Of a stretch of DNA of 64,000 nt, positions 1-64,000 are shown piece by piece; within the stretch, counting starts at the first letter, position 1, and the number at the start of each line of letters is the position of its first letter. The DNA is from Streptomyces sp. SCSIO 30461 (GTDB taxonomy: Bacteria > Actinomycetota > Actinomycetes > Streptomycetales > Streptomycetaceae). The notes beneath the pieces were generated by a model, which saw only the letters and a list, made by a program, of their open reading frames with translations, was not told the DNA's origin and did not search any database. Both the position numbers and the translations under genes were made by a program. The stretch spans positions 3,154,001 through 3,218,000 of the forward strand of contig NZ_CP146101.1 of the NCBI RefSeq assembly GCF_037023745.1. The letters run 5' to 3'.

Positions 1-69
1 TGCGGTCCTCGGCCGGTGAAGGATCGACTGGGCCCCGGCCCCGGCCTTCGCTCCCATCCGAGGATCTGC

Positions 70-1275
70 ATGCACCTCTTCGACGACCCGCTGTTCCAGA
101 TGCACGCCGAGCGGGCGCTGACGCTGATCGGGCGCGGCGGCGCCGAGTACGGCGAGTGCGTGACGACGGCCGGGCATATCCGCGCCGGAGACCGGGACTC
201 CTGGTACCGGGCCTGGTCGGCCACTGCGTCCCGGGTGGCCGCCGCCGCCGAGCAGAGCGCGGCGCAAGGGCACCGGGTGAGCGCGGCTGACGGGTTCTGG
301 CGGGCCACCACATACAACCGCATGTCCTACCAACCGCTGTTCGGCTCACCCGTCGACCCCCGGCTCGAGGCCGCCTTCAAAAGGGAGCGCGACTGCTTCG
401 GCCGTTACGCCGCGTTGGCGCCGCACCCCGTGGAGTTGGTCGAAGTCCCGTTCGAAGGCGCGACGCTCCCCGGCTGCCTCTGTCTTCCCGACAGCGCCCG
501 GGGTCACGCCCGCCCGACGCTGGTCGGGGTGAACGGTTACGACTCCAACATCCATGAGATGTACTGGGCCCACGCCCTGCCCGCGGTACGCCGCGGCTAT
601 GCCTGCCTGCTCGTGGACGGCCCCGGCCAGGGGCGGGCCCTGGTGCAGCAGGGACTGCGGATGCGGCCGGACTGGGAGACCGTGCTGCGCCCGGTCATCG
701 ACTACGCGAGCGGCAGGCCGGAGATCGACGCCGAACGCATCGCCGTCATGGGGTGGAGCTTCGGGGGCTATCTCGCTCCGCGCGGGGTGTCGGGCGACCA
801 GCGTGTCGCCGCGCTGATCGCCGACCCCGGACTCTTCGACCCCGTCGATGTGCTGCCCCTGCCGCCAGAGCTGAAGGAGCAACTGCCCGACATCGACCCC
901 GAGGTCCTGGACGCCTATCTGGCCCCCGTGGCCGACGATCCCGTAATGCGCTGGCGGCTGGTGCAGCGGGCGTTGTGGGTGCACGGTCTCGACTCGCTCG
1001 GCGCGTACGTCATCGAGATGGACCGCTACCGGCTCTCCGGTGCGGCCGGGCGGATCACCTGCCCGACGCTTGTCGTCGCGAACGACGACGACCCGCTGGC
1101 CGCCCAGGCGGAGCTGCTGCTCGACGCGCTGGGCGGCCCCCGGACGTTGGTGCGCTTCCGGGCCGAGGACGGGGCCAAGGGGCACTGCCAGGCATGGAAC
1201 CGCTCGCTGTTCGACCAGCGGGCGTTCGACTGGCTCGATGCCACCCTGCGGGTCGGTCGGCACGGGGAGGGTTGA
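70..1275 (+). CDS. alpha/beta-hydrolase fold serine hydrolase
   Basis: Predicted cytoplasmic serine hydrolase, 401 aa, with no signal peptide. The nucleophile elbow GWSFGGY is at about residues 228-234 (Ser230). A plausible acid lies in NDDDPL near residue 337 and the catalytic His in GHCQAW near residue 375, the order expected for this fold. A long helical N-terminal part before the core recalls the dipeptidyl-aminopeptidase / 2,6-dihydropseudooxynicotine-hydrolase-like branch, but the substrate cannot be read from sequence. The ATG at 70 is chosen because GAGGA stands just upstream and the residues before it look unlike protein. The gene is followed at 1276-1342 by a short gap and converges on the sigma-factor gene. 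The first 69 bases hold only its leader and GC-rich sequence. Confidence 0.85.
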   Translation: MHLFDDPLFQMHAERALTLIGRGGAEYGECVTTAGHIRAGDRDSWYRAWSATASRVAAAAEQSAAQGHRVSAADGFWRATTYNRMSYQPLFGSPVDPRLEAAFKRERDCFGRYAALAPHPVELVEVPFEGATLPGCLCLPDSARGHARPTLVGVNGYDSNIHEMYWAHALPAVRRGYACLLVDGPGQGRALVQQGLRMRPDWETVLRPVIDYASGRPEIDAERIAVMGWSFGGYLAPRGVSGDQRVAALIADPGLFDPVDVLPLPPELKEQLPDIDPEVLDAYLAPVADDPVMRWRLVQRALWVHGLDSLGAYVIEMDRYRLSGAAGRITCPTLVVANDDDPLAAQAELLLDALGGPRTLVRFRAEDGAKGHCQAWNRSLFDQRAFDWLDATLRVGRHGEG

Positions 1276-1342
1276 GCGCCGACTGCCCGTCCCGCCGTGC
1301 CCGACTCGTCATGATCGTGGATCACCGGACCACGGTCACGGA

Positions 1343-3025
1343 TCAGAGCTGGGAGCCGAACGCCTGCGTCCACCAGGGACCCCCGGACCCGCTGTGGATG
1401 CCCACGCCCAGTTCCTTGAAGGAGCAGTTGAGTATGTTGGCTCGGTGCCCTGAGCTGTTCATCCAGGAGTCCATCACCGACTCGGGGCTCTGCTGGCCGC
1501 GTGCGATGTTCTCGCCGTAGGTGCTCCAGCGGTAACCGGCGTCGGTGATCCGGTCGCCGGGGTCCTCACCGTCCGGGTTGGTGTGCTCGAAGAAGCCGCG
1601 GGCGGCCATGTCGTCGGAGTGGTTCGTGGCGGCGTCCGCCAGTCGGCTGTTGTCGCTCACCGGCCCGCAGCCCGCCTTGGAGCGCTCGGCGTTGACCAGG
1701 GCGATGACCTGCTCCGCGGTGCTGCCCCCGGTGGCCGGTTCCGGGTCCGGCGCCTGCGGCTCGGGCTTCGGCTGGGACTTGGGCTTCACAGGACTCGGCT
1801 TCGGCGACGGTTTGGCCGAGGACTTGCTCGGGCTCGGCTTGGGGCTCGGGGAGGCCGAGGCCGACGGCGTCGGAGAAGGGGACGGACTCGCGGAGGCCGA
1901 GGGGAGCGGCTTTGCGGCCGGCGCCGCGGCCGCGGCGGGCTCGGCCACCTTCCGGTCGGGGCTGTTCAGCATGCTGACCGCGCCACCACCGACGACCAGT
2001 ACGGCGACACCTGCGGTAGCGAGGACCGTGGTACGGCGCCGACGGCTCGCGCGTTCCAACCTGGCCTGGGCCCTGGCGGAGGTGGCGGAGTCGGTGCCCG
2101 AGCCGTCGCCCCGCCGGCCGGCTGCCCGGGACCGTGCCGCGTGCCGGGAGGCCGCGCTCGCCAGGTGGGGCGCGGCGATCGTGTCGGCGGCGTGTGTGGA
2201 GGCCGCGGCTGCGAAGCCCGGTGCGGTGAGCTTGCCGGTGAGTGCCGCCGCGACCGGGACCAGGGCGAGGCCCACCAGAAGGCCCTCGGCGGGCACCAGG
2301 TTCGACCAGTGGCCCGCGCAGATCGTGCAGTCGCGGGCGTGACGGGCGATCCGCTTGCGCCAGAGGGCCGAGGGTATGCCGTCCCAGGGAGCCACGATCG
2401 GTTCGAGCAGCACACAGCGCGGATTGGCTTCGAGCGCGCGGACCACCACGCGCGCCGCCTCAAGCTGTGCCTTCATCCGCTGTACGCGTACCGCGGTGTG
2501 CTGGGGCGTCAGCTCCATGGCGTCGGCGACCTCGGCACGCGACAGCTCTCCCGCGGCCTCCAGCCACCAGAGTGACAGCAGGGCGCGATCGTCCTCGTCC
2601 AGCCAGCGGGTGGCTTCGGCGGTCTCCTGGCGCTGGCCGGACAACCCGAGCCGGAGAATGGTGAGGTCGACGAAGTCCGCCCCCGGGTCGACGACGTCGT
2701 AGGCATCGCCCAGACCGTCGCCGCCGGGTATCGCCTCCGAGCGGCGATCCCGCCAGTGGCCGCGTATCTGGTTCATGGTGATGGCGATCAGCCAGCTGCG
2801 GAAGCTCTCCGGGCCGCGTAGCCCGTCCAGGCTGCCGAGCATGCGGATCATGGTCTCCTGCACCACGTCGTCCACGTCCGCGTGACCGTTCAGTGCACGG
2901 CCGGTGATGTTGTAGACCAGCGGAAGGTACTCGGCGACGAGCCGGTCCTGCGCCTCCTGGTTTCCGGCCTGTGCTGCCTCGACCATCTGGGCTTCGCGTT
3001 CGCTGCTCACGCTGTGTCCACTCAC
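1343..3025 (-). CDS. ECF-type sigma factor fused to membrane span and CAP (SCP) domain
   Basis: A single 560-aa protein joins parts that are usually separate. Residues about 25-95 are sigma-70 region 2 (HADVDDVVQET, FRSWLIAITMNQIR). Residues 143-195 are region 4 (ELSRAEVADAM, TPQHTAVRVQRMK). At 229-236 the pattern H-x3-C-x2-C resembles an anti-sigma zinc motif. A hydrophobic span sits at 332-352, then a Pro/Ser/Ala-rich linker at 360-433, and a CAP/SCP domain at 436-560 (AEQVIALVNAERSKAGC, FFEHTNPDG, YGENIA, SGHRANILN). The layout predicts a cytoplasmic sigma factor tethered to the membrane with the CAP domain outside. The start GTG overlaps the stop of the upstream Nudix gene (GTGA), so the two are probably translationally coupled. 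I infer one-protein signalling, released perhaps by proteolysis; no protease is encoded nearby. Confidence 0.88.
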   Translation of the reverse strand: MSGHSVSSEREAQMVEAAQAGNQEAQDRLVAEYLPLVYNITGRALNGHADVDDVVQETMIRMLGSLDGLRGPESFRSWLIAITMNQIRGHWRDRRSEAIPGGDGLGDAYDVVDPGADFVDLTILRLGLSGQRQETAEATRWLDEDDRALLSLWWLEAAGELSRAEVADAMELTPQHTAVRVQRMKAQLEAARVVVRALEANPRCVLLEPIVAPWDGIPSALWRKRIARHARDCTICAGHWSNLVPAEGLLVGLALVPVAAALTGKLTAPGFAAAASTHAADTIAAPHLASAASRHAARSRAAGRRGDGSGTDSATSARAQARLERASRRRRTTVLATAGVAVLVVGGGAVSMLNSPDRKVAEPAAAAAPAAKPLPSASASPSPSPTPSASASPSPKPSPSKSSAKPSPKPSPVKPKSQPKPEPQAPDPEPATGGSTAEQVIALVNAERSKAGCGPVSDNSRLADAATNHSDDMAARGFFEHTNPDGEDPGDRITDAGYRWSTYGENIARGQQSPESVMDSWMNSSGHRANILNCSFKELGVGIHSGSGGPWWTQAFGSQL

Positions 3026-3591
3026 TTCCTGGGCTCGGGCCTGTTTCGTCCGTCACAGGGGAGACGCCCTGCCTCCGCTCCGATAACAGAAATCGGATAG
3101 GAATACGTATGAACCTTCGGAAGTGTTAGATCGGGACGCCAAGCCCGCAGCACTCCGGCGGACGGTACGAACAGTTCGCCTGGAATGTCCTCGGTTGCGT
3201 GCCACTGCCACCGCGTGATCTTGTCCGGTTCGGTGACCCGGGGCTCGCCCCTGACGTCCATGACCAGGCCCGCGGCCGAGATCCGGGGGATGCCTCGTTC
3301 GCTGTCCAGTACCAGTGCCACCACCGAGATGTCCTCCGCGCGGACCCGGAGCGCGGTCTCCTCCGCCAGTTCGCGCGCGCCCGCCTGCTCGAAGTTCTCC
3401 CCCGGGTCGACCTTGCCGCCCGGGAGTTCCCAGCGGCCGTCGCGCCCGAGGCCGAGCAGGATCCGGCCGGCCTGATCCACCGCGATCACGCCGATCCCGG
3501 TCATCCCGTTGGGGGCGGGGTTGGCCCGGGCGGGGCGCTGTGTCCCGTCCGGACCCGCGAACGAATGGGGGCCATTGAGTGAATCGGGCAT
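3022..3591 (-). CDS. Nudix hydrolase
   Basis: A 189-aa protein with a canonical Nudix box at residues 59-81 (GGKVDPGE, REL, EET), so it should hydrolyse a nucleoside diphosphate linked to another group. The strand-rich start GIGVIAVDQAGRILLG and the late segment TRWQWHATEDIP fit MutT/ADP-ribose-pyrophosphatase-like enzymes; substrate unknown. The ATG at 3591 has an AAAGG ribosome site seven bases upstream, while the frame further upstream is Arg/Pro-rich and unlike protein. Its stop overlaps the start of the sigma-CAP gene, which suggests a two-gene operon. Confidence 0.88.
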   Translation of the reverse strand: MPDSLNGPHSFAGPDGTQRPARANPAPNGMTGIGVIAVDQAGRILLGLGRDGRWELPGGKVDPGENFEQAGARELAEETALRVRAEDISVVALVLDSERGIPRISAAGLVMDVRGEPRVTEPDKITRWQWHATEDIPGELFVPSAGVLRAWRPDLTLPKVHTYSYPISVIGAEAGRLPCDGRNRPEPRK

Positions 3592-3819
3592 CTCAAACCT
3601 TTCAGGCGTACCGCCCCATGTCCGGTCGGCGCGGCGGTGCCTGATCGTACGGGGAGCCGGCGGCGGCCGCTGTGACGCGGATGGCATCGTCGGCGCCGCC
3701 GGCGATGGAGCGTCGTCGGCGTGTGCTCTCGTCCTCACGGCGGCGCACCGTCCGAGCGGCGCCGACGAGAGTCCCGGCGCGCACTCCGTCACGGCGCCGG
3801 TGCCGTCGTGGGCGCGATG

Positions 3820-4722
3820 TCAGCCGAGCACACGCGTCGGCTGTGCCGGGCCGACGCCCCGTGGTCGCCACTCACGGGGATAGCCCACCGACACCTCATG
3901 GAATGGCACCCCGTCGTGCTCGGTGGTGCGCGGGATGTGCAGATGCCCGTACACCATCGCCTGTGCCCGGTACGCGAGGTGCCAGTCGGCTGTCTGCTCC
4001 GTACCGCACCACAGCGCGAACTCGGGATAGCGCAGCACCAGGGTCGGCTCCCGTACCAGGGGATAGTGGTTGACCAGCACGGTTCGCAGTTCCGGTGGGA
4101 TCTCCGCCAGTCGCGACCGGGTCAGTTCCAGTCTGGCCCGGCACCATGCGTCACGGCTGGGGTAGGGGTCGGGGTGCAGGAAGCGCTCGTCGGTGCAGAC
4201 GACATGCGCCTGACGCGCCCGGTCCAGGGCCTCGTCCCGGGTGCTCGTGCCGTCCGGGCGGAAGGTGTAGTCGTACAGCAGGAACAGCGGTGCGACGGCG
4301 ATGGAGCGTCCGTCGCGTCCGGTCCACACCGGGTACGGGTCCTCGGGCGTGTGTACGCCGAGCCCGCGGCACAGTTCCACGAGCAGCTCGTAGCGTTCCA
4401 CGCCGCGGGCCTGGACCGGGTCGGCGGGAACGGTCCACAGCTCGTGGTTGCCGGGCGCCCAGACGACCTCGGCGAACCGCCCGCGCAGCAGCGCGAGCGC
4501 CCACTCCACGTCCGACACCAGGTCGGCGACGTCACCGGCCACCAGGAGCCAGTCGTCGTCGGACTCCGGGTGCAGGCTGTCGACGTGCTTGCGGTTCTCC
4601 GGGTGATTGACATGCAGGTCACTGATGGCGAGCAGGGACAACGCGACCCCCGTGGGTAGACGGATTGCCGGGACATCCCGGCGATCCTTCCACCCGCGAG
4701 GGCAACTGTCCTTGTCCGTCAC
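3820..4722 (-). CDS. calcineurin-like metallophosphoesterase
   Basis: A 300-aa cytoplasmic phosphoesterase with all five family motifs in order: ISDLHVNH, AGDVAD, PGNHE, VNHYPL and YGHLH. These provide the ligands of a dinuclear metal site. The spacing and size fit the single-domain actinobacterial group often found beside phosphopantetheinyl transferase genes in other Streptomyces loci; no such transferase is seen here. The start is probably the GTG at 4722; the ribosome site is weak (CCGGG), so a start a few codons downstream is possible. The preferred substrate cannot be inferred. Confidence 0.85.
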   Translation of the reverse strand: MTDKDSCPRGWKDRRDVPAIRLPTGVALSLLAISDLHVNHPENRKHVDSLHPESDDDWLLVAGDVADLVSDVEWALALLRGRFAEVVWAPGNHELWTVPADPVQARGVERYELLVELCRGLGVHTPEDPYPVWTGRDGRSIAVAPLFLLYDYTFRPDGTSTRDEALDRARQAHVVCTDERFLHPDPYPSRDAWCRARLELTRSRLAEIPPELRTVLVNHYPLVREPTLVLRYPEFALWCGTEQTADWHLAYRAQAMVYGHLHIPRTTEHDGVPFHEVSVGYPREWRPRGVGPAQPTRVLG

Positions 4723-4753
4723 CCGGTTGCCGTGAAGCCGGGCGGGACCGGGT

Positions 4754-5347
4754 TCAGGCCTCCTGCGCGCGGCTGGGTTCGTAGCGCGCCCACGAGGGCG
4801 CTGTTCCCGTGATCTGGCAGACCATCAGATAGAGCGGGATCGGCGGGGTGTAGGGGCTGGCGTCATCCGGCCAGTGGATCAGCCGGGCGGACGCCGTCGG
4901 CACACAGGCCCCACGCGAGTAGTACGACGGGAGTGGCCAGGCGAGCTCCAGGTCGGAGCCCTCGGGCACGATCCACCACCACCAGTCGGCGTCCGAGAAC
5001 ACACACCCCGGGTGCGGCAGGCGGGTGAGCAGCCCCAGCCCGTGCCGCGCGGGCACTCCGACCGCGTCGCAGCCGAGCGAGGTCGGCAGTTCGGCGGGGA
5101 TGTCGAGTCGTCCCTCGCGTGCGCCGTCGGCCCCGTCAAGGCTTCTGCGCCTGCCGCGGGTTCGGCGCGACTCGCGGGATCTGCGCGCGTCGCGGGCTTC
5201 ACGGAGCTCGCGGGTTTCGCGGGAGGTGGACCCGTGCCCGCTGAGGGGCGCCGGAGCCTCGAACCCGGAGCGGCCGAAGCGTCGGACGACCGTCGGCGGA
5301 GCGAGGGGGGCGGCGAGCTGCGGGCCGAGCGCGTTGCCAGGTGCCAC
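4754..5347 (-). CDS. conserved hypothetical protein divergent from XRE regulator
   Basis: A 197-aa protein I do not recognise by function. The first 80 residues are low complexity, with Arg/Glu/Ser runs (RETRELREARDARRSRES). The last 110 residues look folded: RLDIPAELPTSLGCDAVGVP, a Trp cluster DADWWWWIVPEGSD, and a Pro-rich PYTPPIPLYLMVC. No signal peptide or membrane span. The GTG at 5347 is preferred over a TTG six bases upstream because GAAGG stands seven bases before it. It is divergent from the XRE/DUF397 pair across a 212-base gap holding a nested palindrome, so it may be co-regulated with or controlled by that regulator. Confidence 0.6.
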   Translation of the reverse strand: MAPGNALGPQLAAPLAPPTVVRRFGRSGFEAPAPLSGHGSTSRETRELREARDARRSRESRRTRGRRRSLDGADGAREGRLDIPAELPTSLGCDAVGVPARHGLGLLTRLPHPGCVFSDADWWWWIVPEGSDLELAWPLPSYYSRGACVPTASARLIHWPDDASPYTPPIPLYLMVCQITGTAPSWARYEPSRAQEA

Positions 5348-5453
5348 GACCAATCCTTCACGGTGGGGAAAGCGGTGCCGCCGGTCACGCCTCTCCCCGG
5401 GCAGGGCGCGGCAGCCTCGTGAACTGGTTCAGCGAGCCACTCTCCTCCGGGAG

Positions 5454-5516
5454 ATGACACTTGGCAAGAGGCACTCTGAAAATTGCAGAGTGCCGGTTTC
5501 TGGGACACAGTGTCAT
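5454..5516. promoter_or_regulatory. nested palindrome, candidate XRE operator
   Basis: Two nearly concentric inverted repeats lie in the divergent gap. The outer arms are ATGACACT (5454-5461) and AGTGTCAT (5509-5516). The inner arms are GGCACTCTG (5470-5478) and CAGAGTGCC (5486-5494), separated by seven A/T-rich bases. Arms are perfect. The position, 45-100 bases before the XRE start, suggests autoregulation; operator function is inferred. Confidence 0.55.
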
Positions 5517-5559
5517 GGCACACTCGTCGCATCGAGGACAGGGCGCTGGGGAGGTCGAC

Positions 5560-6420
5560 GTGAGCGAGCCGCGGTCCGCCCCCACCGTGGGGCAGGTCGT
5601 ACTCGGCAAGCGGCTCCAGGAGCTGCGGCAGCGAGCGGGGCTGAGGCGCGAGGAGGCGGCCAGGCTGCTCCATGTCGCCCCCGCAACCATCCGCCGGATG
5701 GAACTGGCCGAGGTCGCGCTGAAGATCCCGTACGTACAACTGCTGCTGAGGGCCTACGGGGTCGGCGAGGAGGAGACCGGGAAGTTCGCCCGGCTCGTCG
5801 AGGACGCCAACAAGCCCGGCTGGTGGCAGCGTTTCCACGATGTCCTGCCGAACTGGTTCAGCATGTACGTCAGTCTGGAGGGAGCCGCGGGCCTGATCCG
5901 GGCCTATGAACCCCACTTCGTACCCGGACTGCTCCAGACGCGCGAGTACGCCCGCGGTGTCATGGCCGGCGGAGCTCTCGGCACCACCAGTGCCGAGGAC
6001 ATCGAGCGGCATGTCACGCTCCGCATGGCACGGCAGGACCTGCTCACCAGACCCGAGGCGCCCAGATTCTGGGTGATCATGGATGAGACGGTGCTGCGAA
6101 GACCCGTGGGCGGTGCCCGAGTGATGCGCGATCAACTGGACCGGCTCCTTGCCGCCACCGAACTTCCCAACGTCACGATTCAGTTGGCCGAGTTCGCGTC
6201 CGGGCCGCACCCCGGCACCTACGGCCCCTTCGTTCTGTTCAGGTTCGCGATGCCGGAGCTGCCTGACATGGTCTACAGCGAGTATCTGACCGGCGCGGTC
6301 TATCTCGACGCGCGTCCCGAGGTGGCGTCCCACCTGGAGGTCATGGACCGCATGGCGGCGCAGGCCGCCACCGCACAACGCACGAAGGACATCCTCAGGG
6401 CTGTTCGCAAGGAGCTGTGA
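5560..6420 (+). CDS. XRE-family helix-turn-helix regulator (DUF5753 type)
   Basis: A 286-aa DNA-binding protein. The helix-turn-helix covers residues about 12-65 (GKRLQELRQRAGLRREEAAR, VAPATIRRMELAEV). The rest is the ligand-type domain now called DUF5753, with the marker segments WWQRFHDVLPNWFSMYVSLE, IRAYEPHFVPGLLQT and GPFVLFRF. Streptomyces encode dozens of these, each paired with a DUF397 gene, as in the whiJ locus. The GTG at 5560 is preferred because GGGGAGG ends five bases upstream; a longer frame upstream runs through the palindromic operator. The stop overlaps the ATG of the DUF397 gene (TGATG), so translation is coupled. Confidence 0.92.
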   Translation: MSEPRSAPTVGQVVLGKRLQELRQRAGLRREEAARLLHVAPATIRRMELAEVALKIPYVQLLLRAYGVGEEETGKFARLVEDANKPGWWQRFHDVLPNWFSMYVSLEGAAGLIRAYEPHFVPGLLQTREYARGVMAGGALGTTSAEDIERHVTLRMARQDLLTRPEAPRFWVIMDETVLRRPVGGARVMRDQLDRLLAATELPNVTIQLAEFASGPHPGTYGPFVLFRFAMPELPDMVYSEYLTGAVYLDARPEVASHLEVMDRMAAQAATAQRTKDILRAVRKEL

Positions 6421-6656
6421 TGGATCGCATATACAACGGCATGCCCGCTCGGGAACTCGGCTCGGAGGGCTGGCACAAGCCGTGGAGCGGCGGCAACGGC
6501 GGCAACTGCCTGGAGGCCATGAAGCTGGCCGACGGCAGGGTGGCCGTGCGCCAGTCCGCCGATCCGGACGGTCCCGCGCTCATCTACACGCCGGGTGAGA
6601 TCGCCGCGTTCGTCCAGGGGGCGAAGTCCGGCCAGGCGGACTTCCTGCTGACTTGA
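6420..6656 (+). CDS. DUF397 small protein
   Basis: A 78-aa partner of the upstream XRE regulator. It shows the DUF397 core: WHKPWSGGNGGNCLEAM, then VAVRQSADPDGPALIYTPGE and AAFVQGAKSGQADFL. In known whiJ-type systems the small protein modulates the paired regulator, probably by direct contact; that role is inherited from the family, not shown here. The ATG overlaps the stop of the regulator by one base, so the two are made together. The TTGACC of a possible promoter for the next gene overlaps its stop. Confidence 0.9.
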   Translation: MDRIYNGMPARELGSEGWHKPWSGGNGGNCLEAMKLADGRVAVRQSADPDGPALIYTPGEIAAFVQGAKSGQADFLLT

Positions 6657-6680
6657 CCTGACGTCTCGTCATGTTACGTG
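6653..6680 (+). promoter_or_regulatory. candidate promoter for DUF574 methyltransferase
   Basis: TTGACC at 6653-6658, a 16-base spacer, and TACGTG at 6675-6680. Two GACGTC palindromes (6660-6665 and 6680-6685), both within TGACGTC, flank the spacer and could bind a regulator. The -10 match is weak. Confidence 0.3.
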
Positions 6681-6771
6681 ACGTCGACTGGCACTCACTC
6701 AACCTACCCTCGATTGCGTACAGTTCCCTTCGTCTCAATGTCATATGTCCCGCTACTCCTGGAGACGCCAG

Positions 6772-7581
6772 ATGACCGGGCAAGACCCCGCAGCCGTACG
6801 GATCGACACCAGCAAGCCGCACCCCGCACGGATGTACGACTGGTTCCTCGGCGGCAAGGACAACTACCCGGTGGACGAGGAGATGGCCGGACAGCTCCTC
6901 GCGCTCGAACCGCGGGGACGGGAGATGGCGCGGGTCAACCGCGCCTTCATGCACCGCGCCACGCGCTGGCTCGGCGGCAACGGCATCCGCCAGTACCTGG
7001 ACATCGGCACCGGCATCCCCACCGAGCCCAATCTGCACCAGATAGCCCAGCAGGCCGCACCGGAGTCCCGCGTCGTCTACTGCGACAACGACCCGATCGT
7101 GCTGGCCCACGCCGAGGCGCTGCTGCGCAGCACCCCGGAGGGCGTCACCGAGTACATCCAGGCCGACGCCCGCGACCCCGAGATCATTTTGGCGGCGGCG
7201 GGGAAGGTCCTCGACTTCTCCCGGCCCATCGCCCTGTCGATGCTCGCGCTGCTGCACTTCGTGGACGACGAAGACGGGGCGTACGCACTGGTCGACCGGC
7301 TGACCGCCAGGCTCGCGCCCGGCAGCTACCTGGTGCTGTCGCACACCACAGGGGACTTCGACCCCGAGAAGGCGGCCCAGGCCCGCGCCATGTACACGGC
7401 GCGCGGACTCACCCTGCGGCTGCGCTCACGCGCGGAGTTCACCCGTTTCTTCGATGGACTCGAACTGGTCGACCCCGGCGTCTCGCTGACCGCCGACTGG
7501 CAGCCGCAGCTCGGTGAGGTCGTGGAGGTCCAGGGAGATGATCCGATCCCGGGCTACGCCGGAGTGGCCCGCATCGGCTGA
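6772..7581 (+). CDS. SAM-dependent methyltransferase, DUF574 (Methyltransf_19) family
   Basis: A 269-aa protein of the Streptomyces-rich DUF574 family. Marker segments are the N-terminal PHPARMYDWFLGGKDNYPVD, the SAM loop YLDIGTGIPTEPNLH, the acidic strand VVYCDNDPIVLAHA and the late YLVLSHTT. These predict a Rossmann methyltransferase; the substrate of this family is not known to me. The ATG at 6772 has GGAGA eight bases upstream, whereas the in-frame ATG at 6745 has none. Such genes often lie beside XRE/DUF397 pairs, as here. A strong hairpin follows at 7597-7631. Confidence 0.9.
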   Translation: MTGQDPAAVRIDTSKPHPARMYDWFLGGKDNYPVDEEMAGQLLALEPRGREMARVNRAFMHRATRWLGGNGIRQYLDIGTGIPTEPNLHQIAQQAAPESRVVYCDNDPIVLAHAEALLRSTPEGVTEYIQADARDPEIILAAAGKVLDFSRPIALSMLALLHFVDDEDGAYALVDRLTARLAPGSYLVLSHTTGDFDPEKAAQARAMYTARGLTLRLRSRAEFTRFFDGLELVDPGVSLTADWQPQLGEVVEVQGDDPIPGYAGVARIG

Positions 7582-7596
7582 CGTCCACACCAGGGT

Positions 7597-7631
7597 GAGC
7601 CGGCGGACGGCGCGGCCCCGTCCGCCGGCTC
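7597..7631. terminator. bidirectional hairpin terminator
   Basis: Perfect 14-base arms, GAGCCGGCGGACGG and its complement, around a seven-base loop, placed between the convergent methyltransferase and DinB genes. No T-run, as is usual in Streptomyces. Confidence 0.7.
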
Positions 7632-7657
7632 GGGCCCGGCAGTGTGGTTTCGGGCAG

Positions 7658-8167
7658 TCAGCGGCGTACGAGCGCACCCCGGATGAACGCCGCCTGTCCG
7701 GCGTGCTGGAGGCTGTCGGCGATCACGCTCACCAGCCGGACGCCGAGGGTCACGGGCGGCGCCCACGACTCGTCCACGACCCGGTTCAGGGCGGGGCCGT
7801 TCAGACCGCCGACATACTCCAGAGTCCGCGTGTGCACGGCGTCGAAGTAGCCGAGCAGCATCTCGGCGGATCCCACCCGGACCTGGGCGACCTGGCTGCT
7901 CGTCTGACCGTAGCCGGTCTCGTTCGTGTCAAACGGCAGTCCGAACCGCTCGGACCAGCCATCGGCCAGCCACACCTGTTCCCGTCCGGCGGCGTCGGCG
8001 ACGTGGTCGTCCTGGATCCGGCCGAGATGCCACACGAGCCAGGCGATGCTGTTCGCGCCGGGGTCGAGCCGGTCATGAAGGCCGTCCGGGGTGAGTCCAT
8101 CGACCGCGTCGTGCACCGCTTCGTGGATGCGCCCGAAGGCGTCCGTCAGCACTTCCGATGTGTTCAT
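7658..8167 (-). CDS. DinB-like four-helix protein (DUF664, mycothiol-transferase type)
   Basis: A 169-aa helical protein of the DinB/DUF664 superfamily. The metal-binding His triad is visible: His in IAWLVWHLGRI, His in QDDHVADA, and His in the C-terminal SLQHAGQAAFIRG. Relatives in actinobacteria use the divalent metal to activate mycothiol for conjugation or detoxification; the small-molecule target here is unknown. A hydrophilic loop carrying the conserved WLADGWSERFGLPF follows the second His. The ATG at 8167 is the first start in frame. It stands alone: the upstream gene is 92 bases away on the same strand. Confidence 0.85.
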   Translation of the reverse strand: MNTSEVLTDAFGRIHEAVHDAVDGLTPDGLHDRLDPGANSIAWLVWHLGRIQDDHVADAAGREQVWLADGWSERFGLPFDTNETGYGQTSSQVAQVRVGSAEMLLGYFDAVHTRTLEYVGGLNGPALNRVVDESWAPPVTLGVRLVSVIADSLQHAGQAAFIRGALVRR

Positions 8168-8259
8168 GCGGCGAGTGAACCGCGAATGGGCATGCGGCCG
8201 GTGCCGACACCACGGGACGGACGCATGGACACCTGCGAGGCCCCGCGACAGCCCTCGGG

Positions 8260-8925
8260 TCAGGACGCGTCCTCGGGAGCCGCCGGGTCCTTTCGCAGCA
8301 ACTCGGCCACCGCCAGCACATCGGGCAGCAGCGTACCCAGCCTGTCGATGAGGTCCGGCAGATCCGGGACGTCGGGCATCGGGTGGTAGAGGAACATGAT
8401 TCCGTCGCCGACGAGCGACACGGCAGGCGCCCCCACCGCCAGGAGCCTTTCCGGAATCCTTGCCGACTCCACGGGCCCCGTGATGGCGTGGACGTCGGAG
8501 GCGATGGGCGCGTACAGGGCGCCGCCGGGCACGGTGATCCCCATCTTGGGCCCGCTCCAGCCCCGTTCCAGGCGCAGGATCGGGTACTCGCGGGGGAGCC
8601 GGAAGGACACCGAGAACCAGTGCAGGCCGCGGCGCTGCTCAAGTATCCGGGCACGGCCCACGATGACCTCATGGCCGTCGTGTGAACCGTTCAGCACCCT
8701 GACGATCGGGGCGTCGACCACCCATGGGAAGTGGTAGAGGTACCTGTCCCGCAGGATGGACGCCGCGGGTGCTTCCAGCTCCCACCCGGATGTGGCCGCG
8801 AGTGCCCGCATCGCGCGATCCGCTCTGGTGACACGCCGCAGAACGCGGACCTCGCGTGTCAGGCCCAGCACGATCGGCAGTGCCAGCACAGCGATCACCA
8901 CGATCCAGCCCACTTGCCCGCTCAT
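8260..8925 (-). CDS. membrane-anchored hypothetical protein
   Basis: A 221-aa protein with one N-terminal membrane span (residues about 5-24, GWIVVIAVLALPIVLG) followed by a short basic stretch, so the bulk should be cytoplasmic. The rest is a soluble mixed domain with aromatic strands (YLYHFPWVVDAPIVRVLNG, GLHWFSVSFRLP) and an acidic tail. No enzymatic motif is seen and I do not recognise the family. The ATG at 8925 is chosen over an earlier in-frame start because GGAGGGGG stands six bases upstream. Confidence 0.65.
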   Translation of the reverse strand: MSGQVGWIVVIAVLALPIVLGLTREVRVLRRVTRADRAMRALAATSGWELEAPAASILRDRYLYHFPWVVDAPIVRVLNGSHDGHEVIVGRARILEQRRGLHWFSVSFRLPREYPILRLERGWSGPKMGITVPGGALYAPIASDVHAITGPVESARIPERLLAVGAPAVSLVGDGIMFLYHPMPDVPDLPDLIDRLGTLLPDVLAVAELLRKDPAAPEDAS

Positions 8926-9091
8926 GCGCTTCCCCCTCCGCGGAACGCGGCCCCCCTCGGCGCCGTACCCGCTCACTGCCTGCCCGTGCGGCGGGGCCGC
9001 CACACGCTGTGAGGGCCCTTGTCCACCCCCTTGATCTCACCCCTAGCCTCTGGCGGCGCAGGGCGCACGGCGCACGCGTCGGCCCCTGGCC

Positions 9092-12000
9092 TCAGTCCCG
9101 CACCAGCCGCAGTGTCAGGATCTGGAAGGGGCGCATTGACACCGCCACGGCGTCGCCCTCGACGGGGAGCGGTGGGTGTTCGTGCAGCGGGCGCTCCAGC
9201 AGATCGGTGACCACCGCGCGTGCCGCGTGGAATCCGGTGCGGAGCGTGGTCGCGGTTCGCCCGCCCAGCGACTCGTAGAGCCGCACCACGACATCCCCCG
9301 ACCCGTCGTCGGCGAGCTTCACCGCCTCGATGACGGCAGACGGCCCGTCCGTGGTGACGACGGGGGGAACCGCCGCACCGCCGGGGCCGATCCTGAGCGG
9401 AAGGTTGAGGGCGTAGCCCTCGGCGATCGCGTCCTCGATCGTCGCGCCCGGCAACAGGGAGTACGTGAAACGGTGCAGGCCCTGGTCGGCGTCCGGGTCC
9501 GGAACACGGGGGGCACGCACCAGACTGAGCCGCACGGTGGTGGTCGTCCCACCGTCCTCTTCCCGGGTCGCACGCGATACGTCGTGGCCGTATGTCGCGT
9601 CGTTGAGCAACGCGACACCGTAGCCGGACTCGCCGACGTGCACCCAGCGGTGTCCGGATACCTCGAAACGGGCCGCCTCCCAGCTGGTGTTGGTGTGCGT
9701 GGGCCGGTGCACATGGCCGAACTGGATCTCCGCGGTGGTTCGGTCGGCCCGCACATCGAGCGGGAATGCCGCCTTGAGGATCTTCTCCCGCTCATGCCAG
9801 TCGATGTCGGTGGCGATGTCGATCCGCCGGCTCCCGGCGCGTACGGTCACGGTCTGCGTGATCCGCGAGCCCCGGCCGAACGCGCGCTCCACCCGCAGTG
9901 CGCCGAGCAGCGGATCGCTCTCGGCCACGGTGACGACCGGGTCGTCCAGCAGATCCTTCCACTGCCCCAGATAGTGCTTGTCGATGTCCCAGGCATCCCA
10001 GTAGTTGGGAAGATCCGTGTGCAGCCGCAGCAGATTGCCCCTGCCGCCCGGCGCGAGCACCTCGCGGTCCGCCGGCAGATCGCGGACGGAGGAGACGGTG
10101 CCGTCGTCCGCCAGCTCGACCCGCACCAGACCGTTGTCCAGGATCTGGTGCCCGATCACCCTGACCGGTGGCCGGGCGGGGCGTGTGCCCGCCGCCACCG
10201 GTGCGCAGCCCGACGCGGGCACATCCACGAACGCCGCGACCGCGCCGTCGGACAGGCGTGGCAGCCCGGGGTCGAGCGCACCGGCCAGCGCCGACGGCAC
10301 GCGTACCACCTCCGAGCGCGGCCGGGGACCGGCGTTGTAGGCCCACACCTCCAGCGGGCCGGCCCCGCCCACCGCCTCCAGCGCCTGCGCGGTCAGCGCG
10401 TCGAGCTCCGCCGCGACCCGGGCGTACTCCGCCTCGGCCTCCCGGTGCACCCAGTTGATCGACGAGCCCGGCAGGATGTCATGGAACTGGTGCAGCAGCA
10501 CCGTCTTCCACAGCCGGTCGAGTTCGGCGTGCGGATACGTGTACCCGGGCACCCGCAGTGCCGCCGCCGTTGCCCACAGTTCGGCTTCCCGCAAGGCGTG
10601 TTCACTGCGGCGGTTGCCCTGTTTGGTGCGCGCCTGGGTGGTGTAGGTGGCCCGGTGCAGTTCCAGATAGAGCTCGCCCGACCAGACCGGGGCGTCCGGG
10701 TACTCAGCCTGGGCCGCAGCGAAGAAGGCGTTCGGATGCTCGATCACGACCTTCGCCGAGCCCTCCAGATCGGCCAGCCGCCGAGCCCGCTCCAGCATGT
10801 CCCGGTTCGGGCCGCCTCCGCCGTCGCCGTGTCCGAACGGAGCGAGTGAGCGCGTACCCCGGCCCTTCTCCTGGTAGTTGCGGACCGCATGGGCCAACTC
10901 ACCTCCCGAGAAGACGGCGTTGTAGGTGTCGACCGGCGGGAAGTGGGTGAAGATCCGGGAGCCGTCGATGCCCTCCCACCAGAAGGTGTGGTGGGGCAGT
11001 TTGTTGCTCTGGTTCCAGGAGAGCTTCTGGGTGAGGAACCACTTCATCCCGGCCAGCCTGGCGAGCTGCGGGAACGCGGCCGTGTATCCGAAGGAGTCGG
11101 GCAGCCACACCCCTTCCGCCTCGATCCCGAAGGCGTCGAGGAAGAAGCGCTTGCCGTGCACGAACTGGCGGGCCAGGGCTTCGCCACCGGGCAGGTTGCC
11201 GTCCGCCTCCACCCACATCCCGCCGACCGGCGCCCACTGGCCGCGCTTCACCGCGTCCTCGATCCGTGCCCACACCTGCGGGTGGTTCTCGCGTACCCAG
11301 GCGTACTGCTGGGCCTGTGAGCAGGCGAAGACGAACTCCGGGTACTCCAGCGCCAGGGCTGTGGCGTTCGCGAAGGTCCTGGCCGCCTTCCGTTTGGTCT
11401 CGCGGATCGGCCACAGCCAGGCGCTGTCGATGTGTGCGTGCCCGACGGCCGACAGGGTGTGCGCACCGGCGTGCGCCGGTGACGCGAGGGCGGGTGCGAG
11501 TACGGCCCGGACGGCGGCGGCGGTGCCGGGGATGTCGTCCAGGTCGAGCCGGTCGAGTGCCCGGTCCAGGGTGTGCAGGATCTCGTGTCGCCGGGGATCG
11601 TGCTCGGCGAGCTCCAGCATCAGCTCGTACAGCACCTGTGTGTCCAGGGACAGGTGCCAGACCTCCTCGTCGAGTACGGCGAGATCGGCGCGGGCGAAGG
11701 TGTAGAGCGGATCCCGGCCCGCGGTGCGCTTGTCGCCCATCGGGGTCGGGCGGCGGAAGCGGTCGGCGAGGATGTCCGGGTTGGACGCGGCCTCGATGAG
11801 GTACGCGACCCGCTCGCCACCGCTCGCGGGCGAGCCGACGGGGACATACTGGTTCTGCGGGTTGACCGCCTTGAGCGGGGTGCCGTCCGGCAGGTGTACC
11901 AGCGCCTCCGCCTGGTTGCCCGGCCAGCTGCTGACGAAGCCCAGGTCGAACCACGCCTCCACCCTGCGCCCCGCCCAGTCGGCGGGCACCTCGCCCCGTA

Positions 12001-12229
12001 CCCGGAACCAGGTGGTGCCCCAGGGCGGACCCCAGGGCGTGCCCATGGCGAGGGGCGTGAACTCCTCGTTCCCCACCGCCTCCCGCACCTGTTCGAACGG
12101 CACCGGTTCGTCCGGCACCTGCCAGGACTCGACGGTGAGCGGCACGGCGGCCGAGTGGATCAGGGGCCGGATCCGCTGCTCCAGTACGCGTGCCACGCGC
12201 TGCTCGATCCTCGCGCGTTCGTCGTGCAT
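9092..12229 (-). CDS. alpha-mannosidase, glycoside hydrolase family 38
   Basis: A 1045-aa retaining alpha-mannosidase without signal peptide, probably cytoplasmic. The metal-binding catalytic motif HAHIDSAWLWP is at residues 264-274 (His266, Asp268), the nucleophile Asp378 is in VWLPDSFGY, and HQFHDILPGSS follows as in family GH38. An N-terminal beta domain (residues 30-180) and a large C-terminal beta region complete the usual architecture. The start is placed at MHDERARIEQ; the frame upstream overlaps the GH4 gene and is Arg-rich junk. It begins 11 bases after the stop of the GH4 gene, so the two form an operon for uptake or turnover of mannose- or glucose-containing sugars; no transporter is present. 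Confidence 0.92.
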   Translation of the reverse strand: MHDERARIEQRVARVLEQRIRPLIHSAAVPLTVESWQVPDEPVPFEQVREAVGNEEFTPLAMGTPWGPPWGTTWFRVRGEVPADWAGRRVEAWFDLGFVSSWPGNQAEALVHLPDGTPLKAVNPQNQYVPVGSPASGGERVAYLIEAASNPDILADRFRRPTPMGDKRTAGRDPLYTFARADLAVLDEEVWHLSLDTQVLYELMLELAEHDPRRHEILHTLDRALDRLDLDDIPGTAAAVRAVLAPALASPAHAGAHTLSAVGHAHIDSAWLWPIRETKRKAARTFANATALALEYPEFVFACSQAQQYAWVRENHPQVWARIEDAVKRGQWAPVGGMWVEADGNLPGGEALARQFVHGKRFFLDAFGIEAEGVWLPDSFGYTAAFPQLARLAGMKWFLTQKLSWNQSNKLPHHTFWWEGIDGSRIFTHFPPVDTYNAVFSGGELAHAVRNYQEKGRGTRSLAPFGHGDGGGGPNRDMLERARRLADLEGSAKVVIEHPNAFFAAAQAEYPDAPVWSGELYLELHRATYTTQARTKQGNRRSEHALREAELWATAAALRVPGYTYPHAELDRLWKTVLLHQFHDILPGSSINWVHREAEAEYARVAAELDALTAQALEAVGGAGPLEVWAYNAGPRPRSEVVRVPSALAGALDPGLPRLSDGAVAAFVDVPASGCAPVAAGTRPARPPVRVIGHQILDNGLVRVELADDGTVSSVRDLPADREVLAPGGRGNLLRLHTDLPNYWDAWDIDKHYLGQWKDLLDDPVVTVAESDPLLGALRVERAFGRGSRITQTVTVRAGSRRIDIATDIDWHEREKILKAAFPLDVRADRTTAEIQFGHVHRPTHTNTSWEAARFEVSGHRWVHVGESGYGVALLNDATYGHDVSRATREEDGGTTTTVRLSLVRAPRVPDPDADQGLHRFTYSLLPGATIEDAIAEGYALNLPLRIGPGGAAVPPVVTTDGPSAVIEAVKLADDGSGDVVVRLYESLGGRTATTLRTGFHAARAVVTDLLERPLHEHPPLPVEGDAVAVSMRPFQILTLRLVRD

Positions 12230-12240
12230 CGGGCGGACAC

Positions 12241-13599
12241 CTACTTCCGGTTGAGATAGGCGAGACCCGGATGCCGCCGGGCGTAGCCGTCGACCAGACG
12301 GCGGGCGACGGCGACCGAGTCGACCAGCGGATGCAGGGCGAAGGCCTTCACCGCGGCGGCGCGTGAGCCGCTGTCCGCCGCTGTGAGCACCTCGCGCTCG
12401 GCGGCCTTGACCGTGGTGACGAGTCCGACCGCGTGTGCGGGTAGCGGGACGACCGCGCAAGGGTGTGCGCCGTTCGCGTCGACCAGGCAGGGCACCTCGA
12501 TCACGGCGTCCGCGTCCAGCTCCGAAAGGGTGCCCCTGTTGCGGACGTTGAGGATGAGCGTGGCGCGTTCGTCATGGGCGATGGCGCGCATCAGGGCCAG
12601 GGCCACCTGCTCGTAGCCGCCGGAGCCGAGATCAGCCGCGGCCCGCTCGCCCGCCCCCGCCACTTCGCGGCTGCCCGCCATGTATGTGGCCTCCCGCTCG
12701 GACCGGGTCGCCTCCCAACTCTTGAGGGAGGGAGCCGCGTAGAAGGCGGCCTGCTGGTCGAGCAGGAAGGCGCCGCGGGTACGCGCGGCCGAGCGGTATG
12801 CCCGCACCGTCTCCCGGTTGAAGTAGTAGTAGTGCAGATACTCGTTGGGGACCGCTCCCAGCGCACGCAGCCAGTCGGCACCGAACAGCCGGCCTTCCTC
12901 GAAGGAGCCCAGTGCCTCGGTGTCGGCCAGCAGATCGGGGAGCCGGTCCTCACCGGCCACCCGCAACCCGCGCAGCCAGCCGAGGTGGTTGAGGCCGACG
13001 TAGTCGAACCATGCCTTCCCCGGATCGGCGCCGACCGCCCGGGCGACCCGCCGGCCGAGCCCCACGGGGGAGTCGCAGATCCCGATGACCCGGTCGCCCA
13101 GCACGCGGGACATGGCCTCCGTGACCAGTCCCGCCGGGTTGGTGAAGTTGATGACCCAGGCGTCCGGCGCGAGCGCCGCGATCCGCCGCGCGTAGTCCAT
13201 CGCCACGGGCAGGGTCCGCAAGCCGTAAGCGATGCCGCCCGCCCCGGCGGTCTCCTGGCCCAGCACCCCCTCGGCGAGCGCCACCCGCTCGTCGACGGCC
13301 CTGCCCTCCAGGCCGCCCACCCTGATCGCGGAGAAGACGAAGTCGGCGCCGCGCAGGGCGGCGTCAGGGTCGCTGCTGACGGTGACGTCCGGGGCGCCCC
13401 TGACCCCGGACGCCTGCTCGGCCAGCACACCCGCGATGGCGGCGAGCCGGGCAGCGTCCGGATCGTGAAGGGTGACCCGGGTGATCCGGCTGCCCCGGCT
13501 CCGGTCGCCGCCGCCGCCTTCGCCTCCGTTGTCGCCGAGCAGCGCCGCGTACACCAGCGGCACCCGGAAGCCGCCACCGCCCAGAATCGTCAGCCTCAT
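12241..13599 (-). CDS. glycoside hydrolase family 4 (6-phospho-beta-glucosidase type)
   Basis: A 452-aa NAD- and metal-dependent glycosidase of family GH4. It opens with the dinucleotide-binding turn LTILGGGGFRVPLVYAAL. Family landmarks follow: GAGGIAYGLRT, WVINFTNPAG, IGICDSPVGLG (metal Cys) and VGLNHLGW (metal His). GH4 enzymes cleave by an oxidation-elimination-reduction route. A low-complexity GGEGGGGDRSRGS loop near residue 25 is unusual. It is first in the operon with the GH38 mannosidase. GAGGG stands ten bases before the ATG. Whether the substrate is phosphorylated cannot be told. Confidence 0.9.
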   Translation of the reverse strand: MRLTILGGGGFRVPLVYAALLGDNGGEGGGGDRSRGSRITRVTLHDPDAARLAAIAGVLAEQASGVRGAPDVTVSSDPDAALRGADFVFSAIRVGGLEGRAVDERVALAEGVLGQETAGAGGIAYGLRTLPVAMDYARRIAALAPDAWVINFTNPAGLVTEAMSRVLGDRVIGICDSPVGLGRRVARAVGADPGKAWFDYVGLNHLGWLRGLRVAGEDRLPDLLADTEALGSFEEGRLFGADWLRALGAVPNEYLHYYYFNRETVRAYRSAARTRGAFLLDQQAAFYAAPSLKSWEATRSEREATYMAGSREVAGAGERAAADLGSGGYEQVALALMRAIAHDERATLILNVRNRGTLSELDADAVIEVPCLVDANGAHPCAVVPLPAHAVGLVTTVKAAEREVLTAADSGSRAAAVKAFALHPLVDSVAVARRLVDGYARRHPGLAYLNRK

Positions 13600-13693
13600 A
13601 CCGCGACCGCCCTCTGCCGTAGGCCTCCCTTTACCGTTCCCCGTTTCGCGGCGCTGTCACTTCCGTGACTGGCACACACGGCACAATGGGTGT

Positions 13694-14137
13694 ATGGCCC
13701 GACGCACCAGCCGACCCGCTCGCCCCGCACGTACCTCCCGCACGGCCGACTCGCCGTGCCCCTGCGGCCTCGCGGCCTCGTACGGTGTCTGCTGCGGGCG
13801 CTTCCACAGCGGTCAGGCCACGGCTCCGACGGCCGAACTGCTGATGCGCTCGCGCTACAGCGCCTTCGTCGTACGCGACGGCGCCTATCTGCTGCGGACC
13901 TGGCATCCCGGCACCCGCCCGGCTTCCGTGGAATTCGACCGGGAGATGCGCTGGAGCGGTCTGGAGATCCTCGAGACGGCCGACGGCAGTGTCTTCCACG
14001 ACACGGGAACGGTCACCTTCGCCGCCCACTACACGCACGGCGACGCGCCGGGAGCACTGCGCGAGCGCAGCCGGTTCGAGCGCTGTGGCGGCGGCTGGGT
14101 GTACGTGAACGGCACCTTCGAGGACTCCGCGGTCTGA
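13694..14137 (+). CDS. YchJ-like (UPF0225) SEC-C zinc protein
   Basis: A 147-aa protein with the YchJ pattern. An N-terminal zinc motif SPCPCGLAASYGVCCG gives four Cys (residues about 22-35), followed by FHSGQATAPTAELLMRSRYSAFVVRDGAYLLRTWHP and a NTF2-like domain ending in GGGWVYVNGTFE. Function of the family is not established; zinc binding is predicted. The first 20 residues are Arg/Pro-rich. No ribosome site precedes the ATG; a CACAAT hexamer at 13682-13687 lies six bases before it, so the message may be leaderless. It is divergent from the GH4 gene. Confidence 0.85.
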   Translation: MARRTSRPARPARTSRTADSPCPCGLAASYGVCCGRFHSGQATAPTAELLMRSRYSAFVVRDGAYLLRTWHPGTRPASVEFDREMRWSGLEILETADGSVFHDTGTVTFAAHYTHGDAPGALRERSRFERCGGGWVYVNGTFEDSAV

Positions 14138-14177
14138 GCACCCGGTGGGCCTGGTCCCGGTGGCCGGTCTCCACCGG

Positions 14178-14489
14178 TCAGACGCTGGTCGTCGACCCGG
14201 GCCGCACGATCATCAGGACGGTGACCGTGGCCCACGGAAGGTTGAACACCCCGGTGTACATGGCCAGCCGCTTGGTGTCGGCGATCTGTGCGGGCCGGGC
14301 CGGGATCGTGTGCTGTCGCGGCAGCACCAGCACGGCCGTGGCGCCGGCGGTCAGCAGCATCGACACGATGAGCCACGACTCCCCGGGCACTCCGAGGCTG
14401 CTCGCGGTGGCGATGCCGAAGACGGGAACGACGACTCCCGCCATCGCGTACACCCGGCAGACGCGGTGCAGGTTGCGCAGTACGGCCCG
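14178..14489 (-). pseudogene. 5'-truncated integral membrane protein relic
   Basis: The last about 100 codons of a membrane protein survive: HRVCRVYAMAGVVVPVFG, then two further hydrophobic spans and MYTGVFNLPWATVTVLMIV. Upstream of about 14490 the frame turns into Arg/Pro-rich nonsense that is really the complement of an AraC-type relic on the other strand. The N-terminal half expected for such a protein is missing, and no start with a ribosome site is visible. I take it as a deletion remnant; a short functional protein starting at an internal GTG cannot be excluded. Confidence 0.6.
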
Positions 14490-14492
14490 ACC

Positions 14493-14645
14493 GAGCTCCT
14501 GGAGACCACTGCGCACTCGGTCGACAGGATCGCTGCACAGGTCGGCTTCGGTTCCACCGACCGCCTTCCGGGACCGCTTCAAGCGCCAGGTGGGCACCAG
14601 CCCGCAGGCGTACCGCCGTGCCTTCCGCGGCAGCGCGCCGACACC
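14493..14645 (+). pseudogene. frameshifted C-terminal fragment of an AraC-family regulator
   Basis: Reading ELLETTAHSVDRIAAQVGFGST in one frame and TAFRDRFKRQVGTSPQAYRR in the next restores the second helix-turn-helix of an AraC/GlxA regulator. The frames join if one G at about 14559 is removed. Nothing of the rest of the protein is found upstream, where the membrane-protein relic begins. This is a truncated, frameshifted remnant of about 50 codons. Confidence 0.65.
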
Positions 14646-14655
14646 CGGGGGAGGG

Positions 14656-14913
14656 TCAGAAGCCCCGGCCCGGCCTGAGCACCAGCCCCGGGTTGTAGGC
14701 GGCGAGTACCTTGTTGGCCCTGGCCAGCGAAGCGAGGGCGTGCTCACGGTCTGCCTGGTCCTCGGCGCAGAACGGGGCGCGGAACCGGCGTGCTTCGCGG
14801 GCCGCGCATTCGGCCTCGATCTCCGCCTGGAGTACACCGAGCGGCATGCAGGACCCGATCAGGGCTGCGACCCCGTCGGGGATGGGGACGGGGACGAGGT
14901 TCGACGCGGTCAC
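14656..14913 (-). CDS. small conserved hypothetical protein
   Basis: An 85-aa soluble protein with a coherent composition: LVPVPIPDGVAALIGSCMPL, then a helical VLQAEIEAECAAREARRF, RAPFCAEDQADREHALASL and LAAYNPGLVL. Two Cys could bind metal but no motif is recognised. It starts with GTG at 14913, preceded by AAAGGA at good spacing. It is unlike the shadow frames around it and I believe it is a real gene, of unknown function. Confidence 0.6.
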   Translation of the reverse strand: MTASNLVPVPIPDGVAALIGSCMPLGVLQAEIEAECAAREARRFRAPFCAEDQADREHALASLARANKVLAAYNPGLVLRPGRGF

Positions 14914-15106
14914 GTGGGGGGTCCTTTGCTGAGAGGTGCGCCGGGTTCGCCGGGCGCGGTGTTGTCGCCCTCTATACGTACCGGACGGGGTTCACGGTTT
15001 GCCGGCCGGGATGTCTTATTGCTGCAACTGTTTGCCGCCGCCCCTTGATTGCTGCTAAAGAGCGCCCGCGGCGCCCGCCTCACCCGCGGCGGGGAAGAGC
15101 GGCCGG

Positions 15107-16174
15107 TCAATCCGTACCGGACAGAACCTCGGACAGGTCGTAGCGTACGGGCTCCTCCAACTGGGCGTACGTACAGCTGTCCGGAGTGCGATCCGGCCGC
15201 CACCGCCGGTACTGGGCGGTGTGACGGAAACGGTCGCCCTCCATGTGGTCGTACGCGACCTCCAGCACCCGCTCCGGCCGAAGCGCCACCCACGACAGGT
15301 CCTTCTTCCCCGACCAGCGGCTAGGCGTGCCGGGGAGTCTGGCCGACTCGTGCGCCGACTCGTCCGACCAGCGCGCCCAGGGATGCCCGGACGCGTCGTC
15401 CATCCGCAACGGCTCCAGCTCCGCGACCAGTTCCGCACGGCGCTTCATCGAGAACGCGGCGCACACCCCCACGTGCCGGAGCGCGCCGTCGGCGTCGTGC
15501 AGACCGAGCAGCAGCGAGCCGACGACCGGACCGCTCTTGTGAGGGCGGTAGCCCGCGAGGACGACATCCGCGGTGCGTTCGTGTTTGATCTTGTACATCA
15601 GACGCGCGTCCGGACGGTAGGGGAGATCGAGCGGTTTGGCGATCACGCCGTCGAGTCCCGCTCCCTCGTAGCGCTCGAACCACTCCGCCGCGACCTTTGG
15701 GTCCGTGGTGGCGGGAGCCAGATGCACCGGCTCGCGGGCACCGGACAGCGCCTCGGTGAGCAGGGAGCGGCGCTCTGTCAGTGGAGTGTCGAGCAGGGCG
15801 CGGTCGCCGAGTGCGAGCAGATCGAAGGCGACGAAGCTGGCCGGGGTCGTCTCGGCCAGCATCCGCACGCGGGAGTCGGCCGGGTGGATGCGCTCGGTCA
15901 GCCGGTCGAAGTCCAGCCTGCCCTCGTACGCGATCACGATCTCGCCGTCCATGACGCAGCGCCTGGGCAGATTGGCGCGCAGCGCGAGCACCAACTCGGG
16001 AAAGTAGCGCGTGAGCGGCTTGCCTGTACGACTGCCGATCACGATCTCCTCGTCGTCACGATGGACGATCGCACGGAAGCCGTCCCACTTGGCCTCGTAC
16101 TGCATCCCGGCCGGAATCCCGGCCACGGACTTGGCGAGCATGGGCTTCACGGGCGGCATCACCGGCAGATCCAT
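15107..16174 (-). CDS. ATP-dependent DNA ligase (LigC type)
   Basis: A 355-aa ligase with the nucleotidyltransferase core and OB fold only. The adenylated lysine is in EAKWDGFRA at about residues 27-35, followed by RCVMDGEIV, FVAFDLLAL, EGAGLDGVIAKPL and YKIKHERTADVVLAGYR, the ordered ligase motifs. It would seal nicks in repair. It is transcribed away from a LigD-type polymerase gene across a 61-base gap, as in other actinobacteria where the pair supplies polymerase and ligase for short-patch repair or alternative end joining. No Ku gene is in the window. No ribosome site is obvious before the ATG. Confidence 0.9.
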   Translation of the reverse strand: MDLPVMPPVKPMLAKSVAGIPAGMQYEAKWDGFRAIVHRDDEEIVIGSRTGKPLTRYFPELVLALRANLPRRCVMDGEIVIAYEGRLDFDRLTERIHPADSRVRMLAETTPASFVAFDLLALGDRALLDTPLTERRSLLTEALSGAREPVHLAPATTDPKVAAEWFERYEGAGLDGVIAKPLDLPYRPDARLMYKIKHERTADVVLAGYRPHKSGPVVGSLLLGLHDADGALRHVGVCAAFSMKRRAELVAELEPLRMDDASGHPWARWSDESAHESARLPGTPSRWSGKKDLSWVALRPERVLEVAYDHMEGDRFRHTAQYRRWRPDRTPDSCTYAQLEEPVRYDLSEVLSGTD

Positions 16175-16222
16175 AGGGTGATTATCCGGTATGTCTGGTA
16201 TGCGATGGAAGTCGGCGCGACC

Positions 16223-16228
16223 TAGGCT
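16223..16228 (+). promoter_or_regulatory. candidate -10 of a leaderless promoter
   Basis: TAGGCT lies seven bases before the polymerase ATG, so transcription could start at the A of the ATG. No convincing -35 is seen. Confidence 0.35.
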
Positions 16229-16235
16229 GGCCGAC

Positions 16236-17246
16236 ATGGGCGCAGCGGTGGAACTGGAAGTAGGGGACCGGACCGTCCGTGTGTCCAGTCCGGACAAGGT
16301 CTACTTCCCGGAGCGCGGCTACACCAAGCTCGACATGGTCGAGTACTACCTCGCCGTCGGCGAGGGCATCACCCGGGCCCTTCGCGACCGCCCCACCACG
16401 CTGGAGCGCTACCCCGACGGAGTGACGGGCGAGTCCTTCTTCCAGAAGCGCGCTCCCAAGTACCTCCCGGACTGGATTCCCACCGCCCACATCACCTTCC
16501 CCAGCGGGCGCTCAGCCGACGAACTGTGTCCGACCGAGCCGGCTGCGGTGATCTGGGCAGCCAACCTCGGAGCCGTCACCTTCCACCCCTGGCCGGTACG
16601 CCGCGACGACACCGACCACCCCGACGAACTGCGCATCGACCTCGATCCCCAGCCGGGCACCGACTACGCCGACGCCGTCCGCGCCGCTCACGAGCTGCGC
16701 GCGGTCCTGGACGAGGCCGGGCTGCGCGGCTGGCCCAAGACCTCGGGCGGTCGGGGGCTGCACGTCTTCGTCCCGATCGAACCGCGTTGGACCTTCACCC
16801 AGGTGCGGCGGGCCGCGATCGCCTGCGGGCGCGAGCTGGAGCGCCGGATGCCGGACCGGGTGACGATCAAGTGGTGGAAGGAGGAGCGCGGCGAGCGGGT
16901 CTTCGTGGACTACAACCAGACCGCCCGCGACCGCACCATCGCCTCCGCCTACTCCGTGCGCCCCCGACCGAACGCCGCAGTCTCCGCACCGCTGCGCTGG
17001 GAGGAGACCGACACAGCCGTACCCGAGGACTTCGACATCAGGACCATGCTCGCGCGGTACGCCGAACTCGGCGACGTACACGCCGACATGGACGACCACC
17101 GCTTCACCCTGGACACCTTGCTGGAACTGGCCCGCCGTGACGAGGCCGACCATGGACTCGGCGACCTCCCCTATCCGCCGGAATACCCCAAGATGCCGGG
17201 TGAGCCGAAGCGGGTGCAGCCGAGCCGGGCCAGACGCGAGAGCTGA
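16236..17246 (+). CDS. LigD-type DNA polymerase domain protein (archaeo-eukaryotic primase)
   Basis: A 336-aa stand-alone polymerase domain of the LigD kind. Landmarks are DKVYFPERGYTK, RYPDGVTGESFFQKRAP, the catalytic acidic pair in LRIDLDPQPG, GWPKTSGGRGLHVFVPI and VFVDYNQTARDRTIASAYS. Such enzymes fill gaps with a preference for ribonucleotides in non-homologous end joining or base excision repair. The ligase and nuclease domains of full LigD are absent, and the ligase is supplied by the divergent LigC-type gene. The ATG at 16236 has no ribosome site but lies seven bases after TAGGCT, so it may be leaderless. The C-terminus ends in a basic tail. Confidence 0.92.
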   Translation: MGAAVELEVGDRTVRVSSPDKVYFPERGYTKLDMVEYYLAVGEGITRALRDRPTTLERYPDGVTGESFFQKRAPKYLPDWIPTAHITFPSGRSADELCPTEPAAVIWAANLGAVTFHPWPVRRDDTDHPDELRIDLDPQPGTDYADAVRAAHELRAVLDEAGLRGWPKTSGGRGLHVFVPIEPRWTFTQVRRAAIACGRELERRMPDRVTIKWWKEERGERVFVDYNQTARDRTIASAYSVRPRPNAAVSAPLRWEETDTAVPEDFDIRTMLARYAELGDVHADMDDHRFTLDTLLELARRDEADHGLGDLPYPPEYPKMPGEPKRVQPSRARRES

Positions 17247-17373
17247 GCGCTCCGTCCGCCCCGGACTCCGCCGAACCGTCCGGTGCCGGTGCCGGTGCCG
17301 GGTCGGCGCGGCCGGTCTGCATTCCCCGGCGACCCTGGCCCACGTTCGCCGACGCCGTGTCCGCTCCAGCCCG

Positions 17374-17868
17374 TCAGCGGCCGTAGGTCTGGCGGCACAG
17401 GGCCGTCAGAGCCGGGTCCGTGACCCCGTCGGATTCCTCGCACAGATTGGGCATTCCGTACCCGGGCTGCGGACCTCCGGCGCCGTCCGAGGTACCGCCC
17501 CGAGGAGGGCGTGCCTTGGCCGGGCTGCGCCGGGGCGGGGTGGGCTGCGCCGCCTTGCGTGCCGGCAGCCGGTCGGGGCGCCGGGCACTGTCGCCCCCGG
17601 TCGTCGCGCCCCCGGTCGTCGCGCCCCTGGCCTTGGCGTCCGCGCCGCCGTCCCGGCCCGATGGCGGCTGCTCCTCCGGTGCGGTGCTCGCGAGCTCCTC
17701 GTGCGCCGATGGGCGTACCGGCACGGGTGCCGCTGGCGCTTGTGCGTCGGCGGGCACCGGGTCGGCGGCGCTGCTCGGCACGGGGGAGTGCGGAGCACCG
17801 GACACGGAGACACAGCCGGTGGCGGAGAGGAGGGCGGCGAAGGTGACGGGAATGATCCGCAGGCGCAT
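17374..17868 (-). CDS. putative secreted lipoprotein
   Basis: A 164-aa lipoprotein. The signal peptide MRLRIIPVTFAALL is followed by a lipobox SATGC with Cys19 as the lipidation site. The middle is low complexity, rich in Pro, Ala and charged residues, and contains a repeated ATTGG (a 15-base tandem duplication near 17593-17622). Only the last 30 residues look ordered (GMPNLCEESDGVTDPALTALCRQTYG, two Cys). No function is recognised. It converges on the polymerase gene. Confidence 0.65.
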   Translation of the reverse strand: MRLRIIPVTFAALLSATGCVSVSGAPHSPVPSSAADPVPADAQAPAAPVPVRPSAHEELASTAPEEQPPSGRDGGADAKARGATTGGATTGGDSARRPDRLPARKAAQPTPPRRSPAKARPPRGGTSDGAGGPQPGYGMPNLCEESDGVTDPALTALCRQTYGR

Positions 17869-18097
17869 GGCTCCAGCCTGCCGTAGACGGGCCCGGGCGC
17901 GGTGGCGGCACCCGGCAGCACCACTGTGACGGGTGACCGGACAGGGTGCCCGCCACAACATGTGCCGTCCGGCCCAGGCGTCGGAAGCCCGCGGCGCGCC
18001 GTGGCTGCGAAAGCCTCGCGAGGCCGAACACCCGGGCGCTAGGTTTCCGTTGGTGGTCGGGGTGTGTGATGGCCGACAGCTCGTTGAGGGTTCATTG

Positions 18098-18421
18098 ATG
18101 TCTTGTTTATCGCGGTCCGGCAATGTGTTGGGCATGCCGATCAACACCGCGACTACGACGATGACCGCCACCATCACCCATGCCGAGGACGAACTCGCCT
18201 GGCAGGAGACGGCCTTGTGCGCCCAGGTGGGCCCCGAGCTGTTCTTCCCCGCCCCCGGTTCCTCCACCAGCGAGGCCAAGCAGCTCTGCGGGGCCTGCGA
18301 AGGGCGGGTCGCGTGCCTGGAGTACGCGCTGGCGAACGACGAGCGGTTCGGTGTGTGGGGCGGTCTGTCGGAGAAGGAGCGGGGAAGGCTGCGCCGGGCG
18401 GAGAGCCGGCAGCGCGGCTGA
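18098..18421 (+). CDS. WhiB-family iron-sulfur transcription factor
   Basis: A 107-aa Wbl protein. The four cluster-binding Cys are in ALCAQVG, LCGAC and RVACLEYA, and the C-terminal turn is FGVWGGLSEKERGRLRR. The sequence EDELAWQETALC and LEYALANDERFG place it nearer to WhiB itself than to WblA, WblC or WblE. Wbl proteins bind sigma-HrdB and sense oxygen or NO through a [4Fe-4S] cluster. From memory the S. coelicolor gene in this position is wblK, which I have not verified. The ATG at 18098 has GAGGG seven bases upstream; an ATG at 18134 is the alternative. Confidence 0.9.
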   Translation: MSCLSRSGNVLGMPINTATTTMTATITHAEDELAWQETALCAQVGPELFFPAPGSSTSEAKQLCGACEGRVACLEYALANDERFGVWGGLSEKERGRLRRAESRQRG

Positions 18422-18544
18422 GGGCTGTCGTTCGGATCGGGTCGTACCAGGAAGCAGCCGAAGTGTGCCGGAATCCACAACCGGGCACCGGGGGCGGGAA
18501 ATCGGGATGCCGAAGGCCTGAGCGCTTCATTACGATCGACGTGC

Positions 18545-19927
18545 ATGACGGACCGGATCACGGACGAGGAGCTGGCGGTATTCGCCGGCGTCGTCGGACG
18601 ACTGCGAACACTGCCCCTGGACGACCCTCAGCGCATGCGCGGTGAGGCGCTCGCCGCGAGCTTCGCCAGGGAGAGTCGCAACAAGCGGCGCAAGGCCGTC
18701 CGGCAGGCACGCGCCGACGCCGACGCCGTGCTCAGCGCCGCCACCGCGACCGGTGCGCTCGACCGGCGTGAGGACACCGCGCTGGCGATCCGTGTGGGCA
18801 GCCCGGGCGAGTTCCTGAAGCCACGGCACTGCTACGTGTGCAAGAAGTCCTACCGCCGGGCCGATGCCTTCTACCACCGCCTGTGCCCCTCCTGCGCCGG
18901 GGACAATGCGGCCCGGCGCACCATGCGCACGGACCTGAGCGGCCGCCGGGTGCTGCTCACCGGCGGGCGGGTGAAGATCGGATTCCAGCTGGCGCTCATG
19001 ATGCTCCGCGACGGTGCCGAAGTGATCGTCACCAGCCGCTTCCCGCAGGACGCTCTGCGCCGCTTCCAGGCCGTCGGAGGCAGCGAGCGGTGGCTCGGCC
19101 GGCTCACCGTCGCCGCCGTCGACCTGCGTGATCCGCGCCAGGTGCTCGGACTGTGCGAGCTGCTCCACGCCGACGGCAGGCCGCTGGACATCCTGGTCAA
19201 CAACGCGGCTCAGACGATACGCAGACCGCCCGAGTCCTACGCCCTGCTCGCCGCGGGTGAGGGGAGTTCACCGCCGGCAGGTGCGCTTGCCGCGCCCGGA
19301 TACGCCGTGGCGGCGGTGACAGGCACGCCGTCCGGCTCCCTCGGACCGGTGCTCGCCGGTCGAGGTGCCGATGGCGCGCTGGAGACGGTGGGGACGGCGG
19401 AAACGGCGGGTACGGACGAGGCCGGGCTGCTGCCCGACCCGTCCCCGGTCAATTCGTGGTCCGCCCGTATCGGCGAACTCGACCCGGCCGAGATACTGGA
19501 GGCACAGCTGGTCAACGCCATCGCGCCGACGCTGCTCTGCGACCGGTTGCTGCCGCTGCTGCTGGCTTCACCGCATCCGCGCCGGTACATCGTCAACGTC
19601 TCGGCGGTCGAGGGCCGTTTCGCCGTGCGCAACAAGACCGGTGGGCATCCGCACACCAACATGGCCAAGGCCGCACTCAACATGCTCACCCGCACCAGCG
19701 CCGCCGAACTCGCCGCCCGGGGCGTCCATATGTGCAGCGTGGACACGGGCTGGATCACGGACGAGAACCCGGCGCCGCGAAAGGCGCGTATCGCCGCGGT
19801 CGGTACGCGTACGCCGCTGGACATCGTCGACGGTGCAGCGCGGGTGTACGACCCGATCGTGCGGGGCGAGGCGGGGGACCCGGTGTCGGGGGTGTTCCTC
19901 AAGGACTACCGCGAGGCCGCCTGGTGA
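18545..19927 (+). CDS. SDR oxidoreductase-fold protein with N-terminal zinc ribbon
   Basis: A 460-aa protein. After a helical, Arg-rich N-terminus comes a four-Cys zinc ribbon (Cys96, Cys99, Cys114, Cys117 in HCYVCKKS and LCPSC). A short-chain dehydrogenase Rossmann domain follows: LLTGGRVKIGFQLAL for cofactor, DILVNNAAQT and YIVNVSAVEG. The usual YxxxK is replaced by HTNMAK, so the Lys is kept but the catalytic Tyr is Thr. A variable Gly/Ala/Thr-rich insertion sits at about residues 235-305. I recall related zinc-ribbon SDRs with the same change, so it is probably a family trait. TACGAT at 18531-18536 suggests a leaderless message. Substrate unknown. Confidence 0.82.
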   Translation: MTDRITDEELAVFAGVVGRLRTLPLDDPQRMRGEALAASFARESRNKRRKAVRQARADADAVLSAATATGALDRREDTALAIRVGSPGEFLKPRHCYVCKKSYRRADAFYHRLCPSCAGDNAARRTMRTDLSGRRVLLTGGRVKIGFQLALMMLRDGAEVIVTSRFPQDALRRFQAVGGSERWLGRLTVAAVDLRDPRQVLGLCELLHADGRPLDILVNNAAQTIRRPPESYALLAAGEGSSPPAGALAAPGYAVAAVTGTPSGSLGPVLAGRGADGALETVGTAETAGTDEAGLLPDPSPVNSWSARIGELDPAEILEAQLVNAIAPTLLCDRLLPLLLASPHPRRYIVNVSAVEGRFAVRNKTGGHPHTNMAKAALNMLTRTSAAELAARGVHMCSVDTGWITDENPAPRKARIAAVGTRTPLDIVDGAARVYDPIVRGEAGDPVSGVFLKDYREAAW

Positions 19928-19939
19928 GCCCAGGCGGCC
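19915..19939. terminator. hairpin at convergent gene ends
   Basis: Perfect 10-base arms GGCCGCCTGG and its complement with a five-base loop that contains the SDR stop codon, between the convergent SDR and desaturase genes. Confidence 0.5.
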
Positions 19940-19961
19940 CGGTGCTGGTTCGTGCGGCGGC

Positions 19962-20936
19962 TCAGCCCGCCGCACGGGCCGCCAGCCGCGCCTTGCGCGC
20001 CGCGAGCTTCTCGTCGAACTTGCGGGCTTCCGCGTCGAGACCGCCCATGTAGAAGCCCAGCTCCTCCTGCGCCTTCCGGCCCTCGGGACCGAGACCGTCG
20101 ATCTCCATCACCTTGAGGAAGCGCAGCACCGGCTGCAGCACGTCGTCGTGGTGGATGCGCAGGTTGTAGATCTCGCCGATCGCCATCTGCGCCGCGGCCC
20201 GCTCGAAGCCCGGCATTCCGTGTCCGGGCATCCGGAAGCCGACCACGACGTCACGCACGGCCTGCATCGTCAGATCGGGGGCGATCTCGAAGGCGGCGCT
20301 CAGCAGGTTCCGGTAGAAGACCATGTGCAGGTTCTCGTCGGTGGCGATCCTTGCCAGCATCCGGTCGCACACCGGGTCGCCCGACTGATGGCCGGTATTG
20401 CGGTGCGAGATCCGTGTCGCCAGCTCCTGGAAGGAGACATACGCGACGGAGTGCAGCATCGAGTGCCGGTTGTCGGACTCGAAGCCCTCGGACATGTGGG
20501 CCATCCGGAACTGCTCCAGCTTGTCCGGGTCGACCGCGCGCGACGCGAGCAGATAGTCGCGCATGACGATGCCGTGCCGGCCCTCCTCGGCGGTCCAGCG
20601 GTGCACCCAGGTGCCCCAGGCGCCGTCCCGGCCGAAGAGCGAGGCGATCTCGTGGTGGTAGCTCGGCAGGTTGTCCTCGGTGAGCAGGTTCACCACCAGG
20701 GCGACCCTGCCGATGTCGGTGACCTTGGACTGGCTCGGGTCCCAGGGCTCGCCGTCCTCGAAGAAGCCGGGGAAGTTCCGCCCGTCGCCCCACGGGACGT
20801 ACTCGTGCGGCATCCAGTCCTTGGTGGCCTTCAGGTGCCGGTTGAGCTCCTTCTCCACCACTTCTTCCAGGGCGTACAGCAGCCGGGCGTCCGTCCAGGC
20901 TTCCGAACTGCCGAGGTGGGGAGAAGTGATCGTCAC
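19962..20936 (-). CDS. acyl-ACP desaturase (ferritin-like di-iron enzyme)
   Basis: A 324-aa soluble desaturase of the plant stearoyl-ACP / mycobacterial DesA type. The di-iron motifs are WTAEEGRHGIVM at about residues 113-124 and IATDENLHMVFY in the second half, in the four-helix order expected; the second reads DENLH rather than EENRH. It would introduce a double bond into acyl-ACP using ferredoxin and O2. Start is GTG at 20936 with AGGAG upstream. A leader of about 120 bases and two overlapping palindromes at its promoter indicate repression by a TetR-type fatty-acid regulator, which is not in this window. Confidence 0.9.
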   Translation of the reverse strand: MTITSPHLGSSEAWTDARLLYALEEVVEKELNRHLKATKDWMPHEYVPWGDGRNFPGFFEDGEPWDPSQSKVTDIGRVALVVNLLTEDNLPSYHHEIASLFGRDGAWGTWVHRWTAEEGRHGIVMRDYLLASRAVDPDKLEQFRMAHMSEGFESDNRHSMLHSVAYVSFQELATRISHRNTGHQSGDPVCDRMLARIATDENLHMVFYRNLLSAAFEIAPDLTMQAVRDVVVGFRMPGHGMPGFERAAAQMAIGEIYNLRIHHDDVLQPVLRFLKVMEIDGLGPEGRKAQEELGFYMGGLDAEARKFDEKLAARKARLAARAAG

Positions 20937-21034
20937 GGGTGCTCCTGGGGACGCGGAGAGTGCTCGAAACCGCTCGGGGAGTGAGCAGGGCGGGCGGCCG
21001 CAGGCGATCCATCGCGTGGGGGCGTGGGTGGCTA

Positions 21035-21092
21035 CCTACGGCCTCGTAGGTTACGAAACCGTAGGTTAAGCACACGGTCGGCCGACGGCCAA
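21035..21092 (-). promoter_or_regulatory. desaturase promoter with tandem palindromic operator
   Basis: On the minus strand TTGGCC (21092-21087), an 18-base spacer and TAACCT (21068-21063) form a promoter. Overlapping and just past it are CCTACG-GCCT-CGTAGG (21035-21050, perfect) and GTTACG-AAAC-CGTAGG (21050-21065, imperfect), centred 15 bases apart. The placement over the -10 and start point implies repression. Confidence 0.6.
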
Positions 21093-21123
21093 GCCCGCGT
21101 CCGTTATATGCCGTTACAGCAGG

Positions 21124-21900
21124 TCAGGAGTGCAGGTCACGGAGGCGAACGGAGAGGCAGGTCACGCAGCCTTCGAGCTTCTCGAACTCGCTGATGTCCA
21201 CGAGGACCGGTTCGTAGCCGAGGTCCGTGAACAGTTCCGCCGTCTTCGGAGCGCTCGCTGCCATCAGCAGCCGGCCACCGCCGAGCAGCACCACATGGGA
21301 CCCGGGCTCCTCGGGCACCGGCAAGAACCGAGGGAACAGCGCGGGCTGGTCCACCAGCGGCTCGTAGCCGATCACGGTGCCGTCCGGCAGCGCCGTGACG
21401 GCCGACTTCAGATGGAGCACCTTCGAGATGGGCACGGCGACCACGTGCGCGCCGAGCGGTTCGAACGCGGCGCGCAGCTGCTGGACTCCGGCGGCGTTGG
21501 TGCGCCCGCCGCGGCCCACGTAGACCGTGTCGCCGATCTTGAGCACATCGCCACCGTCGAGGGTGCCGGGCTCCCGCACCCGGTTCACCGAGCAGCCGAG
21601 ACGCGTCAGCGTCTCCTCGACCGCTGCCGTCTCGGCCCTGCGGGTCTCGGCCCCGGAGCGGGCGATCAGTGCCACGTTCCGGAACATCACCACGGTGTCC
21701 TCGACGAAGACCGAGTCGGGGCAGTCGTCCGTGGCTTCGGTCTCGACGGTCTCCCAGCCGTGCCGGCGCAGTGCCTCCGCATAGGCCTCCCACTGGGCGA
21801 GCGCCGCCGCCGCGTCGACGGGACGGCGCTCGATGTGAGTGACCAGCCCTTCGGCCAGGCGCGGATCAGGGCGTCGGATCAGGGCTTTGCGGCTTGGCAA
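21124..21900 (-). CDS. ddaH: N(G),N(G)-dimethylarginine dimethylaminohydrolase
   Basis: A 258-aa amidinotransferase-fold hydrolase that turns dimethylarginine into citrulline and dimethylamine. Family landmarks: PDSVFVEDTVV, GTLDGGDVLKIG, the catalytic His in KVLHLKSAVTALPDG and the nucleophile Cys in EGCVTCLSVRLR near the C-terminus. The length matches bacterial DDAH. The start is TTG at 21900 with GGGAGA six bases upstream. A hairpin (GGGTGATG and its complement, 21927-21951) lies in the leader or promoter and may be regulatory, or may terminate the ABC-F message coming from upstream. Confidence 0.9.
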   Translation of the reverse strand: MPSRKALIRRPDPRLAEGLVTHIERRPVDAAAALAQWEAYAEALRRHGWETVETEATDDCPDSVFVEDTVVMFRNVALIARSGAETRRAETAAVEETLTRLGCSVNRVREPGTLDGGDVLKIGDTVYVGRGGRTNAAGVQQLRAAFEPLGAHVVAVPISKVLHLKSAVTALPDGTVIGYEPLVDQPALFPRFLPVPEEPGSHVVLLGGGRLLMAASAPKTAELFTDLGYEPVLVDISEFEKLEGCVTCLSVRLRDLHS

Positions 21901-21926
21901 CGGAATCTCCCGGGAGGCTCGGGTAC

Positions 21927-21951
21927 GGGTGATGCGCGCCCATCATCACCC
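21927..21951. other. hairpin between ABC-F gene and ddaH
   Basis: Eight-base perfect arms GGGTGATG and CATCACCC around nine bases, 27-51 bases before the ddaH start and about 100 after the ABC-F stop. Terminator or operator; cannot decide. Confidence 0.4.
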
Positions 21952-22054
21952 GCGGCCGCCCACCCGGGTAGAGAGCCGTTCCCCGTGTGTGCGGGCCACC
22001 CGGCGCTACGCACGGGTGCCCGTCGCGCTGCCTGCTGTTCCGCCGCCACGGCGC

Positions 22055-23695
22055 CTATCGCGCCTCCAGGGCCGTCCGCACCTCCTCCCGAGTCGTGGAC
22101 CGCAGCTCGCCATCGAGCAGCAGCCAGCGAGTGATCCCGACGGAGTCCAGGAACCGCACATCATGGCTGGCCACGATCAGCGCCCCCGCGTACGCCTCCA
22201 GGGCTACTGCCAGGCTCCTGACACTTGCCATGTCCAGGTTGTTCGTCGGTTCGTCCAGCATCAGCAGCTGCGGTGCGGGATCCGCGAGCAGCAGTGCGGC
22301 CAGGGTGGCCCGGAAGCGCTCACCGCCGGACAGCGTCCCCACGGCGCAGTCCGCCCGCGCGCCCTTGAACAGGAAGCGCGCGAGCCGCGCCCGGATCGCG
22401 TTGTCCGTCGCCGCGGGGGCGAAGCGGGCCACGTTCCCGGCCACGCTCAGACCGTCGTCGAGCACATCAAGCCGTTGCGGGAGGAAGCGCCACGGGACGT
22501 GCGTCTCCACCTCGCCCGAGACCGGGGCGAGTTCCCCCGCGATGGTGCGCAGCAGGGTCGTCTTTCCCGCGCCGTTGCCGCCCACGAGGGCGATGCGCTC
22601 CGGGCCGCGCAGCTCGAACCCACCCGAGACGCGGGCACCGTACGCGAGTCGCACATCGCTCAGCCGCAGCACCTCACGGCCCGGGGGCACCTTGGTGTAC
22701 GGCAGCTCGATACGGATCTCGTCGTCGTCGCGCACCGCGTCCACCGCGTCGGCGAGCCGCGCCTTCGCCTCGTCGAGCCTCTCGGCGTGCATGATGCGGT
22801 GCTTGCCCGCCGACACCTGGGCCTGCCGCTTCCGCTCGCCCATCACGACCTTGGGTTCGCGTTTGTTGTCGTCCATCTTCTGGCCGTAGCGCTTGCGGCG
22901 GGCGAGCTTGACGTGGGCGTCCGCCAGCTCCCGCTTCTGGCGCTGCACATCGGCCTCCGCGACCCTTACCATGCGCTCGGCGGCCTGCTGTGCCACGGCC
23001 AGGGCCCGCTCGTAGTCCGAGTAGCCGCCGCCGTACCAGGTGACCTCGCCCTCGCACAGGTCGGCGATCTGGTCGACCCGTTCGAGGAGTTCGCGATCAT
23101 GGCTGACCACGATCATCACCCCGGACCAGGTATCCACCGCCTCGTAGAGCCGGGCGCGCGCGTGCAGGTCCAGGTTGTTCGTGGGCTCGTCCAGCAGCAG
23201 CACGGCCGGACGGGCCAGCAACAGGGCCGCCAGTCGCAGCATGACGCCCTCGCCACCGGACAGCTCGCCGACGGTGCTGTCGAGACCGACATGGCCGAGC
23301 CCGAGCCGGCCGAGCGTGGCGCGTGCCCGCTCCTCCACGTCCCAGTCGTCGCCGACGGTGGTGAAGTGCTCCTCGCGGGCATCGCCGGACTCGATGGAGT
23401 GCAGTGCGGCCCGGGTGGCGGCGATCCCGAGCGCTTCGTCCACGGGCAGCGCCGCGTCGAGCACCAGGTTCTGCGGCAGATGGCCGATCTCGCCGGCCAC
23501 CCGCACCGAGCCGCCGGTGGGAGTGAGCTCACCCGCGATCAGCCGCAGCAGCGTCGACTTGCCCGAGCCGTTGAGCCCGACCAGCCCGCTCCTGCCGGGG
23601 CCGGTGGTGAGATGGAAGTCATCGAACACGGGGGTGCCGTCCGGCCAGGCGAAGGACAGCGCGGTGCAGGTGACGGACGTGAAGGAAGTAGACAT
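22055..23695 (-). CDS. ABC-F family ATPase (ribosome-associated, possible antibiotic resistance)
   Basis: A 546-aa soluble protein with two ABC domains and no membrane spans. Domain 1 has Walker A GLNGSGKST, signature LSGGEG and LLLDEPTNNLD; domain 2 has GGNGAGKTT, LSGGERFRA and LMLDEPTNNLD. A charged helical linker (KRELADAHVKLARRKRYGQK) joins them, as in ABC-F proteins that enter the ribosomal E site. Whether it protects from an antibiotic or is a housekeeping factor is not visible. The ATG at 23695 has AGGGAGA upstream. The 207-base leader contains a promoter, a three-codon open frame and a hairpin, the layout of antibiotic-induced attenuation. Confidence 0.9.
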   Translation of the reverse strand: MSTSFTSVTCTALSFAWPDGTPVFDDFHLTTGPGRSGLVGLNGSGKSTLLRLIAGELTPTGGSVRVAGEIGHLPQNLVLDAALPVDEALGIAATRAALHSIESGDAREEHFTTVGDDWDVEERARATLGRLGLGHVGLDSTVGELSGGEGVMLRLAALLLARPAVLLLDEPTNNLDLHARARLYEAVDTWSGVMIVVSHDRELLERVDQIADLCEGEVTWYGGGYSDYERALAVAQQAAERMVRVAEADVQRQKRELADAHVKLARRKRYGQKMDDNKREPKVVMGERKRQAQVSAGKHRIMHAERLDEAKARLADAVDAVRDDDEIRIELPYTKVPPGREVLRLSDVRLAYGARVSGGFELRGPERIALVGGNGAGKTTLLRTIAGELAPVSGEVETHVPWRFLPQRLDVLDDGLSVAGNVARFAPAATDNAIRARLARFLFKGARADCAVGTLSGGERFRATLAALLLADPAPQLLMLDEPTNNLDMASVRSLAVALEAYAGALIVASHDVRFLDSVGITRWLLLDGELRSTTREEVRTALEAR

Positions 23696-23860
23696 ACGGG
23701 TCTCCCTGTTGCGGTGGAAATGCGGGTGGGCAACGGGTGAGACACCGGTCGGGGCAACGCGAAACCCTGGTCCGGAGGATTCGGGACGATACGCTCGTAA
23801 CGCCGAGGTCACACACGGCACGCCGGCCGGAAAGGCCGCGTCGCACGGTGTCTCAGGACC

Positions 23861-23872
23861 TCAGACGAGCAA
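23861..23872 (-). CDS. candidate three-codon leader peptide (M-L-V)
   Basis: TTG CTC GTC TGA preceded by GGAGAAGG, with the GGAG core seven bases before the TTG. It lies about 30 bases into the predicted ABC-F transcript. Its stop codon overlaps GAGGTC, which pairs with GACCTC about 50 bases later at the base of a long GC-rich imperfect hairpin. The arrangement suits ribosome-stalling control. Such a small frame can occur by chance. Confidence 0.4.
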   Translation of the reverse strand: MLV

Positions 23873-23909
23873 TGTCCTTCTCCGATCAGCGACAACAGGG
23901 ACAGGGGAG

Positions 23910-23938
23910 AAGTTAGGCCCAGCAGGGCGGTCGGGCAA
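23910..23938 (-). promoter_or_regulatory. promoter of the ABC-F leader
   Basis: On the minus strand TTGCCC (23938-23933), 17 bases, then TAACTT (23915-23910). Transcription would begin near 23903, about 207 bases before the ABC-F start. Confidence 0.5.
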
Positions 23939-23963
23939 GCGAATTGCCGGCCGGGCCGGCGAG

Positions 23964-24383
23964 TCAAGTGGCGCTGCCACCCAGCAGTTCCGCGAGGTCC
24001 CCGTCGAGGTCGAGGAACAGGTGCTCATGGCCCTGCGGGACCATCCCGTCGATCCGCTCCAGGAAGACGCGCAGCTCGGAGGTGCGGATGTGCACGATCG
24101 CGGTGCCCTCGGGTGCGTGGAACTCCACCACGGTCCGGTCGTAGCCGTACGGCCGCACGCGCACATCGCCCACACCGGCCGACTCCTCCATGCCCGCGGC
24201 GAGCAGCTCACGCGAGAAGGCCCAGGAAACGTCGGTGCCCTCCAGGGTCGCCGGGGCGGGGAACTCCATGCTGACGGCGAACGGATCCGCCCGGTCGTAG
24301 CGAAGAGTGGCGGGCACGGACTCCATCTTCGGGGCCGACGCGACCAGGCGGGCCTGCACGGCCTGCTCGATGATGCTGGACAA
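23964..24383 (-). CDS. ssgD: SsgA-like sporulation/cell-division protein, SsgD-like
   Basis: A 139-aa SsgA-like protein (SALP). The family core is clear: PATLRYDRADPFAVSMEF, WAFSRELLAAGM, GDVRVRPYGYDRTVVEFH, AIVHIRTSELRVFLERIDGMVP and LDLDGDLAEL. SALPs occur only in morphologically complex actinomycetes and steer septum or wall assembly. The opening SSIIEQAVQARLVAS and the long PAPATLEGTDVSW insertion match what I remember of SsgD. The start is TTG at 24383, decided by GAGGAAG six bases upstream; no ATG or GTG fits. It is divergent from the secreted beta-propeller gene. Confidence 0.82.
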   Translation of the reverse strand: MSSIIEQAVQARLVASAPKMESVPATLRYDRADPFAVSMEFPAPATLEGTDVSWAFSRELLAAGMEESAGVGDVRVRPYGYDRTVVEFHAPEGTAIVHIRTSELRVFLERIDGMVPQGHEHLFLDLDGDLAELLGGSAT

Positions 24384-24564
24384 GTCCTGCTTCCTCTCGT
24401 CATTGCGGCGCGGCGACGCCTCTTCGCGCTCAGGAAGACGACGACCGGCCGAAATCCGTGCATCGGCCGTGGAGGTCGGGCGCGTGAGCTGCGTCACCGC
24501 CCCGGAACCCCGGTCGCCGAGGCGGTCTGGACCCGCCGCCTCCGGTGGACTACGTTCGCGCGCC

Positions 24565-25674
24565 ATGACCTCACAGGGGAAGACGCGACGCACGATTTCC
24601 ACGGGACTCTGCGGTGCGGCGCTGGTGGCCGTCCTCGCCGTACCTTCACCGGCGCAGGCGGCGGCAGGTCCCGCCCCGGCGCACTGGGAGCTGGGGCAGA
24701 CCGGTACGGACGCACGGTTCAGGGGACTCGCCGCGGTCAGCCGGAACATCGCGTGGGCGGCGGGGTCCAAGGGCACGGTATTGCGCACCACTGACGGCGG
24801 CCGTAGCTGGCGGAACGTCTCTCCGCCCGGCGCGGGCGGGCTGGAGTTCCGGGACGTCGAGGCCTTCGACGGCAGACGGGCGGTGGTGCTGGCCATCGGT
24901 GAGGGAGAGGCATCCCGGGTCCTGCGCACCAGCGACGGGGGCGCCACCTGGACCGAATCGTTCCGCAACACCGACCCCAAGGCGTTCTACGACTGCCTCA
25001 CCTTCTTCGACCACCGCAACGGTCTCGCCATGAGCGACCCTGTCGACGGCAAGTACCGGATCCTGTCGACCGGCGACGGCGGGAAGTCATGGAAGGTGCT
25101 GCCGAGCGCAGGGATGCCGACCGCCCAGCCGGGCGAGGCGGGATTCGCAGCCGGCGGCCAGTGTCTGGTGAGCTCGGGACCGAGGGACGTCTGGCTCGCC
25201 ACCGGAGGCGGGGTCACCGCGCGCGTGCTCCATTCCGCCGACCGCGGACTGCACTGGACCGTCGCCGAGTCCACGATCCCGGCCGGGGACCCGGCACGCG
25301 GGGTCTTCGCCCTGGCGTTCCGCGACCGCGTGCACGGGCTCGCGGTCGGTGGGGACTACCGCACCGGCCAGGCATCGCCGCAGGCGGGCGCGACGACCGT
25401 GGACGGCGGCCGTAGCTGGCGGCAGGCTTCCACACCCCCCGCCGCCTACCGTTCGGGCGTCGCCTGGCTCCCGCACAGCCGCTCCGCGGCCCTCGCGGTC
25501 GGCCCCACGGGCACGGACCTGACGACCGACGGCGGCCGCACCTGGCGCACCGTAGACACCGGCTCCTTCGACACGGTCGACTGCACGCCGGACTTCGGCT
25601 GCTGGGCGTCGGGTGAGCAGGGCAGGGTCGCCAGGCTGGAACCCGGGAGTCCGAAGGCCGCCGACGGCCCCTGA
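24565..25674 (+). CDS. secreted beta-propeller protein with Asp-box (BNR) repeats
   Basis: A 369-aa exported protein. The signal peptide runs to about residue 31 (GAALVAVLAVPSPAQAAA). Repeated TTDGGRSWR, TSDGGATWTES, STGDGGKSWKV, SADRGLHWTV, TVDGGRSWRQ and TTDGGRTWRTV are Asp-box turns spaced for a propeller, as in sialidases and Ycf48/HCF136 proteins. No sialidase catalytic residues are recognisable, so glycosidase activity is doubtful. TACGTT nine bases before the ATG and the lack of a ribosome site suggest a leaderless message. The sequence that should form its terminator now lies beyond an IS/MITE insertion. Confidence 0.85.
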   Translation: MTSQGKTRRTISTGLCGAALVAVLAVPSPAQAAAGPAPAHWELGQTGTDARFRGLAAVSRNIAWAAGSKGTVLRTTDGGRSWRNVSPPGAGGLEFRDVEAFDGRRAVVLAIGEGEASRVLRTSDGGATWTESFRNTDPKAFYDCLTFFDHRNGLAMSDPVDGKYRILSTGDGGKSWKVLPSAGMPTAQPGEAGFAAGGQCLVSSGPRDVWLATGGGVTARVLHSADRGLHWTVAESTIPAGDPARGVFALAFRDRVHGLAVGGDYRTGQASPQAGATTVDGGRSWRQASTPPAAYRSGVAWLPHSRSAALAVGPTGTDLTTDGGRTWRTVDTGSFDTVDCTPDFGCWASGEQGRVARLEPGSPKAADGP

Positions 25675-25698
25675 GTAAGATCTTCATGATTCTTCTAG

Positions 25699-25871
25699 GG
25701 CGTGTTGCGAAAGTAGCTCCGTCCGCCCGCAGGGCGGGGCCTGTGGCGTCTGGTGCGTGCGATCGCAAGGCGGAGGATCATCCTCGTACTGGACGTACTT
25801 GGATGACTCCGACAACGCGGCGAGCGTGCGTGCCAGGCGTCGCGGGTCAGGAGGGACTTTCGCAACACGCC
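25699..25871. mobile_element. non-autonomous MITE with 16-base inverted ends
   Basis: A 173-base element bounded by perfect inverted repeats GGCGTGTTGCGAAAGT (25699-25714) and its complement (25856-25871). CTAG stands on both sides (25695-25698 and 25872-25875), consistent with a four-base target duplication of the YTAR kind made by IS5-family transposases. It has no gene of its own. The matching transposase is not in the window. Confidence 0.8.
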
Positions 25872-25875
25872 CTAG

Positions 25876-27733
25876 GTGACTGGTGTTAAGCGGGTCGTCC
25901 TGGGCGTGCGGTGTCGCCGTTGGGGGTGTCAGGGTCGTGGTTGCTGGCTGGTGGTCGGGCGGCGTGTGGGCGGTTCGTGGCCGTCGTGGGGGCTGTTGAG
26001 GGCTTGGCACGGCCGCGTGCGGGTCGTTTGCATGGTCCAGGGCGCCCTCGGGACGGTCAGCCGGCGGCGACCGCCCACTTGTCACTGCCTGTGGACATGA
26101 TTCCGAGCACGCCGAGCCGCGCGACGTTGACGGCGGCGGCCAGCAAGGAGAAGTCGGCGGCGATCTTGGCCCGGCCCCGCACCCGGGCGCGGCGTCCGCC
26201 GTGTCGCCGCCGCATCAGGTGGGCGATCTTGCGTTCGACCTTGGGGCGGGTGGCCCGGTAGGCGGCCAGCCAGACGGGGTCCGCACTGCGAGCCCGGCCC
26301 CGGGCCAGGTGTTCTTCGTGAGGGCCGATGGTGATGACGCGTCCGTTCCTGGCGGTAGTGCACTGCGCCGCAAGGGGGCAGGCGGCGCAGGCGGTCTTGA
26401 AGCAGGCCGCCCCACCGCCATCAGACTTCGGGCGGATCGCGGCGGTCACCTGGTTCGGGCAGGTGACCTGCCCTGCCTCCAGATCGATGGTGAAGGCGTC
26501 CTTGGAGAACCGCCCACCGGGCGCGTTGGCCGCCTGCACCTTGACCATCACCCGGGCGCCCGCGTCGTCCAGCTCGGCCAGCAGCGGCCCGGTCCCGTAA
26601 GCGGCGTCGCCGTAGACTTCGGCCCGCGCCTGGTCTGCCTGCTCGGCGGCAGGTGGTTGGAGAACGTCGGCGAGCAGGTCGGCGGCGGGCTCGGCATCGC
26701 CGGCGTTGCCCGCCGTGACCTCGGTCGCGGTGATGACCTCGCTGTCGGGTTCCTCGGCCACATGACCCTTGTAACCGTCGAAGGACCGGCGGACGGTCTT
26801 GTGGCCGTGCCGGGCCTCGGGATCAACCGTGGAGATGACCCGGTCCGCGGCCACCTTGCGGGCGATCTTGAAGACGCCCCCGTCCTGCTCCAGGTCCTGG
26901 CCCAGCACGGTGGCCAGCAACCGCGCGGCCTGGCCCACATCCCCGGGCACGGCCCGGCCGTCCAGCACGGTCAGCAGCGCGAACCCGTCACGGGCCCGCG
27001 AATCGATGAGGGCTTCCCGCTCGGCCGCGTCCGTCCAGTCGATGACCGGCTTGTCCGTGCTGGTGTAGGCGTCCCCGCTGGAGATCACCGCCCGCAGCTC
27101 GGCCCGCAGCACGTGATCGGCCGCCCGCAGCAGGCCGCGGATGGCCGAACGGATCAGCGTGATGGTGTCCTGCGTGGCCACCGCGTCATAGATCGGTGCC
27201 GAGTCCAGCACCCTCCTGCGGCCGACCAGTCCGGCCTGTGCAGCAACCTCTACCGTCCGCTCGAAGATCCGGTTCGGCCGGGCGGAAGCGGCAAGCCTCG
27301 CCCGCATGTCGACCAGCACGGTGTGCACGAACCCCGGATGGTCGAAGTCCAGCCCGCCGGCGGCGTACTTCCAGCGCACATCGAACGCGAACCGCTCGAC
27401 CGCCTCGCGATCGGACAAACCCTCCAGACGCTGCAGGACCATCACGACCGCCACGATCATCGGCGGCACCGACCTGCGGCCGTCCTCGGCGAACAGATCG
27501 GCGAACATCTCATCGGGGAACAACGCCCGGCACTCGCGGTGCAGCACCGCGTAGATCGAGTTCGGCGCCAGCCGACCCTCGCAGAAACCCACTGTGGAGG
27601 AGAGCAACCCCGGCTGCATCGGAGTCCGGCCCACTGCCATCGCTCAACCTCTCCCCACACCCAGCGACCAACACCCCGCAGCCTGACACAGGACGAAGAC
27701 CCAGCGCGAGCTCACACGATTAACACCAGTCAC
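25876..27733. mobile_element. IS1182-family insertion sequence
   Basis: An intact-looking IS of 1858 bases with ends GTGACTGGTGTTAA and its complement; 18 of the first 20 bases match if extended. CTAG flanks both sides (25872-25875 and 27734-27737). It carries one transposase gene on the minus strand. The 181-base region past the transposase stop is strongly G/T-rich on the plus strand, and nothing else is encoded there. Confidence 0.85.
26057..27640 (-). CDS. IS1182-family DDE transposase
   Basis: A 527-aa full-length transposase. The N-terminal DUF772-like part has SIYAVLHRECRALFPDEMFADLF and LQRLEGLSDREAVERFAFD. The catalytic core includes VLDSAPIYDAVA, HGHKTVRRSFDGYKGHVA and EVYGDAAYGTG, and a Cys-rich segment KTACAACPLAAQC precedes the C-terminal helical part (RPKVERKIAHLMRRRHGGRRARVRG). 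No frameshift is seen, so it may be active. The ATG at 27640 has GAGAGG seven bases upstream. It catalyses movement of the surrounding IS. Confidence 0.93.
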   Translation of the reverse strand: MAVGRTPMQPGLLSSTVGFCEGRLAPNSIYAVLHRECRALFPDEMFADLFAEDGRRSVPPMIVAVVMVLQRLEGLSDREAVERFAFDVRWKYAAGGLDFDHPGFVHTVLVDMRARLAASARPNRIFERTVEVAAQAGLVGRRRVLDSAPIYDAVATQDTITLIRSAIRGLLRAADHVLRAELRAVISSGDAYTSTDKPVIDWTDAAEREALIDSRARDGFALLTVLDGRAVPGDVGQAARLLATVLGQDLEQDGGVFKIARKVAADRVISTVDPEARHGHKTVRRSFDGYKGHVAEEPDSEVITATEVTAGNAGDAEPAADLLADVLQPPAAEQADQARAEVYGDAAYGTGPLLAELDDAGARVMVKVQAANAPGGRFSKDAFTIDLEAGQVTCPNQVTAAIRPKSDGGGAACFKTACAACPLAAQCTTARNGRVITIGPHEEHLARGRARSADPVWLAAYRATRPKVERKIAHLMRRRHGGRRARVRGRAKIAADFSLLAAAVNVARLGVLGIMSTGSDKWAVAAG

Positions 27734-27738
27734 CTAGG

Positions 27739-27769
27739 GCCTTTCGCGCCGGATTCCGGTGCGAAAGGC
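27739..27769. terminator. 31-base near-perfect palindrome, displaced terminator
   Basis: GCCTTTCGC and GCGAAAGGC close a stem that continues through a G-T pair into CCGGA/TCCGG, centred at 27754. It begins right after the right-hand CTAG of the IS. Without the two mobile elements it would sit about 25 bases after the stop of the beta-propeller gene, so it was probably its terminator. Confidence 0.6.
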
Positions 27770-27908
27770 GGCCGAGCGCAGTGGCGCGCCTGGTGGCTTC
27801 GGTCGCCCGGTTCGCGGTGTCGTCGAACGGCGTCGGAGTCCGGCACCGCCGCCTCGCGGAACCCGCGGCCCGGCGGCCACCCGCGTCAGTCCGGACGGCT
27901 GCCGATGC

Positions 27909-28214
27909 TCAGGCTGTTCCCGGGAGCTGCTGCCGGTACGGTGCGAGCTCCGGAACGGTCTTCGTCGCATAGAACTCCGTGACGCGGTAGCCGCCCACCC
28001 CGCCGCTGATGAAGGGGTCGGTCTTGAGCAGCTCCTCGACCCGGGCGCGGTCATCCCCGACGGCCAGCAGCACTCCGCCGTCACGGGGGTTCTTGCGACC
28101 GGAGGCGATGACGACACCGTCCCGGTACAGGGCCTCAAGCCACTCCACATGAGCGCCGAGCAACTCGTCCACCTGCTCGATGGGCGCGGTATAGGTCAGT
28201 TCCAGTACGAACAT
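27909..28214 (-). CDS. YciI-family protein
   Basis: A 101-aa ferredoxin-like alpha/beta protein of the YciI family (FVLELTYTAPIEQVDELLGAH, LYRDGVVIASG, DPFISGGVGGYRVTEFY). A His in the first helix (AHVEWL) and an Asp in KTDPF are the usual candidate active residues. Function of stand-alone members is unclear, perhaps small-molecule lyase or dehydrochlorinase-like chemistry. Single gene, divergent from endonuclease V. Confidence 0.85.
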   Translation of the reverse strand: MFVLELTYTAPIEQVDELLGAHVEWLEALYRDGVVIASGRKNPRDGGVLLAVGDDRARVEELLKTDPFISGGVGGYRVTEFYATKTVPELAPYRQQLPGTA

Positions 28215-28330
28215 GATCGGCAGACTACTGACTCGGTCTTCATCCTGTGCGGCGGGGGAGCCGGTGTCGGGTGCGAGCCGGGCCCTTCGGGCGGACGGTG
28301 CCGGTTCCGAGGCAACTAGGCTTGGGGATC

Positions 28331-29074
28331 ATGACCAGCCTGAGGACACCGTCCGACGAGATCGAGGCCCGCGCCGTCCAGGACGAGTTGCGTGCCCGTG
28401 TCGTGCTCGATGAGCTCGGCCCGCCGCCCGGCAGCGGGCTGGTCACCGGAGTGGACGTGGCCTATGACGACGAGCGCGATATCGTCGTCGCCGCCGCCGT
28501 GGTGCTCGACGCACGGAGCCTTGAGGTCGTCGAGGAGGGCACCGCGACCGGGCGGGTCGACTTCCCCTACGTGCCGGGGTTGCTGGCCTTCCGCGAGGTG
28601 CCGACCGTGCTGGCCGTCCTGGAGTCGCTGGAGAGCGCCCCCGGACTCGTCGTGTGCGACGGCTACGGCCGCGCCCACCCGCGCCGCTTCGGACTGGCCA
28701 GCCATCTGGGCGTGCTGACGGGCCTGCCCGTGATCGGCGTCGCCAAGAACCCGTTCACGTTCGCCGCCGCCGCACCGGGACCACTGCGCGGTGACAGCTC
28801 GCCGCTGCTTGCGGACGATGGTGAGGAGCTCGGGCGGGCGCTGCGTACCCAGGACGGGGTCAAACCGGTCTATGTGTCCGTCGGGCACCGTGTCTCCCTC
28901 GACAACGCCTGCGCCCATACGCTGGCCCTGGCAAGGGACTTCCGACTCCCCGAGTCGACGAGGCGGGCCGACGCCCTGTGCCGCCGCGCCCTGCGCGAGG
29001 CGACGGACGGAACGTCCGCATCCCGGCCGGGTGACCGCGGGACTCAGGCCAAACCGAGTTCGCCGACGGTCTGA
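28331..29074 (+). CDS. nfi: deoxyinosine 3'-endonuclease V
   Basis: A 247-aa endonuclease V that nicks DNA one base 3' of hypoxanthine produced by adenine deamination. Conserved segments are GVDVAYDDE (first metal Asp), the Tyr-containing wedge FPYVPGLLAFREVPTVL, LVVCDGYGRAHPRRFGLASHLG (catalytic Asp and metal site) and PVIGVAKNPF. Near the C-terminus GVKPVYVSVGHRVSLDNA matches the family. The last 30 residues are a loose tail whose codons overlap the convergent GNAT gene by 31 bases. TAGGCT at 28317-28322 precedes the ATG by eight bases, so the leader is very short or absent. Confidence 0.93.
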   Translation: MTSLRTPSDEIEARAVQDELRARVVLDELGPPPGSGLVTGVDVAYDDERDIVVAAAVVLDARSLEVVEEGTATGRVDFPYVPGLLAFREVPTVLAVLESLESAPGLVVCDGYGRAHPRRFGLASHLGVLTGLPVIGVAKNPFTFAAAAPGPLRGDSSPLLADDGEELGRALRTQDGVKPVYVSVGHRVSLDNACAHTLALARDFRLPESTRRADALCRRALREATDGTSASRPGDRGTQAKPSSPTV

Positions 29075-29514
29075 CCGCCGCTCTCTTCGCCGGTCGGCCG
29101 GAATCCGAGCCTCAGATAGAACGCCTCGGGGCCGTCATCGCCGGGATGCCAGGTCGTGGTGAGGCGGGCGCCACCGCGTCGGCGGATCTCGGCAGCGACG
29201 GACTCGACCGCGAAGCGCCCGTATCCGCGGCCCTGTTCACCGGCCGCGATGTTCAGCCGCCAGAGACCCGAGCGGATGTCGGAGCCCGCTCCGTCACCGG
29301 CCCAGTCGATGTCGAAGAAGGCCATCAGGAACCCGACCGCACGGTCGCCGTCGAGGATCAGCCGGGGCCAGGCGGTCTCCGGGTGCGCATAGGCCTCGGC
29401 GAGCGACTTCACCACCGGCGCGACCCGGTGCTCCTGGTCCTGGCGCACCCGGACACCAAGAGCGGTGTCGATATTGGCCGCGGTGATCTTCTCCAGTCGG
29501 AGTCCTGTCGTCAT
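29044..29514 (-). CDS. GNAT N-acetyltransferase
   Basis: A 156-aa GNAT enzyme. The acetyl-CoA loop is LNIAAGEQGRGYGRFAVESV with the R/Q-x-x-G-x-G/A signature, followed by WHPGDDGPEAFYLRLGFRPTGE. The first half (LEKITAANIDTALGVRV, QEHRVAPVVKSLAEAYAHP) recalls spermine/spermidine acetyltransferases, a tentative hint at a polyamine-like substrate. The 3' end overlaps that of endonuclease V in the opposite sense. Confidence 0.85.
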   Translation of the reverse strand: MTTGLRLEKITAANIDTALGVRVRQDQEHRVAPVVKSLAEAYAHPETAWPRLILDGDRAVGFLMAFFDIDWAGDGAGSDIRSGLWRLNIAAGEQGRGYGRFAVESVAAEIRRRGGARLTTTWHPGDDGPEAFYLRLGFRPTGEESGGQTVGELGLA

Positions 29515-29586
29515 CTCCCCACAGTAGACGGCGGGATCAGTGGCTTCCCGCCCAGCGCGTCGTCCGCCTCCCGTCTACGACGGCGG

Positions 29587-30777
29587 TCAGCGCGGATCGG
29601 CGACCCGGAACACGATTCCCGCCGCGCGCAGCCGTTCCAGCAGTGCGTCTCCCAACGCGACGGCGGTGGTGACCTGGCCCGCGGTCTGCGGCAGTTCGTC
29701 GAACGCGAGGCTGAGCACGGACTCGGCGAGGATCTTCGCCGTCTCCCCGTAGCCCGGATCGCCGCCCGAGACCTCGGTGAGGACACGCCGCCCGCCGCCT
29801 TCGCCGACGAAGCGGAGCTGGAACCAGCTCTGATCACGCCGCTCCGCGCTCGGCCCGCGCCCCGGCTCGTAGCGGTGCATCAGCCAGGTGCGGGCGGCCG
29901 GCAGCTGAGCCAGGGCGGCGACGGCACCGAGTGCGGCAGGGGCCCCGAGCGCCACGGGCAGCGTCTTGACGGAGGCGTAGTGCCGGTACTGGAAGTCGGG
30001 ACCGTACCGGGGGAGCCGCCGTGCCGAGCGGGTCACGATCTGCGGGTCCAGGGTGGGCAGCGGCAACGCCCAGGTGCCGGTCTCCTTGCTGAATCGAGGC
30101 ATGGCGAACGGGGCCCGGGCCTTGCGGCCCACCAGCCGGGGCTCGTGCAGTCGCCGCTCCCGCGCGGCGCGCAGGGCGTGGCGCTGGCGACCCGCAGCGG
30201 TGACGGCCGAGGCGAGGGTGCCGCCGGAGATCAGCCCTCCCGCACGTACGAAGCCGTCCACTCGCAAGGGCACGTCCTCGGGCAGCTGCTGAACCGTGAA
30301 GTACACCCCCAGATCGTGTGGCACCGAGTCGAAACCACACGCATGGACGATCCGGGCTCCTGTCTCGCGGGCCCTGGCGTCGTGCCGCACGAACATCGTG
30401 TCCACGAATTCGGGCTCGCCCGTGAGATCCGCGTAGTCCGTGCCCGCTTCTGCGCAGGCGGCCACCAGCGGCTCGCCGTACCAGACGTAGGGACCCACCG
30501 TCGTGGCCACCACCCGTGTGGACTCGGCGAGTTCGCGCAGCGCCGTCGGATCGGACGCGTCGGCGACGATCAGCGGCAGGTCCGCGCAGCCGGGGTGGTC
30601 GGCCGCGAGCCGCTCCCGCAGTCGCTCCAGTCTGGCGCGGCTGCGCCCGGCGACGGCCCAGCGGCAGCCCTGCGGCGCATGTGCGGCGAGATACTCAGCG
30701 GTCAGCGTGCCGACGAAGCCGGTGGCTCCGAAGAGCACGATGTCATACGGCCGGTCCGGCCCGTTCTGCCTGTTCAC
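29587..30777 (-). CDS. saccharopine-dehydrogenase-like NAD(P)-binding reductase
   Basis: A 396-aa protein with an N-terminal Rossmann domain (YDIVLFGATGFVGTLTAEYLA) and the trans-acting enoyl reductase layout known from mycobacteria (DYADLTGEPEFVDTMF, GARIVHACGFDSVPHDLGVYF). Mycobacterial relatives work with polyketide synthases on lipid precursors; here no such synthase is near, so the substrate is open. The GTG at 30777 has GAAGGGG five bases upstream; an earlier in-frame start lacks one. It is followed on the same strand, 72 bases later, by the GNAT gene, with an imperfect hairpin between. Confidence 0.85.
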   Translation of the reverse strand: MNRQNGPDRPYDIVLFGATGFVGTLTAEYLAAHAPQGCRWAVAGRSRARLERLRERLAADHPGCADLPLIVADASDPTALRELAESTRVVATTVGPYVWYGEPLVAACAEAGTDYADLTGEPEFVDTMFVRHDARARETGARIVHACGFDSVPHDLGVYFTVQQLPEDVPLRVDGFVRAGGLISGGTLASAVTAAGRQRHALRAARERRLHEPRLVGRKARAPFAMPRFSKETGTWALPLPTLDPQIVTRSARRLPRYGPDFQYRHYASVKTLPVALGAPAALGAVAALAQLPAARTWLMHRYEPGRGPSAERRDQSWFQLRFVGEGGGRRVLTEVSGGDPGYGETAKILAESVLSLAFDELPQTAGQVTTAVALGDALLERLRAAGIVFRVADPR

Positions 30778-30920
30778 GCTGACCCCTTCAGCTCCTGCTC
30801 CGGGCCCCGTCCGGTTGATCCGGCGGGCTGACCGACCGGACACGGGACCGTGGCCCCGCGCCGATGCCGATGGGCGAGGCTAGCGTGAGTCGTGCACATC
30901 CGTGCGATCGGGAGGACCAG

Positions 30921-31307
30921 ATGGCGGCACCGCCGAAGGCGGCCTTGGCGAAATGGGAGAAGGCGCGGTCCTTTGCCCTGGGCCTGCCCGAAGCCGCCGA
31001 GGAGTTTCCCTGGGCCGAGACCGTGGCGAAGGGCGACAAGAAGGTGTTCGTCTTCATGGGTGTGACCGACGGAACCCATCCGTTGGCGTCGGAGTGAAGG
31101 TGAAGGATGAGGCGATGCACGCGCACGCTCTGTCGTGCCCCCGGCGCGCAGCCGTCCGGTTACGGCCTCGGGAAGGCGGGCCGGGTGCAGATCCCGCCGG
31201 CGGGGAAGAGCGCTCCGCCGGCCGATGCGCAGTGCGACTGGGTGAACGAGAGCTACCGGGCTGGCGCCCCGGAGAAGCTGATCGCACGGCTCGACGCGGT
31301 GGGCTGA
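30921..31307 (+). pseudogene. MmcQ/YjbR-family gene with two compensating frameshifts
   Basis: The reading starts well at ATG 30921 (GGAGGA upstream) with AAPPKAALAKWEKARSFALG and WAETVAKGDKKVFVFMGVTDG, then stops at 31097. Adding one G to the run at 31085-31086 continues it as GVGVKVKDEAMHAHALSCP. Removing one C from the run at 31138-31142 then gives QPSGYGLGKAGRVQIPPAGK and CDWVNESYRAGAPEKLIARL to 31307. The two indels cancel and both lie in homopolymers, so this is either a recent pseudogene or two sequencing errors in an intact 128-aa gene. Confidence 0.8.
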
Positions 31308-31367
31308 ACCTCCGGGGCCGAGACCTCGGCGCAGCGGAAGAACCAAGCGCTTGCTCGCTCGTAGGGC

Positions 31368-31406
31368 TTGTGCGAAGTGGAACACGTTCTTAACATCACC
31401 GATGTT
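31368..31406 (+). promoter_or_regulatory. promoter and palindromic operator of the beta-oxidation cluster
   Basis: TTGTGC (31368-31373), a 17-base spacer, TAACAT (31391-31396). The perfect repeat AACATC-ACC-GATGTT (31392-31406) covers the -10 and the start point, which suggests repression. The regulator is unknown. Confidence 0.55.
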
Positions 31407-31437
31407 ACATCAGTTGTGTCATAGCGCTGGGGGCTTG

Positions 31438-32592
31438 ATGGCAGCCACAGGGAACGGCCCGCGGGGCGGTCCGCTCGCGGGAGTGCGCGTGGTCGAACTG
31501 GCCGGTATCGGGCCAGGCCCGTTCGCGGCGATGCTCCTCGCCGATCTCGGCGCCGACGTCGTACGCGTCGACCGCCCTGGTGGCGCCGGAATCTCCATCG
31601 ACCCGGCGTACGACCTCACGAACCGCAACAAGAGGTCCGTGCTGATCGACCTCAAGTCGGGCGACGGCGCCGAGCGGGTGCTCGATCTGGCCGAGCGCGC
31701 CGATGTGCTGATCGAGGGCTACCGCCCGGGCGTCGCCGAGCGTCTCGGCGTCGGCCCCGACGAGTGCCACGCGCGCAACCCCAGACTGGTGTACGGCCGG
31801 ATGACCGGCTGGGGACAGGACGGGCCGCTCGCCCAGCGCGCCGGCCATGACATCTCGTATATCGCCATCACCGGCGCACTCGGCATGATCGGTAGACCGG
31901 ACGAACCGCCCGCCGTGCCCGCCAACCTGCTGGGCGACTACGCCGGTGGTTCGCTCTACCTCGTCATCGGCGTACTGGCCGCGCTCCAGCACGCCGGTAC
32001 ACCCGGCGGCTCGGGACAAGTGGTGGACGCCGCCATCGTCGACGGTGCCGCCCATCTCTCCACCATGATCCACGGGATGATCGCGGCGGGAGGCTGGCAG
32101 GACCGGCGCGGCAGCAACCTCCTCGACGGTGGCTGCCCCTTCTACGGGAACTACCGGACCGCCGACGGGCAGTACATGGCCGTCGGAGCCCTTGAGCAGC
32201 AGTTCTACGACCAGTTCATCGAGCTGCTCGGGCTCACAGGACGGACGCCGGCCCGTAAGGACTTCGACAGCTGGGGCGAGCTGCGCGCGGCCGTCGCCGC
32301 CCGCTTCCGCACCAGGACCCGCGAGGAGTGGACCGCGGTCTTCGAGGGTTCGGACGCCTGTGTGGCGCCCGTGCTCTCGCTGCGCGAGGCACCGGGGCAC
32401 CCGCATCTCGCGGCCCGCGGCACCTTCACCGAACACGGGGGCATCACCCAGCCGGCCCCGGCACCCCGGTTCTCCGCCACGCCCGGCGAGGTGCGCCGCG
32501 GCCCGGCCCAGCCCGGCGCGGACGCCGACGAGGTCGCACGCGACTGGGGCGTACCGAGCGTCCTGCACAAGAGTGAGGACGAGGCCGGTTGA
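31438..32592 (+). CDS. CaiB/BaiF-type alpha-methylacyl-CoA racemase or CoA-transferase
   Basis: A 384-aa family III protein. It opens GVRVVELAGIGPGPFAAMLLADLGADV. The pair RAGHDISYIA (His-Asp) and NLLGDYAGGSLYLV (Asp) corresponds to the catalytic base pair of mycobacterial alpha-methylacyl-CoA racemase, so epimerisation of 2-methyl-branched acyl-CoA is the best guess; CoA transfer is the alternative. It is the first gene of a beta-oxidation cluster, where a racemase would let (2R)-methyl chains from branched fatty acids enter. The ATG at 31438 has GGGGG four bases upstream. Confidence 0.88.
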   Translation: MAATGNGPRGGPLAGVRVVELAGIGPGPFAAMLLADLGADVVRVDRPGGAGISIDPAYDLTNRNKRSVLIDLKSGDGAERVLDLAERADVLIEGYRPGVAERLGVGPDECHARNPRLVYGRMTGWGQDGPLAQRAGHDISYIAITGALGMIGRPDEPPAVPANLLGDYAGGSLYLVIGVLAALQHAGTPGGSGQVVDAAIVDGAAHLSTMIHGMIAAGGWQDRRGSNLLDGGCPFYGNYRTADGQYMAVGALEQQFYDQFIELLGLTGRTPARKDFDSWGELRAAVAARFRTRTREEWTAVFEGSDACVAPVLSLREAPGHPHLAARGTFTEHGGITQPAPAPRFSATPGEVRRGPAQPGADADEVARDWGVPSVLHKSEDEAG

Positions 32593-32665
32593 CGCCCGAG
32601 CCGACGGCCCGACCGATGACACTCACACAACCGACGGACGACATGGTGGAACTGGGGGCAGTGCA

Positions 32666-33808
32666 ATGAAGCGGGAGATCTTCGGCACCGAGCACGAGGC
32701 GTTCCGGGAGACGGTCCGCACCTTCCTCGCCAAGGAGGTGCTGCCCCACTACGAGCAGTGGGAGCAGGACGGCATCGTCTCGCGCGCCGCATGGCTGGCC
32801 GCGGGCAGGCAGGGACTGCTCGGTCTGGCCGTTCCCGAGGAGTACGGAGGCGGGGGGAACCCGGACTACCGCTACAGCGCGGTACTCGGTGAGGAGTTCA
32901 CCCGGGCCGGGGTCTCGGGACTGGCCGTGGGCCTGCACAACGACATCATCGGGCCGTATCTCACCTCGCTCGCCACCGATGAGCAGAAGCGGCGCTGGCT
33001 CCCCGGCTTCTGCACCGGCGAGATCATCACGGCCATCGCCATGACCGAGCCGGGCGCGGGCTCCGACCTCCAGGGCATCCGCACCACCGCCGACGACTGC
33101 GGTGACCACTGGCTGCTGAACGGCTCCAAGACCTTCATCTCCAACGGCATCCTGGCCGACCTCGTGATCGTCGTGGCGAAGACCACCCCCGAGGGCGGTG
33201 CCAAGGGGTTGTCCCTGCTGGTCGTGGAGCGCGGTACGGAGGGATTCGAACGGGGACGCAACCTCGACAAGATCGGCCAGAAGGCGCAGGACACCGCCGA
33301 GCTGTTCTTCAACGACGTGCGGGTGCCCAAGGAGAACCTGCTCGGCGACCTCGACGGCGCGTTCGGGCACCTGATGACCAATCTCGCCCAGGAGCGGCTG
33401 AACATCGGCGTCGCCGGGATCGCCGCGGCCGAGAACCTGCTGGAGATCACCAAGCAGTACGTGCGGGAGCGCGAGGCCTTCGGGCGGCCGCTGGCCAAAC
33501 TCCAGCACATCCGTTTCGAGATCGCCGAGATGGCGACGGAGTGTGCCGTCACCCGGGCGTTCCTGGACCGCTGCATCGTGGACCACTCCAACGGGGAACT
33601 CGACGCGGTGCACGCGTCGATGGCCAAGTGGTGGGCCAGCGAGCTGCAGAAGCGGGTCGCCGACCGCTGCCTCCAGCTGCACGGCGGATACGGCTATATG
33701 ACCGAGTACCGCGTGGCGAAGGCGTTCACGGACGGCCGTATCCAGACCATCTACGGCGGGACCACCGAGATCATGAAGGAGATCATCGGCCGTTCCCTGC
33801 TCGCCTGA
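32666..33808 (+). CDS. acyl-CoA dehydrogenase
   Basis: A 380-aa flavoenzyme catalysing the first oxidation of beta-oxidation. Landmarks: [52 protein letters not shown] and the base Glu in [17 protein letters not shown]. It starts 73 bases after the racemase-like gene, with GGGGG before the ATG at moderate distance. The chain-length preference cannot be read. Confidence 0.93.
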
Positions 33809-33929
33809 CCGCGGTGTCGCGACCGGCACCCCCGCACTCCCCGAAGACCGATCACCCCAGCCTCTCCACTTCTCCACCCTCGACCGCCCCGACTGCGCAC
33901 CCCGCACTCGTGATGCGAAAGGCTCTGTC

Positions 33930-35144
33930 TTGAGTACCGAAGCGTTTGTGTACGACGCGATCCGCACCCCGCGTGGACGCGGCAAGGCCAACGGCGCCCT
34001 GCACGGCACCAAGCCGATCGACCTCGTCGTCGGCCTGATCCACGAGATCCAGGACCGCTTCCCGTCGTTGGACCCCGCCGCCATCGACGACATCGTGCTC
34101 GGTGTCGTCGGCCCGGTCGGCGACCAGGGATCCGTCATCGCCCGGATCGCCGCCATCGCCGCCGGACTGCCCGACACCGTCGCCGGCGTCCAGGAGAACC
34201 GCTTCTGTGCCTCGGGCCTGGAGGCCGTCAACATGGCGGCGATGAAGGTCCGCTCCGGCTGGGAGGACCTGGTGCTCGCAGGCGGAGTCGAGTCGATGTC
34301 CCGCGTTCCTATGGGCTCGGACGGCGGAGCCTGGTTCGCCGACCCGATGACCAACTTCGACACCAACTTCGCCCCGCAGGGCATCGGCGCCGACCTGATC
34401 GCCACGATCGGCGGTTTCACCCGCCGTGCCGTGGACGAGTACGCCGCGCTCTCCCAGGAGCGGGCCGCCGCCGCCTGGAAGGACGGCCGCTTCGACCGCT
34501 CGGTCGTCCCGGTCAAGGACCGCAACGGGCTGGTCGTCCTCGACCACGACGAGCACATGCGCCCCGGCACCACGGCGGACTCCCTGGCCTCGCTCAAGCC
34601 GTCGTTCGCGGCGATCGGAGAGATGGGCGGCTTCGACGCCGTCGCGCTGCAGGAGTACCACTGGGTCGAGAAGATCGACCATGTCCACCACGCCGGCAAC
34701 TCCTCCGGCATCGTGGACGGCGCCTCGCTCGTCGCGATCGGCTCCAAGGCGGTCGGAGAGCGCTACGGGCTCCGGCCCCGCGCCCGGATCGTGTCCGCAG
34801 CGGTCTCCGGTTCCGAGCCGACCATCATGCTCACCGGGCCGGCGCCCGCCACCCGCAAGGCCCTGGCGAAGGCCGGGCTGACCATCGACGACATCGACCT
34901 GGTCGAGATCAACGAGGCGTTCGCCGCCGTCGTCCTGCGCTTTGTCGAGGACATGGGGCTCTCCCTCGACAAGGTCAACGTCAACGGCGGAGCGATCGCT
35001 CTCGGCCACCCCCTGGGCGCCACCGGGGCGATGATCCTCGGCACGCTCATCGACGAGCTGGAGCGCCAGGACAAGCGCTACGGCCTGGCCACGCTGTGCG
35101 TCGGCGGCGGTATGGGCATCGCCACCATCGTCGAGCGCCTCTGA
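33930..35144 (+). CDS. acetyl-CoA C-acyltransferase (thiolase)
   Basis: A 404-aa thiolase. The acyl-accepting Cys is in [12 protein letters not shown] (about residue 91), the His in [15 protein letters not shown] and the second Cys in LCVGGGMG. It lies just before the hydratase/dehydrogenase fusion and would supply the final cleavage step. The start is TTG at 33930 with GAAAGG seven bases upstream. The 121-base gap before it shows no obvious terminator, so it is probably in the same operon. Confidence 0.93.
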
Positions 35145-35196
35145 GCGCCCCGCCCCCTTCCGTCACCTGACCGTTCCCGCATACGGAGAAGCAGCA

Positions 35197-37377
35197 ATGA
35201 CCGCAACGCCGACGAGCTCCACCATCCGCTGGGAGCAGGACGAGACCGGTGTCGTCACCCTCGTGCTCGACGACCCCAACCAGTCCGCCAACACCATGAA
35301 CCGGGCCTTCCAGGAATCCATCGCGGCCATCGCCGACCGCGCGGAGGCCGAGCAGGACTCGATCCGCGGCATCATCGTCACCTCCGCCAAGAAGACCTTC
35401 TTCGCGGGCGGCGACCTCAAGGACATGATCCAGGTCGGTCCCGAGCACGCGCAGGAGACTTTCGACCGCGGTATGGGCATCAAGCACGCCCTGCGCCGTA
35501 TCGAGACCCTGGGTAAGCCGGTCGTCGCCGCCATCAACGGCAGCGCGCTGGGTGGCGGTTACGAGATCGCCCTCGCCTGCCACCACCGCATCGCGCTCGA
35601 CGCGCCCGGATCCAAGATCGGCCTGCCCGAGGTCACCCTCGGACTGCTTCCGGCCGGCGGTGGCGTCACCCGCACCGTGCGTCTCATGGGCATCGCCGAC
35701 GCGCTGCTCAAGGTGCTCCTCCAGGGCACCCAGTACAACCCCGCGCGCGCCCTGGAGAACGGCCTCGTCCACGAGGTCGCCGCCACACCCGAAGAGATGC
35801 TGGCCAAGGCACACGCCTTCATCGACACCCACCCCGAGTCGCAGCAGCCCTGGGACGTCAAGGGCTACAAGATCCCCGGCGGTACGCCGTCGAACCCGAA
35901 GTTCGCCGCCAATCTGCCCGCCTTCCCGGCCAACCTGAAGAAGCAGCTGAACGGCGCCCCCTACCCGGCCCCGCGCAACATCCTCGCCGCCGCGGTCGAG
36001 GGCTCCCAGGTCGACTTCGAGAACGCCCAGGTCATCGAGGCGCGCTACTTCACCGAACTGCTCACCGGGCAGACCGCGAAGAACATGATCCAGGCGTTCT
36101 TCTTCGACCTCCAGGCCGTCAACTCAGGTGCCAGCCGTCCCAAGGGCATCGAGTCGCGCAAGGTCCGCAAGGTGGCCGTGCTCGGCGCCGGGATGATGGG
36201 CGCGGGCATTGCGTACTCCTGTGCCAGGGCCGGGATCGAGGTCGTCCTCAAGGACGTGAGTGTCGAGGCCGCGCAGCGCGGCAAGGACTACTCGGTGAAG
36301 TTGCTCGACAAGGCGCTGAGCCGGGGACGCACCACCGAGGCCAAGCGCGACGCTTTGCTCGCCCGGATCACCCCGACCGGCGACCCTGCCCACCTCGCGG
36401 GCTGCGACGCCGTGATCGAGGCGGTCTTCGAGGACTCGGCGCTCAAGCACAAGGTGTTCCAGGAGATCCAGGACGTCGTGGAGCCGGACGCCCTGCTCTG
36501 CTCCAACACCTCCACGCTGCCGATCACTCTGCTCGCGGAAGGTGTGGACCGCCCGGTCGACTTCATCGGGCTGCACTTCTTCTCGCCCGTCGACAAGATG
36601 CCGCTGGTCGAGATCATCAAGGGTGAGCGGACCGGCGACGAGGCACTGGCCCGCGCCTTCGACCTGGTGCGTCAGATCAACAAGACCCCTATCGTCGTCA
36701 ACGACTCACGCGGCTTCTTCACCTCGCGGGTCATCGGCCAGTTCATCAACGAGGGCGTGGCGATGGTCGGCGAGGGCGTCGAGCCCGCGTCGATCGAGCA
36801 GGCCGCAGCGCAGGCCGGATACCCGGCCAAGGTGCTGTCGCTGATGGACGAGCTGACGCTGACGCTGCCGCGCAAGATCCGCAACGAGTCGAAGCGGGCC
36901 GTCGAGGAGGCCGGGGGCACCTGGACCGGTCATCCCGCGGACGCCGTGATCGACCGCCTGGTCGACGAGTTCGGCCGCACCGGCCGCAGCGGCGGGGCGG
37001 GGTTCTACGACTACGTCGAAGGCAAGCGCGCCGGGCTGTGGCCCGGGCTGCGTGAGCACTTCGGCAAGCCGGGGGCGGATGTCCCGTTCGAGGACATGAA
37101 GGAGCGGATGCTCTTCTCCGAGGCGCTGGACACCGTCCGCTGCCTGGAGGAAGGCGTGCTGATCACGGTCGCCGACGCCAACATCGGCTCGATCATGGGC
37201 ATCGGCTTCCCGGCATGGACGGGCGGAGTGCTCCAGTACATCAACGGCTACGAGGGCGGTCTGCCGGGCTTCGTCGCCCGGGCCCGCGAGCTCGCGGCCA
37301 CGTACGGCGAGCGCTTCGAACCGCCTGCGCTGCTGGTGGAGAAGGCGGAGAAGGGCGAGACCTTCGCCGACGCCTGA
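35197..37377 (+). CDS. FadB-type enoyl-CoA hydratase / 3-hydroxyacyl-CoA dehydrogenase
   Basis: A 726-aa bifunctional enzyme. The N-terminal crotonase domain (residues about 10-200) has FAGGDLKDM-like FFAGGDLKDM, NGSALGGGYEIALAC and the catalytic Glu in GLPEVTLGLLPAGGG. The dehydrogenase domain begins at about residue 325 with VAVLGAGMMGAGIAYSCA and contains the catalytic His in GLHFFSPVDKMPLVEI, followed by two C-terminal helical domains. It performs steps two and three of beta-oxidation and pairs with the upstream thiolase. GGAGAAG precedes the ATG by six bases. A strong terminator follows at 37399. Confidence 0.94.
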   Translation: MTATPTSSTIRWEQDETGVVTLVLDDPNQSANTMNRAFQESIAAIADRAEAEQDSIRGIIVTSAKKTFFAGGDLKDMIQVGPEHAQETFDRGMGIKHALRRIETLGKPVVAAINGSALGGGYEIALACHHRIALDAPGSKIGLPEVTLGLLPAGGGVTRTVRLMGIADALLKVLLQGTQYNPARALENGLVHEVAATPEEMLAKAHAFIDTHPESQQPWDVKGYKIPGGTPSNPKFAANLPAFPANLKKQLNGAPYPAPRNILAAAVEGSQVDFENAQVIEARYFTELLTGQTAKNMIQAFFFDLQAVNSGASRPKGIESRKVRKVAVLGAGMMGAGIAYSCARAGIEVVLKDVSVEAAQRGKDYSVKLLDKALSRGRTTEAKRDALLARITPTGDPAHLAGCDAVIEAVFEDSALKHKVFQEIQDVVEPDALLCSNTSTLPITLLAEGVDRPVDFIGLHFFSPVDKMPLVEIIKGERTGDEALARAFDLVRQINKTPIVVNDSRGFFTSRVIGQFINEGVAMVGEGVEPASIEQAAAQAGYPAKVLSLMDELTLTLPRKIRNESKRAVEEAGGTWTGHPADAVIDRLVDEFGRTGRSGGAGFYDYVEGKRAGLWPGLREHFGKPGADVPFEDMKERMLFSEALDTVRCLEEGVLITVADANIGSIMGIGFPAWTGGVLQYINGYEGGLPGFVARARELAATYGERFEPPALLVEKAEKGETFADA

Positions 37378-37398
37378 CAACGCTGACGCGATGCGTCA

Positions 37399-37436
37399 CG
37401 AGGGACGGGCCCGGCTGCACCGGGGCCCGTCCCTCG
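37399..37436. terminator. strong hairpin after the beta-oxidation operon
   Basis: Perfect 14-base arms CGAGGGACGGGCCC and complement, 10-base loop, 21 bases after the FadB stop. Confidence 0.8.
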
Positions 37437-37456
37437 CCCCGTAGACGGAACGTGCC

Positions 37457-37769
37457 TCAGGGAGCGGGACCGGGATCCGCATCCGGTATGCGCTCCAGGA
37501 GTTCAGCGAGGACATCCAGTCGGAGCGCCGCGCGATGCACGTCGGTGGGCGTGACGCTGCCCGCCGGGGGCGGCGGGCGGCACCACGCCGAGATAGCCGA
37601 CGCGCCGCTCGGGGTCCGCCCTGCGGGCGTCATCGGCCACCTCGTAGGACCACAGCTGCTGGTTCCACCGCCACAGACACCGGGACGAACCGATCCGGAT
37701 CAGGGTCAGTTCCCAGTCCGGACGGTACGTCCGCATGAGCCCACCGGGCCTCAGCTGAGCGAACCGCAT
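37457..37769 (-). pseudogene. small hypothetical gene with probable frameshift
   Basis: The ATG at 37769 has GGGGGAG five bases upstream and opens a coherent frame (MRFAQLRPGGLMRTYRPDWE, SRCLWRWNQQLWSYEVADDA). After VGYLGVVPPAAPGG the frame turns Arg/His-rich and stops at 37503. Shifting by one base at the G-run near 37560-37580 gives VTPTDVHRAALRLDVLAELL and ends at TCA (37457-37459), which looks like real protein. I therefore suspect a one-base insertion in a gene of about 104 codons. The family is not recognised. If unshifted, the product is 88 aa. Confidence 0.5.
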
Positions 37770-37858
37770 GATGCTCCCCCTGGACCGACCTGGTGCCGCC
37801 TCGGTCGGCGGCCGTCGCTCACAACGCTGGACGCCACCCCTGACATCGATGCTGATAC

Positions 37859-38689
37859 TCAGGTTCCGGTGGTCGTGGCCCTGCCACTGACTGACGCCCT
37901 GCTGGGCTGTCCACAAGCTGTTCCGTCAGCGGGCCCGGCCCCATCCGAGCGGTCCGGTTCGGCGTCGAACACCTCGCGCAGTTCCTGTCGCAGCGTGCGC
38001 TGGAAGGCAGTCACCAGGGCCTGGACCACCATCGGCTGCATATGCGCCGACAGCGATTTCATCGCGGCGACATGATCGTGGCCGGGGTCCGACTCCCGCT
38101 CCCGGTATGGGCTCCACACCTCGTCCTGGAAGATGCGGCTCATCTCGTGCGCGGCGGCGCGGGCGTGTTCGAGCAGCGCCGCACGGGCGGCCAGCAGCGT
38201 CTCATGGGGGATGGGTACGTCCAGCAGCTCGATCCCGAGCCTCAGTAGCCCGCCGTCCAGCCGGTACACCTCGGGATCCGGCGTCCGGTCCAGCACCCCC
38301 ATCGCCGCCAGCCGGCCGATGTCCTGGCTCGACAGGGCCCGCCCGGCGCGCTCTTCCAGATCCCCCCGGCGCACTTCATCGGCGGACTCCGGCCCCCAGG
38401 ACGCCACCAGCGCCCGGTGGATGGCCAGATCACGCGCACTCAGATCGGACGGCAGCTGCTCGACGTAGCGTTCGATCGCCGCGAGCGTCATCCCCTGGTG
38501 CTGGAGCTCCTCGATCAGGGCCAGCCGGGAGAGATGGGTGGACCCGTAGTGACCGACGCGGCGTGCACCGATCACCGGCGGCTGCAGCAGCCCGCGGGTG
38601 CTGTAGAACCGGATGGTGCGTACGGTGACCCCGGCGCGGGCGGCCAGTTCGTCGACGGTGAGCGTCGGCTCGTCGGGCTCGGTCGCCAT
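37859..38689 (-). CDS. MerR-family transcriptional regulator
   Basis: A 276-aa regulator. The N-terminal winged helix is at residues about 9-75 (LTVDELAARAGVTVRTIRFY, GHYGSTHLSRLALIEELQHQGMTL). The long C-terminal helical domain lacks Cys metal ligands, so it may sense an organic ligand. It is next to the beta-oxidation cluster, and MerR-type proteins such as LiuR control acyl-CoA degradation in other bacteria, so it could regulate that cluster; this is inference. GAGGGAGA stands five bases before the ATG at 38689. Confidence 0.87.
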   Translation of the reverse strand: MATEPDEPTLTVDELAARAGVTVRTIRFYSTRGLLQPPVIGARRVGHYGSTHLSRLALIEELQHQGMTLAAIERYVEQLPSDLSARDLAIHRALVASWGPESADEVRRGDLEERAGRALSSQDIGRLAAMGVLDRTPDPEVYRLDGGLLRLGIELLDVPIPHETLLAARAALLEHARAAAHEMSRIFQDEVWSPYRERESDPGHDHVAAMKSLSAHMQPMVVQALVTAFQRTLRQELREVFDAEPDRSDGAGPADGTACGQPSRASVSGRATTTGT

Positions 38690-39163
38690 GGTCTCCCTCG
38701 TTCCGTGCACGTTCCGATGCGGGCAGGCGGCGACGCGTGGTGGACGCGGTGGATCGCAGCGAACCGCAGTGGAACAGTATTGCTGTCTCACCAGTCTTGT
38801 GAAAGTGCGGGGAACGAGCAGATCTTGTCATGGCTACGCCAATCCCCGAGTGGGTCTCGGTCCCGAGCGGGGGCGCCGCTCCCGGCCGGTAGACCTCGCC
38901 CGGTCCGGCGCCGCCGGGCGCGGTCGGCCGGTTCTGAACCCAAGGCCCCCGATTCGGCCGCGGGCTCGCGGGTGGTTCATGGGCGAGGTGGAGCCGATCA
39001 TCGAGCGGCGCCTCCTGGCACGGGACATCGCCGTGACCCTCCACGACCGCGAGGCTCGAGTGCCGCTACTGCTGCGGCCGGACGTCGTGAGCCGGTGAAC
39101 CTGTCCGGTCACAGCGCTAGAGTGCGGTGCTTGTTCGAACGGGCGCGAAGGGGGAGACGGCAA
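38690..39163. other. 474-base gap between MerR regulator and tail-anchored protein
   Basis: The left 130 bases should hold the MerR promoter; an inverted repeat ACAG-TATTG-CTGT is at 38774-38786. The middle is GC-rich and without recognised signal. A 40-codon frame (38980-39098, plus, GEVEPIIERRLLARDIAVTL) looks protein-like but has no ribosome site and no known relative. TAGAGT at 39118-39123 may be the -10 for the next gene. Confidence 0.4.
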
Positions 39164-39607
39164 TTGAGCGCGCATCTGAGAGAGACCGCGTCGGAGTTGG
39201 CCGACGTGCTGTGGCGGGAGCACACGGTGTACAGGGACCGGGCGGGGGGTGTGGTCATCCGGGGGGACCACGTCCAGCGCTGGATCAGCCTGGCGCCAAG
39301 CGGCGGACGCGACGAGATACTCCTGCGCGCCGGACGGATCCTGGACGGTGGCACCACCGCGCCCGCGCGTTCGGAAGCGGTCGCCAGTCGCGCTGCGGGG
39401 ACGGCCGAGCTGGCCGCGGTATGCCGCAGGCTGCTGGCCGAAGCGGCGCCTGAAGCCGTGCCTCCACTGCCGCTCGGCAAGCGGCCCGCACGCATCAGGA
39501 ACCGGAGCCGTCGACGACACACCAGCATCGGCTGCTGGGTGGTTCTGGGATGTGTCTTCGCCGCTGTCGGGTACTACGTGTACAGCGTGGCGCAGGCCTA
39601 CCGGTAG
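39164..39607 (+). CDS. tail-anchored hypothetical membrane protein
   Basis: A 147-aa protein. The N-terminal 115 residues are soluble (LRETASELADVLWREHTVYRD, VVIRGDHVQRWISLAPSGGRDEILLRAG). A basic stretch RPARIRNRSRRRH precedes one C-terminal membrane span (SIGCWVVLGCVFAAVGYYVYSV). That orientation keeps the body in the cytoplasm. The start is TTG at 39164, decided by AGGGGGAG seven bases upstream. Function unknown. A strong bidirectional terminator follows. Confidence 0.65.
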   Translation: MSAHLRETASELADVLWREHTVYRDRAGGVVIRGDHVQRWISLAPSGGRDEILLRAGRILDGGTTAPARSEAVASRAAGTAELAAVCRRLLAEAAPEAVPPLPLGKRPARIRNRSRRRHTSIGCWVVLGCVFAAVGYYVYSVAQAYR

Positions 39608-39635
39608 CTGCGCCCGCCCGGTCCCGCAACCGGCG

Positions 39636-39669
39636 ATCGCCTCTCCCGCGCCCGCGCGGGAGAGGCGAT
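39636..39669. terminator. bidirectional hairpin terminator
   Basis: Perfect 15-base arms ATCGCCTCTCCCGCG and complement with a four-base loop, followed by TT, between convergent genes. Confidence 0.8.
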
Positions 39670-39712
39670 TTCGCCCGGCGTGCCGATGGCGTTCCGGGCG
39701 GTCATCGACGGA

Positions 39713-40699
39713 CTACGAGGCGGACCCGGTCACCGGGTAGTGGTCCGACAGGTTGCTGTACGTGTAGTCCTTGCCCCAGCTGGTGACCGTCCAGGGCGTG
39801 GTCTGCTCCTTGACGACGTCGTTCTTCCAGCCGGACGGCTTGGCATGGCCCGCTCGGTGCAGCACGTAGTCCAGGTCCTCTCGCGGGTCGTCCGGGTAGC
39901 GGTCGGCCGCGATGGAGTTGTCCCGGGTGTCGAAGGAGTACGGGTGGCCGGTGCGGGCATCGGCGGTGGTCAGCCCGGCGTCGCCGAGCATGGTGCCGTA
40001 CTCGGGGGTGCGGAAGTCCACGTTGAAGTCACCGGCCACGATGACCTGCTCGGACGCCGGTATGTTCTTGCCGTCGAGGAAGGCGTCCATCGCCTTGAAC
40101 TGACGGCTGCGCATCGTGGCCGCCTCGCCGGACGAGCAGCCCGGGTCGGTGGACTGCGCGTGCGTGCCGACCACGTGCACCTTCGCGCCGTTGACGTTCA
40201 GGACGACGTAGACGAAGCCCTTGTTGGACCACCAGTCGGCACCGCACGCGTCCTTGTAGACGTATTGCTCCTTGCGCAGGATCGGCCACTTGCTCAGGAT
40301 CGTGACACCGCCGTCCTCCGGCGTCACGGACGAGTACGAACCGCCGGTCGCGTCCCAGCCGCTCTTGGAACGGCCCAGCACCGGGGTCTGGTACGGGTAC
40401 TGCGCCGCCGCGTTCCGCATCAGAGCCTCGGAGGAGGAGTTGTCGAACGCCTCCTGGAGGACGACGACATCGTGGCCCCGGAAGAAGGACGCCGCGGGTA
40501 TCGCCTTGGCACGGTGGTCCTGGCCCCAGTTCGGGTACAGGGTCTTGCTGAACAGGAAGGCGTTGTACGTCAGCACCTTCATGGCAGGCGTCGCGTCGGC
40601 GGCGGCTTCGGCGGAGGGGGTTGCCGCGGCCAGTGCGACGGCCGTGAGAGCCGTGGAGAGAGCAGCGCCGCAGGCACGGCGAAGCGAGGAATGCGCCAC
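39713..40699 (-). CDS. secreted sphingomyelinase-like endonuclease/exonuclease/phosphatase-fold enzyme
   Basis: A 328-aa exported enzyme with signal peptide to about residue 33 (ALSTALTAVALAAATPSAEA). Active-site segments of the fold are in order: LTYNAFLF (Asn), VVLQEAFDN (metal Glu), GTHAQS, VAGDFNVDF (Asp, Asn) and LSDHYPVTG (Asp, His). The pattern with YPNWGQDHRA and KGFVYVVLNVNG matches bacterial neutral sphingomyelinases. It could cleave sphingomyelin or related phosphodiesters outside the cell. The start is GTG at 40699 with GGGAG upstream. Confidence 0.85.
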   Translation of the reverse strand: MAHSSLRRACGAALSTALTAVALAAATPSAEAAADATPAMKVLTYNAFLFSKTLYPNWGQDHRAKAIPAASFFRGHDVVVLQEAFDNSSSEALMRNAAAQYPYQTPVLGRSKSGWDATGGSYSSVTPEDGGVTILSKWPILRKEQYVYKDACGADWWSNKGFVYVVLNVNGAKVHVVGTHAQSTDPGCSSGEAATMRSRQFKAMDAFLDGKNIPASEQVIVAGDFNVDFRTPEYGTMLGDAGLTTADARTGHPYSFDTRDNSIAADRYPDDPREDLDYVLHRAGHAKPSGWKNDVVKEQTTPWTVTSWGKDYTYSNLSDHYPVTGSAS

Positions 40700-40921
40700 A
40701 TGAACTCCCGGTTGTGGGGTGGGTTCTCGGCTGGAATCAGGCCAGCGGGCACATCAAAGCAGCGGCGGTTACTTCGGGGTAGCCTCCAGACGCCGCTTTC
40801 CTTGCGGAAGCATCTCCATCGGGCGAACTTCGTCCTGACGTCCGCGGACAGTCCTCAGCGGCGGCTGCCCGCATCTTGTGATCGCATACTGGGATCGGAA
40901 GGCAGGGGCCTCGAGCCTGCC

Positions 40922-40959
<38 letters not shown>

Positions 40960-40975
40960 ACTCAGGGAGGCCGGG

Positions 40976-41863
40976 ATGCGCGGAGCGGACGACCCGGTGC
41001 CACCGCCCGTCGGCGGGATGCTGTGGAGCCTCACGGGGGACATCCGCGGTCTGCTGATGCTGCCGGCGGCCCTGACCATGCAGGTCGCCCACCCCGCCGT
41101 GGGCGCCGGAGTCGACGAGCACTCCGTCTTCCGTACCGACCCGTGGGGGCGTGGAGAGCGCTCCCTGCGCTCACTCCAGCTGTGGGTGTACGGCGGTTCG
41201 GCGGCGGTCGACGAGGGCCGGCGGCTGCGCGCGCTGCACCGGAACATTCAGGGCACCGACAGCCGAGGCCGCCGTTACCACGCGCTCGCTCCGGAGAACT
41301 ACGCGTGGGTCCACGCCACCGGCTTCCCCGTCTACCAGTACGCCTGCCGCTACCTGTACCGCCCGCTCACCAGCCGGCAGGAGCGGCAGCTCTACGCGGA
41401 GTGGCTCCAGGTGGGCCGGATCCTCGGAATCCACGACCGGGACATGCCGGGCACCATCGAAGAGTTCTGGCCGTACTACCGCCAAATCCTTGCCGACGAG
41501 CTCGAAGCCACCGCCGTGGTCCGGGACCTCGTGTCCGTCGACCTGCCCGTTCCGGAACCTGACCGGGGACCGCTCCCGCTTCGGCTGCTGCTGAAGTGGT
41601 GCTGGCCGGTGCTGATGCCGTTGTTCGTACGCTTCCGGCGCTTCGTCACCATCGGGCTGATGCCGCCCGACGCTCGTACGGCGATAGGGCTGCCGTGGAC
41701 GAACCGGCAGGAGCGGCGCCTGCGCCGACTCGGTCGCGTCGTACGGGCCGTGGTCCCCCTGCTCCCCGAGCGGCTGAGGTATCTCCCGCTTGCCCGCGCG
41801 GCACGCGCTGCGGCTCGCAAGCCACCGGGACCGGTGCACCCGCACGGGCACAGGGTGCCGTGA
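40976..41863 (+). CDS. MpaB/latex-clearing-protein family oxygenase (DUF2236)
   Basis: A 295-aa protein of the DUF2236 family, heme b oxygenases or related enzymes. Landmarks: GDIRGLLMLPAALTMQVAHPAV, GVDEHSVF, LHRNIQGTDSRGRRYHAL, NYAWVHATGFPVYQY (conserved His) and a hydrophobic C-terminal half. Characterised relatives cleave rubber or act in mycophenolic acid synthesis; in Streptomyces most are unassigned. No signal peptide. GGGAGG precedes the ATG at 40976 by about five bases. A nine-base tandem repeat lies immediately upstream. Confidence 0.85.
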   Translation: MRGADDPVPPPVGGMLWSLTGDIRGLLMLPAALTMQVAHPAVGAGVDEHSVFRTDPWGRGERSLRSLQLWVYGGSAAVDEGRRLRALHRNIQGTDSRGRRYHALAPENYAWVHATGFPVYQYACRYLYRPLTSRQERQLYAEWLQVGRILGIHDRDMPGTIEEFWPYYRQILADELEATAVVRDLVSVDLPVPEPDRGPLPLRLLLKWCWPVLMPLFVRFRRFVTIGLMPPDARTAIGLPWTNRQERRLRRLGRVVRAVVPLLPERLRYLPLARAARAAARKPPGPVHPHGHRVP

Positions 41864-41889
41864 AGGGAGGCCCCGGTCCCGTGGCCGAT

Positions 41890-41916
41890 GCTGTCGGCCC
41901 GGACCGGGCCGACAGC
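41890..41916. terminator. hairpin between convergent genes
   Basis: Perfect 11-base arms GCTGTCGGCCC and complement, five-base loop, between the MpaB-family and M1 peptidase genes. Confidence 0.7.
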
Positions 41917-41931
41917 GGCTGAGTGCCCCGA

Positions 41932-43452
41932 TCAGCGGCCGCGCTGCTCGCCTGCATGCTCGTGGACCGTGTCGGTCCGGGCGATCTGCTTCCATGACCT
42001 GGGCTCGCGCACCGCGCCCGCGTCCGTACGGGCCGCTCGTGCCGAGGTGGTGCCGCCTGTCGGCTGGGCGGGCTTGGACGGCTGGAACAACCAGGTGTCG
42101 AAGAGCGCGGCGAGCGGCTTCCCCGAGATCTCTTCGGCGTACTCCACGAAGTCGCCGACCTCGGCGTTCCCGTCCGCCCTGGCCGCGGGCCAGCTCTTGA
42201 GAAGGGCGAAGAAGTCCTCGTCGCCGATCTCGACCCGCAGGGCCTGGAGGGCCGCCGCGCCGCGGTCGTACACGGCGAGGTCGAACTGCTTGTCGGGACC
42301 CGGGTCGCCCGGCTTCACCTTCCAGAACGGGTCGTCCGCCGGGTGCTGGGCGTAGACGTAGTCCGCCAGCTCCTGAGCAGTGCCCTCGCCCTCCTTCTCC
42401 GACCACAGCCACTGGCTGTAGCGCGCGAAGCCCTCGTTGACCCAGATGTCCTTCCATCCCTTGACCGACACACTGTCCCCGTACCACTGGTGTGCCAGCT
42501 CGTGCACCACCACCGAGACGTTCGCGCCGTTCGCGAACTGGCGCGGGCTGTAGAAGGGGCGGGTCTGGGTCTCCAGGGCGTATCCGGTGGGCACGTTCGG
42601 CACATAGCCGCCGAGGGCGTTGAACGGGTAAGGGCCGAAGACCTCCTCCAGCCACTCCGCCGCCTCGATCGTGCGCTCGATACTCGCGCGGGCCGCTCCC
42701 GCGGTGTCGCCGAGGTCGAGGCTGTAGGCGTTGAGGACCGGAAGGCCCTTCGCGGTCTTGTCGGTCGTGATGTCGAACTTGCCGACGGCGAGTGTGGCCA
42801 GATACGTCGCCTGTGGCTTGTTCGAGCGCCAGTTGAAGCGGGTCCAGCCCAGCCGTGAGGACCGGGACAGCAGAACGCCGTTGCTGATGGCCTGCGTCCC
42901 GTCCGGTACGGACACGGAGATGTCGTACGTCGCCTTGTCCAGCGGGTGGTCGTTGGAGGGGAACCACCACACGGCCGACTCCGGCTCACCCGCGGCGACA
43001 CCGCCGTCGGGGGTGCGCAGCCACGCGGTGTAGCCGTCGATCTTCAGCTCCGACGGCTTCCCCGCGTACTTCACCACCACCGAGAGGGGGGCGCCCTTCG
43101 CGAGCGGTGCGGCAGGGGTGACCTCCAGCTCGTGCGCGCCGGTGGCGGCGAAGGTTGCCTTCTTCCCGTTGACCCTGACCTCGCCGACCTTTAGGCCGAA
43201 GTCCAGATTGAACCGGGACAGATCCTGCCGCGCCGTGGCGAGCAGGGTGGCCGTGCCCTCCAACAGGTCCGTCTGCGGCTGGTACTTCAGCCGCAGATCG
43301 TAGTGCGAGACGTCGTACCCGCCATTGCCGCTGGCCGGGTAGTAGGGGTCTCCCATTCCCGGCGCCCCGGGTGCCGAATCGGCCGCCGATGCCGGGACAG
43401 CCAGCACCAGGGTGGCGGCGAGTGCGCTCGGGAGGAGGATTCTGCGCTGCAC
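41932..43452 (-). CDS. secreted M1-family zinc aminopeptidase
   Basis: A 506-aa exported peptidase. The signal peptide is RILLPSALAATLVLAVPASA. The zinc site HELAHQWYGDS with the distal Glu in WVNEGFARY is complete, and the exopeptidase-type loop GYALETQTRP replaces the usual GAMEN. An N-terminal beta domain carries HYDLRLKYQPQTDLLEGT. It lacks the long C-terminal domain of PepN. The GTG at 43452 has GGAG six bases upstream, better than a TTG four codons earlier. The last 50 residues are a loose, Thr/Ala-rich tail. It is divergent from the M14 peptidase, a pairing that suits extracellular peptide scavenging. Confidence 0.92.
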   Translation of the reverse strand: MQRRILLPSALAATLVLAVPASAADSAPGAPGMGDPYYPASGNGGYDVSHYDLRLKYQPQTDLLEGTATLLATARQDLSRFNLDFGLKVGEVRVNGKKATFAATGAHELEVTPAAPLAKGAPLSVVVKYAGKPSELKIDGYTAWLRTPDGGVAAGEPESAVWWFPSNDHPLDKATYDISVSVPDGTQAISNGVLLSRSSRLGWTRFNWRSNKPQATYLATLAVGKFDITTDKTAKGLPVLNAYSLDLGDTAGAARASIERTIEAAEWLEEVFGPYPFNALGGYVPNVPTGYALETQTRPFYSPRQFANGANVSVVVHELAHQWYGDSVSVKGWKDIWVNEGFARYSQWLWSEKEGEGTAQELADYVYAQHPADDPFWKVKPGDPGPDKQFDLAVYDRGAAALQALRVEIGDEDFFALLKSWPAARADGNAEVGDFVEYAEEISGKPLAALFDTWLFQPSKPAQPTGGTTSARAARTDAGAVREPRSWKQIARTDTVHEHAGEQRGR

Positions 43453-43755
43453 GAAGTGCTCCAAGTCGTCGGGGCCGGTGATCTCTTCGGATGCCTCGGA
43501 CCCTATTCACGCGGTGCGGGCGCAGTCGTGTCCATGGCCCCTGATGTCACACGAATGCCATCCGGCCGACATCCTCATCCCGGTTCGGGCGGTTCGGGCG
43601 ACCGGCGGGTCCCGGACCGTCCCGGTACGCCCAGGCCGGGTCCCGGCGGCTTCCAGCCGGTCCGGCACGCAGGGTCCGTCCCAGTCCGGCCGGGAACCGC
43701 CGTGCTGCCCAATCGCACCCTGTCGCGCAGGAGTTGCCCGGCGTACCGTGCGCCC
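43453..43755. other. 303-base divergent intergenic region
   Basis: Holds the promoters of the M1 and M14 peptidase genes. It is very GC-rich, with short direct repeats (GGTTCGGGC twice near 43570-43595, and several GGTCCCGG-like words). TACCGT at 43744-43749 may be the -10 for the M14 gene. No other gene is seen. Confidence 0.4.
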
Positions 43756-45075
43756 ATGCCGATACCCGCCCGGTACAGCCGCGTCCTGCCCGCCGTCCTG
43801 GCCCTCTGCGCCGGGCTCGCCGCACCCATGGTGGGTCCCACCGCCCACGCGGCACCCATCGCCCGGACGGCGCAACCGCGTACAGGTTTCGAGGAGTCCC
43901 AGGGAGCGCGCTGGACCAGCCAGGCGGAGGAGGCGGCCTTCCTCGCGGGCGTCGACCGGGTCGGCGGGCGGCTGTCGATGCGTACCGTCGGTACCACCGG
44001 GCAAGGGCGCCCGCTCCGGCTGGTGCGGATCGGGAGCGGCCATCCCACCGCGAACACGATGCTGCTGATCTGCAGTCAGCACGGCGACGAGCCGTCCGGA
44101 CGCGAAGCCTGCCTCATCACCATCCGCGACCTCGCCATGGCCGGCGACAGCGCCACCCGGCGATTCCTGGATCGCACCACCGTGCTCGTCATCCCCACGG
44201 CCAACCCGGACGGCCGCGCCGCCGACACCCGGGGCAACGCCGACGGCGTCGACATCAACCGGGACCACATCGCCCTCGGAACCGCCGAAGGACGGGCCAT
44301 GGCCGCCGTCATCCGGGACGAGCAGCCGGATGTCGTCTACGACCTGCACGAGTACGGGGCGACCCCGCGGTACTACGACAAGGACCTGCTCGCCCTGTGG
44401 CCGCGCAACCTCAACACCGACTCGGCGGTCCACGGTGAGGCGCGCACCCTCTCCGAGACCTATGTGCGCCCCGCGGCCCACGAGGAGGGGTACAGCAGCG
44501 GCACCTACGGGATCTGGACCGATCCCGTCACCGGCGAGCCGGTGAAGCAGGTCGCCGGAGACGGGCAGGAACGCATCCTGCGCAACGCCGCGGGCATCAA
44601 GCACTCCATCGGCCTACTCGTGGAGACCCGGGTGGACGCCCGCACCGACGCCGAGGAGCAGGATCCGGCCCTGAACAGCAGGCGCCGGGTGGACAGCCAG
44701 CTCACAGCACTGGACGGCGCCTTCCGCTTCGTGGCCGAGCGGCGCACCCGCGTCGAGGCCGCCACGGGACGTGCCCGGCTCGCGGGCTTCACCGACCGGG
44801 GACCGGTGTATCTCGGCGGAGCCGACAACGATCCGGCGACGCCCGACCAGACATTGGCCGACCCGCCCTGCGGCTACCGGTTGTCCGCGGCGCAGTACGC
44901 GGACGTACGGGACGAGCTGGCTCTGCACGGAGTCGTGTCCCTGCCGCTGGGGCCGAGGGGCCTGGACGGAGCGTATGTGCCCCTGCGGCAGTCCCAGCGT
45001 CAGCTCGTCGCGCTGCTGCTCGACGGACGGGCCGCCTACCACCTCACCGAGGGGCAGCCGCGCACGCGGTGCTGA
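43756..45075 (+). CDS. secreted M14-family zinc carboxypeptidase
   Basis: A 439-aa exported protein with signal peptide to about residue 32 (VLPAVLALCAGLAAPMVGPTAHA). Zinc ligands are in CSQHGDEPSGREA (His, Glu) and DVVYDLHEYG (His); NPDGRAADTRGNADGVDINRDH is the substrate-binding segment, and a catalytic Glu candidate is in LLVETRVDAR. The C-terminal 120 residues are an extra domain (GYRLSAAQYADVRDELALHG). The absence of a ribosome site and TACCGT six bases before the ATG suggest a leaderless message. Confidence 0.9.
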   Translation: MPIPARYSRVLPAVLALCAGLAAPMVGPTAHAAPIARTAQPRTGFEESQGARWTSQAEEAAFLAGVDRVGGRLSMRTVGTTGQGRPLRLVRIGSGHPTANTMLLICSQHGDEPSGREACLITIRDLAMAGDSATRRFLDRTTVLVIPTANPDGRAADTRGNADGVDINRDHIALGTAEGRAMAAVIRDEQPDVVYDLHEYGATPRYYDKDLLALWPRNLNTDSAVHGEARTLSETYVRPAAHEEGYSSGTYGIWTDPVTGEPVKQVAGDGQERILRNAAGIKHSIGLLVETRVDARTDAEEQDPALNSRRRVDSQLTALDGAFRFVAERRTRVEAATGRARLAGFTDRGPVYLGGADNDPATPDQTLADPPCGYRLSAAQYADVRDELALHGVVSLPLGPRGLDGAYVPLRQSQRQLVALLLDGRAAYHLTEGQPRTRC

Positions 45076-45150
45076 CACCGGGCCCGGCGCTGCGGCACGG
45101 TGCGTGACGCGACACCCACAGCGTGTCGAGCGAGTGGGCGTCGGCGCACC

Positions 45151-45175
45151 GGGGTCCGCTGGGACCCCATAGAAT
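45151..45175 (+). promoter_or_regulatory. hairpin and -10 element before the second ABC-F gene
   Basis: A hairpin GGGGTCC-GCTG-GGACCCC (45151-45168) directly abuts TAGAAT (45170-45175), a good -10, ten bases before the ATG. The leader is very short; the hairpin may be the terminator of the peptidase gene or an operator. Confidence 0.45.
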
Positions 45176-45185
45176 CGGCCTCCTC

Positions 45186-46823
45186 ATGAGTGCAACCCTC
45201 GTCGCCAAGGACCTCTCCGCCGGGCACGGCGAACGATCACTGTTCTCCGGACTCGACCTCGTGGTCGCACCTGGTGACGTGATCGGTCTCGTCGGTGTCA
45301 ACGGCGCCGGAAAGTCCACGCTCCTCAAGCTGCTCGCCGGGATCGAGAAGCCCGAACAGGGCACCCTGCGTCTGTCGCCGCCCACCGCCTCCGTCGGCCA
45401 CCTCCCCCAGGAACCGGAGCGGCGCGACGGCGAGACCGTCCGGGACTTCCTCGCCCGGCGCACCGGTGTCGCCGCCGCCCAGTCCGCGATGGACGAGGCG
45501 ACCCAGGGCCTGGTCGACGGCACGCCCGGTGCGGACGACGCGTACGCGGCGAGCCTGGAGCGCTGGCTCGCGCTCGGCGGAGCCGACCTCGACGAGCGTG
45601 CCGACGAGGTCGCCGACTCGCTCGGGCTGTCCGTCGGGCTCGACCAGCCCATGACCTCCCTGTCCGGAGGCCAGGCCGCACGCGCCGGCCTCGCCTCACT
45701 GCTGCTGTCCCGCTATGACGTGTTCCTCCTCGACGAGCCCACCAACGACCTGGACCTGGACGGTCTGGAGCGGCTGGAGAAGTTCGTCCGGAGCCTGCGC
45801 GCCGGCACCGTGGTCATCAGCCATGACCGCGAGTTCCTCGCCCGCACCGTCACCAAGGTCCTCGAACTGGACCTCGCCCAGCAGCAGATCGCCCTCTACG
45901 GCGGTGGATACGAGGCGTACCTGGAGGAACGCGACACGGCACGTCGCCACGCCCGCGAGGAGTACGAGGAGTACGCCGACAAGCGGGCCGCGCTGGAGGA
46001 CCGTGCCCAGACCCAGCGCTCCTGGATGGACAAGGGCGTCAAGAACGCCCGCCGCAAGGCGGGCGACAACGACAAGATCGGGCGCAAGTTCCGCAGCGAG
46101 TCCAGCGAGAAGCAGGCCGCCAAGGCGCGCCAGACCCAGCGGATGATCGAACGCCTCGACGTGGTGGAGGAGCCCCGCAAGGAGTGGGAGCTTCGGATGG
46201 AGATCGCCACCGCACCCCGCTCCGGGTCCGTGGTCGCCACCCTGCGCGACGCCGAGTTGCGGCGGGGCGACTTCCACTTCGGGCCGGTCTCCCTCCGGAT
46301 CGACTGGGCCGACCGGGTCGCCATCACCGGCGCCAACGGCGCTGGTAAAACGACCCTGCTCGCGACCCTGCTCGGCCGGCTGCCGCTGGACGCGGGACAC
46401 GCTGCGCTGGGTTCCGGGGTCGTCGTCGGGGAGGTCGACCAGGCGCGGAAGCTGTTCCATGGCACGCAGTCGCTGCTGGACGCCTTCTGCGCGGCGGTTC
46501 CCGACACAGAACCCGCCGATGTGCGTACGCTGCTCGCCAAGTTCGGGCTCAAAGCCGCCCATGTGCTGCGCCCCGCGGTGAGCCTGTCTCCTGGGGAGCG
46601 CACCCGGGCGGCCCTCGCCCTGCTCCAGGGCCGCGGAGTCAACCTCCTCGTCCTCGACGAGCCCACCAACCACCTGGACCTGCCGGCCATCGAGCAGTTG
46701 GAGTCCGCGCTGGACTCGTACGGCGGCACGCTGCTGCTGGTCACGCACGACCGGCGGATGTTGGACGCGGTCCGTACGACGCGCCGCGTCGAGGTCGCGG
46801 ACGGAAAGGTGACCGAATCCTGA
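45186..46823 (+). CDS. ABC-F family ATPase
   Basis: A 545-aa soluble twin-ATPase. Domain 1: GVNGAGKST, LSGGQAARAG, FLLDEPTNDLDLDG. Domain 2: GANGAGKTT, LSPGERTRAAL, LVLDEPTNHLDLP. The linker is helical and charged (RRHAREEYEEYADKRAALED, KFRSESSEKQAAKARQTQRM). It differs clearly from the other ABC-F protein in this window and is closer to the widespread housekeeping type. It probably acts at the ribosome. Its stop overlaps the ATG of the next gene. Confidence 0.9.
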   Translation: MSATLVAKDLSAGHGERSLFSGLDLVVAPGDVIGLVGVNGAGKSTLLKLLAGIEKPEQGTLRLSPPTASVGHLPQEPERRDGETVRDFLARRTGVAAAQSAMDEATQGLVDGTPGADDAYAASLERWLALGGADLDERADEVADSLGLSVGLDQPMTSLSGGQAARAGLASLLLSRYDVFLLDEPTNDLDLDGLERLEKFVRSLRAGTVVISHDREFLARTVTKVLELDLAQQQIALYGGGYEAYLEERDTARRHAREEYEEYADKRAALEDRAQTQRSWMDKGVKNARRKAGDNDKIGRKFRSESSEKQAAKARQTQRMIERLDVVEEPRKEWELRMEIATAPRSGSVVATLRDAELRRGDFHFGPVSLRIDWADRVAITGANGAGKTTLLATLLGRLPLDAGHAALGSGVVVGEVDQARKLFHGTQSLLDAFCAAVPDTEPADVRTLLAKFGLKAAHVLRPAVSLSPGERTRAALALLQGRGVNLLVLDEPTNHLDLPAIEQLESALDSYGGTLLLVTHDRRMLDAVRTTRRVEVADGKVTES

Positions 46824-47278
46824 TGACCGGCGAGGAAGGTACGGCGGGTATGGCGGACATGCCGGACGGGGCCGACCGGGACGACGTGCTGTCCCGGCTG
46901 TTCGCGCTCGTGGACGACCTCGACGCCGATGTCGACGAGACCATCGACCTGGCCGACGAGATCGCGGCGTCCGGTGACGCGGCTCTGCTGCCGCGCCTGG
47001 AGGCGCGGCTCGACCGTGGTGTCGGCGAACGGAACTCCTACGCCCGCGAGCTGCTCGGCGGGGTCATCGCGGCGATCGGAGGCGTACCCGCCCTGCCGGT
47101 GCTGCTGCGCGCGTCCGCCGTGGACCTCGGCGACGACCAGGACGGGCTCGCGGCGGAGATCGTGGACCTCGTCCATGCCGACCCGCCCGCGGCCCGCGCC
47201 CTGCTGGAGCCGCTGACGAAGGACGACGACCCCGCCGTACGCGACCGCGCGGAATGGGCGCTGAGGTTCGCCCCCTGA
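46823..47278 (+). CDS. small helical-repeat protein coupled to ABC-F
   Basis: A 151-aa all-helical acidic protein with HEAT-like alternation (AALLPRLEARLDRG, GVIAAIGGVPALPVLLRAS, AALLEPLTKDDDPAVRDRAEWAL). No catalytic motif. The ATG shares one base with the ABC-F stop (TGATG), so it is translated with it, and might help that ATPase or simply share its expression. The family is not recognised beyond the repeat type. Confidence 0.7.
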   Translation: MTGEEGTAGMADMPDGADRDDVLSRLFALVDDLDADVDETIDLADEIAASGDAALLPRLEARLDRGVGERNSYARELLGGVIAAIGGVPALPVLLRASAVDLGDDQDGLAAEIVDLVHADPPAARALLEPLTKDDDPAVRDRAEWALRFAP

Positions 47279-47451
47279 TCAACTGAGGTCCGCACGCTGG
47301 TCGGTTGCCGCCCCCATGCGTGCCGCATCCCTGTGGGTACCGCGCGGGCTCGTCGGCGCGGACCTGCGTACACGGCCGCCGCGGTGGGCCGCCGTCACCG
47401 GACCGAAGGCCATCGGGTGGCGCCGTGCGGCGTTCGGTGGAGAATGCGTTC

Positions 47452-47961
47452 ATGCGCATCCGAGCCGTACGCCTCGACGAACTGCCTGTTCTCCAGGACA
47501 TCGAGAGGGCCGCCGGGCAGTGCTTCCGCGACATCGGCATGCCGGAGATCGCCGAGGACGAGCCGCTCACGCTCGCCGAGCTCGCCGGCTACCACCACGC
47601 CGGCCTGGCCTGGGTGGTGTCGGCCGGCGGCTCCGACACCCCGGTCGCTTACCTGATCGCCGACCGCGTCGACGGCAACCTCCATGTCGAGCAGCTCTCG
47701 GTGCACCCGGACAGTGCGCGCCGCGGTGTCGGCCGGTCGCTGCTGGACCACCTGGCGGCCCATGCCACGAGCGAGGACGCCCGTGCCCTGACGCTCACCA
47801 CGTTCGCCGATGTTCCGTGGAACGCCCCGTACTACCTGCGCTGCGGTTTCCAGCTCCTGGACGACGACAGGCTCACCCCTGGTCTGCGGACGATCCGTGA
47901 GCGCGAGTCGGAGCACGGACTGGACCGGTGGCCGCGGGTCTGCATGCGCCGGACGCTGTGA
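47452..47961 (+). CDS. GNAT N-acetyltransferase
   Basis: A 169-aa GNAT protein starting MRIRAVRLDELPVLQDIERAAG. The acetyl-CoA loop is VEQLSVHPDSARRGVGRSLLDHL, followed by LTLTTFADVPWNAPYYLRCGF and the end VCMRRTL. Substrate not predictable. The ATG has GGAGA upstream at slightly long distance; the frame before it is Arg/Pro-rich. Separated from the ABC-F pair by 173 bases without recognisable signal. Confidence 0.88.
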   Translation: MRIRAVRLDELPVLQDIERAAGQCFRDIGMPEIAEDEPLTLAELAGYHHAGLAWVVSAGGSDTPVAYLIADRVDGNLHVEQLSVHPDSARRGVGRSLLDHLAAHATSEDARALTLTTFADVPWNAPYYLRCGFQLLDDDRLTPGLRTIRERESEHGLDRWPRVCMRRTL

Positions 47962-48012
47962 CACCGCGGAGCCTGCCGGTGCCGGGGGATCCCGCAGCCT
48001 GTCGGGTGGGAC

Positions 48013-48048
48013 CCCGGGGTGCGGCGGTAAGCCGTGCCGCACCCCGGG
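48013..48048. terminator. bidirectional hairpin terminator
   Basis: Perfect 13-base arms CCCGGGGTGCGGC and complement around 10 bases, between convergent GNAT and tex genes. Confidence 0.75.
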
Positions 48049-48063
48049 CTGTCGAGCCGCTGC

Positions 48064-50448
48064 CTACTTGCCGCGGCCCTTGTTCGGCCCGAGCAGACCC
48101 GCCTTGCGCAGGGCGTCCGCCATTGCGCTGTTCGCCGGTGCCGGGTGGCCGCTGTTGCCGCCACCGCCGCTGCGCCCCGTACCGCCCTGGCGCTGCTGGG
48201 GCGGGCGACCGCCCTGGCCGCGCTCACGGCGCTGGCCGCCCGCGCCGCCACCGCCACCCGGGGTCTTCTGAGCCGCCTCGTCCTCCAGCCGCAGCGTCAG
48301 CGAGATCCGCTTGCGCGGGATGTCGATGTCGAGGACCTTCACCTTCACCACGTCGCCCGGCTTCACCACGTCCCGCGGGTCCTTGACGAAAGTCCGGGAC
48401 ATCGCCGACACATGCACCAGACCGTCCTGGTGGACGCCGATGTCCACGAACGCGCCGAACGCGGCCACATTGGTGACGACACCCTCCAGCACCATCCCCG
48501 GCGCCAGGTCCGCGAGCTTCTCGACGCCTTCCTTGAAGGTCGCGGTCTTGAAAGCCGGCCGCGGGTCGCGGCCCGGCTTCTCCAACTCCCGCAGGATGTC
48601 GCCGATCGTCGGCAGACCGAACTTCTCGTCCACGAAGTCATCCGGGCGCAGCGAGCGCAGCACCGCCGTGTTGCCGATCAGCCCGGCCACGTCGCTGCCC
48701 GTGTCCTTCACCATCCGGCGCACCACCGGGTACGCCTCGGGGTGCACGCTGGACGTGTCCAGCGGGTCGTCGCCACCGCGGATCCGCAGGAAGCCCGCGC
48801 ACTGCTCGTACGCCTTGGGGCCCAGCCGGGCAACGTTCTTCAGCTCCTTCCGGGAGCGGAACGGGCCGTTGGCGTCGCGGTGCGACACGATGTTCTCGGC
48901 CAGTCCGGTCCCGATGCCGGACACCCGCGAAAGCAGCGGGGCGGACGCCGTGTTGACGTCGACGCCGACACCGTTCACACAGTCCTCGACCACCGCGTCC
49001 AGCGAACGGGACAGCTTCACCTCGGACAGGTCGTGCTGGTACTGGCCGACACCGATCGACTTGGGGTCGATCTTCACCAGCTCGGCCAGCGGGTCCTGGA
49101 GTCGACGCGCGATCGACACCGCTCCGCGCAGCGAGACGTCGAGTCCCGGCAGCTCCTGGGAGGCGAACGCGGAGGCCGAGTACACGGACGCGCCCGCCTC
49201 GGACACCATCACCTTGGTCAGCTGCAGTTCGGGGTGCTTGGCGATCAGCTCGGTGGCGAGCTTGTCCGTCTCGCGGGACGCGGTGCCGTTACCGATCGCC
49301 ACCAGTTCGACGGAGTGCTGCTTGGCCAGTCGCGCCAGCTTCGCCAGTGATTCGTCCCACTTGTTCGCCGGGACGTGCGGATAGATCGTGTCCGTGGCGA
49401 CGACCTTGCCGGTCGCGTCCACGACGGCGACCTTCACACCGGTACGGAAACCGGGGTCGAGACCCAGGGTCGCCCGGGTGCCGGCCGGGGCGGCGAGCAG
49501 CAGGTCCCGCAGGTTGGCCGCGAAGACCCGCACCGCCTCGTCCTCCGCCGCGGTCCGCAGCCGCGTCCTCAGATCGATTCCGAGATGCACGAGGATCCTG
49601 GTGCGCCAAGCCCAGCGCACGGTGTCCCCGAGCCACTTGTCGGCCGGCCGGCCCCGGTCGGCCACGTCGAAGCGACGCGCGACCATTCCCTCGTATGTCG
49701 AAGGACCGGGCTCTTCCGACGGCTCCTCGGGCTCCAGCACCAGATCGAGGACTTCTTCCTTCTCGCCGCGCAGCATCGCCAGCACCCGGTGCGATGGCAG
49801 CGCGGTGAACGGCTCGGCGAAGTCGAAGTAGTCGGCGAACTTGGCGCCCGCCTCCTCCTTGCCTTCGCGTACCTTCGCGGCGAGCCGCCCGCGTGTCCAC
49901 ATCCGCTCACGCAGCTCGCCGATGAGGTCCGCGTCCTCGGAGAAGCGCTCGGTCAGGATCGCCCGGGCACCGTCCAGGGCCGCCGCCGGATCGGCCACGC
50001 CCTTGTCCGCGTTCACGAAGGCCGCGGCCGCGGCGAGCGGCTCGACGGAGGGGTCGCCGAGCAGTCCGTCGGCGAGCGGTTCGAGACCGGCCTCGCGGGC
50101 GATCTGCGCCTTGGTGCGCCGCTTGGGCTTGAACGGCAGATAGATGTCCTCGAGACGGGCCTTGGTGTCGGCCGCCCGGATCTGCGCCGCAAGCTCGTCC
50201 GTGAGTTTGCCCTGCTCGCGTACGGACTCCAGGACCGCGGTGCGCCGCTCCTCGAGCTCCCGCAGATACCGCAGGCGCTCCTCGAGCGTGCGCAGCTGCG
50301 CGTCGTCGAGCATCTCGGTGGCTTCCTTGCGGTAGCGCGCGATGAACGGCACGGTGGACCCGCCGTCGAGCAGCTCGACGGCCGCCTTCACCTGTCGCTC
50401 GCGTACGCCGAGCTCCTCGGCGATCCTGCCTTCGATGGACGTCGTCAC
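48064..50448 (-). CDS. tex: Tex-family S1-domain RNA-binding protein
   Basis: A 794-aa Tex/YhgF protein. The N-terminal helical part carries ATVPFIARYRKE-like STVPFIARYRKEATEMLDDA. The YqgF nuclease-like domain has LGLDPGFRTGVKVAVVD, two helix-hairpin-helix segments appear at NTASAPLLSRVSGIGTGLAE and DANGPFRSRKELKNV, and the C-terminal S1 domain is LEGVVTNVAAFGAFVDIGVH. A Gly/Arg-rich tail of about 60 residues follows and could add RNA binding. Tex influences transcription and RNA turnover; its exact task is unsettled. Start GTG at 50448 with GGGAAA upstream. Confidence 0.93.
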   Translation of the reverse strand: MTTSIEGRIAEELGVRERQVKAAVELLDGGSTVPFIARYRKEATEMLDDAQLRTLEERLRYLRELEERRTAVLESVREQGKLTDELAAQIRAADTKARLEDIYLPFKPKRRTKAQIAREAGLEPLADGLLGDPSVEPLAAAAAFVNADKGVADPAAALDGARAILTERFSEDADLIGELRERMWTRGRLAAKVREGKEEAGAKFADYFDFAEPFTALPSHRVLAMLRGEKEEVLDLVLEPEEPSEEPGPSTYEGMVARRFDVADRGRPADKWLGDTVRWAWRTRILVHLGIDLRTRLRTAAEDEAVRVFAANLRDLLLAAPAGTRATLGLDPGFRTGVKVAVVDATGKVVATDTIYPHVPANKWDESLAKLARLAKQHSVELVAIGNGTASRETDKLATELIAKHPELQLTKVMVSEAGASVYSASAFASQELPGLDVSLRGAVSIARRLQDPLAELVKIDPKSIGVGQYQHDLSEVKLSRSLDAVVEDCVNGVGVDVNTASAPLLSRVSGIGTGLAENIVSHRDANGPFRSRKELKNVARLGPKAYEQCAGFLRIRGGDDPLDTSSVHPEAYPVVRRMVKDTGSDVAGLIGNTAVLRSLRPDDFVDEKFGLPTIGDILRELEKPGRDPRPAFKTATFKEGVEKLADLAPGMVLEGVVTNVAAFGAFVDIGVHQDGLVHVSAMSRTFVKDPRDVVKPGDVVKVKVLDIDIPRKRISLTLRLEDEAAQKTPGGGGGAGGQRRERGQGGRPPQQRQGGTGRSGGGGNSGHPAPANSAMADALRKAGLLGPNKGRGK

Positions 50449-50584
50449 GGTTTCCCGACTCGCCTTCTGATGCTGGCTGTGCCTGGGGGCCCGCGAGGTC
50501 TGGTCCGCGCGGCCCCTTTGCCTGCATTCTGCCGGGTGGCCGGGTGTCGTGTCGCGTGCCCCCTCCGGCGCGCGGTGACAGGGG

Positions 50585-51448
50585 TCAGTCCTTGCCGATC
50601 AGATCGGCGGGGAACGCGCCGGAAGCGACCGCCGTGCCCAGGAAGCCGTAGGCGAGTTCGGTGAGGCGTTCGACGGACGCCTGACCGAGGTGCTCGTAGG
50701 GTGCGGCGTCGACGCGGTCGGTCCCGTCCTCCAGGTCCTCGCGCAATGCCCTGCCCTCCGCGGTCAGTTCGCCGTCGGCGCCGAGCAGTCCTCGCCCGCG
50801 CAGCCGCTCGCGCGCCGCGTCCCAGTCGCCGCGCCGCCAGCCGCGGCTGGCGAGTGCCCAGCGGGGTGACATTCCCTTGCCGCTGGCGGTGTGGCTGGCC
50901 ATCGCCTCCAGTGGGTCGAGCCCGGCCGACAGCAGCACGGCGAGGTGGCCGTCACCGCGGTGTTCGCGCAGCAGGGTCGCGGCGTGCCAGTAGGCCAGGT
51001 GCGGTTCGTCGGGCACCGGCAGATCCGCGTGTGCCGAGTAGAGCGGCCGGGCGTGGCGGGTGCACGCCTCCGCCGCGCGCAGTGCCAGCCCCGCGGCCTC
51101 TGCCATCGCATCGGACTCGACCGCCTCCTCGCCGAGGAGCCTGCGCAGTGTCGCGTCGACGGCTCGCAGTCGGGCGGTCAGCACGGCTGAGGGGGACGCT
51201 GTCTCCCACACCGAGGGGAAGTGGCGGGAGAGCAGCTCGTGGTTGTAGTTCGAGAACGCCGCCGCGACCGTGCCCGGACCGACTGCGCCCAGCGCGGCGG
51301 CCCGCCCGGAGAGCGCGGCGGCGGTGCGGTCCTCGACCCCGATCCCGGCGAAGGCCGCGGGGAGGTCCGGCGAGAAGTACACGAGGGCGTGTGTCGAGTT
51401 GAGGGCGCTGGCGCAGCGGCGTGCCGTGCGCGGGGGAAGAGAGCTCAT
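50585..51448 (-). CDS. SCO6745-family conserved actinobacterial protein
   Basis: A 287-aa helical protein of a family I know by its S. coelicolor member SCO6745. It begins RTARRCASALNSTHALVYFSPDL and has a middle rich in Ala-containing helices (RLRAVDATLRRLLGEEAV) and a possible winged-helix end (RGRGLLGADGELTAEGRALREDLEDGTD), like that of MarR-type proteins. The ligand and function are unknown. It is divergent from the GlxA-type regulator. Confidence 0.8.
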   Translation of the reverse strand: MSSLPPRTARRCASALNSTHALVYFSPDLPAAFAGIGVEDRTAAALSGRAAALGAVGPGTVAAAFSNYNHELLSRHFPSVWETASPSAVLTARLRAVDATLRRLLGEEAVESDAMAEAAGLALRAAEACTRHARPLYSAHADLPVPDEPHLAYWHAATLLREHRGDGHLAVLLSAGLDPLEAMASHTASGKGMSPRWALASRGWRRGDWDAARERLRGRGLLGADGELTAEGRALREDLEDGTDRVDAAPYEHLGQASVERLTELAYGFLGTAVASGAFPADLIGKD

Positions 51449-51593
51449 GGCCGCACGTTACCGACTGGTTGGTACGTCCGGAAGTCCGGGCGACCGCAGG
51501 GGGCCGGGGCGTCCTCGTGAGCACCGGACTCATGGCAGGAAAGGTGGGTTTCTTGTCATTGCAGCCATAAGGGATGGCGCTGATCATGGAGAC

Positions 51594-52628
51594 ATGCCCG
51601 AACAGCCCGAGCAAGTGCGGCGCAGCCCGAAGGACGATCGGACCAGGCAGGCCGAGCGAACCGTGCTGGTCGTGCTCTTCGACGGAGTGCAGAGCCTCGA
51701 TGTCACCGGCCCCCTGGAAGTCTTCGCCGGCGCCGGCAAGGCGCCCGGGGCGCCGTTCGCGTACCGCATCCGTACCGCCTCACTCGACGGGGCATCCGTC
51801 CGCACTTCCAGCGGGCTCACCCTGGTGCCCGACCGCGCACTCGGCGACTGCGGACCGCCGCACACCCTGATCGTCCCGGGCGGTGAGGGCACCAGGCACT
51901 CCGACGCCCAGCTCATCGAGTGGCTGGTGGCCCATGCCCCGGGTGCGCAGCGCCTCGTCTCGGTGTGCAGCGGCGCCCTGTTGCTGGCCGAGGCAGGTCT
52001 GCTGGACGGGCACCGGGCGACGACGCACTGGTCCCTCTGCGACCGTCTCGCCCGCAACCATCCGGAGGTGGCGGTCGATCCGGATCCGATCTTCGTACGG
52101 GACGGCAGGATCGCCACATCGGCCGGTGTCACCGCGGGGATCGACCTGGCGCTCGCACTGGTCGAGGAGGACCTGGGCCGGGACATCGCCTTGAATGTGG
52201 CCCGCCACCTGGTGGTGTTCCTGCGCCGCCCGGGCAACCAGGCGCAGTTCAGCGCGCAGCTCTCCGCGCAGACCGCCCGCCGTGAGCCGCTGCGCGACGT
52301 ACAGCAGTGGATCACCGAGCATCCCGGCGGCGACCTTTCGGTCGACGCCCTGGCCGCCCGCGCCCGGCTCTCACCCCGCCAGTTCGCCCGCGCCTTCCGC
52401 TCGGAGACCGGAACCACGCCTGGCCGCTACGTCGACCGAGTGCGGCTGGAGCACGCCCGGCGGCTCCTGGAGGACACGGACGACGGCATCGAGCAGATCT
52501 CACGCGCCTGCGGCTACGGCACGGCGGAGGCGATGCGGCGCGCCTTCGTCAAGGCCGTCGGCACGGCGCCCGCCGAGTACCGCCGCCGCTTCAGCGCCCC
52601 GCCTGCCTCGGCGGGGTCCCACCGCTGA
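51594..52628 (+). CDS. GlxA-family transcriptional regulator (DJ-1 domain plus AraC helix-turn-helix)
   Basis: A 344-aa regulator. The DJ-1/PfpI domain spans residues about 22-195 (VLVVLFDGVQSLDVTGPLEV, TLIVPGGEG, SVCSGALLLAEAG), with the nucleophile-elbow Cys in SVCSG. Two AraC helix-turn-helix units follow (LSVDALAARARLSPRQFARA, IEQISRACGYGTAEAMRRAF). Such proteins usually control a neighbouring DJ-1 enzyme gene, and one follows 133 bases downstream. GGAG is three bases before the ATG. The spacer 52629-52761 is a low-complexity CCGCTGACC/CCTGACCA stretch. Confidence 0.9.
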   Translation: MPEQPEQVRRSPKDDRTRQAERTVLVVLFDGVQSLDVTGPLEVFAGAGKAPGAPFAYRIRTASLDGASVRTSSGLTLVPDRALGDCGPPHTLIVPGGEGTRHSDAQLIEWLVAHAPGAQRLVSVCSGALLLAEAGLLDGHRATTHWSLCDRLARNHPEVAVDPDPIFVRDGRIATSAGVTAGIDLALALVEEDLGRDIALNVARHLVVFLRRPGNQAQFSAQLSAQTARREPLRDVQQWITEHPGGDLSVDALAARARLSPRQFARAFRSETGTTPGRYVDRVRLEHARRLLEDTDDGIEQISRACGYGTAEAMRRAFVKAVGTAPAEYRRRFSAPPASAGSHR

Positions 52629-52761
52629 CCGTCCTGGCCGCCCTGGCCGCCGCTGACCCTCCTGACCACAGCTGAGCGCACCGGCCACCACCGGCCGTCC
52701 TGACCACCGCTCGCTCACCGTTCCGACCGAAGACAGCACCGACGCAGAGGAGTTCCGCATC

Positions 52762-53403
52762 ATGCAGATCGCCATAATGCTCTACGACCGCTTCACCGCA
52801 CTCGACGCCGTGGGTCCGTTCGAGATGCTCAGCCGGATGCCCGGTGCGCAGACCTTCTTCGTGGCCGCGAGCGCCGGACCGGTGCACAACGACCAGGACA
52901 ACCTCATCCTGCACGCCGAACGGAGCTTCGCCGATGTGACCGCCGCGGACATCGTCCTCGTGCCCGGTGGCCCCGGATCGCGTGACGCGATGAAGGATCC
53001 GGTGCTGCTGGACTGGCTGCGCGCCGTGGACGCCACCAGCACCTGGACCACATCCGTGTGCACCGGGTCCCTCGTGCTGGCGGGTGCCGGACTGCTCGAA
53101 GGGCGCCGGGCCACCAGCCACTGGCTGGCACTCGACGCACTGCGGGATCTGGGCGTGGAGCCGACGGGGGAGCGCGTCGTCTTCGACGGCAAGTACGTCA
53201 CCGCCGCCGGTGTGTCCTCCGGGATCGACATGGCGCTTCATCTGCTCGGCCGGATCGCGGGTGACCGGGTCGCCCAGAGCGTGCAGTTGCTCACCGAGTA
53301 CGACCCGCAGCCGCCCTACGACGCGGGCTCACCCGAGAAGGCGCCGACGGAGATCGTCGCCCACTGGCGCGGCCTCGGTCGGACGGTGGTCGAGGCCGGC
53401 TGA
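52762..53403 (+). CDS. DJ-1/PfpI family protein (isonitrile-hydratase-like)
   Basis: A 213-aa enzyme-like DJ-1 protein: IAIMLYDRFTALDAVGPFEML, IVLVPGGPGSRDAM, the elbow Cys in TSVCTGSLVLAGAGLL, and ATSHWLALDALRDLGV. This order matches bacterial isonitrile hydratases, in which the Cys adds to the isonitrile carbon; the activity is only a family guess. It is the likely target of the GlxA-type regulator just upstream. GAGGAG stands some nine bases before the ATG. Confidence 0.88.
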   Translation: MQIAIMLYDRFTALDAVGPFEMLSRMPGAQTFFVAASAGPVHNDQDNLILHAERSFADVTAADIVLVPGGPGSRDAMKDPVLLDWLRAVDATSTWTTSVCTGSLVLAGAGLLEGRRATSHWLALDALRDLGVEPTGERVVFDGKYVTAAGVSSGIDMALHLLGRIAGDRVAQSVQLLTEYDPQPPYDAGSPEKAPTEIVAHWRGLGRTVVEAG

Positions 53404-53451
53404 CGGCTCGGCGGGACCGAAGCGCCGGGCGGGCGGAACCGGCCGCGCGCC

Positions 53452-54225
53452 TCACCCCGTCCAGGTGAACCGCGGGGCCCTGCGTTCCAGGAAGGCCGCG
53501 ATCCCTTCGGCGGAGTCGCCGCTGGAGCGTGCCTGGGCCGTCCAGTGGGCGTCCCGGTCGGTGCGTCCCGCCGCGAACTCCTTCGCCGCCGCCTGGGTCA
53601 GTTGTGACCGGCTCACCAGTACCCGCGTAAACTCGGCGACCCGCTTGCCCAGTTCGTTCTCCGGCAGCACCTCGTCCACGAGACCGGTGCGCAGCGCTCG
53701 CGCGGACCCGATCAGCTCTCCCGAGAACAGCAGGTACTTCGCCGTCGCGGGCCCGACCAGTCCCACCAGCCGCCGGGTGGAGGATGCCGGGTAGACGATG
53801 CCCAGCTTGGCCGGGGTGATGCCGAAGGAGGCGCCTTCCTCGGTGAACCGCAGATCACAGGCGGCGGCCAGCTGGCAGCCCCCGCCCACGCAATAGCCGC
53901 GCACCGCGGCGATGGTCGGCTTGGGGAACGCGGCGAGCGCCTCCTCGGCCCGTACGGCGAGACTCTGCGGGTCCTCGTCCGCTCCGGGCGTGTGGGCTCG
54001 CAACGAGGAGATGTCGGCGCCTGCGCAGAAAGTGCTCCCCGCGCCGGTCAGCACCAGCACGCGGACGGCGGGGTCCTGTGCGAGTCCTTCGAGTACGGTC
54101 GGCAGTGCGGTCCACATCGCGGCGGTCATCGCGTTGCGCTTGCCGGGATTGCCGATGACGACGGTGGCGACCGAGTCCGCCACCACCGAGGAGATCTGCC
54201 CCTGCTTCGGCTCCGTTCGGTCCAT
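53452..54225 (-). CDS. enoyl-CoA hydratase/isomerase
   Basis: A 257-aa crotonase-fold protein. The oxyanion-hole segments are TFCAGADISSL and GYCVGGGCQLAAACDLR. At the usual catalytic position the sequence is ITPAKLGIVYPASSTRRLV, with no Glu at the first site and Tyr at the second, so an isomerase or other crotonase chemistry is as likely as hydration. Its tail WTAQARSSGDSAEGIAAFLERR is typical. Single gene; converges on the DJ-1 gene. Confidence 0.88.
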   Translation of the reverse strand: MDRTEPKQGQISSVVADSVATVVIGNPGKRNAMTAAMWTALPTVLEGLAQDPAVRVLVLTGAGSTFCAGADISSLRAHTPGADEDPQSLAVRAEEALAAFPKPTIAAVRGYCVGGGCQLAAACDLRFTEEGASFGITPAKLGIVYPASSTRRLVGLVGPATAKYLLFSGELIGSARALRTGLVDEVLPENELGKRVAEFTRVLVSRSQLTQAAAKEFAAGRTDRDAHWTAQARSSGDSAEGIAAFLERRAPRFTWTG

Positions 54226-54444
54226 GACCGGATGCTATCGGGCGCTGCCCGAGCGGAACCGGTCGGGCTCCCGGCAGGATCGGGGCCTGTGCGATCGCGA
54301 ATCGTCGATATATGTCTCTTTACGGTCGCCGGCCCGGTGTGGACCAGGCCGGCCCAACACTCGGTCGGACACCTGGTCAACAGGTCGCCTGACCGCATCA
54401 GGCCAGGCTTCCCGACCACGATCCACGAAGGTGGGTGCGGGCCT

Positions 54445-54930
54445 ATGGAGAGCCCCGGGAGCGTCCCGGCGCGGTCGCTGTCGTACGAAGGCGTCTGGCG
54501 GTTCATCACACCGGCGGTCGAGGTCTCGGTGCCCCGGGCGCGGCACGCCGTCCGTGATCTGATCCTGCGCCAGGGCGTGCCCGTGCGGGACGAACTGCTC
54601 CAGGGGCTGCTGCTGATCGTCTCCGAGCTGGTGACCAACGCAGTACGGCACGCGGCCCTGCTCTCACCCGAGCTCGCCGTGGAAGTGGCGATCGGCGCCG
54701 GCTGGATCCGGGTGGCCGTCGAGGACAACCACCCGTACCGACCCGGGGCGCTGGAGACCGACTACGAGCAGACCGGAGGGCGCGGTCTGCTCCTGGTCAG
54801 GGAGGTCACCAGGGAGGCGGGCGGCAGCTGCGACGTGGAGCAGACCACCACAGGCGGCAAGATCATCTGGGCCGCACTTCCCCTTGAGGCCCCCGACCGG
54901 TGGGCTACCAGCCGCTGGCCGAACCTGTGA
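54445..54930 (+). CDS. RsbW-like ATP-binding protein (HATPase_c)
   Basis: A 161-aa stand-alone GHKL kinase domain. The N box is LIVSELVTNAVRHA, the G1 box VAVEDNHPYRP, and the G2 box TGGRGLLLVREVT. These proteins act as anti-sigma or protein-serine kinases, or are partners of XRE regulators in Streptomyces. No cognate antagonist or sigma gene is adjacent. The ATG at 54445 follows GTGGGTGCGGG with a weak ribosome site. Its 3' end overlaps the convergent idi gene by 26 bases. Confidence 0.88.
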   Translation: MESPGSVPARSLSYEGVWRFITPAVEVSVPRARHAVRDLILRQGVPVRDELLQGLLLIVSELVTNAVRHAALLSPELAVEVAIGAGWIRVAVEDNHPYRPGALETDYEQTGGRGLLLVREVTREAGGSCDVEQTTTGGKIIWAALPLEAPDRWATSRWPNL

Positions 54931-55498
54931 GTTCCTTGATCGCGGGGCGGGCGGCGTCCAGCACCGTCATGAACCATGCGGAGAACGTGTCACCGGCGTG
55001 CCGCTCGGTCAGCTCGACTGCCGTGACGAACGCGGTGTCGTCGATCTCCTCGGGGTCGGGCCGCAGCGAACCCTGCACCATGCCCACGAAGAGGTGGTTG
55101 TACTCCTGCTCGACCAGGCCGGAGGCCGGGTCCGGGTGGTTGTAGCGGACGGTGCCCGCCTCCGCCATCAGGGACGGCGACACACCGAGCTCCTCGTGCA
55201 CGCGGCGGGCGGCGGCGGTGAACGGCGCCTCGCCCGGGTACGGGTGCCCGCAGCAGGTGTTCGACCAGACACCGGGGGAGTGGTACTTCCCCAGGGCACG
55301 GCGCTGGATCAGCAGCCGTCCTTGCTCGTCGAAGAGGAACACCGAGAAGGCCCGGTGCAGTTGACCGGGTGCCTGATGGGCGGCGAGCTTCTCGGCGGTG
55401 CCGATGGTCCGGCCGCTCTCGTCGACGAGTTCGAGCAAGATCGGCTGCATCGTGCCGTTCGGCGAGTTGTTCGCCGCGGTGGCGGGTGTGGTCGGCAT
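54905..55498 (-). CDS. idi: isopentenyl-diphosphate delta-isomerase, type I
   Basis: A 197-aa Nudix-fold isomerase interconverting IPP and DMAPP. The catalytic Cys is in WSNTCCGHPYPGE, metal His residues in HRAFSVFLF, and the catalytic Glu in LVEQEYNHLFVG. It supplies DMAPP for isoprenoids; in Streptomyces it sits near the hopanoid cluster, which would lie beyond the right end of the window. The ATG at 55498 has GAAGG six bases upstream; an ATG two codons earlier directly abuts it. Confidence 0.95.
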   Translation of the reverse strand: MPTTPATAANNSPNGTMQPILLELVDESGRTIGTAEKLAAHQAPGQLHRAFSVFLFDEQGRLLIQRRALGKYHSPGVWSNTCCGHPYPGEAPFTAAARRVHEELGVSPSLMAEAGTVRYNHPDPASGLVEQEYNHLFVGMVQGSLRPDPEEIDDTAFVTAVELTERHAGDTFSAWFMTVLDAARPAIKELTGSASGW

Positions 55499-55629
55499 AG
55501 CCATCCTTCGCTTCGTTCCACGGCACTGGGGCTGACTCAGTCTGCCGCAAAAAGGCGTCTTGTTCGTCATTCGCCGCTCTTGGGGCATGTCCGCGCCTGT
55601 GTGCGCGGCACAAAGGCGCGGACCGCGGG

Positions 55630-56166
55630 TCAGACCCCGAAGGCTTCGGGGTACGTGATCATGCCCCGCGGTACGTCCGTGGAACCTTCGAGGACCAGTG
55701 CCATCATCGCCTCGTCGGGTACGTCGAACCCCGGCGCGATTCCCAGTCGCGAGGCCGGGGCGAAGCCGAAGCGCGGATAGAACTCCGGATGCCCGAGCAC
55801 CACGACCACCTGCTCGCCGCGCTCCCGTGCCGCCTCCAGCAGGGCGTGGATCACCGCGGTGCCCGCACCTCGCCGCTGGAATCGCGGCGCGGTGGCACAC
55901 GGCGCCAGCGCGAGCGCGGGCGCGCCGCCGACCCGGCAGCGGGTCAGCAGCGCGTGGGCCGCGATCGAGCCGTCCGGCGCCTCCGCCACGTACGACAGGC
56001 CGGGCAGCCATGCCGCCTCGTCCTCGCGGAGCGCGTCCACGAGGTCGGCTTCGTGGCGGGTCGGAAACGCCGCCGTGTTCAGCGAGTGGACCGCCGCCCG
56101 GTCGCTGGTCGTCTCAGGCCGGGTCCGCCAGTCGGCGCCGGCTTCGAGGTCACTGCGTCGCGTCAT
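55630..56166 (-). CDS. GNAT N-acetyltransferase
   Basis: A 178-aa GNAT enzyme of the YhbS type: RPETTSDRAAVHSLNTAAF, LALAPCATAPRFQRRGAGTAVI for acetyl-CoA, and VVLGHPEFYPRFGFAPASRLG. The end ALVLEGSTDVPRGMITYPEAF is characteristic of this group. Substrate unknown. The ATG at 56166 is preferred over a GTG three codons upstream because GGTGGA precedes it at four bases. Confidence 0.87.
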   Translation of the reverse strand: MTRRSDLEAGADWRTRPETTSDRAAVHSLNTAAFPTRHEADLVDALREDEAAWLPGLSYVAEAPDGSIAAHALLTRCRVGGAPALALAPCATAPRFQRRGAGTAVIHALLEAARERGEQVVVVLGHPEFYPRFGFAPASRLGIAPGFDVPDEAMMALVLEGSTDVPRGMITYPEAFGV

Positions 56167-56241
56167 GGCATCCACCTTCGCGGGAGGCCGCCGCGGTTCG
56201 CAGCCGCCCGTCCGTCCGGCCGTTCAGTGGCACGGCTCAGC

Positions 56242-57180
56242 TCAGTGGCACAGCCTTGCCTCGTGCTCGGCGTGGCCGCCAGGTTCGAGTTGGAACGTGC
56301 AGTGCTCGACGTCGAAATGGGTCCCCAGGCAACCCTGGAGGTCGTGCAGCATCTTCTCGTGGCCGACCGTGTCCAGCACTTCCTGTGCCACCACCACATG
56401 GGCCGAGAGCACCGGCATCCCCGAGGTGATGGTCCAGGCGTGCAGGTCATGGACGTCCTCCACACCCGGCAGAGCCGTGATGTGCTCGCGCACCTCCGCC
56501 ATGTCCACGTTCTTGGGCGCGGCTTCCAGCAGGACGTCCAGTGTCTCCCTGAGCAGCTTGACCGTGCGCGGCACGATCATCAGCCCGATCACCAGCGAGG
56601 CGATCGGGTCCGCCGCCTGCCACCCGGTGGCAAGGATGATGCCCGCCGAGACCAGCACCGTCACCGAGCCCAGCGCGTCCGCGAGCACCTCCAGATAGGC
56701 GCCGCGCACATTGAGGCTCTCGCGCTGCCCCCGCACCAGCAGGGACAGCGACACGATGTTGGCGATCAGGCCGACCAGGGCGAAGGCGATGGCCAGCCCG
56801 CCCTTGGTCTCGGCCGGTGTGATGAACCGCTGCACCGACTCGTACAGCAGGAACCCGCCCACGCCGAGCAGCAGCAGGCAGTTGGCCAGGGCGGCGAGGA
56901 TCTCGGCGCGGGCGAAGCCGTAGGTCCGGCGGGCGTCCGCCGGGCGGGCGGCGAAATGGATCGCCATCAGTGCCATGGCCAGGCCCAGACCGTCCGTGGC
57001 CATGTGTGCCGCATCGGCGATCAGCGCCAGCGAGTCGGCCAGGATGCCGCCCACGATCTCGAGGACCATCACACTCAGCGTGATCGCCAGCGCCACCCGG
57101 AGCCGCCCCTTGAAGGCGGCAGTCGTAGTGCCTGTCGGCGGTGCGCCGTGCGAATGGCCGTGGTCGTGCCCAGCCCCCAT
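56242..57180 (-). CDS. cation diffusion facilitator (zinc/cobalt-type exporter)
   Basis: A 312-aa membrane protein with six predicted spans and a His-rich N-terminus (GHDHGHSHG). The transport-site residues appear as SLALIADAAHMATDG (His-Asp) in span 2 and VLADALGSVTV (Asp) in span 5. The C-terminal cytoplasmic domain has VHDLHAWTITSGMPVLSAHVV. It should export Zn or a similar divalent metal in exchange for protons. The ATG at 57180 is decided by GGGAGG seven bases upstream; two earlier in-frame ATGs lack ribosome sites. Confidence 0.92.
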   Translation of the reverse strand: MGAGHDHGHSHGAPPTGTTTAAFKGRLRVALAITLSVMVLEIVGGILADSLALIADAAHMATDGLGLAMALMAIHFAARPADARRTYGFARAEILAALANCLLLLGVGGFLLYESVQRFITPAETKGGLAIAFALVGLIANIVSLSLLVRGQRESLNVRGAYLEVLADALGSVTVLVSAGIILATGWQAADPIASLVIGLMIVPRTVKLLRETLDVLLEAAPKNVDMAEVREHITALPGVEDVHDLHAWTITSGMPVLSAHVVVAQEVLDTVGHEKMLHDLQGCLGTHFDVEHCTFQLEPGGHAEHEARLCH

Positions 57181-57302
57181 GTGCCTGCCTCCCGGATTGT
57201 CGTCGGACGGGTCGGTCATCGATCTGTCCGATTGGCCGATCATGGCCAGTGAACTACGGGTGGGGGGTATCGGGCAACACGAAGCTGAACACCGTTGTCA
57301 TA

Positions 57303-57338
57303 TGCGCTGACCTGCGATTATGTCCGCAGGTCAGCGCA
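57303..57338. terminator. hairpin terminator after galE
   Basis: Perfect 14-base arms TGCGCTGACCTGCG and complement around an AT-rich eight-base loop, ten bases past the galE stop on the minus strand and upstream of the CDF gene. Confidence 0.75.
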
Positions 57339-57348
57339 GGGGCGGCCC

Positions 57349-58332
57349 TCAGCGGGCGGCGGCCTCCGGATGCCGCAACAGCCATCCCTCCCAGGCCGAC
57401 TCGATCATCTCGCGCACCCCGCGCGTGGCCGTCCAGCCCAACTCCTTGCCGATCCGCTCGACCGAGGCGACGGCTCGCGCGGCGTCGCCCGGCCGCCGCG
57501 GCGCCACGACCGCAGGGGTGCCGTGCCCCGTCACCTCAGCGACCAGCCGGGCGAGCTCGCGGACCGAGACGCCCTCGCCGCGACCCACGTTCAGGGTGAG
57601 ATCGCCGGTGTTGTGCTGAGTGGCCAGCCGCCGGGCCACGGTCAGATGGGCGTCGGCCAGGTCAGCGACGTGGATGTAGTCGCGGACACAGGTGCCGTCG
57701 GGGGTCGGGTAGTCATCGCCGAAGATCCGCGGGGCCTCACCCTGGGTCATCCGGTCGAAGAACATCGGAATGACGTTGAACACCCCGGTGTCGGCGAGAT
57801 CGGGGTGTGCCGCGCCGGCCACGTTGAAGTACCGCAGGCAGGCTGTCGCGATTCCGTACGCCTGACCTGCTGCCCTGACCAGCCACTCTCCGGCGAGCTT
57901 GGTCTCGCCGTACGGGTTGATCGGAACGGCGGGGGTGTCCTCCGTGATCAGTTCCACGTCGGGCACGCCGTACACGGCGGCGGACGAGGAGAACAGGAAA
58001 CGGCGGACACCCGCGGCGACCACGGCGTCGAGCAGGACCGTCAGTCCGTGCACATTGGTGTCGTAGTAGCGCAGCGGATGCTCCACGGACTCGCCGACCT
58101 GCTTCTTCGCCGCGAGATGCACCACACCCGTGACCGCGTGCTCGGCGAGCGCCCGGTCCAGCACCTCCCGGTCGAGCACCGAGGCCCGAACCAGGGGCAC
58201 GCCTTCGGGGAGCCGTCCCGGGACCCCGGTCGAGACATCGTCGAGCACGACGACCCGCTCCCCGGCCTCGGCCATGACTCCCGCCACATGGGCGCCGATG
58301 TAGCCCGCACCGCCTGTAATCAGCCACGTCAT
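57349..58332 (-). CDS. galE: UDP-glucose 4-epimerase
   Basis: A 327-aa extended SDR. The NAD loop is WLITGGAGYIGAHVAG, the catalytic Ser in SSSAAVYG and the pair YGETK (Tyr, Lys) are intact. PEVFNVIP-like GVFNVIPMFFDRM and GTCVRDYIHVADLA fit GalE. It converts UDP-glucose to UDP-galactose. It is divergent from the phosphatidyltransferase / glycosyltransferase operon and could provide the sugar donor for its GT2 enzyme; that link is inference. GGGTGG precedes the ATG by seven bases, and TAGGGT nearby could be the -10 of a very short leader. Confidence 0.93.
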   Translation of the reverse strand: MTWLITGGAGYIGAHVAGVMAEAGERVVVLDDVSTGVPGRLPEGVPLVRASVLDREVLDRALAEHAVTGVVHLAAKKQVGESVEHPLRYYDTNVHGLTVLLDAVVAAGVRRFLFSSSAAVYGVPDVELITEDTPAVPINPYGETKLAGEWLVRAAGQAYGIATACLRYFNVAGAAHPDLADTGVFNVIPMFFDRMTQGEAPRIFGDDYPTPDGTCVRDYIHVADLADAHLTVARRLATQHNTGDLTLNVGRGEGVSVRELARLVAEVTGHGTPAVVAPRRPGDAARAVASVERIGKELGWTATRGVREMIESAWEGWLLRHPEAAAR

Positions 58333-58587
58333 AGCCGCCACCCTACGGGGCGCAGCAGGCGGGCCTTCCCCGCGCGGTTGGCACGCGGTTCGCACGCGGT
58401 TTGTCGGTCGGGGTGCCGATCGTTGATGATCTAGCTGGGTGGGGGGGCCGAGGCGACCCCACAGCACCCGAACCTCGGTGAGCCCGGGATTCCGGTCATC
58501 CGATAGCCTCAACCGACATGCCGCCGCCCGGGTGCCCGGGTCGGGCCGCCGTGCAAGACACCCACCAGCGCCAAGGAGTGAGTCCGT
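58333..58587. promoter_or_regulatory. divergent control region between galE and the phosphatidyltransferase operon
   Basis: Contains the direct repeat GCACGCGGTT (58381-58390 and 58392-58401), a run of seven G at about 58441, and TAGCCT at about 58505-58510, a plausible -10 giving a leader of some 70 bases to the operon. AGGAG at 58574-58578 is the ribosome site of the first gene. Confidence 0.4.
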
Positions 58588-60441
58588 CTGTCGACCGCCA
58601 TCCTCACCGGTCCGCCGGTACCCGGATCGCCGCTCGAAGGCGATCTGAGGTCGCTGGGCTTCGACCTTCGCACGGCCACCGATGCTGACGAGACCGCCGC
58701 GCTCGTCGCCGCGGCCCCGGCAGGCGAACGCGTCGCCGTCGTGGACCCGCGGCTCGTCGGTCATGTGCACGCCCTGCGCCTCGGGCTGACCGACCCCCGC
58801 TTCCCGACAGCTGCCGTGCCGGGCGCGGTGATGGCTCAGCCCGAGGCGCGCACGGTGCTCCTGGACGCCCTACGCGCAGTGGCCGGGGGAGCGCCCGCCG
58901 CCGACCGCGCTGGAACCGCCGGTGAGTGTGTCGCCACGCCGGGGCAGGCCGCCGCGCCCCTTGCAGACCGGGTCGCCGACGCGCTCGCCGCGGAGGGCGC
59001 CGCGCCGCACCGCCCCGAACTCGGCTCGCTCGTGGCGACCGTGCCACGTGACCCGCGCGCCCGCGACGAGGCCCGGCAGGCCGTCGAAGCCGTGGACGAC
59101 GAAGCCGTACGGCTTCGCTCCGCCGTGAAGTCCCGTGACGGCTTCTTCACCACCTTCTGTATCAGCCCGTACTCGCGCTACATCGCCCGCTGGTGCGCCC
59201 GCCGCGGACTGACTCCGAACCATGTCACCACCGCTTCGCTGCTCACCGCGCTGATAGCGGCGGGAGCCGCCGCCACGGGTACCCGTGGCGGCTATGTCGC
59301 CGCGGGTGCCCTGCTCCTCTTCTCCTTCGTGCTGGACTGCGCCGACGGGCAGCTCGCCCGCTACGCCCTGAAGTACTCCACGATGGGCGCCTGGCTCGAC
59401 GCCACTTTCGACCGGGTCAAGGAGTACGCCTTCTACGCCGGCCTCGCCCTGGGCGCGGCTGGGAACGGCGACGACGTCTGGGCCCTGGCCCTCGGCGCGA
59501 TGGTGCTCCAGACCTGCCGGCATGTCGTGGACTTCTCGTTCAACGAGGCCAATCACGACGCGACCGCCAACACCAGCCCCACCGCGGCGCTCTCCGACCG
59601 GCTCGACAGCGTCGGCTGGACGGTCTGGGTACGCCGCATGATCGTGCTGCCGATCGGCGAGCGCTGGGCCATGATCGCCGTGCTGACGGCGCTCACCACG
59701 CCCCGGATCGTGTTCTACGCCCTGCTCGTCGGCTGTTCCTTCGCGGCCCTGTACACCACGGCCGGCCGTGTGCTGCGTTCGGTGACCCGCAAGGCGCACC
59801 GGACCGACCGCGCCGCCCAGGCACTCGCCGACCTCACGGATTCGGGTCTGCTCGCCGACAGCTTCGCGGTGGCCTTCGCCGCAGTCGTCCGGCGCCTGCC
59901 CGCGATCGCACCCCTGCTGGCCGCGGCGGCCGGAGGGGCCGTGGTGGTGAGCGCGGCCGCCTTCACCGCCCCCGGCAGCTGGTGGCCGGTCGCCGCAGCC
60001 GCGCTGTATGTCGCGACGTCCGGTTTCGCCGTCGCCCGGCCGCTGAAGGGCGCGCTCGACTGGCTCGTCCCCCCGGTCTTCCGCGCCACCGAGTACGGCG
60101 TGATCCTGCTGCTCGCCGCCCGGTCGGGTGTGGAGGGGGCCCTGCCCGCGGCTTTCGGGCTGGTCGCGGCAGTCGCCTACCATCACTACGACACGGTCTA
60201 CCGCATCCGCGGTGGCACCGGCGCGCCGCCCGCCTGGCTGGTGCGCGCGATCGGCGGCCACGAGGGCCGCACGCTCGCGGTGGCGGTACTCGCCGCCGTA
60301 CTGGTGGCCCACGGCTCGGGATTCACCGTCGCGATCACCGCGCTCGCGGTGGCCGTGGCCGTGGTGGTGCTCGTGGAGTCCATCCGCTTCTGGGTCTCCG
60401 CAGGAGCACCCGCCGTACATGACGAAGGAGAACCTGCATGA
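58588..60441 (+). CDS. CDP-alcohol phosphatidyltransferase, large actinobacterial type, CTG start
   Basis: A 617-aa membrane protein. Residues 1-170 are soluble (STAILTGPPVPGSPLEGD, RVAVVDPRLVGHVHALRLG). The CDP-alcohol transferase core is complete, DCADGQLARYALKYSTMGAW, with Asp250, Asp253, Gly267, Asp271 and Asp275 in the D-x2-D-G-x2-A-R-x8-G-x3-D-x3-D pattern. About 300 residues with several spans follow. It should move a phospho-alcohol from a CDP carrier to an acceptor, or the reverse. No ATG, GTG or TTG lies between the in-frame stop at 58579 and residue 52, while protein-like sequence starts at CTG 58588, nine bases after AGGAG. The stop overlaps the next ATG (ATGA). Confidence 0.85.
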   Translation: MSTAILTGPPVPGSPLEGDLRSLGFDLRTATDADETAALVAAAPAGERVAVVDPRLVGHVHALRLGLTDPRFPTAAVPGAVMAQPEARTVLLDALRAVAGGAPAADRAGTAGECVATPGQAAAPLADRVADALAAEGAAPHRPELGSLVATVPRDPRARDEARQAVEAVDDEAVRLRSAVKSRDGFFTTFCISPYSRYIARWCARRGLTPNHVTTASLLTALIAAGAAATGTRGGYVAAGALLLFSFVLDCADGQLARYALKYSTMGAWLDATFDRVKEYAFYAGLALGAAGNGDDVWALALGAMVLQTCRHVVDFSFNEANHDATANTSPTAALSDRLDSVGWTVWVRRMIVLPIGERWAMIAVLTALTTPRIVFYALLVGCSFAALYTTAGRVLRSVTRKAHRTDRAAQALADLTDSGLLADSFAVAFAAVVRRLPAIAPLLAAAAGGAVVVSAAAFTAPGSWWPVAAAALYVATSGFAVARPLKGALDWLVPPVFRATEYGVILLLAARSGVEGALPAAFGLVAAVAYHHYDTVYRIRGGTGAPPAWLVRAIGGHEGRTLAVAVLAAVLVAHGSGFTVAITALAVAVAVVVLVESIRFWVSAGAPAVHDEGEPA

Positions 60442-61175
60442 TCGGCCTCGTATTGGCAGCCGGTGCCGGACGGCGTCTGCGTCCGTACACCGACACGCTT
60501 CCGAAGGCCCTCGTGCCCGTGAACGGGGACCTGTCGGTCCTCGACCTCACGCTGAAGAACTTCCGGGAGGTCGGTCTCACCGAGGCCGCCGTCGTCGTCG
60601 GCTACCGCAAGGAGGCCGTGTACGCGCGCAAGGACGAGCTGGAGGCCGCGTACGGCCTGAAGCTCACCCTGATCGACAACGACAAGGCTGAGGAGTGGAA
60701 CAACGCCTACTCCCTGTGGTGCGCCCGTGAGGTGCTCAAGCGGGGCGTGATCCTCGCCAACGGCGACACCGTGCACCCGGTGTCCGTGGAGCGGACCCTG
60801 CTCGCCGCACGCGGTGGCGGCCAGAAGATCATCCTTGCCCTCGACTCGGTGAAGCAGCTCGCCGACGAGGAGATGAAGGTGATCACCGCCGACGGCGAGG
60901 GCGTGCGGAGGATCACCAAGCTGATGGACCCGGCCACCGCCACCGGCGAGTACATCGGCGTCACCCTGATCGAGCCGGAGGCCGCCGTAGAGCTCGCCGA
61001 CGCGCTGAAGACCACTTTCGAGCGCGACCCCGACCTCTACTACGAGGACGGCTACCAGGAGCTGGTCGACCGCGGCTTCACCATCGACGTGGCACCGATC
61101 GGCGACGTCAAGTGGGTCGAGATCGACAACCACGACGACCTCGCGAAGGGCCGTGAGATCGCGTGCCAGTACTGA
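60438..61175 (+). CDS. sugar/polyol-phosphate nucleotidyltransferase
   Basis: A 245-aa cytoplasmic nucleotidyltransferase of the LicC / inositol-phosphate cytidylyltransferase kind. The signature GLVLAAGAGRRLRPYTDTLP with the catalytic Lys in PKALVPV opens the protein; NAYSLWCAREVL and ILANGDTVHP (metal Asp) follow, and VKWVEIDNHDDL supplies the second Asp. It would join NTP, perhaps CTP, to a phosphorylated sugar or polyol. It overlaps the upstream transferase gene by four bases and the downstream dehydrogenase by 13, so the three products are probably made together. Its substrate could be the glycerol-1-phosphate formed by the next gene. Confidence 0.88.
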   Translation: MIGLVLAAGAGRRLRPYTDTLPKALVPVNGDLSVLDLTLKNFREVGLTEAAVVVGYRKEAVYARKDELEAAYGLKLTLIDNDKAEEWNNAYSLWCAREVLKRGVILANGDTVHPVSVERTLLAARGGGQKIILALDSVKQLADEEMKVITADGEGVRRITKLMDPATATGEYIGVTLIEPEAAVELADALKTTFERDPDLYYEDGYQELVDRGFTIDVAPIGDVKWVEIDNHDDLAKGREIACQY

Positions 61176-62227
61176 CCCGGCTCATCCCGTCGCCGGTCGT
61201 CGTCGACATCGGCCGCGGGGCGATGGACGATCTGGCCGGCCTGCTGGCCGACCAGAGGATCTCCGCGTCCGGCGAGCTGGCGTTCGCGATCAGCGGCGGC
61301 TCGGGCCAGGCGTTGCGCGAGCGGCTCGCCCCGGTGCTGCCGGGCGCCGACTGGTATGAGGTCGCCGACGGCACCATCGACTCGGCGGTCAGGCTGGCCG
61401 ACGCGGTCAAGGGCAAGCGGCGCTACGACGCGGTCGTCGGCCTCGGCGGCGGCAAGATCATCGACGTGGCGAAGTACGCCGCTGCGCGGGTCGGCCTGCC
61501 CTTGGTGGCCGTCGCCACCAACCTGGCCCACGACGGCCTGTGCTCCCCGATCTCCATCCTGGACAACGACAACGGGCGCGGCTCGTACGGTGTCCCCTCG
61601 CCGATCGCCATGGTGATCGACCTCGACGTGGTGCGCGCCGCCCCGGTCAGATTCGTCCGCTCGGGCATCGGCGACGTGATCTCCAACATCTCGGCGATCG
61701 CCGACTGGGAGCTGTCCCACAAGGTCACCGGGGAGGCCGTGGACGGCCTTGCCGCCGCCATGGCCCGCACCGCGGGCGAGGCGGTGCTCCGCCACCCCGG
61801 CGGTGTCGGCGACGACGAGTTCCTCACGGTGCTGGCGGAGGCGCTGGTGCTCTCCGGAATCGCCATGTCGATCAGCGGTGACTCCCGGCCTTCGTCCGGC
61901 GCCTGCCATGAGATCAGCCACGCTTTCGACCTGCTCCACCCCAGGCGGGCCGCCAGCCACGGCGAGCAGGTCGGCCTCGGTGCCGCCTTCGCGATGCATC
62001 TGCGCGGCGCCCACGAGCAGTCCGCGCTGTTCGCCGAGGTGCTCCGCAGGCACGGGCTGCCGGTGCTGCCCGAAGAGATGGGCTTCTCTCCCGAGGAGTT
62101 CGTCCGCGCCGTCGAGTACGCGCCGCGGACCCGGCCAGGGCGCTTCACCATCCTCGAACACCTCGACCTGTCCACCGACCAGATCAGGGACGCGTACGCC
62201 GACTATGCCAAGACCATCCGTAGCTGA
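61163..62227 (+). CDS. sn-glycerol-1-phosphate dehydrogenase-like (EgsA/AraM family)
   Basis: A 354-aa member of the iron-containing alcohol dehydrogenase superfamily, nearest to archaeal EgsA and Bacillus AraM. NAD loop: VVGLGGGKIIDVAKYAA (residues 91-107). The group-specific ATNLAHDGLCSPISIL follows. Metal ligands are Asp171 (GIGDVISN), His249 in SGACHEISHAFD and His266 in SHGEQVGLG. It should reduce dihydroxyacetone phosphate to sn-glycerol-1-phosphate, the stereoisomer of bacterial glycerol-3-phosphate. No PcrB or GGGP synthase gene is in the window to use it. Start is GTG at 61163, inside the end of the previous gene. Confidence 0.88.
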   Translation: MPVLTRLIPSPVVVDIGRGAMDDLAGLLADQRISASGELAFAISGGSGQALRERLAPVLPGADWYEVADGTIDSAVRLADAVKGKRRYDAVVGLGGGKIIDVAKYAAARVGLPLVAVATNLAHDGLCSPISILDNDNGRGSYGVPSPIAMVIDLDVVRAAPVRFVRSGIGDVISNISAIADWELSHKVTGEAVDGLAAAMARTAGEAVLRHPGGVGDDEFLTVLAEALVLSGIAMSISGDSRPSSGACHEISHAFDLLHPRRAASHGEQVGLGAAFAMHLRGAHEQSALFAEVLRRHGLPVLPEEMGFSPEEFVRAVEYAPRTRPGRFTILEHLDLSTDQIRDAYADYAKTIRS

Positions 62228-62984
62228 ACTCCGCCCGGTGGTGCACCCGGCGGGTGTGAAGGACCGGCGCAGCGGTGAGCACTGGGGCGGCCGCCTCTAC
62301 ATGCGGGAGATCTCGCTGCGCATCACCCGTGTCCTGGTCACCACCAAGGTCACGCCCAACCAGCTGACCTACCTGATGACCCTGGCCGGTGTGCTGGCCC
62401 TGCCCGCCCTGCTGGTGCCGGGCATCTGGGGCGCCGTGCTCGGCGTCGTGATGGTCCAGCTCTACCTGCTGCTGGACTGCGTGGACGGCGAGGTCGCCCG
62501 CTGGAAGAAGCAGTACTCCCTGTCCGGCGTGTACCTGGACCGGGTCGGCGCGTATCTGTGCGACGCCGCGGTGCTGACCGGCTTCGGGCTGCGCGCGGCC
62601 GACCTGTGGGGAGGTGGGCAGATCGACTGGCTGTGGGCCTTCCTCGGCACCCTGGCCGCGCTCGGTGCCATCCTGATCAAGGCCGAGACCGACCTGGTCG
62701 GTGTTGCCCGCCACCAGGCCGGGATGGAACCGGTGAAGGAAGCTGCGGCGGAGCCGCGCTCCTCCGGGATGGCGCTCGCCAGGCGGGCCGCGGCCGCGCT
62801 GAAGTTCCACCGGCTGGTGCTCGGCATCGAGGCGTCGCTGCTCATCCTGGTGCTCGCCATCGCCGACCAGATCCGGGGCGACCTGTTCTTCACCCGCCTC
62901 GGCGTCGCCGTGCTCGCGGGTATCGCGCTGCTCCAGACCGTGCTGCACCTCGTGTCGATCCTCGTCTCCAGCAGGCTGAGGTGA
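62205..62984 (+). CDS. second CDP-alcohol phosphatidyltransferase-family protein, altered motif
   Basis: A 259-aa polytopic membrane protein. The motif reads LDCVDGEVARWKKQYSLSGV then YLDRVGAYLCD. The first three Asp and the A-R-x8-G part are present, but the fourth Asp, the proposed general base (D-x3-D), is Ala. Four or five spans surround it. An N-terminal soluble stretch has HPAGVKDRRSGEHWGGRLYMREISL. It starts inside the end of the dehydrogenase gene (23-base overlap) and has no ribosome site of its own, so it depends on coupling. Either another residue acts as base or it works together with the first transferase. Confidence 0.83.
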   Translation: MPRPSVAELRPVVHPAGVKDRRSGEHWGGRLYMREISLRITRVLVTTKVTPNQLTYLMTLAGVLALPALLVPGIWGAVLGVVMVQLYLLLDCVDGEVARWKKQYSLSGVYLDRVGAYLCDAAVLTGFGLRAADLWGGGQIDWLWAFLGTLAALGAILIKAETDLVGVARHQAGMEPVKEAAAEPRSSGMALARRAAAALKFHRLVLGIEASLLILVLAIADQIRGDLFFTRLGVAVLAGIALLQTVLHLVSILVSSRLR

Positions 62985-62992
62985 GCGGGGCC

Positions 62993-63898
62993 ATGACCAG
63001 TGACAGCACGACCGACGGCATGAAGCTCGGTGCCGTCATCATCACGATGGGCAACCGCCCCGACGATCTGCGCGCCCTGCTCGACTCCGTCACCAAGCAG
63101 GAGGGCGAGCCGGTCGAGGTGGTCGTGGTCGGCAACGGCGCCCCCGTGACCGGTGTGGACGGCTTCCCGTTCGTACGGACCGTCGATCTGCCCGAGAACC
63201 TGGGGATCCCGGGCGGGCGCAACGTCGGCATCGAGGCATTCGGGCCCGCCGGTACGCAAGTCGACGCGCTGCTGTTCCTCGACGACGACGGTCTGCTGCC
63301 CGACAACGACACCGCGGAACGGGTGCGCCGGGCCTTCGCCGACGATCCGAGCCTGGGCATCGTCAGCTTCCGGATCGCCGACCCGGAGACCGGTGCCACC
63401 CAGCGCCGCCATGTGCCGCGGCTGAGGGCGTCCGACCCGATGCGCTCCTCGCGTGTGACGACCTTCCTGGGCGGCGCCAACGCCGTCCGCACCGAGGTCA
63501 TCGCGCAGGTCGGCGGGCTCCCGGACGACTTCTTCTACGCCCACGAGGAGACCGATCTCGCCTGGCGGGCGCTGGACGCCGGCTGGATGATCGACTACCG
63601 CTCCGACATGGTGCTGCACCACCCCACCACCCCGCCGTCGCGGCATGCGGTCTACCACCGCATGGTGGCTCGCAACCGAGTGTGGCTGGCTCGTCGCAAT
63701 CTGCCTGCGCCCCTGGTGCCGCTGTATCTCGGCGTGTGGATTCTTCTCACACTCGCCAGGCGTCCTTCGACGTCGGCGCTCAAGGCGTGGTTCGGTGGAT
63801 TCAAGGAAGGCTGGACGACTCCGTGCGGACCCCGTAGGCCCATGAAGTGGCGTACGGTGTGGCGGCTGACAAGGCTGGGCCGACCACCGGTCGTATGA
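62993..63898 (+). CDS. family 2 glycosyltransferase
   Basis: A 301-aa GT2 enzyme, GT-A fold. Landmarks: LGAVIITMGNRPDDLRALL, VVVVGNG, the donor-loop ENLGIPGGRNVGIEA, the metal motif LLFLDDDGLLPDND, and the acceptor/base region GGLPDDFFYAHEETDLAWRA. A hydrophobic stretch near residue 240 (LVPLYLGVWILLTLA) may hold it at the membrane. The ATG at 62993 follows GAGGTGA at seven bases; a GTG at 62981 in frame is the alternative. It is last in the operon and could glycosylate the lipid or polymer made by the phosphatidyltransferases. Confidence 0.9.
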   Translation: MTSDSTTDGMKLGAVIITMGNRPDDLRALLDSVTKQEGEPVEVVVVGNGAPVTGVDGFPFVRTVDLPENLGIPGGRNVGIEAFGPAGTQVDALLFLDDDGLLPDNDTAERVRRAFADDPSLGIVSFRIADPETGATQRRHVPRLRASDPMRSSRVTTFLGGANAVRTEVIAQVGGLPDDFFYAHEETDLAWRALDAGWMIDYRSDMVLHHPTTPPSRHAVYHRMVARNRVWLARRNLPAPLVPLYLGVWILLTLARRPSTSALKAWFGGFKEGWTTPCGPRRPMKWRTVWRLTRLGRPPVV

Positions 63899-64000
63899 CC
63901 GGCCGTGGTCTGAGAGCATCGGGCGTAATCCGGGTCCTGGCCGCCACCTGAGCGCCCAAACTGACGCGCATCTTGAACACGAAAGTTTCAACTTGTGAGT
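63899..64000. other. terminal 102 bases, no gene
   Basis: The sequence becomes AT-richer towards the end. TTGAA-CACGAAAGT-TTCAA at about 63973-63991 is an imperfect palindrome that may belong to the promoter of the next gene. No terminator hairpin is obvious after the glycosyltransferase. Confidence 0.3.

Follow-up and report, generated by a model that had tools for sequence, protein, structure and literature searches.

Near the end of the window, the 64,000-nucleotide stretch of the Streptomyces sp. SCSIO 30461 genome analysed here, five genes run in one direction and bring together a dehydrogenase, a nucleotidyltransferase, two CDP-alcohol phosphotransferase-family proteins and a glycosyltransferase. 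The features of the locus are as follows.

57349-58332, minus strand: galE, UDP-glucose 4-epimerase (TIGR01179), divergent from the block
58469-58483, minus strand: degenerate PHO-box-like site ahead of cdpA, without significance in its own genome
58588-60441, plus strand: cdpA, with a degenerate cytidylyltransferase-like N-terminal domain, an intact CDP-alcohol phosphotransferase domain and a C-terminal DUF5941
60438-61175, plus strand: ntp, LicC/IMPCT-like (COG1213-type) nucleotidyltransferase (phmmer, NTP_transferase)
61163-62227, plus strand: gdh, dehydrogenase of the glycerol-1-phosphate dehydrogenase (G1PDH; EgsA/AraM) branch (PDB G1PDH match, PRK00843, metal ligands)
62205-62984, plus strand: cdpB, CDP-alcohol phosphotransferase fold without the fourth motif Asp
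62993-63898, plus strand: gt2, GT2 glycosyltransferase (PF00535, E 7.5e-11)
63995-64000, plus strand: first bases of a tagG-like ABC permease that continues past the window (L003:9995-10924)
L003:10911-11732, beyond the window: tagH-like ATPase, after the tagG-like permease

The initial annotation had described a five-gene operon with galE divergent, and the coordinates bear this out: cdpA, ntp, gdh, cdpB and gt2 abut or overlap, and galE lies on the opposite strand. The apparent start codon of cdpA is CTG, and the ATG of cdpB at 62205 agrees with the start of its relatives; computations on cdpB began at the downstream codon 62220 instead. Pfam assigns CDP-OH_P_transf to cdpA and cdpB, DUF5941 to cdpA, NTP_transferase to ntp, Fe-ADH_2 to gdh and Glycos_transf_2 to gt2. 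Among NCBIfam models, galE exceeds its cut-off (TIGR01179, 319.3 versus 262.3 bits), and the matches bearing on the GT2 subfamily of gt2 (MftF-, EpsD- and GlfT1-like) are weak, each below its cut-off. A TagG/TagH-like ABC exporter begins 96 bp past gt2, at the last bases of the window; its permease (PF01061) and ATPase (PF00005) both score over the cut-off, and the NCBIfam TagH equivalog cut-off was not reached (best 169.9 versus 320 bits).

The eight-gene order from galE to tagH is kept, with galE divergent, in all eight Streptomyces sampled (the genome of the window and seven others). Outside the genus, a galE match of at least 60 bits occurs in one of the 80 other named loci, and tagG and tagH matches occur together in 16 of the 80. 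The ntp-gdh core reaches further. The two genes overlap by exactly 13 nt in 71/80 named actinobacterial loci, and in a 198-genome sample of the phylum they lie on the same strand, at most 1.5 kb apart, in 21 of the 25 G1PDH-bearing genomes. Conservation across actinobacteria, which had been proposed as a check, is therefore seen for this core, which is present in many lineages, and the operon is not specific to Streptomyces. Because the order is constant in Streptomyces and the overlap recurs in so many loci, the block is more than a chance arrangement. CDP-alcohol phosphotransferases, TagGH and occasionally TagF- or TagA-type genes are found near the pair. A distinct, intact CDP-alcohol phosphotransferase stands beside ntp-gdh in 9/39 clustered loci, nearly all from Micromonosporaceae; Glyphos_transf (TagF family) lies close to the pair in L093, L123 and L186, and the L081 locus carries both a CDP-alcohol phosphotransferase gene neighbouring gdh and a WecG/TagA gene.

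The dehydrogenase retains the ligands Asp171, His249 and His266 at the positions originally given for them. In an alignment of 107 rows (the window and 106 locus rows, three contigs being present twice), column 171 holds D in 97 and E in 8, with two gaps, and H stands in 106 rows of either His column, the one other row being a gap. The SRPxSG motif is largely kept, its R242 being replaced in three rows. The best solved relatives are PDB G1PDH structures (E 1.4e-41), and the G1PDH model beats the glycerol dehydrogenase and glycolaldehyde reductase models by more than 150 bits for the gdh of the window and all five scanned relatives. Its placement in the EgsA/AraM branch is upheld. The protein falls below the NCBIfam PRK00843 G1PDH equivalog cut-off (237.5 versus 413 bits), as do the five relatives (208-262 bits with gdh included).

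The nucleotidyltransferase matches LicC (1jyk, E 2.8e-14) and 4jd0 (E 5.1e-8) in phmmer, and carries R13, K23 and D110, which were paired by motif order with the active-site R16, K26 and D112 of IMPCT. These residues are present in 97 of 98 rows, the remaining row having a gap, and are invariant where aligned. The description of this gene as LicC-like is borne out, and by sequence its product resembles alcohol-phosphate cytidylyltransferases. The fixed overlap, together with adjacency across the sampled genomes, suggests that the product of gdh is probably the substrate of ntp.

What that product is can be read in several ways. The dehydrogenase might reduce another keto- or aldehyde phosphate, which ntp would activate while the remaining pathway stays unchanged. 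The sub-threshold G1PDH score leans this way, as do precedents in both families: in the portion of PMC9700705 available, a Halobacterium protein annotated as G1PDH (VNG_6270G) turned out to be a glycolaldehyde reductase, with no notable activity as a G1PDH, and the available part of PMC12275187 reports that COG1213 cytidylyltransferases accept phosphosugars, phosphocholine and phosphoglutamine, and that the IMPCT-like CpgD uses phosphoglycerates and gave no product from glycerol-1-phosphate. We consider such a different polyol rather unlikely, given the lead of the G1PDH model over its competitors and the probability that an EgsA-type pocket has dihydroxyacetone phosphate as its simplest substrate. 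An ordinary CDP-3-glycerol teichoic pathway, in which ntp would act on G3P from GpsA and gdh would be an ancillary glycerol dehydrogenase, would use the form of CDP-glycerol already known in bacteria, the G3P form (PMC8262930), and would suit a Pho link. We judge it improbable, as the gdh-ntp overlap is constant across many lineages, which speaks for gdh feeding ntp, and gdh is closer to G1PDH than to glycerol dehydrogenase.

A G1PDH could also serve an archaeal-type ether lipid through prenylation of G1P, as with AraM and PcrB in Bacillus. The gdh gene falls in the same branch as Bacillus AraM, the genome encodes a polyprenyl synthase in its hopanoid cluster, and Coleman et al. report, in the part of PMC6431249 available, orthologs of G1PDH, GGGPS and DGGGPS in Streptomyces species. 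Nevertheless, a PcrB/GGGPS search of the complete genome returned no matches, while 7/14 control genomes gave matches, so the statement that the block occurs without PcrB stands. Across the 198 genomes no full-length match to PcrB was found and only fragments appeared (about 35-73 model positions, at most 25 bits). Three of the 25 G1PDH-bearing genomes (G058, G108 and G157) carry such short fragments, that of G058 lying just above the cut-off (24.7 versus 23.9 bits, 47 model positions). Since full-length PcrB was not found and gdh is usually partnered by ntp, G1P seems to go to a cytidylyltransferase, and an ether lipid is highly improbable. The hopanoid cluster itself lies past the TagGH exporter, outside the window. 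Beyond tagH, this genome and all seven other Streptomyces have hpnC- and hpnD-like genes (in L098 after a 3.5 kb gap), an arrangement that could hint at a phosphoglycerol or glycosyl hopanoid. Yet hpnC, hpnD, hpnE and shc matches of at least 60 bits are found in none of the 80 named non-Streptomyces loci (up to 10 kb on each side), and in Embleya, Nitriliruptorales and others the block is unaccompanied by hopanoid genes, making a hopanoid product quite improbable.

Family membership was correctly assigned to both CDP-alcohol transferase-like proteins; the degeneracy of the second had gone unremarked. The motif D..DG..AR(8)G...D...D is present in cdpA, with D250, D253, D271 and D275 invariant in 20/20 rows, and its model fold matches its domain assignment, N-terminus and membrane domain aligning with Archaeoglobus AF2299. 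The closest folds of both proteins include AF2299 and IPCT-DIPPS. cdpB has the CDP-alcohol phosphotransferase fold but lacks the fourth motif Asp, D4 being His (23) or Ala (8) in all 31 rows (28 distinct), which all retain D1-D3; an acidic residue four places after the D4 position is likewise kept in 31/31 rows.

Because TagGH is part of the block, the product is more likely to be exported, as a lipid-linked compound or a polymer, than to be a plain membrane lipid. None of the eight genes of the Streptomyces block encodes a TagA/TagB/TagF-type enzyme or other polymerase; one TagF-family gene lies elsewhere in this genome. Upstream of cdpA, seven other Streptomyces carry GTTCACC-type 11-nt direct repeats, those of L100 not clearly above shuffles, and the PHO-box-like site of the window is not above shuffles either (274/400 shuffles reach its score). 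SCO6753 has been published as a predicted target of PhoP that carries a PHO box; judging by its position, it would be either the first gene of the S. coelicolor operon or the second. The proposed pathway would belong to the cell envelope of antibiotic-producing genera and may be under phosphate control.

Taken together, we propose that the block makes a glycosylated phosphoglycerol via CDP-1-glycerol and exports it, a reading to which we assign a probability of about 0.5, the intermediate itself standing at roughly even odds. Counting against this reading are the sub-cut-off scores of gdh and its relatives, the Halobacterium and CpgD precedents, the substitutions at Asp171 and R242, the missing D4 of cdpB, the lack of a polymerase in the Streptomyces block, the non-significant PHO-box-like site and the short PcrB fragments in three G1PDH-bearing genomes. 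The dehydrogenase would convert dihydroxyacetone phosphate to sn-glycerol-1-phosphate, and ntp, translationally coupled to it, would join this with CTP to give CDP-1-glycerol. With its full catalytic motif, cdpA would transfer glycerol-1-phosphate onto a membrane acceptor alcohol; cdpB may be a second, atypical phosphotransferase for another acceptor, perhaps a polyprenyl phosphate needing no general base. From family and gene order, gt2 would add a sugar, with UDP-galactose from GalE, and TagGH would carry the product, a phosphoglycerol glycolipid or teichoic-like, to the cell surface. The initial annotation had read the genes as making, activating, transferring and glycosylating a polyol phosphate; conserved overlap and order favour one coupled pathway, to which export by TagGH has to be added. 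The archaeal-handed phosphoglycerol it highlighted is less exotic as a product, since sn-glycerol-1-phosphate units are already part of phosphatidylglycerol and lipoteichoic acid (PMC8262930), and chirality alone is consequently no proof of route. The CDP-1-glycerol route would be new, and contrary to the 2021 judgement that this compound is likely absent in bacteria (PMC8262930).

In the debate over the lipid divide, bacterial homologues of G1PDH are puzzling: they form a deep clan, mostly of Firmicutes and Actinobacteria, in the available part of PMC6431249, and are nested inside archaeal G1PDH in that of PMC5059525. The role described in these portions is that of Bacillus AraM, leading to an ether lipid. 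Coupling of the actinobacterial gdh to a nucleotidyltransferase, with no full-length PcrB seen, points to a different, testable job, and the block thus suggests a possible function for this puzzling enzyme. Somewhat short of even odds, we place a conserved archaeal-type actinobacterial route from DHAP through sn-glycerol-1-phosphate to CDP-1-glycerol for a surface phosphoglycerol, with the actinobacterial part of bacterial G1PDH serving to activate glycerophosphate and not to make ether lipids. In the boldest form, a Kennedy-like phosphotransferase may set glycerol-1-phosphate directly on a lipid alcohol, and the product would have the handedness natural to the phosphatidylglycerol headgroup with no need for CDP-diacylglycerol.

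Several known systems share parts of this design. The available text of a note on Streptomyces (PMC13118837) describes synteny among araM, CDP-alcohol transferase, GT2, nucleotidyltransferase, tagGH and crtB, and pathway, substrate and phylum-wide comparison are absent from that text. Archaeal EgsA and Bacillus AraM, the best solved relatives, share the metal ligands and SRPxSG region of gdh, which differs in its sub-equivalog score and in being coupled to a nucleotidyltransferase instead of PcrB/GGGPS. The Archaeoglobus glycerophosphoinositol/di-inositol-phosphate pathway (IPCT-DIPPS, AF2299) likewise combines a cytidylyltransferase with a CDP-alcohol phosphotransferase. Its products are soluble phosphodiesters, whereas the Streptomyces block adds an ABC exporter and a GT2 enzyme and has its active nucleotidyltransferase as a separate gene, ntp. 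A cytidylyltransferase activity of A. fulgidus lysate preferring Gro1P is cited in PMC8262930. In Caulobacter ceramide diphosphoglycerate synthesis, as far as the available text of PMC12275187 describes it, the IMPCT-like CpgD similarly supplies a lipid headgroup, but its phosphoglycerate substrate and inactivity on glycerol-1-phosphate set it apart from the role proposed for ntp. The wall teichoic acid system (TagD, TagF, TagGH) shares a TagGH-like exporter and, presumably, a CDP-glycerol-type intermediate, with TagF/TagA relatives near ntp-gdh in a few other genera; the Streptomyces block differs in having no TagF or TagA, and in having, where TagD would stand, a LicC-type enzyme accompanied by a dedicated dehydrogenase.

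The block beside galE is real, conserved and wider than Streptomyces. It sits in a one-contig genome of 8.05 Mb, of which the window represents positions 3154001-3218000. As the initial annotation had it, five genes overlap or nearly abut, and their coordinates are confirmed: cdpA (a CDP-alcohol phosphotransferase) and ntp (a nucleotidyltransferase) share 4 nt, ntp and gdh (a dehydrogenase of the G1PDH branch) 13 nt, and gdh and cdpB (a second CDP-alcohol phosphotransferase) 23 nt when cdpB is counted from the ATG at 62205, with 8 nt separating cdpB from the glycosyltransferase gene gt2. cdpA appears to start with the CTG at 58588, preceded by aaggag; the region 58573-58590 reads aaggag, an in-frame TGA, two codons and then CTG-Ser-Thr-Ala-Ile-Leu-Thr-Gly. 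Among the seven other Streptomyces of our phylum sample (L096-L102), the codon at this position is CTG in L096, L098 and L101 and TTG in L097, L099 and L100. In L102 a GTG lies slightly upstream, in frame. Elsewhere in the window (51270-53403) lie two neighbouring genes of DJ-1/PfpI type by eye; the protein of the first ends in what looks like an AraC-type helix-turn-helix.

The core of the block is the ntp-gdh pair. Relatives of gdh (at least 150 bits) were found in 25 of 198 genomes across the phylum, as 26 genes, and in 21 of these 25 genomes gdh has a same-strand ntp relative (E 1e-12 or better) no more than 1.5 kb away. The four exceptions have a weak adjacent ntp (G017), an ntp at 3.3 kb (G003) or at 15 kb on the same contig (G108), or are cut by contig ends (G058). 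The DUF5941 domain occurs in 11 of the 198 genomes, beside ntp in every case; it is fused into cdpA in Streptomyces, whereas it has its own frame in a Nitriliruptorales locus (L076, 9251-9634). A predicted model of the fused phosphotransferase-DUF5941 pair aligns to eukaryotic choline phosphotransferases. A scan of named genomes, from which the best 80 of 536 loci were kept (three sharing contigs with G183, G086 and G108), covered Nitriliruptorales, Microthrixaceae, Solirubrobacter, Haloechinothrix, Micromonospora, Catellatospora, Nocardioides, Motilibacter, Embleya, Acidothermales and others. Conservation across actinobacteria, raised in the initial annotation, holds for the pair, whose overlap is exactly 13 nt in 71 of these best 80 of 536 loci, but the rest of the block is patchier: matches of at least 60 bits number 14 for cdpA, 19 for cdpB, 16 for gt2, 15 and 18 for the exporter genes tagG and tagH (found jointly, by any match, in 16 of 80) and 1 for galE. 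The overlap is 22 nt in L120, 1.7 kb separates the two genes in L112, and ntp was not found in the DNA covered at six of the 80 loci, one of which (L117) is G108. In Micromonospora orduensis (L168, 4448-8868) the pair is duplicated in inverted orientation.

The best solved relatives of gdh are 3ce9 (titled 'glycerol dehydrogenase', E 5.2e-42) and 4rgq (an archaeal G1PDH, E 1.4e-41), and the remaining glycerol dehydrogenase structures reach at most 68 bits. gdh scores 237.5 bits with the G1PDH model, 84.2 with that of GldA and 64.0 with that of glycolaldehyde reductase; the first of these lies below the G1PDH cut-off of 413 bits, as do the scores of five relatives. All named organisms in the list of the 120 best gdh relatives are Streptomyces. 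The metal ligands are intact, as previously read, and aligned relatives keep them except for D171E in eight rows (L080, L120, L140, L167, L170, L177, L184 and L187). The SRPxSG motif, which may read phosphate, is kept with few exceptions: R242 is replaced in L120, L169 and L176, the row of L091 is faulty, and three rows have Thr in place of Ser241. The genome studied here holds a second, weaker Fe-ADH_2 match (L002, L107; G000:C1:5075604-5076038, 42.8 bits). The expectation that PcrB, the ether-lipid partner of Bacillus AraM, would be missing alongside the G1PDH homologue was borne out, with no matches in the genome against 7 positives among 14 control genomes. No full-length PcrB was found in the 198 genomes, only weak short fragments. 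Of the 25 genomes with a G1PDH homologue, three have one such fragment each (G058 at 24.7 bits, G108 and G157), none near full length.

The closest solved relatives of ntp are LicC (1jyk) and 4jd0, the latter being the cytidylyltransferase IMPCT (PMC12275187). R13, K23 and D110 are present in 97 of 98 aligned rows, with one gap, and E228 and D230 in all 98. Family alone does not fix the substrate of ntp, because CpgD, an IMPCT-like enzyme with 4jd0 as its top structural match, yielded no product from glycerol-1-phosphate according to PMC12275187.

The pair also occurs in other surroundings. In 9 of 39 clustered loci, nearly all Micromonosporaceae, gdh (with ntp) is kept and followed by a different CDP-alcohol phosphotransferase, assigned to its family by Pfam on the L126 copy and with the four motif Asp intact in all nine sequences; about 3 kb further, several of the nine carry a relative of an L181 gene that is Bac_transf by Pfam. 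Glyphos_transf genes lie near ntp-gdh in L093 (313.8 bits), L123 (31.1) and L186 (30.5), and L123 also has a UDP-galactopyranose mutase nearby. The genes that come after gdh in L081 encode a CDP-alcohol phosphotransferase and a WecG/TagA protein. Such neighbourhoods are glycopolymer settings.

In the genome studied here, an ABC-2 permease gene begins at 63995, 96 bp 3' of gt2, and an ATPase gene overlaps it. Among named models, galactan Wzm and teichoic-acid TagH score best for this exporter pair, followed by galactan Wzt; none of these scores reaches the cut-off. Past the window end, on the genome's own DNA (L003), follows:

L003 12137-19143, directly downstream of the exporter: hopanoid-type cluster of hpnC, hpnD, hpnE, polyprenyl synthase and squalene-hopene cyclase-like genes, named by eye

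The order galE-cdpA-ntp-gdh-cdpB-gt2-tagG-tagH-hpnC-hpnD is common to this genome and all seven further Streptomyces in the phylum sample; in L098 a gap of 3.5 kb precedes hpnC. Among the loci compared, the hopanoid-type cluster adjoins the block in Streptomyces only, and the best 80 of 536 named-genome loci gave no match of at least 60 bits to hpnC, hpnD, hpnE or shc.

A link to phosphate regulation is suggested by S. coelicolor, where SCO6753 is a predicted PhoP target that has a PHO box and is changed, at the 0.5% level, when phoP is mutated (PMC4173021). SCO6750 is an IPP isomerase (PMC3897704), SCO6751 a CDF exporter (PMC5472717), and the hopanoid genes are SCO6759-71 (PMC2374992). In the window, a NUDIX gene (read as idi, also from its position) is followed by a CDF gene, then by galE and cdpA. 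Since this order matches SCO6750 and SCO6751, SCO6753 would be the first or second gene of the operon, if the order is common to S. coelicolor. GTTCACC-type reverse-strand repeats lie 5' of cdpA in the seven other Streptomyces, their scores being reached by 0 of 400 shuffles in L096, L101 and L102, 1 in L098, 15 in L097 and L099, and 87 in L100. The window's own PHO-box-like site 5' of cdpA is degenerate, as 274 of 400 shuffles match its score.

Several strands of earlier work bear on these genes. A deep bacterial G1PDH clan has been described, along with Streptomyces species holding all three archaeal genes (PMC6431249); bacterial G1PDHs have been placed within archaeal ones in an alignment that includes a Streptomyces G1PDH (PMC5059525); and Streptomyces synteny of the block has been reported (PMC13118837). 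G1PDH/AraM is described as the sole G1P route known at present, and it is argued that E. coli must have others (PMC13400652). An A. fulgidus activity with a preference for Gro1P is cited in PMC8262930. Cautions on inferring substrate (PMC9700705, PMC12275187) and general background (PMC9385802, PMC3123327, PMC4244643, PMC6767563) are also available. We infer that the block would convert DHAP to G1P and then to CDP-1-glycerol, followed by transfer, glycosylation and export. No description of a G1PDH-ntp-phosphotransferase-exporter pathway was found in the accessible text of the open-licence PMC literature. To judge from that literature, a pathway that couples a G1PDH-type enzyme to a LicC-type nucleotidyltransferase, phosphotransferases and an exporter is undescribed; the individual parts of the block are of known kinds.
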